From the IMG/VR virus record IMGVR_UViG_3300025687_000325, positions 1 through 23,992 of that record: a stretch of 23,992 bases of DNA. One strand, written 5' to 3'. Position 1 is the first letter of the stretch. Each line of letters begins with the position of its first letter. Of this stretch, positions 1 to 23,992 are shown piece after piece. Under the pieces are notes generated by a model. The model searched no databases. It saw only the letters and a list, made by a program, of their open reading frames with translations, and was not told where the DNA came from. Both the position numbers and the translations under genes were made by a program. The DNA comes from a virus.

Positions 1-540
1 CTAGTTAGCACTCAGTCCAAGTTTAATGCGCTCATGGATAAGCTAGATGCAGATGATGCAGCTACTCTAGACACTGACTATGTTGCAACTCTTGAGATCA
101 CAAGCTTATTTGAAGCTGATGAGGCTGCTCTACCAGGTCAACATAAAGCTGATCTTCGTAAGGCACTCAGGTCAGCTCTAGCTCACAAGAGTTTAGCTGA
201 TGAGATCGCAGACGCCATGGAAGAGATCCAGGCATCATTTAATGCTCTTCTAGCTAAGCTAGATGCTCAAGCAGGGGTTTTAGCAGACACTGATTTTGCT
301 GATCTCCTAGGTGTTTCTCCTGTTGATCCTGATGCTGCTTATCTTCCAGCCCAGCACAAGGTATCTCTACGTAAATCTCTTAGATCAGCTCTAGCTCATA
401 AGAGCTTGGCTGACGAGCTACTTGATGCTGTTGCAGGTGTACAGAATGCTATGAATTCTTCTCTTGCTGCTCTTGATGCAGGTAGCGTTAATGGTGCTCA
501 TGCTGGCTTTAAGGTTGCTGAGCTCGATCCAGAAGCATAA
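1..540 (+). CDS. Tandem-repeat helical protein, C-terminal part (5' end outside window)
   Basis: The frame is open from the first base, so the gene starts upstream of the window; the first internal ATG at 34 is not a convincing start because the preceding residues (FNAL) match the repeat. Seen: about two copies of a roughly 71-72-residue alanine-rich, probably helical unit. The best conserved block reads QHK..LRK.LRSALAHKSLADE and begins at 139 and again at 352 (213 nt apart), followed by a less conserved FNALL.KLDA-type segment. There is no signal peptide or membrane segment in the visible part. It is followed within 11 bases by a small charged protein. The family is not recognised. Repeated helical units of this kind occur in phage structural proteins, but that role is inference. 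Confidence 0.75.
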   Translation, partial: LVSTQSKFNALMDKLDADDAATLDTDYVATLEITSLFEADEAALPGQHKADLRKALRSALAHKSLADEIADAMEEIQASFNALLAKLDAQAGVLADTDFADLLGVSPVDPDAAYLPAQHKVSLRKSLRSALAHKSLADELLDAVAGVQNAMNSSLAALDAGSVNGAHAGFKVAELDPEA

Positions 541-551
541 GGTAGGTGAAT

Positions 552-770
552 ATGAGTAGAAGACAAAACATCGATAGGTTGAAAGCTCTGTCTGTGTCTC
601 TTAAGGAGACTAAGCCAGAACCTAAACCTAAAAAAGCAGAAGTTAAAGATCTGAAAGTTGAAGAGCCTAAAGAAGATGCGGCCCACAAGATGAGCAGAAA
701 AGAGCGCAGAAAGTTGGCTAAGTCTGAAGAAACTTCTCTAGAAGAGTCAAGTGAAGAACAAGCTGATTAG
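552..770 (+). CDS. Small charged hypothetical protein
   Basis: A 72-residue protein made almost entirely of Lys, Arg, Glu and Ser: a basic N-terminus, a PKPEPKPKK-type middle, an RKERRK stretch and a very acidic tail (roughly the last 15 residues). It is likely disordered. I chose ATG 552 because AAGG at 539-542 lies at a workable distance; a GTG at 546 would add two residues. It follows the repeat protein by 11 bases, probably in the same transcript, which ends in the hairpin just downstream. Its last 53 bases are antisense to the coding end of the minus-strand glycosylase-like gene. Function unknown. Confidence 0.65.
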   Translation: MSRRQNIDRLKALSVSLKETKPEPKPKKAEVKDLKVEEPKEDAAHKMSRKERRKLAKSEETSLEESSEEQAD

Positions 771-1122
771 GATCATTGAGCTTTCTGTTTAGACCAGAGG
801 GGTGAAACAAACTAAAATGTTTCACCCCTTCTCTTTTTAAGAACTTAGATGCTATACTACCGACTGCAATAACATAGTCAGCTTCATGTGCTTTTTCTAA
901 AATATAATATTTTCGATATGAGATTTGTGATATCGTTAACTGCTTATTGTTAGGTGTCTTGAATGGGTATAGATTTTCATAATAAAAATTGGCGAATATA
1001 TTAGAAAACCATATATCAAGTGTTCTTCTAGATTTAGTGTCAGAGTGAAAAGCAGAGTTGTCTGGGGAACTAGTGGATGGGTTAGACCCTAAAACTAACA
1101 CGTTTTTCAAGCTGAAGTCCAA
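718..1122 (-). CDS. Uracil-DNA-glycosylase-superfamily-like protein
   Basis: 134 residues. Seen: an N-terminal beta strand plus motif NVLVLGSNPS (residues 7-16), a central YVIAVGS segment (83-89) and a C-terminal HPSG motif (107-110) followed by LNRKLND. The GxNPS...HPS pairing is the layout of uracil-DNA glycosylase-like folds, so base excision or recognition of a modified or damaged base is a reasonable guess, though enzymatic activity is not shown. The start is TTG 1122, which has an ideal AAGGAGG six bases upstream; there is no better ATG. The 5' end overlaps the dCMP deaminase gene by 41 nt, suggesting translational coupling. The 3' end runs through the opposite-strand terminator hairpin and 53 nt into the opposing gene. 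Confidence 0.6.
   Translation of the reverse strand: MDFSLKNVLVLGSNPSTSSPDNSAFHSDTKSRRTLDIWFSNIFANFYYENLYPFKTPNNKQLTISQISYRKYYILEKAHEADYVIAVGSIASKFLKREGVKHFSLFHPSGLNRKLNDPNQLVLHLTLLEKFLQT
798..840 (+). terminator. Rho-independent terminator, plus strand
   Basis: A perfect 12-bp stem (798-809 with 818-829, core GGGGTGAAAC/GTTTCACCCC) with an 8-nt A-rich loop, followed by TCTCTTTTT. It closes the plus-strand unit ending at 770. The hairpin lies inside the minus-strand glycosylase-like reading frame, so its sequence serves both strands. Confidence 0.85.
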
Positions 1123-1552
1123 TGTAACCCTCCTTAGTGAAAAACTCTTTCACTAGAATATCTTTTCTATCGAACAGTGTATCAAAGTTTGAGTACTTAT
1201 TCTTTACAATTATCTTCCGTATTCCAGCTTGCCAAAGTAGTTTTAAGCAAGTGTCGCACGGTGTATGCGTACATATAAGATAGCAATTTTTAGTAGCTAT
1301 ACCTTTTCTAGCACAGTACATGAGTATATTTTGCTCGCTGTGTACTATATACTCGTATTTTTCTGGTCTAGTATCTGGCAACATGTGGTCTTCAACTTCA
1401 TATAAGAATCCGTTATAGCCAGTAGCGACGATCGTATCATCCTCTGAGTTCACTAAAACACTACCAACCTGTGTTTCTGAATCATGGCTTCGCTGTGACA
1501 CTGCTTCGGCAATAGTCATGAAGGTCTGCAGCTTGCTAGGTCTATTTCGCAT
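1082..1552 (-). CDS. dCMP / cytidine deaminase family protein
   Basis: 156 residues from ATG 1552, which has GGAG eight bases upstream; a GTG at 1561 is an alternative. It has the zinc-dependent deaminase signature: HSE (71-73), where His binds zinc and Glu is the proton shuttle, and PCDTC (98-102) giving the two Cys ligands. Length and layout fit deoxycytidylate deaminase, which converts dCMP to dUMP for thymidylate synthesis. That role suits this window, which also holds ThyX, a TS-family gene and a dUTPase-like gene. It overlaps the upstream hypothetical gene by 11 nt and the downstream glycosylase-like gene by 41 nt, so the three are probably one operon. The alternative is a broader nucleoside or tRNA deaminase, less likely given the context. 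Confidence 0.85.
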   Translation of the reverse strand: MRNRPSKLQTFMTIAEAVSQRSHDSETQVGSVLVNSEDDTIVATGYNGFLYEVEDHMLPDTRPEKYEYIVHSEQNILMYCARKGIATKNCYLICTHTPCDTCLKLLWQAGIRKIIVKNKYSNFDTLFDRKDILVKEFFTKEGYIGLQLEKRVSFRV

Positions 1553-1955
1553 ATTCTCCACTCCAGTTTCTGTACTCTAATCTCGGATCATACTCTTCTT
1601 GTAGAAGGATAGAGTCTAACATCTTTGGATCTACTCTCCAGCGCTCTACTGCAAAGTTGATATTGAGTGTTGATTTGATAGATTTGCCCATACCACCAGT
1701 AACTTTAATAAGTTTTACCCATGCTACACCGCATTCATCTACATGAACTACACGATACTTTTTAGGTACTCTCATGCCTTCGGAAACATACTTTGGTTGC
1801 CATTTATCACTCTGCCAGTCCAGTTCTTCCATTATCAAGACGTCGCCAACTTCAACCTGGGTTTCTTGAAATGTTCTTAGAACTTTGTAAGATAACAAGG
1901 AGTTTATAGAATTTTCTATACGCCTTTTATCAGATTCTGACAGCTTATAGTGCAT
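1542..1955 (-). CDS. Hypothetical protein
   Basis: 137 residues, not recognised. The N-terminal 30 residues look helical; the middle alternates hydrophobic and charged residues (VEVGDVLIMEELDW; YRVVHVDECGVAWVKLIKV), suggesting a small beta barrel or SH3-like fold, but this is only a secondary-structure impression. The start has an excellent AGGAGGAGTT just upstream. It is the first gene of the deaminase/glycosylase cluster and diverges from the small membrane-protein gene at 2000. Confidence 0.7.
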   Translation of the reverse strand: MHYKLSESDKRRIENSINSLLSYKVLRTFQETQVEVGDVLIMEELDWQSDKWQPKYVSEGMRVPKKYRVVHVDECGVAWVKLIKVTGGMGKSIKSTLNINFAVERWRVDPKMLDSILLQEEYDPRLEYRNWSGEYAK

Positions 1956-1969
1956 AACTCCTCCTAATG

Positions 1970-1999
1970 ATACTATATAGATTATACAGGAGGAAAATC
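1970..1999 (+). promoter_or_regulatory. Divergent promoter region with RBS for the 2000 gene
   Basis: The 44-bp gap between divergent genes holds ATACTATATAGATT (1970-1983), which resembles the repeated upstream motif seen at four minus-strand genes (one base shorter), followed by AGGAGG at 1989-1994 ahead of ATG 2000. Assignment as a promoter is inference. Confidence 0.4.
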
Positions 2000-2188
2000 A
2001 TGTTGAAGATTATACAGTGTCGTCGTTCTAGTTTAGCACTAATCGCCATTGGTTGCTTAACATTTTTGGGCGCTTATGTTGGAAATGATATCTCTGGCAT
2101 CGCAGTTGCTATCTCAGGATTAGTGGCTTCTGTTGCTGCCAGCAATGCTTGGCAGAAGCGCGGTGAGATGGAAAATTCTAAGGATTAA
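2000..2188 (+). CDS. Small membrane protein
   Basis: 62 residues from ATG 2000, preceded by AGGAGG six bases upstream; the longer frame from 1967 lacks such a site. Two hydrophobic segments, about residues 11-29 and 32-53, separated by a short GND turn, then a charged tail. This hairpin topology with small size would suit a holin-like or other inner-membrane phage protein, but no family is recognised. It is a lone plus-strand gene among minus-strand genes; its stop overlaps the stop of the small minus-strand gene at 2185. Confidence 0.7.
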   Translation: MLKIIQCRRSSLALIAIGCLTFLGAYVGNDISGIAVAISGLVASVAASNAWQKRGEMENSKD

Positions 2189-2364
2189 TCTTCTATCTCG
2201 GTTTTAAGTAGCTGAATGATGTCGTCGTCATCATCTTGTGGTGTTAAGGTCTTGAGCTTAACACCCTTTACCTTTTCTTTTACCAGACCTCTTTTAGGGC
2301 AAAAATACACGACTTCTATCTCTTTCTCACACTCAATGTTTTGATCTTTCTCTTTTGTCTTCAT
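2185..2364 (-). CDS. Small acidic hypothetical protein (59 aa)
   Basis: A 59-residue open frame that fills the otherwise empty stretch 2189-2332. It starts at ATG 2364, inside the end of the upstream ThyX-like gene (32-nt overlap), and stops at 2185, sharing bases with the stop of the opposing membrane-protein gene. Composition is strongly coding-like: many Lys/Glu, one pair of cysteines (12 and 22), and a five-Asp run near the C-terminus before a short helix. The Shine-Dalgarno is weak (GGGA about nine bases upstream), so coupling to the upstream gene is likely. Function unknown. Confidence 0.6.
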   Translation of the reverse strand: MKTKEKDQNIECEKEIEVVYFCPKRGLVKEKVKGVKLKTLTPQDDDDDIIQLLKTEIED

Positions 2365-2926
2365 CGAGTAATTCCCAGCTAGAGTTCCAGTTGCCCTTAA
2401 TTATATCTTGAATAGTTTTCCTATATGATTCTATAGGTCTAGGCAGCTCTTTCTTGTTACAGAATGTCAAGAATTGAGTCATTGACCCAGTTACCATGAG
2501 CACATTATACACGCTGAGTGGGCTATTTACTTGTGACACGAACATATCTGCACCATCAAGCTGATAGTTTTTGGCATTCATGATAACTGCATCTGCTGTG
2601 CTTTTCATATGTTTCTCGATCTCAATAGAAATATTGACGCTAGATGCAGAAATTTCACTTACATTAGGCTCATAAAACTCTATAGTATTTTGCTTCTGAG
2701 AAAAGGATCTTAAGCCAAGATCACTTAATGCTAACTGTACAAAAAGTGGACATTTGACTAGAAAACATATGTGATTGATATCAGTTAGTCTAGTAGATAT
2801 CTTGCCACTGAAGAACTGGTTCTGTACTTCTACAAAGTCAGCAGAGTCAAAAGTAGAACTTAATAAAGTCACAAAACCCTTATCCAGCACTGGTATCTTG
2901 TTTTTCAAGGAAGATAGAATTGTCAT
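2333..2926 (-). CDS. ThyX-like protein lacking the catalytic motif
   Basis: 197 residues, the usual ThyX length. The start KIPVLDKGFVTLL (residues 10-22) matches the family opening (KIDILDKGFVELV in the Thermotoga enzyme as I recall it); HICFLVKCPLFV (52-63) matches the strand before the RHR motif; EFY.P and the C-terminal VNSPLSVYNVLMVTGSM..FL (133-153) match the LPLNLYT...N.RSL..FL region. However, the RHRxxSxNExSxRY motif is replaced by LSDLGLRSFSQ-like sequence (67-77), and the later substrate-binding LR..HAQ.EI is absent. It should not bind FAD and dUMP as ThyX does. A different ThyX lies at the window's right end. It overlaps both neighbours. Role unknown; it could be regulatory, structural or a partner subunit. 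Confidence 0.65.
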   Translation of the reverse strand: MTILSSLKNKIPVLDKGFVTLLSSTFDSADFVEVQNQFFSGKISTRLTDINHICFLVKCPLFVQLALSDLGLRSFSQKQNTIEFYEPNVSEISASSVNISIEIEKHMKSTADAVIMNAKNYQLDGADMFVSQVNSPLSVYNVLMVTGSMTQFLTFCNKKELPRPIESYRKTIQDIIKGNWNSSWELLDEDKRERSKH

Positions 2927-3278
2927 ATGTGATTATCTCCGCTGAACAATCGTACTTCTTATCTATGTGATTCAGAAGCATGTGATCGGCAATGATTTCT
3001 TTAGTTTTATCTAGCAAATAATGAATTGTATCGTCAGATAAGATTTTAGTAGATTTGTTAAGCTCATCTACTTCATAGATGTGGATTCTCGTAATTTTAT
3101 TACTGATATCTTCTATAGCTTCTAACATATCTATAAAAGATACTGGGCCAACTATTAGATTTGCTGGTACATCTTTTTCAACTTGAACAAATTTGTTAAC
3201 AAAGAATAGTACAATAAATTGCTTATTATATAAAATACTTAGATCCATATCTACTAGAGAAGGCTCAAAAATCTCCAT
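2880..3278 (-). CDS. Hypothetical protein
   Basis: 132 residues, family not recognised. Alternating hydrophobic strands near the N-terminus (FIVLFFVNKFVQV) and helices after residue 60; no membrane segment or signal. ATG 3278 has AGGAGGAGAT directly upstream, one of the best ribosome binding sites here, and the conserved upstream motif at 3295-3322. It is therefore the probable first gene of a unit running to the ThyX-like gene (47-nt overlap) and the 59-residue gene. Confidence 0.7.
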   Translation of the reverse strand: MEIFEPSLVDMDLSILYNKQFIVLFFVNKFVQVEKDVPANLIVGPVSFIDMLEAIEDISNKITRIHIYEVDELNKSTKILSDDTIHYLLDKTKEIIADHMLLNHIDKKYDCSAEIITYDNSIFLEKQDTSAG

Positions 3279-3294
3279 ATCTCCTCCTAAATTT

Positions 3295-3322
3295 ATTAAT
3301 ATATTTAATCTGTTGACAGTAT
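3295..3322 (-). promoter_or_regulatory. Conserved upstream motif, copy a
   Basis: Minus strand: ATACTGTCAACAGATT (3322-3307), then five bases, then TATTAAT (3301-3295), ending shortly before the AGGAGG of the gene starting at 3278. It is one of four close copies sharing AACAGATT at 26-31 nt before a start codon. ATACT/TATACT may be a -10 element; no TTGACA-like box is seen at the normal distance. Confidence 0.5.
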
Positions 3323-3657
3323 TATTTAGTTAAGGCTTCTATCTGCCGCTTCAGGTCGTCTACCCTCTCCTGCACAGCCTTAAGTTGATCCTTAATCTCT
3401 TCATCATCAGGATATTTTCTGGCTTGCGATTTAAGAAAGAATAGCTCATCTAGAGCCAATCTAAGCGAATCTTTAAGCTCAGATAGCGTGAGACGTTCTT
3501 CTAACTTATCTACTGTTTCTGCTAGCGCATAGCGATCGTCAATGTAAGTATACCCGCCTAATACAGTGCCTAACAAAGCTAGTATCGCAGACACCGTGAT
3601 AACTAGTGATCTAATAGAATCTGCTTTCTTTTGAGCAGTCTCTAGTATTCCGTTCAT
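3322..3657 (-). CDS. Membrane-anchored coiled-coil protein
   Basis: 111 residues from ATG 3657, which follows AAGGAGATAAT; the longer frame to 3723 only reads back through the aldolase gene. One transmembrane helix at about residues 18-37, preceded by a short amphipathic Lys-rich stretch, then a long charged helical region (45-111) with heptad-like spacing (VDKLEERL.LSELKDSL; LKAVQERVDDLKRQI), so a coiled coil is likely. The aldolase stop codon overlaps its Shine-Dalgarno (AAGGAGATAA), coupling the two. Such single-anchor coiled-coil proteins can be spanin-like or form membrane assemblies, but no specific function can be given. Confidence 0.75.
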   Translation of the reverse strand: MNGILETAQKKADSIRSLVITVSAILALLGTVLGGYTYIDDRYALAETVDKLEERLTLSELKDSLRLALDELFFLKSQARKYPDDEEIKDQLKAVQERVDDLKRQIEALTK

Positions 3658-3658
3658 A

Positions 3659-4246
3659 TTATCTCCTTGATACCATGACAATTTGACAGATATGCTCGAG
3701 TCTCTCGATGTGCTCAAAGGCATCCCATGGATTTTTGCCTACTGCTGTAACTCCGTGACCAACTTGCCCTACTATATCGACGGTCAATGGTTTTGCAGGG
3801 TAGTATGACCGAAAGGCAGCATTAGTAAACTTCGCCAACTCATGGGATCCTGCTTCTACGAAGGGCACGTTGAAGCCCACTCTAGTGTATCGCTTTAACT
3901 CAGGAAAATCTTTAGTGATCTCGCTTAGATCATGCCCGGCGTGCATTGCAGCAACACAGTAAGTAGGGTGTAGATGGACTACGGATCTAGTTCGAGTTGC
4001 ATCTAGCAAAAGTAATCTGTGCATAAAGTATTCAGTAGATACGTTGCCGACATCTGTGGAATCAATGTCCACCTTAATGATGTGCTCTGGGTGAATAGTA
4101 GTCTTCCTAACTCCTTTTGGGGTGATATACACAAAGTTAGAGATATTGCCATCTAACGATTTGCGTACTGAGATGTTTCCATCACGAGTAGTTATCCAGC
4201 CTCTCTTGTAGGCTTCTCTCATTATGTCACCCATCGCGGTCAACAT
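3659..4246 (-). CDS. Class II aldolase/adducin family protein
   Basis: 195 residues, about the length of FucA/AraD-type enzymes. Seen: the phosphate-binding GNIS (residues 23-26), ITPKG (41-45), STEYFMH (70-76) with Glu72 where the catalytic/metal Glu sits, HLH (91-93) as two zinc ligands, and GHG (163-165) giving the third His. Known members cleave or epimerise sugar phosphates (fuculose-1-P, ribulose-5-P) or dehydrate methylthioribulose-1-P. The substrate cannot be read from the sequence. All metal ligands appear intact, so it is probably active. SD GAGAGG lies just before ATG 4246, and the gene overlaps neither neighbour significantly. Unusual cargo for a phage; possible use in modifying host sugar pools or glycan precursors is inference. 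Confidence 0.8.
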   Translation of the reverse strand: MLTAMGDIMREAYKRGWITTRDGNISVRKSLDGNISNFVYITPKGVRKTTIHPEHIIKVDIDSTDVGNVSTEYFMHRLLLLDATRTRSVVHLHPTYCVAAMHAGHDLSEITKDFPELKRYTRVGFNVPFVEAGSHELAKFTNAAFRSYYPAKPLTVDIVGQVGHGVTAVGKNPWDAFEHIERLEHICQIVMVSRR

Positions 4247-4255
4247 ATGTACCTC

Positions 4256-4672
4256 TCACTTTAGGTTTTCTAAGAAATCTTCTTCAAAGCATTGTTGAAG
4301 ATGTACTTCGCGAAGCTTGTCGATGGGCAAGTCCCACTGGATACCTCCGCCATCTAATACATAGCTTATATTGCTATTCATCTCAAAATACTCGAGCATA
4401 GCTTCTCTAGCATCTTTATCGAGAGACTTAAATCTATCAAGTCGCTCTTGCTCATGCTCTTCTCGACTCTTTATATTTATGACAGTACTAGGCGGAGCGG
4501 TGCTTGGTCCCAAATTAATACTTCCCGACCCAGAAAAGGTCACATTAGAAGCCAATGTGCCATTAGAAGAAAATGTTAAGTTATTATTAGTAGTTTGCGC
4601 TGCGGTAATGGTTCCATTAAAAGTGTGACTTGCAGTCGGTATTGTCTGTGTTGTTTTGATTAACTTAGTCAT
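4256..4672 (-). CDS. Hypothetical protein with Thr/Ser/Asn-rich N-terminus
   Basis: 138 residues in two parts. Residues about 5-65 are rich in Thr, Ser, Asn and Gly with short alternating strands (NGTITAAQTTNNNLTFSS; NGTLASNVTFSGSGS), like beta-rich phage fibre or decoration modules; residues 66-138 are charged and helical. No family recognised. Its ATG overlaps the stop of the HNH gene (ATGA). Before that insertion it would have been coupled in the same way to the dCMP-hydroxymethylase-like gene, whose 3' end is copied just upstream. Confidence 0.65.
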   Translation of the reverse strand: MTKLIKTTQTIPTASHTFNGTITAAQTTNNNLTFSSNGTLASNVTFSGSGSINLGPSTAPPSTVINIKSREEHEQERLDRFKSLDKDAREAMLEYFEMNSNISYVLDGGGIQWDLPIDKLREVHLQQCFEEDFLENLK

Positions 4673-5457
4673 GCTTTCCCTAACATCTCTAAGATAGTTT
4701 GCAATACTTCTTCATGTAAGTTAGGATCAAAATTATTTGATTTCTTAATATTTTCTATAGAATTCATTGGTCGTAAATTACATAAGGCATTTACTGCATG
4801 TGGATTATTTATACCAATGCTATTTAGGAAACTTATAGGCACAATGTGATCTACGTTCCACTTATCAATGCCAAGTCCATAATTTTCCCAATTCATCCAT
4901 TCTTCAAATTGATTTTCTAGATGCTCTCTAAATTCGGTAAAAGAATAATTTAAGATCTTTTCAGTTTTTAAGTTTTTCTTTATGCCTTTTGCTTTGATAT
5001 AGTTTGATAACATATTTCTAGCTATTTTAGCAGCTTTCTGATTTGCTAAAAATAACTGTCTATTTTCATTAACATATCTTCCGTTTTGTTTGCCTGATCT
5101 ACTTCCAGATTCAAATGAACACGATTTGCAATTCCTTGCTCCTGTGCTTTTACGTTTACCACATTCGCATATATTTGTCCCAGTCCACGAAGGATTATTC
5201 TTGCCGCTCATTCTTTTGGACATAAACTGAGCATGACAAGCTATGCATCGTTTAGTCCGTTTACTAATAATTGTATTGCAGTCCAAACAAGATCCCTGTT
5301 TTTCTTGCTTTTTGCCATATTGAGATCCTAATATTTTTCCGCGATCTTTTCTGAAGCAATCAATACATTTATAGGCTTTTAAATTTATTTCTCTTTTTCT
5401 CTTAACTTTAATTTTCCCACACTTAACGCAAGTAGCTTCTATCTGCCATGATTTCAT
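4669..5457 (-). CDS. HNH homing endonuclease with zinc-ribbon repeats
   Basis: 262 residues. N-terminal half has several CxxC pairs (10/13, 31/34, 57/60, 71/74, 98/100, 110/113), predicted zinc ribbons for DNA contact, and an SGKNNPSWTG stretch (85-94) like NUMOD3 DNA-binding modules. The nuclease domain carries WNVDHIVP (200-207) and the following CNLRPMNSIENIKKSN (226-241), the HNH/N core. The last residues ILEMLGKA copy the end of the upstream gene (ILEMLGKS), and the DNA repeats 18 bp exactly (4679-4696 = 5464-5481). It starts with an ATGA overlap with that gene and ends with an ATGA overlap with the next, so insertion kept the coupling. The A+T-rich body differs from its neighbours. Free-standing homing endonuclease is the best reading. 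Confidence 0.85.
   Translation of the reverse strand: MKSWQIEATCVKCGKIKVKRKREINLKAYKCIDCFRKDRGKILGSQYGKKQEKQGSCLDCNTIISKRTKRCIACHAQFMSKRMSGKNNPSWTGTNICECGKRKSTGARNCKSCSFESGSRSGKQNGRYVNENRQLFLANQKAAKIARNMLSNYIKAKGIKKNLKTEKILNYSFTEFREHLENQFEEWMNWENYGLGIDKWNVDHIVPISFLNSIGINNPHAVNALCNLRPMNSIENIKKSNNFDPNLHEEVLQTILEMLGKA
4679..4696. repeat. 18-bp direct repeat, copy 1 (HNH gene end)
   Basis: CCTAACATCTCTAAGATA, identical to 5464-5481. The two copies are the 3' coding ends of the HNH gene and of the TS-family gene, flanking the HNH insertion. Confidence 0.9.
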
Positions 5458-6224
5458 GACTTACCTAACATCTCTAAGATAACTTTTTCATCTTTCTCGT
5501 AAGCGTGCATAGAATGAACAAAGTGAGAATATCTACCTTTTTGTAGATTAGGATAGGTAAATGATAGCTGATGTAGCATGGTATCCATAAGTGAGCAGAA
5601 AAACGGTAAATCAAATGCAAGTCCTTTGACTACGTCATTCGACCTCATTACGATGCTCAGGTTCAGCTTATCATCTCTGATTGACCATACACCATGAGTA
5701 GTACAAGTCACGTCTTTGTTGCCAAGATATAGATGCTCTGGTAACAGGAACTTCATGATAGCTTGTCTAGAATCTTTGTCGTCTTTTAGACTCCTAACAC
5801 ACCACTCCCATGGAGTTAACTTCTCTACCTTACTGCCAAGCAAGCGATCTGACCAGTGAGCTTTTTGGCTGAACTTGTCTGATCCCATCGACTCATTTTC
5901 CCATATAAGATATCCGTAAGCTGAGTTAATTGTGCCATCTGGATTAGCAATCTTCTCCCAAAACTTAGAAGCTTGAGCAAAGTCTTCTACTCGATTTGAG
6001 CAAGAGCGGTACAGATCTAGCTCTTTTTTAGTGTAGCTAGCTATAACCTCATTGCGAGAATCGCTCATGGTCTGTATGGGTTCTGCGGTAGGATTAATTA
6101 CTTCAAAATAGTAATTAGCTATCTCTCGAATGGGCAAACCTCTAGGAGAAGATCGATGCTCATAGCGATTCCATACATTAGAAAGAGTGATTAGATATGC
6201 ATCATGAGTGTTGTGGTGTCGCAT
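5454..6224 (-). CDS. Thymidylate-synthase-family enzyme, probable dCMP hydroxymethylase
   Basis: 256 residues. TS-family landmarks: SPRGLPIREI near the N-terminus (26-35), INSAYGYLIW (99-108), DSRQAIM (151-157, phosphate-binding Arg), catalytic Cys174 in VTCTTH, RSNDVVKG (194-201) and HSMHAYEKD (237-245). In thymidylate synthase the residue after GxPF is Asn, which reads uracil; here it is Asp205 in LAFDLPF. T4 dCMP hydroxymethylase (gp42) has Asp there and also shares INSNYGW and MRSNDVV. I therefore favour hydroxymethylation of dCMP with methylene-tetrahydrofolate. dUMP methylation is the alternative. SD GGAG precedes ATG 6224. The gene is followed by an HNH gene that duplicates its 3' end. 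Confidence 0.75.
   Translation of the reverse strand: MRHHNTHDAYLITLSNVWNRYEHRSSPRGLPIREIANYYFEVINPTAEPIQTMSDSRNEVIASYTKKELDLYRSCSNRVEDFAQASKFWEKIANPDGTINSAYGYLIWENESMGSDKFSQKAHWSDRLLGSKVEKLTPWEWCVRSLKDDKDSRQAIMKFLLPEHLYLGNKDVTCTTHGVWSIRDDKLNLSIVMRSNDVVKGLAFDLPFFCSLMDTMLHQLSFTYPNLQKGRYSHFVHSMHAYEKDEKVILEMLGKS
5464..5481. repeat. 18-bp direct repeat, copy 2 (TS-family gene end)
   Basis: Identical to 4679-4696; encodes the last codons of the TS-family gene on the minus strand. Confidence 0.9.
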
Positions 6225-6259
6225 TTGTTCTCCAAAAGATCTATGAATAGGCTGACTTA

Positions 6260-6289
6260 CTTAAATTTCATCTCCATATTCTTCTAGCA
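6260..6289. repeat. 30-bp direct repeat, copy 1 (HNH gene end)
   Basis: Exact 30-bp match with 7019-7048. On the minus strand it encodes LEEYGDEI, the stop codon and two further bases. It marks one border of the second HNH insertion. Confidence 0.95.
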
Positions 6290-7016
6290 CACGTTTATTT
6301 TTACTCCAATTATCTTTTGCCCATAGTGGCTGAAGATTGGTATAGTGACAAGCTTTCTTTAAGTCTTCTTCGTTTAATAAGTTAAAGCTAGATAAAGGAA
6401 TAATATGATCAATATGCCATCCTTGTACACCATAGTTATCCCACGTCATTCCTGGTTGGAACTTAGACTCAAGATACTCTTTTAGCTCTTCTATTGAGCA
6501 GCCGAGATCTTTTACTGCAGAACCCACTTTATTTATTCTTATTTTTGAGTTAATACGAGACCTTAGTATATCTGCAAGTCTAAAATTAATGTTTGTTTTG
6601 TAGTATGATCTTTGCTTGACAGCATGGTACTTTTTAATACACTCTTTGCTACAATACTTGTTTCTTGTCTTATTACTAACAAAAGCGTTGCCACAAATTT
6701 TACATTCACTTTCTTTTTTAAGTCTGTTGTGTCGATCATTTGAGTTTATTCTATTAAGCTCTAGACGACATTTTTCGCTACAACATTTTGTAGATTTTCT
6801 ATTTGTAAATATCTTTAAACATATTACACAGTTGTTGCTAACTGGCTCTTTTTTGCTTCTGTTACTAGCAAGTTTAATAAATTCCTCTCTATTAGAGGAA
6901 TACCTCAATTTATGATAGCGCTTTTCTTTTTCTTTTCTGCAGCTTTCAGAACATGTCTTATAGTTTGCTTGTTTTGCTTCAAACTCTTTTTTGCAAACTT
7001 GACAGTTCTTAAACAT
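6261..7016 (-). CDS. HNH homing endonuclease with Cys-rich zinc fingers
   Basis: 251 residues. Three similar Cys4-type fingers at about 5-26, 63-83 and 105-126 (CxxC...YC/CCSxxC), then a linker and an HNH domain with the block MTWDNYGVQGWHIDHIIPLS (190-209) and NLQPLWAKDNWSKNK (227-241). The order and motif spacing match the HNH gene at 4669-5457, so they are one family. Its last eight residues LEEYGDEI are identical to the end of the preceding sigma-like gene, and the 30 bp encoding them are repeated exactly. It begins 3 nt after that gene's stop. Visibly more A+T-rich than its neighbours. No intron features are seen, so it is a free-standing homing endonuclease. Confidence 0.85.
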   Translation of the reverse strand: MFKNCQVCKKEFEAKQANYKTCSESCRKEKEKRYHKLRYSSNREEFIKLASNRSKKEPVSNNCVICLKIFTNRKSTKCCSEKCRLELNRINSNDRHNRLKKESECKICGNAFVSNKTRNKYCSKECIKKYHAVKQRSYYKTNINFRLADILRSRINSKIRINKVGSAVKDLGCSIEELKEYLESKFQPGMTWDNYGVQGWHIDHIIPLSSFNLLNEEDLKKACHYTNLQPLWAKDNWSKNKRVLEEYGDEI

Positions 7017-7018
7017 TT

Positions 7019-7048
7019 CTTAAATTTCATCTCCATATTCTTCTAGCA
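7019..7048. repeat. 30-bp direct repeat, copy 2 (sigma-like gene end)
   Basis: Identical to 6260-6289; it is the authentic 3' coding end and stop codon of the sigma-like gene. Confidence 0.95.
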
Positions 7049-7397
7049 TTGACTCGAAATTGGCATGCCATACACCGTATCCACTCTTACGTTTAGTAAG
7101 TTTCTTGCACAGTTGACCACAGCGATGAAACAAGTGCTGATATACGAATGTGGATTCAAGAACTGACTTACCATCTTTCGTTCTATAATCAGGGTTATAC
7201 TTATGGAGGGCAAAGACTACTTCAGTCAGCAAGTGTTGCCTAAAATCTTCTAGGGTCATACCTGTGTTGCCGAGGAAGATCTCTCCGTCTTTGGTGGACA
7301 TCTTCGACTCGTTCCAGTTCTTCTGGACCATATCTCGAATATATTTAGATACCATACGATTATACTTAGCTACTTCTTCATTAGTGATCTTTCGCAT
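7020..7397 (-). CDS. Possible sigma-region-2-like protein
   Basis: 125 residues from ATG 7397 (GGAG six bases upstream); in-frame TTG and ATG codons a few residues earlier lack a better site. The centre reads LEDFRQHLLTEVVFALHKYNPDY...STFVYQHLFHRCGQL, which resembles sigma region 2.1-2.3 (D..QE...GL..A...FDP...F.TYA...I...I), and the overall length and helical pattern recall the late sigma of T4 (gp55). There is no region 4. The match is by eye and weak, so other helical DNA-binding roles are possible. HNH elements tend to sit at conserved essential genes, which supports importance. It overlaps the upstream gene by 17 nt. Confidence 0.4.
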   Translation of the reverse strand: MRKITNEEVAKYNRMVSKYIRDMVQKNWNESKMSTKDGEIFLGNTGMTLEDFRQHLLTEVVFALHKYNPDYRTKDGKSVLESTFVYQHLFHRCGQLCKKLTKRKSGYGVWHANFESMLEEYGDEI

Positions 7398-7953
7398 ACA
7401 TTTCTCCATCAAGATAATTGGTTAGCATACTGATTCGCTGTTTTTTGTCTATATCTTCATTTTGACTTAAGCTGATTAGATCATACGCGATTTGTAGATC
7501 TTTATCATCTGTTGATAGTCTACCCGTATTATAGCGGCGGGCAATTCGTTCTCTATAGCGCTTAGTTACTACAGGCTTAGCAGTTAATTTAAAGTAAGAT
7601 TGTACTAGATTCTCTAATAGGTTCCTCATCTTTAGAGAGCAATGTTTTAACACTATGTTTTTTATAAATATTTTCTCGTAGTGAGAGATCTCGCCGCCAT
7701 CTTCATGCCTATTCTTAATTTCTTTCTTAAATTTATCCCATAATGGGGACACCGCGTTATATTCAGATAGCACTACCCCTTTACAAGCACTCATCAACTC
7801 TTTGTCGAAGCTATATGGTTTACCATGTGAAGCTTTTGTGATCTTCATATGACTATACGTATCGCGAGTATAGTATTCATTTACAGGAGCTGGCTTAATA
7901 CTTAAATATAGTTTTAAGAGTTCCTCTACATCATTCTCAATATTAAAGATCAT
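7381..7953 (-). CDS. Hypothetical protein
   Basis: 190 residues, mostly helical and charged, no recognised motif, no signal or membrane segment. A basic patch KPVVTKRYRERIARRYN lies at about residues 126-142. It starts one base into the stop of the upstream gene (TGATG) and overlaps the sigma-like gene by 17 nt, so the four genes from 8944 to 7020 are probably co-translated. Confidence 0.65.
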   Translation of the reverse strand: MIFNIENDVEELLKLYLSIKPAPVNEYYTRDTYSHMKITKASHGKPYSFDKELMSACKGVVLSEYNAVSPLWDKFKKEIKNRHEDGGEISHYEKIFIKNIVLKHCSLKMRNLLENLVQSYFKLTAKPVVTKRYRERIARRYNTGRLSTDDKDLQIAYDLISLSQNEDIDKKQRISMLTNYLDGEMYAKDH

Positions 7954-8666
7954 CAGAAATTCTCCAAAGAATAAATTGGCTCATTTATACTCGCTCTGAG
8001 CCTTAAGGCTAGCAGCTTAGAATAAATAGCCTCATTTCTAGAGTTTGGTGTATTAGTACGACAAGCTATACTAATATATTTAGCTAGTTTCTCGAATATT
8101 TCTAAAGACCTAATTTGATATAGGTTATTCTTGAAAATGCGATTAACTATACCGTTTACTTCCCTCTTGATTTCATGAGATTTTAGTTTTTTAAACTTGT
8201 AATACTCTGGATGGAGACAATTCAATAAGCCTTCAGCTTCTGTTTTTCTTGAGATACTATTTATATCAGAGAAAACATAATCATACAAGTTTTTTGTAAT
8301 TAGACTTTCGATATCTTCTTTCTGAAGACTAGTTACTTTTTGAACCAAAGTGGGCACATTAGTTTCACTAGCTGGCTCATTTTCTTCAAACTCTATGTCA
8401 AAATACATCGGGATTAGTGTAGTCAACAGTAACAAATTTTCTATGTTTTTTATATCTAGTCCACTGTTTATGATGTGCCGCGAGAAGTTAGCAGAGCTAT
8501 GCAATTGCAGATCGCGATAGCATAGATCATTGACTTTATCTACGTCAACGCTTGCCATAATATCATCGTAGTGGTTAGTGTAACCATCAGTTGCCAGCAG
8601 TAGCCAACCGTCGTCACTATTATTGAGTTGCTCTAAAACTGCGTCTTTAAACAAGGTTTTCATCAT
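7953..8666 (-). CDS. Hypothetical protein
   Basis: 237 residues, helical, with no motif I recognise. It begins MMKTLFKDAVLEQL and has a hydrophobic stretch (IENLLLLTTLIPMYF, about 75-89) that looks like a buried helix and not a membrane span. Start: ATG 8666 overlaps the upstream stop (ATGA) and has GAGG just before; the second ATG at 8663 is equally possible. Confidence 0.65.
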   Translation of the reverse strand: MMKTLFKDAVLEQLNNSDDGWLLLATDGYTNHYDDIMASVDVDKVNDLCYRDLQLHSSANFSRHIINSGLDIKNIENLLLLTTLIPMYFDIEFEENEPASETNVPTLVQKVTSLQKEDIESLITKNLYDYVFSDINSISRKTEAEGLLNCLHPEYYKFKKLKSHEIKREVNGIVNRIFKNNLYQIRSLEIFEKLAKYISIACRTNTPNSRNEAIYSKLLALRLRASINEPIYSLENF

Positions 8667-8944
8667 TCTACCTCATATCCAAGCTCTTTAGCTTTAGTAA
8701 GACTGAGATCACCGCGCTTCTCGTGTGATCTGCGAGTGCGAATGTAGCTAACTCGATCAAACTGAACGAATTTACCTTCTGGTTCTACAATTTGATAGAC
8801 TGTACCTTCGTGGTCTTGGAAATGGCCATTGATGCCGATTTCTTTAGCTAGAGCTTCTGTAGCTAACTTGAGCTCTTCGAAATATTTCTTGACTTCTTCT
8901 TTCTTCTTCTCTAGCTCAACGAACTTGATCTGGGCTGGTGTCAT
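8663..8944 (-). CDS. Small hypothetical protein
   Basis: 93 residues. N-terminal charged helix (FVELEKKKEEVKKYFEEL), then a compact beta part (GHFQDHEGTVYQIVEPEGKFV) and a basic RTRRSHEKR segment followed by SLTKAKELGYEVE. Good AAGGA eight bases before ATG 8944. Overlaps the upstream membrane protein by 29 nt. The family is not identified; the layout suggests a small nucleic-acid-binding protein, but nothing decisive is visible. Confidence 0.65.
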   Translation of the reverse strand: MTPAQIKFVELEKKKEEVKKYFEELKLATEALAKEIGINGHFQDHEGTVYQIVEPEGKFVQFDRVSYIRTRRSHEKRGDLSLTKAKELGYEVE

Positions 8945-9449
8945 GATGAATATCCTTTACGATCTTTAGATGACGATCTTGGATATTCTTCAAATCTGTT
9001 TTAGTTTTTGGTATTTTAGCACTTTTCAAGAATTCGCGCTTCATCAATACGGCAGATATGCGCTTCTTTGTGATCTTACCATCTTCTTTAAAAGAGACTT
9101 CTGGATCATAGCCCATATCGTTAACTTTCTTAAAAATGACCATCTTCTTCTCTTCTAGGTCGTTGATCTCCTTATATATAGATTTCTTGTATTTAGAGTG
9201 AGTAGCAGATCTAGTAGGACCGCCAAGTAAGCTTAGCAGTCTTTGTTGTTCGTGAGTTATCTCTTCACACCTTTCCATGTAGGCTGTGAAAGCGCCTAGT
9301 ATTCTCATGTTGCTAGCCAACTCTTCTGCTTGACCTGCAAAGCGATCTACCAACTTAAGTTTAAGTTTTCTATAGTGAGTTTCGTATATTAAAACACCAA
9401 TCGCTAGACCAACTAATATGCCAACTAGAAATAAGATAAGCAGATTCAT
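8916..9449 (-). CDS. Membrane-anchored coiled-coil hypothetical protein
   Basis: About 177 residues from ATG 9449, placed one base after the upstream stop; ATG 9461 or GTG 9464 would add four or five residues. One N-terminal transmembrane helix (LLILFLVGILVGLAIGVLIY, about 3-22) followed by a basic stretch and a long helical cytoplasmic-type domain, rich in Lys/Glu. By the positive-inside pattern (RKLKLKLVDR after the helix), the bulk should lie in the cytoplasm. Not recognised. Confidence 0.65.
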   Translation of the reverse strand: MNLLILFLVGILVGLAIGVLIYETHYRKLKLKLVDRFAGQAEELASNMRILGAFTAYMERCEEITHEQQRLLSLLGGPTRSATHSKYKKSIYKEINDLEEKKMVIFKKVNDMGYDPEVSFKEDGKITKKRISAVLMKREFLKSAKIPKTKTDLKNIQDRHLKIVKDIHHDTSPDQVR

Positions 9450-9450
9450 A

Positions 9451-10005
9451 CTACTCAACATCACTTAAGGTTAACTCATCAATAGCTTTAGCGAGCATTT
9501 CCTGACCTCTGTCCTCAGCTAATGCTTTAGCTAGCAGAAGTAGATCATCTAACTCAATAGAGTGCTTCTTTAGTCTCTTCTTCCACTCAGAAAGCTTCTT
9601 CTTATCGATGTTATGTCTGCCTCTATTAAGTTTTTGAGGCACTAGTCTGGTATTGTTACCTTCGTAACCTTTGTTGTTGTTTTTTCTATCTATCGAAAGC
9701 TTAGTACCTTTTTCTTTTTCGGCATTCTGATACCTCTTAACTGCCGTAGCAGTGTCACTTTTCATATGACCCGAAGAATGACCTTTCTTGCCATTCTGGC
9801 CTGCTTTAGTACCTGGCCCACCTTTTTCACGTCGCTTTGCTTGGAGAATTTGCTGATAGCTGCGTTCTTTGCTACCGCTAGTTTTTCGCTCTCTACGCAA
9901 CTTAGCCAGCATAGCTTTGTACTTTTTCGGATCGCGGCTCTTCCAATAGTGTGCAGCTTTCTGTAGCTCTTCTTCTGAAGTTTCGATATCATGATTATCT
10001 TGCAT
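9451..10005 (-). CDS. Basic hypothetical protein with possible degenerate HNH-like segment
   Basis: 184 residues from ATG 10005 (GTG 10014 is the longer option; the Shine-Dalgarno is a weak GAG). Very basic first half: Lys/Arg-rich helix, then a flexible GGPGTKAGQNGKKGHSSGH run (65-83). The segment LSIDRKNNNKGYEGNNTRLV (103-122) followed by NRGRHN has the D-x..N..GY..N..L spacing of some HNH/endonuclease VII-like folds, but no clear His catalytic pair, so this is only a hint. The C-terminus is acidic and helical. The composition suits a DNA-binding protein. Confidence 0.6.
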   Translation of the reverse strand: MQDNHDIETSEEELQKAAHYWKSRDPKKYKAMLAKLRRERKTSGSKERSYQQILQAKRREKGGPGTKAGQNGKKGHSSGHMKSDTATAVKRYQNAEKEKGTKLSIDRKNNNKGYEGNNTRLVPQKLNRGRHNIDKKKLSEWKKRLKKHSIELDDLLLLAKALAEDRGQEMLAKAIDELTLSDVE

Positions 10006-10014
10006 TTGCAACAC

Positions 10015-10052
10015 TCTACTATATAGTTGTCTATATATTAATTTTATCAGAG
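10015..10052 (-). promoter_or_regulatory. AT-rich promoter-like gap
   Basis: The 38-bp gap between the sigma gene and the next gene downstream contains, on the minus strand, AATATATAGACAAC then TATATAG (10025-10019) about 14 bases before ATG 10005. It could be a -10-like element. No -35 box or terminator hairpin is seen. Confidence 0.3.
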
Positions 10053-10730
10053 CTAGATACGGTATTTAAGTCGAAGTATCTTCTCTTCTCTAACAGATAA
10101 AAACTGAAATGACTCAATAGCAGCTTGCTTTATGTTGGCTATATAAACTTCGTTATCTCCGTTATTGCCTGTTGTTAGCACATCTAGTAAAAGTAGATCT
10201 TCTGAGTCTTGATTAAGAGTGTCTTCTATGCTATGGGTGGGCTTATTCATGATGATCAGATCTTCTATCTGATCTTTTGGTATTTTAGTACCTTTTGAAA
10301 TAGCTAAGATAGTAGGCGTAGAGTTATGATTCTTCTTATACTGGTTTATAAAGTTCTTGATTTTACTAATTTTCTCATTGATATGGACTGGCAATCTGAT
10401 AGTCTTGCATCTATCATAGATATATCTGCTGATAGTTTGCTTAATCCACCACGTAGAATAAGTAGACAGTCTATATCCCATACTTGGATCAAACTTCTCT
10501 ACTCCCTTCATTAGACCCATCATACCTTCTTGCACTAAGTCATCGATGTCGTGACCATGAGCTGCGTATTTCTTGGCTATAGATATCACTAATCTAATGT
10601 TTGAGTTAATAAGAATATCGCGAGCTTCTGTATCACCTTGAGCAGCTTTCTTAGACAGCTCTACCTCTTGTTTAGCAGTTAGAAGCTTATGCTGCTTGAT
10701 GCAATCAGTGTAGAAGTTTATTATAGTCAT
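10053..10730 (-). CDS. RNA polymerase sigma-70 factor lacking region 4.2
   Basis: 225 residues. Regions in order: 1.2-like (about 4-35), region 2 (42-110) with NIRLVISIAKKYA, DIDDLVQEGMMGLMKGVEKFDP and FSTYSTWWI-type sequence (here LSTYSTWWIKQTI), the region 3 start with RLPVHINEKISK, and the beginning of region 4.1 (LSVREEKILRLKYRI). It then stops (TAG 10053). In ordinary primary-type sigmas, about 35-45 further residues carry the helix-turn-helix of region 4.2 that reads the -35 box; none is encoded in any frame downstream. It therefore looks like a -10-reading, -35-blind phage sigma. SD GAGG lies before ATG 10730. Confidence 0.9.
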   Translation of the reverse strand: MTIINFYTDCIKQHKLLTAKQEVELSKKAAQGDTEARDILINSNIRLVISIAKKYAAHGHDIDDLVQEGMMGLMKGVEKFDPSMGYRLSTYSTWWIKQTISRYIYDRCKTIRLPVHINEKISKIKNFINQYKKNHNSTPTILAISKGTKIPKDQIEDLIIMNKPTHSIEDTLNQDSEDLLLLDVLTTGNNGDNEVYIANIKQAAIESFQFLSVREEKILRLKYRI

Positions 10731-10753
10731 TTTTACCTCTAACTGATTTATAC

Positions 10754-11263
10754 TTAGCTAAAGCCAAACACGGCTCTTACAAACTCATTCGGATAAGTTT
10801 TTTCTAAATATATCATATGATTGATGACTTGAGAAAAGCTATATACACCGTGCTTCTTCCTAATAGCGTACAATCTTCTTTTTGGGTTAGGGTTCAGAAC
10901 AATTCTGCTGCACCCCAGACCATAAAACTTCTTTCGTTTGTCATTATATTCTTTTACACACTCTAGTAGCTCATCAACAGACATGTAAGACACTGAGTAA
11001 AGCGAAAAAAGGTCGATAGTAGCTGAAACAGCAGGTGATGCATCCTGTGGTATGCCTTTAGCTTTTTTCTTGTTGTCTCCATAAAATGATCTCACTCCCG
11101 CAAGAATATTGAAGAATGGGTAGTTTCTGCATAGAGGAATATCACGTATAAAAGGGTAAGAGACTCTGTCTTCTTCCAAAATTTCCTCTGTGTGCATAGA
11201 ATCTGGCTCCCAGAAAATACCATTCTCTGATCTTTCTATAAACCAGCTTATATCGGTACCCAT
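10754..11263 (-). CDS. Conserved phage-type hypothetical protein (MGTDI family)
   Basis: 169 residues. It opens with MGTDISWFIER and contains RNYPFFNILAGVRSF (46-60) followed by GIPQDAS (70-76), a pattern I associate with a widespread uncharacterised phage protein that begins MGxDI and carries RNY..F..LAGVR. No function is known. SD-like GGTGA precedes ATG 11263, four bases after the endonuclease stop. It sits just upstream of the sigma gene, with a 23-nt gap. Confidence 0.65.
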   Translation of the reverse strand: MGTDISWFIERSENGIFWEPDSMHTEEILEEDRVSYPFIRDIPLCRNYPFFNILAGVRSFYGDNKKKAKGIPQDASPAVSATIDLFSLYSVSYMSVDELLECVKEYNDKRKKFYGLGCSRIVLNPNPKRRLYAIRKKHGVYSFSQVINHMIYLEKTYPNEFVRAVFGFS

Positions 11264-11267
11264 TGCA

Positions 11268-12008
11268 TCACCACGTTTTAATTTGCTCTATATAGTATTT
11301 GTCCCAAACTTCTATTGACTTATTAGGAAAAAGAGCTTGAAATTCTTGGAACTTTTGCTTCGCATCCTCATACCATCTTCCCTTAATTTCTACTAAAATA
11401 TCCGAATCAATTAGCTTTAGATCACAGATATATACTGTGCTGTTAGACAGACTAAAGGGTATTTGCCATTCATAAAGAATCTTATGTCGGTTAAGAAAAT
11501 CAACAACGGTTTTTTCATATGAGCCTTTACAATGTTGAATTTTTCCTGTTTTCCAATTATAAGTTATAAATGTTTTTATTCCCTTAGTTAATCTTTTGCT
11601 TATTAAAGTAGGATCTTGATTACGCTGTTTTATCTTGTCTATATTAAGACATCCACAGGATTGAGTGTTGGATGATCTGAGTCTACCTGTTGATACAAAC
11701 AGCTCTTGTCCACACTGACATTTACAAAGCCATAGTTTTTTATTATCTTTAATTTCTTTTTTGATTACAGTTAGTCTATTAAATCTTTTGCCGGTTAAAT
11801 CAATATTTCTCTTATTAGTACGACACTTTTCAATTATTAAACATCCACAAGATTTTGTTGTTTTATTTCTAAGATTTGGTCTTAGAACTATTGTTTCTTT
11901 GCCACATTCGCATCTGCAAAGCCATTTGCTAACCTTTTCACCAGACGGGAACTCGTGAATGCCGCATTTACTAAGTACAGTTAACTTGCTATATTTTTTA
12001 CCAATCAT
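11268..12008 (-). CDS. Putative homing endonuclease, zinc repeats plus PD-(D/E)XK-like domain
   Basis: 246 residues. The N-terminal half has two copies of a KxFxRLTV......WLCxCxCG......L.....SCGCL module (about 3-56 and 72-121), a DNA-binding repeat common in phage homing endonucleases. The C-terminal half has SYEK (163-166), a strand with the Asp of YICDLKL, then ILVEIKGRWYEDAKQKF: the D...ExK spacing of PD-(D/E)XK nucleases. It starts one base after the VWA-protein stop and ends four bases before the next gene. No duplicated host-gene end is visible here, unlike the two HNH genes. A+T-rich relative to the flanking genes. Confidence 0.75.
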   Translation of the reverse strand: MIGKKYSKLTVLSKCGIHEFPSGEKVSKWLCRCECGKETIVLRPNLRNKTTKSCGCLIIEKCRTNKRNIDLTGKRFNRLTVIKKEIKDNKKLWLCKCQCGQELFVSTGRLRSSNTQSCGCLNIDKIKQRNQDPTLISKRLTKGIKTFITYNWKTGKIQHCKGSYEKTVVDFLNRHKILYEWQIPFSLSNSTVYICDLKLIDSDILVEIKGRWYEDAKQKFQEFQALFPNKSIEVWDKYYIEQIKTW

Positions 12009-12009
12009 T

Positions 12010-13401
12010 TTAATGAGGTATCTTTATAGTTTCTCCGATTCTTCGAAGAGGATGGTCTTCGGTTCCATCTTTTGAGATGATCCAGAGAACTTGTGGGAAT
12101 GTTTCTGATGGTCTCATCCAAGATTCTACATCTACATCATAGAAACAACCATCAGTCAAGATTATGCTGAGATCCGGTTTCCGATCATGGATCTTTTTAA
12201 GCGCGTCTGATACATCTGTACCGCCAGCTTGGAAATCAGACTTGTTGAACCGCTCTCCAAACTTGTACTTAGTGTGATGATATACTTGAGTATGCCACAA
12301 GTCGATAGTACACTTACGAGCGCCTACCTTCAAGAAGTTGTCTATAATATCTAGGAAATCGTTGGCTTCTTGGATTGAGATAGATCCGCTCGTGTCGATG
12401 AAGTTAGCTAAGAATGGTAGATTACCGTTCTTGTTGCCTGGAGCAATGTTGCCGTATCTTCTAGATGGTCTAGACCAAGTGTGCTTACGATCTACTCCAG
12501 ACGCATGTCTCTTAATAGCGGATTCAATAAGCTTCTTGTAGTTTAGCTCGCTTCTTCTAGCTTCTATATCTGATAGAAGCTCTTTAACGTGACCAGGCAA
12601 TCTGTCCATTGTTAAACTAGCTTTCTGCATAGCTCGCTTAACTAGCTCTTCAGTAGCATCTAACATATCGCCTTCTGCTGCATTAGAATCCCAGTGATGA
12701 GAGTCTAAGGTATCTAATGGACCGTTCTGTCCTTTTCCGTTACCGTCGATGTCTCCATCTCCCTGTCCCCTACCTCCAGTACCTTGCATCTCTGGATGAT
12801 CTTGAATAAACTGCTTTAGTTTTAGATAATAATACTCAGTGGTTGCTTCTTTATTCCAAGCAACTCTTTTACCGTCTTCTTCGTCCCAGAAGTCATTTAC
12901 ATCAATGCAAGCACCTGGGCAAGACTCATTAGTGCAATGCTTGCCCTGCATCCTCATCTCAAAAGGCGGGCAACTAGGACAACCAGTAGGGAGATTGGGG
13001 ATATATTGGTTGATTGCCATATCCATGGCCACATTCATCAGCTGTCTTTTGTCGGCATCGATCTTAGAGAAAGGTAGTCGAATTGGATGCTTATGAGTAA
13101 TGTGATACAGCTCGTGCTGAAGAACTGCTTCTCTTTGCAGGTCATTAAGCTTGTTGCAGAAGAAATCTGCATTGATAAGCATCTGCCACTTACGTGAGTT
13201 GGAGCTGAACATTACACCAGCTGTTGGTATCGAGATCGAGTATGTTATGTCCATACACTGCAAGACAGAGCCAAGAAATGGCTGTCTTCTAGTTAGATTA
13301 AAGATAGCATTCTGCAGAGAAGCTTTCATTCTCTCTGCAGGCACCATAGGAACCTCAACTATTTTTACTACTATTGTTTCTTGATCAGTCGAAGCTGTCA
13401 T
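12010..13401 (-). CDS. VWA-like metallopeptidase-type protein (DUF2201-like), MoxR partner
   Basis: 463 residues from ATG 13401, which has AGGTGG eight bases upstream (a GTG at 13413 lies in that site). Seen: HELYH (96-100), a HEXXH zinc motif in a helix; a Cys cluster at 141, 144, 156, 161 and 165, suggesting a structural metal site; a flexible Gly/Asp/Gln-rich linker (about 206-228); and a C-terminal VWA-like domain with MIDAS motif DTSGS (336-340) and later TDG. This is the layout of DUF2201 proteins, which pair with MoxR AAA+ ATPases. A MoxR gene lies two genes upstream. The pair probably remodels or loads cofactors into a target complex; the phage target is unknown. Confidence 0.85.
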   Translation of the reverse strand: MTASTDQETIVVKIVEVPMVPAERMKASLQNAIFNLTRRQPFLGSVLQCMDITYSISIPTAGVMFSSNSRKWQMLINADFFCNKLNDLQREAVLQHELYHITHKHPIRLPFSKIDADKRQLMNVAMDMAINQYIPNLPTGCPSCPPFEMRMQGKHCTNESCPGACIDVNDFWDEEDGKRVAWNKEATTEYYYLKLKQFIQDHPEMQGTGGRGQGDGDIDGNGKGQNGPLDTLDSHHWDSNAAEGDMLDATEELVKRAMQKASLTMDRLPGHVKELLSDIEARRSELNYKKLIESAIKRHASGVDRKHTWSRPSRRYGNIAPGNKNGNLPFLANFIDTSGSISIQEANDFLDIIDNFLKVGARKCTIDLWHTQVYHHTKYKFGERFNKSDFQAGGTDVSDALKKIHDRKPDLSIILTDGCFYDVDVESWMRPSETFPQVLWIISKDGTEDHPLRRIGETIKIPH

Positions 13402-13585
13402 CTCTTGATCCACCTTTATTGTTGTTCTCTTTAGATTCTTTTGATCTGTTTAAGTCTTGCATAAGTGAGTTTAGGCGATTAATTGATTCTCTGAGTTTAT
13501 TTATTCTATTCTTAACATCAGTGTCTATATCTTCTTGAGTTTGTTTGGATCTTTTATAGTCTCTTAGATTAATGATGTTGGACAT
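13385..13585 (-). CDS. Small coiled-coil hypothetical protein
   Basis: 66 residues from ATG 13585, with GAGGAGG seven bases upstream. N-terminus MSNIINLRDYKRSK, then a heptad-patterned helix (VKNRINKLRESINRLNSLMQDLN) and a charged, disordered tail. It lies between the transglycosylase (1-nt TGATG overlap) and the VWA protein (17-nt overlap) and is therefore co-translated with them. No family recognised. Confidence 0.7.
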   Translation of the reverse strand: MSNIINLRDYKRSKQTQEDIDTDVKNRINKLRESINRLNSLMQDLNRSKESKENNNKGGSRDDSFD

Positions 13586-14136
13586 CACCGACCCTCCTCG
13601 ATTGCATGAAGAACGCGGTCCACATACTTCTGATTAAGAAGACCACCAGGAGAGCACTTATACATACGTTTACCATGTGCGTTATGTACCCAACCTGTCT
13701 TACACAGCTTCACTGTACCTGTATTGTAGGCTGCAATCGCGTTGATCCAACTTCCATCATATCGATCCAGCTGGTACTTCAGATAGCGTGCTGCATATAG
13801 CGCATTAGTGTAAGGTCCAAAAAGCTTACAATTACTGTAAGTTCTATCTTGCTTACGGCTTTTAAAGTCTTCAGTACATCGAGGATCTTTGAAACCGTAT
13901 TGTTCTGCTGTTTTAAGTAAAACTTGACATATGCCAAAAGCATGATTATCTCCTGTTCCATCTGCGTGCACATAAGCTTTATGATTGTGATGCGATTCGG
14001 CGTAACAGATTGCACTCAACAAATCAGGAGAAACACCGACTTCTTTAGCTGCTCTTCTGACTTCTTGACGTGGATCTGCTGCCGATGCTAGCATTGGTGC
14101 GCCAAGTCCTAGCATGGCAATCAAGATCTTAGTCAT
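13585..14136 (-). CDS. Lytic transglycosylase (SLT domain), exported
   Basis: 183 residues. Signal peptide about 1-20 (MTKILIAMLGLGAPMLASAA). SLT fold: SAICYAESHHN with catalytic Glu47, GDNHAFGICQV (62-72) and AYNTG (136-140). It cleaves the peptidoglycan glycan strand with 1,6-anhydro product formation and should act in the periplasm. Cysteine pairs in the C-terminal half may form disulfides, fitting export. It overlaps the MoxR gene by 8 nt and the small coiled-coil gene by 1 nt. Phages use such enzymes for lysis or local wall opening at entry; the signal peptide argues for host export during infection. Confidence 0.9.
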   Translation of the reverse strand: MTKILIAMLGLGAPMLASAADPRQEVRRAAKEVGVSPDLLSAICYAESHHNHKAYVHADGTGDNHAFGICQVLLKTAEQYGFKDPRCTEDFKSRKQDRTYSNCKLFGPYTNALYAARYLKYQLDRYDGSWINAIAAYNTGTVKLCKTGWVHNAHGKRMYKCSPGGLLNQKYVDRVLHAIEEGR

Positions 14137-15295
14137 TGATCACTTCCTTTCGTACCTTGATGTTTTGCTTCAAGATCTCAAGCATATCGGGATGCCGCTT
14201 CGTCAGTTCCTTGAAGAATTGCGTAGATTTCATACGTCGAGCAATTTTCTGAGCACAACCTTGAATTAAGTTGATGGCTTGGTCAGAAGGGATGACTTTA
14301 GCAACTTCGATCATAGTTGCTTCGTCGATCTTTCCTTCGTCTTTCGGCCAATCTTTGTTCTTCATGTCGACTCGACCTTCATACCAGCCATCATAGTTGT
14401 CGATTACTGACTTCACAGTCATATCAACCTTGTCACCAGCATAATTCTCGCCTGTCTTAGACTGCTCTTTCAGCTTCTTGATAGAGCTCTTGAAGTTATT
14501 GATCAAATCTTCAGCCAAGATGGGGCGATCTTGCCAGCATGTTTGCCAGTACTGTAGACCTTCATGTTTACCAAGGATTGATTGACAAACTGTGAGATGC
14601 ATGCTAACATTTTCTGCAGCACCAGACTTCTCAGCCGCGTTGATCTTAGACCAGGTACGAGGAGAGATATATTGACCCTCTTTGCCGATCGCATCAGGTG
14701 TCTTGTATACCCATTGGCCAGATTTGAGATACTGAACCAATCTGTCATGCCAACTTGAATTCTCGACATAGCTCATGAATGAGACAAAGTCGTAGTCAAT
14801 CTTGAAGGTCTCAAAGCGGTCATTGAGAGCAGAGTCAAAAGAGTTGACATCATAGTTTGATGTCTCAGGATTAGTAGCTGCTGCGATAATCCAACCATCT
14901 GGCAACTGATAGTTAGGGCCAACCTTGCGATCAGTCATAAGCTGCATGATGCAGTTTGTTACTGCCGTATTAGCTCGGTTTGGCTCTTCAAGAAGAAGCA
15001 GACCTTTGCCTTCTGTTGGCCAGAAGTATGGGAGAGAGTGACCCATTCGCTTACGTCCGTTCTCGTCTTCGTACTCATAGGGGAAACCAATAAGGTCAGG
15101 TGACTCCATAAAAGCAAGACGAAGATCGATGAAACCGAATTCACCGTGCTTCTCCTGCATCTTCTTTACCCATTGTTGGATACCTTGAGACTTACCTAGT
15201 CCGGCTTCGCCTTCAAACTTAGGGCTAAAAACATGGCCGTTCTGTCGAGCTTGCCATGCAAGATCCAAAATAGCTGGAATATCTGATACTCGCAT
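14129..15295 (-). CDS. MoxR-type AAA+ ATPase
   Basis: 388 residues. Walker A GEAGLGKS (29-36), Walker B GLLLLEEPNRAN (98-109) with two Glu, sensor 1 AATNP (139-143), then a long helical C-terminal part. The arrangement (PxLxGxxGxGKS..; LL.EE.NRA; ATxNP) is that of MoxR/RavA-like ATPases, which act as chaperones with VWA proteins. The VWA partner lies at 12010-13401 in the same operon. The start has a near-perfect AAGGAGGATAT and the conserved motif at 15315-15341 upstream, so this is the probable first gene of the MoxR-SLT-VWA unit. Confidence 0.9.
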   Translation of the reverse strand: MRVSDIPAILDLAWQARQNGHVFSPKFEGEAGLGKSQGIQQWVKKMQEKHGEFGFIDLRLAFMESPDLIGFPYEYEDENGRKRMGHSLPYFWPTEGKGLLLLEEPNRANTAVTNCIMQLMTDRKVGPNYQLPDGWIIAAATNPETSNYDVNSFDSALNDRFETFKIDYDFVSFMSYVENSSWHDRLVQYLKSGQWVYKTPDAIGKEGQYISPRTWSKINAAEKSGAAENVSMHLTVCQSILGKHEGLQYWQTCWQDRPILAEDLINNFKSSIKKLKEQSKTGENYAGDKVDMTVKSVIDNYDGWYEGRVDMKNKDWPKDEGKIDEATMIEVAKVIPSDQAINLIQGCAQKIARRMKSTQFFKELTKRHPDMLEILKQNIKVRKEVIND

Positions 15296-15314
15296 ATATC
15301 CTCCTTATGGTTGC

Positions 15315-15341
15315 ATTATCATGTAAAATCTGTTTAAGTTA
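15315..15341 (-). promoter_or_regulatory. Conserved upstream motif, copy b
   Basis: Minus strand TAACTTAAACAGATT (15341-15327), five bases, then TGATAAT (15321-15315), 31 nt from AGATT to the MoxR ATG. Same spacing as the copies at 3295, 15875 and 21490. The -10-like part is weaker (TTAACT). Confidence 0.45.
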
Positions 15342-15343
15342 AA

Positions 15344-15610
15344 TTAGTGGAGATCACCATCTAATGGCTCACCCATGTTAAGGTGAGCAGTTAAGTTAGC
15401 AATAACGTCTGTTGAAAGATCTGAGTACGACTTCATCTTCGATGCTCCATCTATAGTCCCTTTGGCAAGTTCTTGGGCTATAAGTAGGTTAGCAGCTGAT
15501 CTAGAGAACCTCATTAACTCTATGAGATCTTCGATAACTGTTTTATGGAACTTGAGTGTGACTATATCTCCATCGACCTGTGTGGTATCCTTATTTAACT
15601 TTGTCGACAT
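15344..15610 (-). CDS. Small hypothetical protein
   Basis: 88 residues. N-terminal polar strand segment (DGDIVTLKFHKTVIEDLIELMRF), then helices with LLIAQELAKG. No motif recognised. AAGGAG lies about eight bases before ATG 15610. Overlaps the upstream gene by 20 nt. Confidence 0.65.
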   Translation of the reverse strand: MSTKLNKDTTQVDGDIVTLKFHKTVIEDLIELMRFSRSAANLLIAQELAKGTIDGASKMKSYSDLSTDVIANLTAHLNMGEPLDGDLH

Positions 15611-15860
15611 TCAATCGCTCCTTAAGTCTTTCTAAGATATCATTTGGTAGGTTAGTTTTCTGAAGTTTCTCTGATATATCTTTCTTCTTAGTAGAAACTC
15701 CTCTATAGCCATATAGCAGTTCGCCATAGCCTAAGTCATATATAGTTGGCGCTGAGTTGTTAGTTTTCACGTGTTCTCTTACTTCTACTGGAGGAATGTA
15801 ATCGAATTTCTCGACCTGGCCACCTCTTGCCAAAAACTCTTCTACTGTCTCTACTTTCAT
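15591..15860 (-). CDS. Small hypothetical protein (VETVEEFLARGG type)
   Basis: 89 residues. The N-terminus VETVEEFLARGGQVEKF (3-19) is a short motif I have seen at the start of many small phage proteins; function not established. The tail is Lys-rich. Strong AAGGAGGATTT before ATG 15860 and the conserved motif at 15875-15901 upstream. Confidence 0.7.
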   Translation of the reverse strand: MKVETVEEFLARGGQVEKFDYIPPVEVREHVKTNNSAPTIYDLGYGELLYGYRGVSTKKKDISEKLQKTNLPNDILERLKERLNVDKVK

Positions 15861-15874
15861 AAATCCTCCTTTTC

Positions 15875-15901
15875 AATGAAACGTCGAATCTGTTTCAGTA
15901 T
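15875..15901 (-). promoter_or_regulatory. Conserved upstream motif, copy c
   Basis: Minus strand ATACTGAAACAGATT (15901-15887), preceded by a T to give TATACT, a good -10 hexamer. AGATT ends 26 nt before ATG 15860. It lies in the divergent gap with the ClpP-like gene. Confidence 0.5.
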
Positions 15902-15936
15902 AAAGATACTATGGTCTATTGACTGAGGTGATCAGC

Positions 15937-16635
15937 ATGAAAAAGATCGATATAAGTCAAGTACTTACAGAGGGTGTCGATGTGGCAAATAGACGAGTTT
16001 ATTTTGCTAGTTCTTCAGAAAAAACAAGTGAGTTTGACTGGTCATCCGTTGAAGCTACTATAAGAGCAATTCATGTTTTGTGTTCTGAATCTTCTGATCC
16101 CATTGAGCTACATATGGCTTCTCTAGGCGGAAGCGAGTATGATATGAGTCGTCTATACGACACGATCCAGACTTGTCCTGCGCCGATTATCTTCATAGGA
16201 AGCGGATATATCATGAGTGCAGCAGTATGGATTATGAGTGGTTGTGATTACAGAATGTTGCATGAAAATACCGAGATCATGATTCACGAAGGTTCAGGCG
16301 GTATGGATGAGGCAGCTACTCATGTAGATCAAGAGATTATGCTTGAAGCAAATAAGAAGAGAAACTCTAAGTGGTGGGACATACTATCGCAAAATAGTCG
16401 CATGCCTAAATCGTTCTGGGAATTCGTAGGTAAGCGAGATCTATACATATCTGCACATGAAGCAGTGGAGCTAGGTTTAGCTGATAAGGTCATCACCCAC
16501 CCTGATAGATCTCAGTACAGAGATTACAGAAACAATAAGCTAAACAAGAAGATGCCTAAAGCAAAAACTTCACAATTAGTCGCCAAAATGCTTAATCGTG
16601 TTAAGCAAGATAAGACTAAGTTCGATATCAAGTAA
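15937..16635 (+). CDS. ClpP-like (S14 family) serine protease
   Basis: 232 residues from ATG 15937, with GAGGTGATC upstream; TTG 15919 is the longer option. The ClpP fold order is clear: IELHMASLGGSEYDM (57-71, the strand and oxyanion-type GG), IFIGSGYIMSAAVWIMSG (85-102) with Ser94 at the nucleophile position, IMIHEGSGG (114-122) with His117, and GKRDLYISAHEAVELGLADKVI (165-186) with Asp168. The triad looks complete. No Clp ATPase is in the window, so it could use the host ClpX/ClpA or act alone. The basic tail after 190 is an extension beyond typical ClpP. It is divergent from 15860 and followed by a strong hairpin. Confidence 0.8.
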   Translation: MKKIDISQVLTEGVDVANRRVYFASSSEKTSEFDWSSVEATIRAIHVLCSESSDPIELHMASLGGSEYDMSRLYDTIQTCPAPIIFIGSGYIMSAAVWIMSGCDYRMLHENTEIMIHEGSGGMDEAATHVDQEIMLEANKKRNSKWWDILSQNSRMPKSFWEFVGKRDLYISAHEAVELGLADKVITHPDRSQYRDYRNNKLNKKMPKAKTSQLVAKMLNRVKQDKTKFDIK

Positions 16636-16663
16636 TATTTAATAGATTATTTTTTAAGCAAAA

Positions 16664-16691
16664 AAAGGTTAGATCGAAAGATCTAACCTTT
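16664..16691. terminator. Bidirectional terminator hairpin
   Basis: A perfect 12-bp stem (16664-16675 with 16680-16691; core GGTTAGATC) with a GAAA tetraloop on the plus strand. On the minus strand it is followed by seven T, an ideal terminator for transcripts coming from 17147. On the plus strand the T-run is short, but it lies 29 bases after the ClpP-like stop and probably serves it too. Confidence 0.85.
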
Positions 16692-16877
16692 ACTGATTTA
16701 TTTATTACGCTCACTCAGCATGAGCACTGAGCAAAAATTTTCGCCGAAAACTTCTGCAAAAAATCTCACCACTTTACATATCACTCCGCGACAGAGCCTA
16801 CCGATATGTTGACAACTTAATGTCTAGGTAAGGTGACACCTTTCTTATTCTAACAGCAAGAGGTGCGCACGTTACTG
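16692..16877 (-). ncRNA. Structured non-coding stretch, possible minus-strand small RNA or 3' UTR
   Basis: 186 bases with no credible frame. Hairpins: 16731-16741 with 16747-16757 (two mismatches on the plus strand become G-U pairs on the minus strand); a self-complementary block at 16709-16732 (GCTCA...TGAGC); AAGGTGACACCTT at 16830-16842; and an 8-bp stem 16849-16856 with 16875-16882 that includes the stop codon of the 16878 gene. The run ends at the terminator whose T-tract is on the minus strand. This supports a structured minus-strand RNA, but I match it to no known family and see no tRNA. Confidence 0.35.
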
Positions 16878-17147
16878 TTAGACAAGAACTGTACCATACT
16901 TCTGACGATTCTTAAGCGCCTTAACCAAACGAGTGCGAGCAGTCTTACCAAATGTTGAGTATACGCCAGAACCAGCAACGATAGCATGTGTATCGCCTTC
17001 AAGCCATGTATCAAGAGCCTCCATGCGGACAGATAGATCACCAAAACGAGGTGAAACAACTGTTTCTACTCCGACATTGGTGAGAGTTGCGTTAGATACT
17101 CCACTAAACAAGTTAATGAAGCTTTGAATCGTGTAACCCTTTGACAT
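16878..17147 (-). CDS. Small hypothetical protein
   Basis: 89 residues from ATG 17147, which follows AAGGAGAACAT; a longer TTG frame to 17177 has no such site. Features: YTIQSFINLFSGVSNAT at the N-terminus, VVSPRFGDLSVRMEALDTWLEGD in the middle, and a basic TARTRLVKALKNRQ segment near the end. No family recognised. It is a single-gene unit: its own -10-like TATAAT lies upstream and a structured 3' region with a terminator lies downstream, so it may be strongly expressed. Confidence 0.7.
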   Translation of the reverse strand: MSKGYTIQSFINLFSGVSNATLTNVGVETVVSPRFGDLSVRMEALDTWLEGDTHAIVAGSGVYSTFGKTARTRLVKALKNRQKYGTVLV

Positions 17148-17235
17148 ATGTTCTCCTTTTTCTGTTAAGGGATCCAAGATTATTATACCGATAAGATAAT
17201 TTTTTATAGTGTATGTCAGTAATATTGCTGTTTAT
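17148..17235 (-). promoter_or_regulatory. Promoter region of the 16878-17147 gene
   Basis: On the minus strand GGTATAATAATC puts a consensus TATAAT at 17187-17182, 35 nt before the ATG, in a very A+T-rich context (ACTATAAAAAATTATC upstream). No good TTGACA at 16-18 bp. The gap holds no gene. Confidence 0.45.
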
Positions 17236-18207
17236 TCAGAAACCAATTTCATCTTCTTCGTCTTCGAATGATGAAGCAAACTTCTTCTTGTGTTCTATTA
17301 GTTCTTTTAAAACTTCTTTAATGCTCTTTTGATGCAGCATGCTTCTAATAACAGTCTCCTTCAGATGTGCAACGCTGAAATCATCATAATGTGAATTTCT
17401 CAGCTCTTGCTCCTCTTCTTCTGTAAGATCTCGTTTAGCAATAAATTTAACAATTGCGATACGATCATCTGGGTTTGGAGGTTTAACCTCCATCATGAGA
17501 TCAAATCTGCCTGGACGATCAGCGAGAGCTGAGATCATATTCTCAGGATAGTTTGTGGTAGCAAATATAAGTGTAGGGATTGAGAAGGTTACTTTGATAC
17601 CATCTAGCAATTCTAGCATATCAGAACTTACTGCATCTCTTATGCCTTGATTTTCTCTCTGTACACCTCCGATATCTTCCATCAGCAATACTAGTTTAGT
17701 GCACTCTTTAGTGTATTGAGTCTCTTGGCTAAGAAATCTTGAAATATCAGAAGCATCGATCTTATATGTGGACCATACTAATACAACTGTACCAGGATCT
17801 TGTTCGATTAGCTTATTACAATAGTATGCTATAGCAGATGACTTTCCACAGCCTGGGATAGAATATAGAAGAATCTTCCTCACTTTTGCTTCGCCGAGCT
17901 GATCGTATATATGCAGATTATTGAAGAACTTATTTGCTTCCTCAATAATATTGTTAGTGCTAAGTGCTGATGCCAGTAAATCTCTGCTAGTTAAAGTTAC
18001 TGGCTTTAAAATAATCCCAGAATTAGTCTCGTGAAAAGAGAACACGCCAGGTTTGATATCTTGCTTTTTGGGTTGAGCTGCCTCTTCCCACTTAAATTGA
18101 TAAAGATATCCATCTTCTTGGAAAGCTAGGTCTGACTCATGAATCTTATCATTGACATTTAACTCAGAAATTTTAGTTTTATTTTTCAATACAAAGAAAT
18201 TGCCCAT
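17236..18207 (-). CDS. AAA+ ATPase (classic AAA type)
   Basis: 323 residues from ATG 18207 (GGAG five bases upstream; GTG 18213 adds two). N-terminal region to about 100 has no motif I recognise. ATPase core: Walker A IPGCGKSS (117-124), Walker B LVLLMEDIGG (172-181), sensor 1 ATTN (216-219), and DRPGRFD (230-236) with the two Arg typical of classic AAA proteins such as FtsH and BCS1. A C-terminal helical lid and an acidic tail (FEDEEDE) follow. It probably remodels a protein complex; no protease domain is attached. The substrate is not evident from neighbours. Confidence 0.85.
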   Translation of the reverse strand: MGNFFVLKNKTKISELNVNDKIHESDLAFQEDGYLYQFKWEEAAQPKKQDIKPGVFSFHETNSGIILKPVTLTSRDLLASALSTNNIIEEANKFFNNLHIYDQLGEAKVRKILLYSIPGCGKSSAIAYYCNKLIEQDPGTVVLVWSTYKIDASDISRFLSQETQYTKECTKLVLLMEDIGGVQRENQGIRDAVSSDMLELLDGIKVTFSIPTLIFATTNYPENMISALADRPGRFDLMMEVKPPNPDDRIAIVKFIAKRDLTEEEEQELRNSHYDDFSVAHLKETVIRSMLHQKSIKEVLKELIEHKKKFASSFEDEEDEIGF

Positions 18208-18225
18208 TTCCACTCCAGAAGTATT

Positions 18226-18513
18226 TTATTTTACTGAGAATTCTGCTGATCCAGATGGTGCAACAATAGTTAGTTTCATTACTTTATTGGGCAAAAGTTG
18301 CCATTCGTAGTCAACTAGGGCAAGCTTGTTGGTTGATTGCAACTCTTCAAGAAGTAAAGCAATAGTTTGAGCATGAGAGTATGCTTCTGCTCTCAATATT
18401 CTCACTTTATCATCATGTGTAATGACTTGGTGGCTAACCAGAAACTGAAGGATCTCTACTTGATTCTTCATAGTAGAGAACATTTTTCCTAAGAACTCTA
18501 TCTTCGTTAACAT
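18226..18513 (-). CDS. Small hypothetical protein
   Basis: 95 residues from ATG 18513, with AGGAG nine bases upstream. N-terminal helix (LQFLVSHQVITHDDKVRILRAEAYSHAQTIALLLEEL), then two short strands (YEWQLLP; KLTIVAPSGSAEFSV). It overlaps the upstream small gene by 80 nt in another frame, which is long; an internal ATG at 18483 or 18471 would shorten this. Not recognised. Confidence 0.6.
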   Translation of the reverse strand: MLTKIEFLGKMFSTMKNQVEILQFLVSHQVITHDDKVRILRAEAYSHAQTIALLLEELQSTNKLALVDYEWQLLPNKVMKLTIVAPSGSAEFSVK

Positions 18514-18688
18514 GTGGTTTTTCTCCTACTATTACTAATACGTTATACCAAGATGATGCCCATGCACTCGCGAAATCTATGGCGCAATTAAGGTCGCCAT
18601 AAAAGTGTGCACTAACATTGATCTTATCTTTTCTTAAGACCCAACAATTGTTAGTTAATTTGTGTAGTCTAATAATAGTAGTAGTCAT
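18434..18688 (-). CDS. Small hypothetical protein
   Basis: 84 residues. ATG 18688 follows AAGGGGTTAA and a TATAAT at 18710-18705. The first 60 residues look like a small alpha/beta domain (TIIRLHKLTNNCWVLRKD; DFASAWASSWYNVLVIVG); the last 25 are charged and overlap the next gene. Function unknown. The start and RBS argue that it is real; its C-terminal part is constrained by the overlap. Confidence 0.6.
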   Translation of the reverse strand: MTTTIIRLHKLTNNCWVLRKDKINVSAHFYGDLNCAIDFASAWASSWYNVLVIVGEKPHVNEDRVLRKNVLYYEESSRDPSVSG

Positions 18689-18704
18689 TTAACCCCTTAA
18701 ATCT

Positions 18705-18724
18705 ATTATAGACTGACTAGTCAG
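18705..18724 (-). promoter_or_regulatory. Promoter-like site with 12-bp palindrome
   Basis: A perfect palindrome CTGACTAGTCAG (18713-18724) lies two bases from a minus-strand TATAAT (18710-18705), 17 nt ahead of the 18688 start. A related palindrome ACTGATCAGT (20715-20724) abuts the -10 of the protease gene. Operator function is inference. Confidence 0.4.
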
Positions 18725-18731
18725 CTAACTA

Positions 18732-20000
18732 TTATCTCTTATTTCCATCGCCTGAATCTCGCCACCTAACGAAGCAAGGAAATCTCATGACACCGTCTTT
18801 GGAGAGCTCTTGATACTTAACTTCTATGATTCTACCTATTACATTCTCTTTACCTGACCAAATTTGTTCACGGTCTACATCTGTAAAACCAATACCTACA
18901 TCACAGGCCTTACCATTTTCTTGTATAACATGGAGACCACCTAATCGACCTGCATTTCTGCCAGTACCTTCATACATACCAACTACCGTACAGTCTTGAG
19001 TAACCATATCTTTTATCTTAAGAAGAGAGTTAGATTTGCGACCGGTATAGTAGGGAATATTAGGTAGCACCATGGCTCCTTCATAACCTCTAGCAACAAA
19101 GGCTGAATGGTACTGCATAGCTTCTTCTAAACTTCTAACTCTCTTATTCGCAACGATTTGAATCTTGTTAGTCGGATAATTAACAAATGTTTGATCTAGT
19201 AGAGCAATTCTTTCTGATTTCTTTAGTTTAAAATCCTTACTCATCCACTCTTCATATGGGATGATATCAAAAACATGAAACACCACGTCACCCACTGCTG
19301 TACCTCTTTTAGAAGCAAAAGCAGTCTTCTGCATACTATTGAAGTCATCAGACATGATCTCGCCATCTAGAACAAAGTTGCCCTTTTTAGCAAGATACAT
19401 AAGAGCGTTTTTGATAGACGGGAAATTGTCATACTCTGTTCCGTTTCTAGACATCAAGTGTACTTTGCCATTTTCACATATAGCGATGCAGCGATATCCA
19501 TCTAACTTTGGACTGATGAAACAACCTTCTTCTAATATCTTGTCTGGACTCTTGCACTTAGCAATATCGGTTGCTAGCATGACGTCAAAGTTAGCAATTT
19601 GGGCACCAGCTGAATTAGCTAGCTTAACATCCACGTTTATTCTTAGGTCTTTTTTGATTACTCTAGAGTACCATTTGCGTTGTAGTGAATTGCAATATTT
19701 AAGAAAATCTTCAGTTGCTGCTATAGCTTTTTTCCCAGTAATCTCTTTATTTTCTAGCTGATTTAATAGCTGCATAAAAGCTGAATGAGACGCAGAGTTT
19801 TGTTCTGGCTCATCACTATAATCATTAAACTTCTTGATATGGAATTTTCTCTTGAATGAGAGAGCAGCACTTAGAAGATCTCTAAATGCTGCGTTATGTA
19901 GATTATTTCTTATTAGGTCTTGCTTTGCCGTCGATGCGCTTGTGTTCTCCAGTTTTTCTAGAGTCTGGAGCTCCAGAAACTGGTTTTGACTGTTTGACAC
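18732..20000 (-). CDS. ATP-dependent DNA ligase
   Basis: 422 residues. Nucleotidyltransferase motifs: I SPKLDGYR with Lys165 as the adenylated residue (163-170), III FVLDGEI (209-215), IIIa near FHVFDII (241-247), IV YEGAMV (306-311), V LLKIKD (326-331); then an OB-fold domain with CTVVGMYEGTGRNAGRLGG. It seals nicks with ATP in phage replication or repair; size resembles T4/T7-type ligases. The start is GTG 20000: AAAGGAG lies seven bases upstream, and the N-terminal LEKLENTSAS...K sequence, typical of phage ligases, has no later ATG that keeps it. It overlaps the protease gene by 98 nt, so its N-terminus and that protein's C-terminal tail share DNA. Confidence 0.9.
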   Translation of the reverse strand: MSNSQNQFLELQTLEKLENTSASTAKQDLIRNNLHNAAFRDLLSAALSFKRKFHIKKFNDYSDEPEQNSASHSAFMQLLNQLENKEITGKKAIAATEDFLKYCNSLQRKWYSRVIKKDLRINVDVKLANSAGAQIANFDVMLATDIAKCKSPDKILEEGCFISPKLDGYRCIAICENGKVHLMSRNGTEYDNFPSIKNALMYLAKKGNFVLDGEIMSDDFNSMQKTAFASKRGTAVGDVVFHVFDIIPYEEWMSKDFKLKKSERIALLDQTFVNYPTNKIQIVANKRVRSLEEAMQYHSAFVARGYEGAMVLPNIPYYTGRKSNSLLKIKDMVTQDCTVVGMYEGTGRNAGRLGGLHVIQENGKACDVGIGFTDVDREQIWSGKENVIGRIIEVKYQELSKDGVMRFPCFVRWRDSGDGNKR

Positions 20001-20697
20001 CCAAAAACTCCTTTAATTTTTCTAGTGGAACTCCACCAGCAAATCCATTTCTTCCAATCCCAATAGATAGTACTCCTACAATCTCTTTATCAGCATTAAG
20101 TAGCGGTGATCCTGAAGCTCCACCGTCAATCTTTAGATCCGAGATCCAGAAAGTTTGTGGCTGAACACAGAAATCTTGCATAAAGAAAACTACCCATTTA
20201 GCTCCTGGCATAGTACACTCCTCCTTAGGTACCCAAGGAGTTGGGATAGCTTCCGCAGTAATGAATCCTAGAAAACGTCCTACTGTATGTGTCATAAAAG
20301 GTAAAGCAGGGAATCCAAAGGATTGGACTACTTCATGATCCTCTTCTAATCCTTGCTTTGAGATCTTTAATGGCTTAGCTGCCTGAAAGCCTTCTAGCAT
20401 ACATAGATCAGTTGAATAACCAACTTTTAGAATCTTAAGCTCGATTCTTGGACCTATTGAGTCTGCATATAAGGCACCTTGCGCTGCTCCCAGATCACAT
20501 ACATGACTGTTTGTGATAACTCGAGTTTTACCATCTACTTTAACTGCAAAGCCTGTACCATGACCTTGCTCATCATAATTAACCAATCTCACTACAGATA
20601 ATCTCATATCTGAGAGCTCATCTTTAGGAACTAGATCAGTCCCGATAGAAGCACAAGATAGTAGCAGAAACGATAAGAGAGTAACTAAGATCTTCAT
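19903..20697 (-). CDS. Trypsin-like serine protease, predicted lipoprotein
   Basis: 264 residues. Signal peptide with lipobox LLSC (12-15), so lipidation at Cys15 and an envelope location are predicted. Chymotrypsin-fold triad: His65 in VITNSHVC, Asp97 in YSTDLCML, Ser195 in DGGASGSPLL. Several Cys (67, 99, 161, 177) could form disulfides in the periplasm. The last 35 residues are basic and disordered and overlap the ligase reading frame. SD AAGGAG and a TATAAT precede the start. Phage lipoproteins often serve superinfection exclusion or act on the envelope; a protease version is uncommon. The role is inference. Confidence 0.85.
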   Translation of the reverse strand: MKILVTLLSFLLLSCASIGTDLVPKDELSDMRLSVVRLVNYDEQGHGTGFAVKVDGKTRVITNSHVCDLGAAQGALYADSIGPRIELKILKVGYSTDLCMLEGFQAAKPLKISKQGLEEDHEVVQSFGFPALPFMTHTVGRFLGFITAEAIPTPWVPKEECTMPGAKWVVFFMQDFCVQPQTFWISDLKIDGGASGSPLLNADKEIVGVLSIGIGRNGFAGGVPLEKLKEFLGVKQSKPVSGAPDSRKTGEHKRIDGKARPNKK

Positions 20698-20714
20698 GTT
20701 GTCTCCTTTGACTG

Positions 20715-20733
20715 ACTGATCAGTTAAATTATA
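20715..20733 (-). promoter_or_regulatory. Promoter motif variant upstream of the protease gene
   Basis: Minus strand TATAATTTAACTGATC (20733-20718) matches the shared motif TATAMTTTAACAGATT at 13 of 16 positions; it sits 20 nt before the start at 20697. The palindrome ACTGATCAGT (20715-20724) overlaps its right part. On the plus strand TATAAT at 20752-20757 and AGGAGG at 20761-20766 serve the divergent gene at 20772. Confidence 0.45.
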
Positions 20734-20771
20734 CCAACTTTAATAGTATAGTATAATTTATAGGAGGACCT

Positions 20772-21188
20772 ATGGCAGACCAGAAGAAAGATATGCTGAA
20801 TCATTTTATCTCTGAGCATGCTGGACTAATCAATATGCATGCTAACCAGCTGAAAAAGAAGGGTATGGTACCTTCTCACATTGATCAAGAAGATCTTCAT
20901 GAAGCTGGTATCTTAGGTCTAATGCATGCTGCAGTTCACTATAACGAAGCAGTCGCTTCTGCTCATGCTAAAGATCCTGATGCAAATCATTTCGCCAAGT
21001 ATGCTAACGGATGGATAAAGGGCAAGATGATGGAGCGTCTTAAGCAAGAAGACCAGGTCCCTCTCTATTTTAGGCGCAAATCTGCAGCACTAAAAAGAAA
21101 AGAAGAGTTTCAGCCTCAACAACCTGCTGCGCCTACTGCTGAAGAGCCTGCAATCACTCCTCCAGTGACTTCTCCAAATCGTGATTAA
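20772..21188 (+). CDS. Sigma-70 region-2-like protein without region 4
   Basis: 138 residues. Residues about 13-95 match sigma region 2: LINMHANQLKKKG...IDQEDLHEAGILGLMHAAVHYNE (17-59) and FAKYANGWIKGKMMERLK (74-91), corresponding to 2.1-2.4 with the core-binding DL.(E)AG/GL motif. The rest is a Lys/Gln/Pro-rich disordered tail (FQPQQPAAPTAEEP...), with no region 3 or 4. It is too short for a complete sigma. It might be a minimal promoter factor, an anti-sigma mimic or a core-RNAP binder. AGGAGG lies upstream of the ATG. The last 35 nt overlap a minus-strand gene tail to tail. Confidence 0.6.
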   Translation: MADQKKDMLNHFISEHAGLINMHANQLKKKGMVPSHIDQEDLHEAGILGLMHAAVHYNEAVASAHAKDPDANHFAKYANGWIKGKMMERLKQEDQVPLYFRRKSAALKRKEEFQPQQPAAPTAEEPAITPPVTSPNRD

Positions 21189-21474
21189 AACTGATCATTG
21201 ATGTATTTTCTCGAATATTATCTACTACTTGCTTGATTTTGTCGCTAAAGTTAAAGAGTGGATGATCGCTGTAAGCAATAAAGTTGCCAAAAGCAATACG
21301 AAACCTCTCTTGATCTTCAAGAGCGTATTTGTCTCCAAGTTGCTGAAAAATTTCAATCTCTTTCTTTAGTTCGTCAGTAGGCTGAATATTGAAATAGTAG
21401 AAAAAGCTACTTAGGTTTCCGATATCTTGCGGTTTAATAACAATAGCATCTAACTTCTTTGGTATCTCTTTCAT
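21154..21474 (-). CDS. Small hypothetical protein
   Basis: 106 residues, acidic and helical, no motif recognised. GAGGTG precedes ATG 21474, and the conserved motif at 21490-21516 lies upstream. It ends inside the opposing sigma-like gene (35-nt tail-to-tail overlap). Confidence 0.65.
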   Translation of the reverse strand: MKEIPKKLDAIVIKPQDIGNLSSFFYYFNIQPTDELKKEIEIFQQLGDKYALEDQERFRIAFGNFIAYSDHPLFNFSDKIKQVVDNIRENTSMISFNHDLEKSLEE

Positions 21475-21489
21475 GTTTCACCTCTTAGT

Positions 21490-21516
21490 GTTAATAGATA
21501 TAATCTGTTAAAGTAT
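21490..21516 (-). promoter_or_regulatory. Conserved upstream motif, copy d, in a divergent gap
   Basis: Minus strand ATACTTTAACAGATT (21516-21502; TATACT when the preceding T is included), five bases, then TATTAAC (21496-21490), 27 nt before ATG 21474. The plus strand carries TATAAT (21499-21504) and TATATATAG near the AGGAGG (21524-21529) of the gene at 21534, so the site may fire both ways. Confidence 0.5.
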
Positions 21517-21533
21517 ATATAGTAGGAGGACTT

Positions 21534-21878
21534 ATGAATAAAGTTAAGCAAGCAGTGCTAGATCTGTTGACTAAAGGTTCGATGAGCGTAGATGGTTTTA
21601 CCACTACAGATTTATTAGACCTTGAGCTAACTTTATCAATCCTTCGCAAAGATAGTAGTTCCTATTTTGATGGCGATGTATATCACAAAAAACCTAAGAA
21701 AAAAGAAAACGTTATTGATTATAGTAAGTTTAATAAGCCTGCTCCTAAATCTGATGCAGATGCACCTACTCTTGATTACAGTAAGATAAGTAACCAAAAG
21801 ATAAAACAGCCACCCAAACCACAGACTCAAGAGATGCACACTACTCTGATGAACCAGAGAAAACTTAAGCCTGAGTAA
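21534..21878 (+). CDS. Small hypothetical protein
   Basis: 114 residues. N-terminal helices (KVKQAVLDLLTKG; LLDLELTLSILRKDSS), then a disordered Lys/Pro-rich part with two similar DYSK segments (VIDYSKFN and TLDYSKIS, about 61-82). AGGAGG five bases before ATG. Tail overlaps the opposing kinase-like gene by 14 nt. Function unknown; repeated DYSK may be a short binding motif. Confidence 0.65.
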   Translation: MNKVKQAVLDLLTKGSMSVDGFTTTDLLDLELTLSILRKDSSSYFDGDVYHKKPKKKENVIDYSKFNKPAPKSDADAPTLDYSKISNQKIKQPPKPQTQEMHTTLMNQRKLKPE

Positions 21879-22407
21879 TCTTATTAAGCAGAAACTTAAC
21901 TCGGTCCTCTCCATCAATATTAATTGGTACTTCTTCGAACTTAATATGATTTTTCTCTAACCAATCCCTCATCTTATGGCCTTGTTCTACAAAGGATTTT
22001 TCTTCACCAAATCTTCCTCTAGTATCAATGTTGTCGACAGTTGATAGCCAGAAATTTCGATATACCACATTGTTCTCTTGAGCTTTATTCATGAAACGAA
22101 AAGCTGCGTCTTTAATGATAGACTGCTGTTCATATAGATCTTCATAAAAGGCAGATAGCATTAACGGGGAATCAGTGATTATGAAGTCTACTTTATCATA
22201 TAGAGAACTCTCGTACTTAAGTTGCTTTCCAAAGATATATGGTTGATCATACTTGTTGGGCTTTCTACCCTCCCAAGCCCATGACTTAACATATTCTCTA
22301 ACGATCTCGCAATGAAAGTGCTTTAACTTAAGAAAATAGAATAAGCCAGAAGCGCAAGTAGATTTACCAGAATTAGGGCCACCAAATAGATTTATGACGG
22401 TAGTCAC
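21865..22407 (-). CDS. P-loop kinase-like ATPase (AAA_28/NadR-like)
   Basis: 180 residues. Walker A GGPNSGKST (9-17), then REYVKSW (37-43) and a Walker-B-like strand DFIITDSPL (74-82), plus a basic lid region (DTRGRFGEE, about 128-136). The GGPxSGKST...REY...TD.. layout matches AAA_28 proteins, including nicotinamide ribose kinase domains and phage nucleotide-kinase-like proteins. A phosphotransferase acting on a nucleoside or nucleotide is likely; substrate unknown. It follows the exported-protein gene by 7 nt. Confidence 0.7.
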   Translation of the reverse strand: MTTVINLFGGPNSGKSTCASGLFYFLKLKHFHCEIVREYVKSWAWEGRKPNKYDQPYIFGKQLKYESSLYDKVDFIITDSPLMLSAFYEDLYEQQSIIKDAAFRFMNKAQENNVVYRNFWLSTVDNIDTRGRFGEEKSFVEQGHKMRDWLEKNHIKFEEVPINIDGEDRVKFLLNKITQA

Positions 22408-22414
22408 TTTAACC

Positions 22415-22807
22415 TCATTGACTGAAGATTACTTTTCGAGTATAGAATGACCAACCTAATTCTTGAGTTGTCAATGCATCGTCATCTTTGCCTGCACTTC
22501 TTCTCTGATCTCTTAATATACAGGCAGTGAACTTTACGCCTTTATCTTTTAGTAGTTGCTCTACATGCCACTTGCGCTGGTCATTAACTGTACCAAAAAA
22601 TTCTACTCGAGATTCGTCATTTCGAAACTCTACTGCGTTAAATGTATACTCTAGACCGTATACATTTATACCTTGCACTCTAAAGAATTCTTGAGACAGC
22701 ATATTGGCCATGATCTCTTTTTCTGCATCAGAGCAAAACATAAGAGGGCTTGAGTAAGAAGTATTTGTAGAAAATAACGCAGCCAAAACAATCAACCTGC
22801 TTATCAT
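22415..22807 (-). CDS. Exported hypothetical protein
   Basis: 130 residues. N-terminal signal peptide about 1-19 (MISRLIVLAALFSTNTSYS), then a small alpha/beta domain with two cysteines (25 and 96) that could pair. No lipobox. Its start shares one base with the stop of the upstream dUTPase-like gene. No family recognised; periplasmic location is predicted. Confidence 0.65.
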   Translation of the reverse strand: MISRLIVLAALFSTNTSYSSPLMFCSDAEKEIMANMLSQEFFRVQGINVYGLEYTFNAVEFRNDESRVEFFGTVNDQRKWHVEQLLKDKGVKFTACILRDQRRSAGKDDDALTTQELGWSFYTRKVIFSQ

Positions 22808-23235
22808 TAGTAGCCTCTATCTTGGCGAGCGAAGTTTTCACTATTCTTCTGCGCGTACATTTCCCAAAGTTTTTGACCATCAATACCAACTAGAAGAGCC
22901 ATGTTGATAAGAAAGTGGAACATATCTACTACTTCAAATTGCGTTTCTACTTTCTGTTCTTCTGATGTCCAGTCTTGCTTTGCCTCTGGGGTATACTTCT
23001 TCCATGGTTTCCACGGAAGTCTCTCGATGGTCTCGCTGAATTCGTCACTCAACGCAATCCAGTTTTCCTTAAGGTAAGCTACTCGCTGTTCCATAGTAAG
23101 ATTATCGAAATCATAGCCAAGACGTTGCTGTAAAGACTTTTGCATCTCAAACATCTTAACCAATGATTGTTGCCCGTCTGTAAGCTCTGGTACAGGATTA
23201 TTAAGAAGCTGCATACACTTATTTTCTGGGTTCAT
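22807..23235 (-). CDS. All-alpha dUTPase/dCTPase-like pyrophosphatase
   Basis: 142 residues. Metal-binding ExxE...ExxD layout of all-alpha NTP pyrophosphatases: EFSE (65-68) and EVVDMFHF (101-108), with WKPWKK (75-80) between, and the C-terminal KNSENFARQDRGY. WK.WK plus E..D..HF is the mark of dimeric dUTPases and of T4 gp56, which destroys dCTP and dUTP. It removes dUTP and perhaps dCTP, yielding dUMP/dCMP for the TS-family and ThyX enzymes. Overlaps the ThyX gene by 17 nt, so the two are co-translated. Confidence 0.8.
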   Translation of the reverse strand: MNPENKCMQLLNNPVPELTDGQQSLVKMFEMQKSLQQRLGYDFDNLTMEQRVAYLKENWIALSDEFSETIERLPWKPWKKYTPEAKQDWTSEEQKVETQFEVVDMFHFLINMALLVGIDGQKLWEMYAQKNSENFARQDRGY

Positions 23236-23992
23236 TTGTTTCCTCCACGAATGTAGTTATGTTTTCGTTAGCTATAGTTTTACGATATTGTCTCCATCCA
23301 ACTAGATTGCCAGATGCTTTACCTTTAGTTTTATATGGAGTAGCTTGATGTTCAGCTGGGCTAGCATGTACTGGGTGATGTCCTAGCAGACGATCATAAA
23401 GCTCAAGATCTTTCTTGATTACAGGTTTTGTACCATCGTGGTTGTTGTAGCTTACACGAGCACAGCGAGCTACTGAGCACTTAATAGCCATCTCAATGCC
23501 CATCTCAGCTACTTCTTCTTCGCTAACGTAAGGTAAATGCCATTGACCTAGTTCTAGTTGCTTAGGTGTTGAGCTAGAGTATGCTTGATACATCTTCTTT
23601 GCTAGCTCATATATCTCTGGTTGAGCCATATGATGATAGCGTAGTGCAAAGAAATTATCAAACTCGGTAGCAGTTAATACTACAGAAATATATGAGAATG
23701 GCTCAGTGATTCGGTTAACGACTTGCTTATGCGCACCTAACTTATTCATAAGTCCAGCAAAGAAGCAAGCTGATCTGCCAGCTAATGTCCACAGCGATTT
23801 AGCCAAGAAGATCTTGAAGCGAGATAGCTCTTTATCTGCTTGCATGCCTGGCTTATTTGCACCCCAATGAATAGGTGCAGCCATATCTTTCTTTATGCTC
23901 TTAAGTTGAGCAGATACTGGTATAGCACGAGATGAGCTAGCGTTGCGCGAGAAAGCGCGATGCGTCATTACTTCTGAGTGAATAAAACGAGG
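23219..23992 (-). CDS. thyX: FAD-dependent thymidylate synthase ThyX family (partial, 5' end outside window)
   Basis: The frame is open to the window edge: upstream of ATG 23968 it reads PRFIHSEV, which belongs to the protein, so the start lies outside. Motif THRAFSRNASSSRAIP (starting at 23965) is the variant ThyX signature of flavin and dUMP binding used by a phage subfamily. Later landmarks: GANKPGMQA, W.LAGR, HKQVVNRITEPFSYISVVLTATE, NFFALRYHHMAQPEI, WHLPYV and SVARCARVSY, ending with HPVHASPAEHQATP. It makes dTMP from dUMP with NADPH and methylene-THF. It is coupled to the dUTPase-like gene, a logical pair. This is the catalytically plausible ThyX, in contrast to the stripped homologue at 2333-2926. 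Confidence 0.85.
   Translation of the reverse strand, partial: PRFIHSEVMTHRAFSRNASSSRAIPVSAQLKSIKKDMAAPIHWGANKPGMQADKELSRFKIFLAKSLWTLAGRSACFFAGLMNKLGAHKQVVNRITEPFSYISVVLTATEFDNFFALRYHHMAQPEIYELAKKMYQAYSSSTPKQLELGQWHLPYVSEEEVAEMGIEMAIKCSVARCARVSYNNHDGTKPVIKKDLELYDRLLGHHPVHASPAEHQATPYKTKGKASGNLVGWRQYRKTIANENITTFVEETNEPRK

Follow-up and report, generated by a model that had tools for sequence, protein, structure and literature searches.

Probable insertion of free-standing HNH endonuclease genes at phage gene ends, with duplication of the target end

The window analysed here is a phage fragment, an IMG/VR virus record of 23,992 bases obtained by metagenomic assembly. Two of its genes, HNH2 and HNH1, each stand behind a complete gene and end in a copy of that gene's 3' end, and at both sites (A and B, respectively) this rear copy supplies the stop codon in frame. 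We consider it likely that both belong to the free-standing homing endonuclease genes (HEGs), that HNH2 was inserted at the 3' end of gene U and HNH1 at that of a thymidylate synthase-like gene (TS), and that the target end was duplicated in the process. That a gene end was duplicated upon insertion is, taken by itself, highly probable, and within that reading the chances are about even that the new gene end was copied from a donor. The arrangement leaves the upstream gene complete and puts the HEG in the operon.

Repeats at the two HNH genes of the window

At site A, positions 6260-6289 and 7019-7048 form a direct repeat with 30 of 30 bases identical, exactly where the sequence-only reading had placed it. 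Ungapped extension lengthened the repeat to 33 bp at 97% identity (6257-6289 and 7016-7048, spacing 759). The repeat, TGCTAGAAGAATATGGAGATGAAATTTAAG on the minus strand, is the sole exact 30-mer repeat of the window, whereas exact repeats that arose by chance reached at most 16 bp across 30 order-3 Markov simulations. It reads (xTG)-LEEYGDEI-stop-G in both U and HNH2, and minus-strand translation of the two genes confirmed the earlier statement that LEEYGDEI and a stop codon end each of them. Copy 1 (7019-7048, minus strand) is the 3' end of U (7020-7397, minus strand; ending ...SMLEEYGDEI, peptide ends being written here up to the stop), including its stop codon. Copy 2 (6260-6289, minus strand) is fused in frame to HNH2 (6261-7016, minus strand), to which it gives a C-terminal tail and the stop. 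The 729 nt between the copies (6290-7018) contain the body of the HNH2 coding sequence, which includes the ATG but lacks a stop codon of its own.

Homologues of U, which lie beside TS in relatives, place its start at ATG 7397 rather than at the listed TTG 7412; they are 48-52% identical to it and of similar length, and their C-termini differ. The description of U as sigma-like did not hold up, since the gene gave no sigma match and that label was backed by no Pfam or PDB family; the window does have a sigma-70-like gene, but at 10053-10730 on the minus strand (Sigma70_r2, 2e-21). HNH2 has the sequence features of an HNH/His-Me endonuclease domain. It matched the profiles of PHROG 1271 (HNH endonuclease, 2.2e-16) and PHROG 1035 (endonuclease VII, 1.6e-10), and the D-H...N pattern is invariant in the alignment of its family. 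The Pfam HNH model scored under its cut-off on HNH2, and Foldseek returned mostly HNH domains, none of them significant. Relatives of HNH2 terminate at NLQPLWAKDNxxKxxK without the extra tail, and in the AlphaFold model of HNH2 the last residues had pLDDT values of 43-53 compared to 91-97 for the greater part of the HNH domain. The sequence-only reading would have been refuted by a shared end that is a common conserved motif unrelated to insertion; homologues of both U and HNH2 lack the LEEYGDEI ending, which shows that it is no such motif. The exact identity of the two copies fits the recent event that had been proposed for them.

Site B is marked by a second repeat pair, 4669-4696 and 5454-5481, which spans 28 bp with 3 mismatches (25/28 identical) and bears out what the sequence-only reading had implied for a second HNH gene. 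TS (5454-6224, minus strand; PF00303, 6.3e-14) ends ...VILEMLGKS, and the HNH-type endonuclease gene HNH1 (4669-5457, minus strand) ends TILEMLGKA. Copy 1 (5454-5481, minus strand) is the TS 3' end and also holds the ATG of HNH1, which overlaps the TS stop codon as ATGA. Copy 2 (4669-4696, minus strand) is fused in frame to HNH1, contains its stop codon, and holds the start ATG of the gene downstream (4256-4672, minus strand). The HNH1 stretch between the repeats has neither a start nor a stop codon of its own, and the next gene retains its stop/start overlap. HNH1 gave a weaker profile match than HNH2 (phrog_28061, 1.5e-05), and the two proteins are distant relatives (E 6.8e-12, 26% identity). 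At both sites the HNH gene ends in a copy of the target end, in support of the earlier proposal that two independent insertions share one architecture.

TS homologues in relatives have a C-terminus made of MLG plus variable residues. The residues past the TS MLG differ in every relative listed (GRS, GI, GIDQYRGINQ, G and GKS in L067, L068, L071, L075 and the window gene at 5454, respectively), and HEGs that came and went repeatedly have possibly left these variable ends as scars.

Other kinds of mobile element were considered for both sites and rejected. A transposon or insertion sequence was dismissed because the stretch between the repeats consists of the HNH open reading frame only, with no recombinase match, and a group I intron or intein because U and TS are complete with their stop codons before the insert and no exon lies behind it save the repeat. 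A third HEG-like gene of the window (11268-12008, minus strand; phrog_374 HNH endonuclease, 5.6e-33) is packed tightly between the genes at 12010-13413 and 10754-11263, and its best flank repeat had a score of just 8.

The same junctions in syntenic relatives

No relative of the window at the DNA level was found among INPHARED phages, and a direct IMG/VR search with U gave no match; the syntenic relatives that contain U were found via TS. Because no close HEG-free allele of the U or TS site was found in INPHARED, IMG/VR or the TS relatives, the single ancestral copy at sites A and B was inferred from relatives with ~50-60% protein identity. Two of these (G004 and G006) have U next to TS and no HNH gene behind either, whereas two others (G002 and G003) carry an HNH1 homologue, 42% identical, behind TS, such that presence and absence of an HEG occur at the same site. 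Directly behind U, G003 has a 49-aa open frame that resembles the HNH2 N-terminus, and we infer that the U junction was probably invaded there as well. Separately, the V/U junction of G003 is the place of an HNH-type gene (L072 2584-3156) whose start overlaps the V stop and whose end overlaps the U start, and whose flanks have just a short ACATGACAA in common.

The TS end of G002 and G003, AGCGCGATCTTCCTCAGATGAAGAAGATGCTTGG, is repeated with 34 of 34 bases identical at the end of the HEG, where it is read out of frame and gives the tail SAIFLR. The second repeat copy is followed by KKMLGWP, which looks like a native TS end that was displaced. The alignment of HNH1 with its homologue in these relatives stops about at the junction.

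In a further relative, G005, a GIY-YIG homing gene (PF01541, 5.3e-11) is flanked on either side by the 21-bp sequence TTGAGAAGTGATAACAATGAC, the two copies being identical. This sequence holds the stop codon of the upstream gene and the ATG of the next gene, and the HEG takes its start codon from one copy and its stop codon from the other. At the position of this insertion, G004 and G002 have an uninterrupted, single stop-N-ATG junction. The sequence-only reading had attributed the insertions to one endonuclease family, which holds loosely for the pair in the window but not beyond it: a GIY-YIG gene shows the same arrangement, and the process is therefore not a property of one enzyme family.

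Repeats at HNH loci and the origin of the copies

We surveyed 174 distinct loci of the HNH2 family from IMG/VR and GTDB genomes, scoring repeats between the regions of HEG start and HEG stop and using mispaired flanks as the control. Seven loci scored at least 12 (L017, L166, L218, L237, L195, L165 and L231 3501-4592), compared to 0.67 expected, and six scored at least 13, compared to 0.29 expected. We regard five as clear. The end of the upstream gene is duplicated in L195 (RYSA and RYTA) and in L165 (YQSGDDPG and YQSEVDPG), and the 5' end of the next gene is duplicated at the HEG start in L166 and L218. In L017, the second of two tandem HNH genes ends in a near-exact 58-nt copy of the end of the first, to which paralogy contributes. 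L237 (ambiguous context) and L231 3501-4592 (a 12-bp match, A/T-rich) were not counted as clear, and a match in the A/T-rich sequence of L193 is probably due to chance. The scan that had revealed the repeats in the syntenic relatives also gave strong repeats in tandem paralogue arrays (L007, L012) and in repetitive tail-fibre open reading frames (L121, L013), which were set aside as unrelated.

Tandem paralogues aside, the strongest repeat-bearing control open reading frames included two that are themselves HEG-like. The end of L231 630-1205, NIVEEK, repeats the upstream NIMEEKLK plus the ribosome site. L222 886-1785 belongs to an HNH homing endonuclease family; an identical 20-bp sequence lies in its leader and again downstream of its stop codon, and nowhere else within its locus. 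L243 is another control open reading frame with a repeat.

Most HEGs of the HNH2 family have no detectable repeat. An earlier survey of ~50 HNH2 relatives gave no strong repeat, and the excess emerged when the set was widened from ~50 to 174 loci with tighter position windows. Likewise, no repeat was found at 11 HNH genes in cultured phages, several of which stand alone or adjoin terminators. Thus, we conclude from sequence comparison that end duplication is a genuine pattern, that it extends across enzyme families, and that it is the minority state. A search for other phage HNH genes that end like the gene before them, which the sequence-only reading had called for, turned up further cases at a minority of loci, and its proposal of a general mechanism stands as to recurrence, with further independent cases, although "general" is too strong a word for ~4% of 174 HNH2-family loci. 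A recurrent process that duplicates a gene end upon insertion is well supported by these comparisons.

These counts bear on the idea that the repeats reflect chance or a shared motif, with LEEYGDEI a common ending or a repeated translation-coupling signal. TS ends across relatives do share the conserved MLG, and compact phage operons often have overlapping stop and start codons. Against this stand the chance repeats of at most 16 bp, U homologues that lack the sequence, the 7 of 174 HNH loci with a repeat where 0.67 were expected, and the HEG-like nature of two strong control open reading frames; we judge this idea to be extremely improbable. A history in which the HEG first stood behind the gene, and in which gene conversion later overwrote the 3' end of the HEG or selection made it mimic the upstream C-terminus, is only slightly better placed and very unlikely. 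Both window copies share one reading frame, and the upstream and HEG ends lie 0.8 kb apart, as such a history would allow. However, the copy in G002 and G003 is read out of frame, the G005 repeat is largely intergenic and carries the start of the next gene, and L166 and L218 duplicate the 5' end of the next gene instead. Mimicry of a protein tail accounts for none of them, and the out-of-frame and non-coding cases contradict such a history.

Under gene-end duplication upon insertion, the donor-copy variant would proceed as follows. The endonuclease would cut an uninterrupted gene close to its 3' end. The gene side of the break would be repaired by copying a HEG-carrying donor, which would bring in a replacement gene end together with the HEG, and the far side would be attached to the broken end of the recipient in a homology-independent step. 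In this way the gene end that belonged to the recipient would come to lie behind the HEG. The predicted cleavage site is the left edge of the rear copy.

The divergence of the copies in L218 points to a donor. They differ at 16 of 57 nucleotides, yet no more than 5 of the 19 encoded amino acids are changed (P 0.0004 compared to random changes). Because the differences are mostly synonymous even though the displaced copy lies outside the HNH frame, it is probable that the two copies evolved apart in different genomes, each as coding sequence. The copies in L165 differ in the same direction (P 0.0036); the codon alignments of both loci were chosen by hand after the repeats had been discovered, and the P values are indicative. 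A candidate empty allele for L218, L316, was rejected, as it carries the same HNH gene as L218.

By contrast, the repeats could be target-site duplications, in which opposite-strand nicks 20-34 bp apart at a gene end are filled in on both sides of the HEG, as with a transposon. Some HNH homing enzymes, such as I-HmuI, are nickases, which counts in favour of this route, as do the clustering of repeat lengths at 20-34 bp and the exact identity of the copies at site A (30/30), in G002 and G003 (34/34) and in G005 (21/21, partly non-coding). On the other hand, the insert lacks a transposase or recombinase, the repeat ends sometimes exclude the stop codon (G002, L017), and the L218 copies differ mostly synonymously with the displaced copy out of the HNH frame. 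We consider target-site duplication unlikely on balance, while for the exact repeats, as far as their sequence can tell, it and a donor copy give the same picture.

Near-identical isolates of Flavobacterium elemo phages, from one host and site, show another outcome. Isolates with the HNH gene carry foreign ends of neighbouring genes, which counts in favour of copying from a donor. At one site the foreign part covers the opening dozen codons of the next gene, at another most of the ERF gene, and in these pairs the neighbour ends were replaced without duplication. Duplication is therefore just one outcome. Isolates with and without the HNH gene (L297, L300-L302) differ in the N-terminal two-thirds of the ERF recombinase, and this part looks to have been exchanged together with the HNH gene.

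Tentatively, and with somewhat less than even confidence, we propose that HNH and GIY-YIG HEGs of phages can travel as bare coding bodies without a stop codon, and some without a start codon. Insertion at a gene junction would then duplicate a 20-34 bp segment of stop codon, ribosome site and start codon, which would repair the neighbouring genes and give the HEG its translation signals.

Comparison with described systems

By analogy, the closest known system is that of the fungal mitochondrial mobile open reading frames (mORFs), which appears to work alike. In Glomus sp., atp6, atp9, cox2 and nad3 show C-terminal duplication around an endonuclease open reading frame (PMC3630166), and atp6 of Allomyces macrogynus is cited there as the first mORF C-terminal duplication to be described. 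As in the phages, the endonuclease gene lies right behind a gene whose 3' end occurs twice; in the mitochondria the functional copy stands in front of the open reading frame and the displaced native one behind (PMC3630166). For the phages, L218 and the Flavobacterium pairs point indirectly to a foreign front copy and a native back copy. The defining arrangement, an endonuclease open reading frame flanked by two copies of the upstream 3' end, was found at sites A and B, in G002 and G003, and in L195, L165 and L231 630-1205. The systems differ in that the mitochondrial enzymes are LAGLIDADG or GIY-YIG, compared to HNH and GIY-YIG in the phages; in that the duplicated ends measure ~50-300 nt in mitochondria, compared to 20-34 bp and often identical here; and in that the phage HEGs can borrow a start codon too, unlike the mitochondrial mORFs. 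Moreover, the inserted mitochondrial copy is 64-81% identical to that of a close relative and comes from a foreign donor (PMC3630166). We do not claim membership among mitochondrial mORFs for the genes described here, as the window is a virus record with phage genes and there are differences in enzyme class, in the length of the repeats and in the evidence for a donor.

The seg and mob genes of T4-like phages resemble the present genes in being free-standing HNH or GIY-YIG genes between phage genes, with nucleotide-metabolism neighbours (PMC2988022). Overlaps with upstream open reading frames are described for mobE (UAAUGA), mobC (24 bp) and mobA (23 bp), and cleavage, unlike in the mechanism proposed above, takes place hundreds to thousands of bp away (PMC2988022). 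Duplication of neighbour ends is absent from that review, whose text does not contain the string 'duplicat'. In cluster J mycobacteriophages, HNH genes likewise lie at gene junctions, and neighbour ends are altered compared to uninterrupted relatives, but by precise insertion or by a 35-bp loss with a new lysin A 3' end rather than by duplication (PMC3706429). Xanthomonas oryzae phages also have several free-standing HNH genes between the genes of one genome, but the authors found no conserved flanking sequence (PMC2248197). Our search, which covered open-access papers, found no phage report of duplicated gene ends.

The footprints described here bear on how free-standing HEGs enter new sites in densely packed phage genomes while leaving genes and operons unbroken, and they provide a searchable signature of insertion. 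They suggest a solution common to phages and fungal mitochondria, at which each arrived. The footprints further account for unusual short tails at the C-terminus of certain phage HNH proteins, and perhaps likewise for the fast-changing C-termini of genes next to HEGs.

Different enzymes can occupy one position in different genomes. A single junction, at a gene with a phrog_772 tail fibre match, holds an HNH gene in L004, an HNH gene in L050 and a GIY-YIG gene in L132, and is an insertion hot spot.
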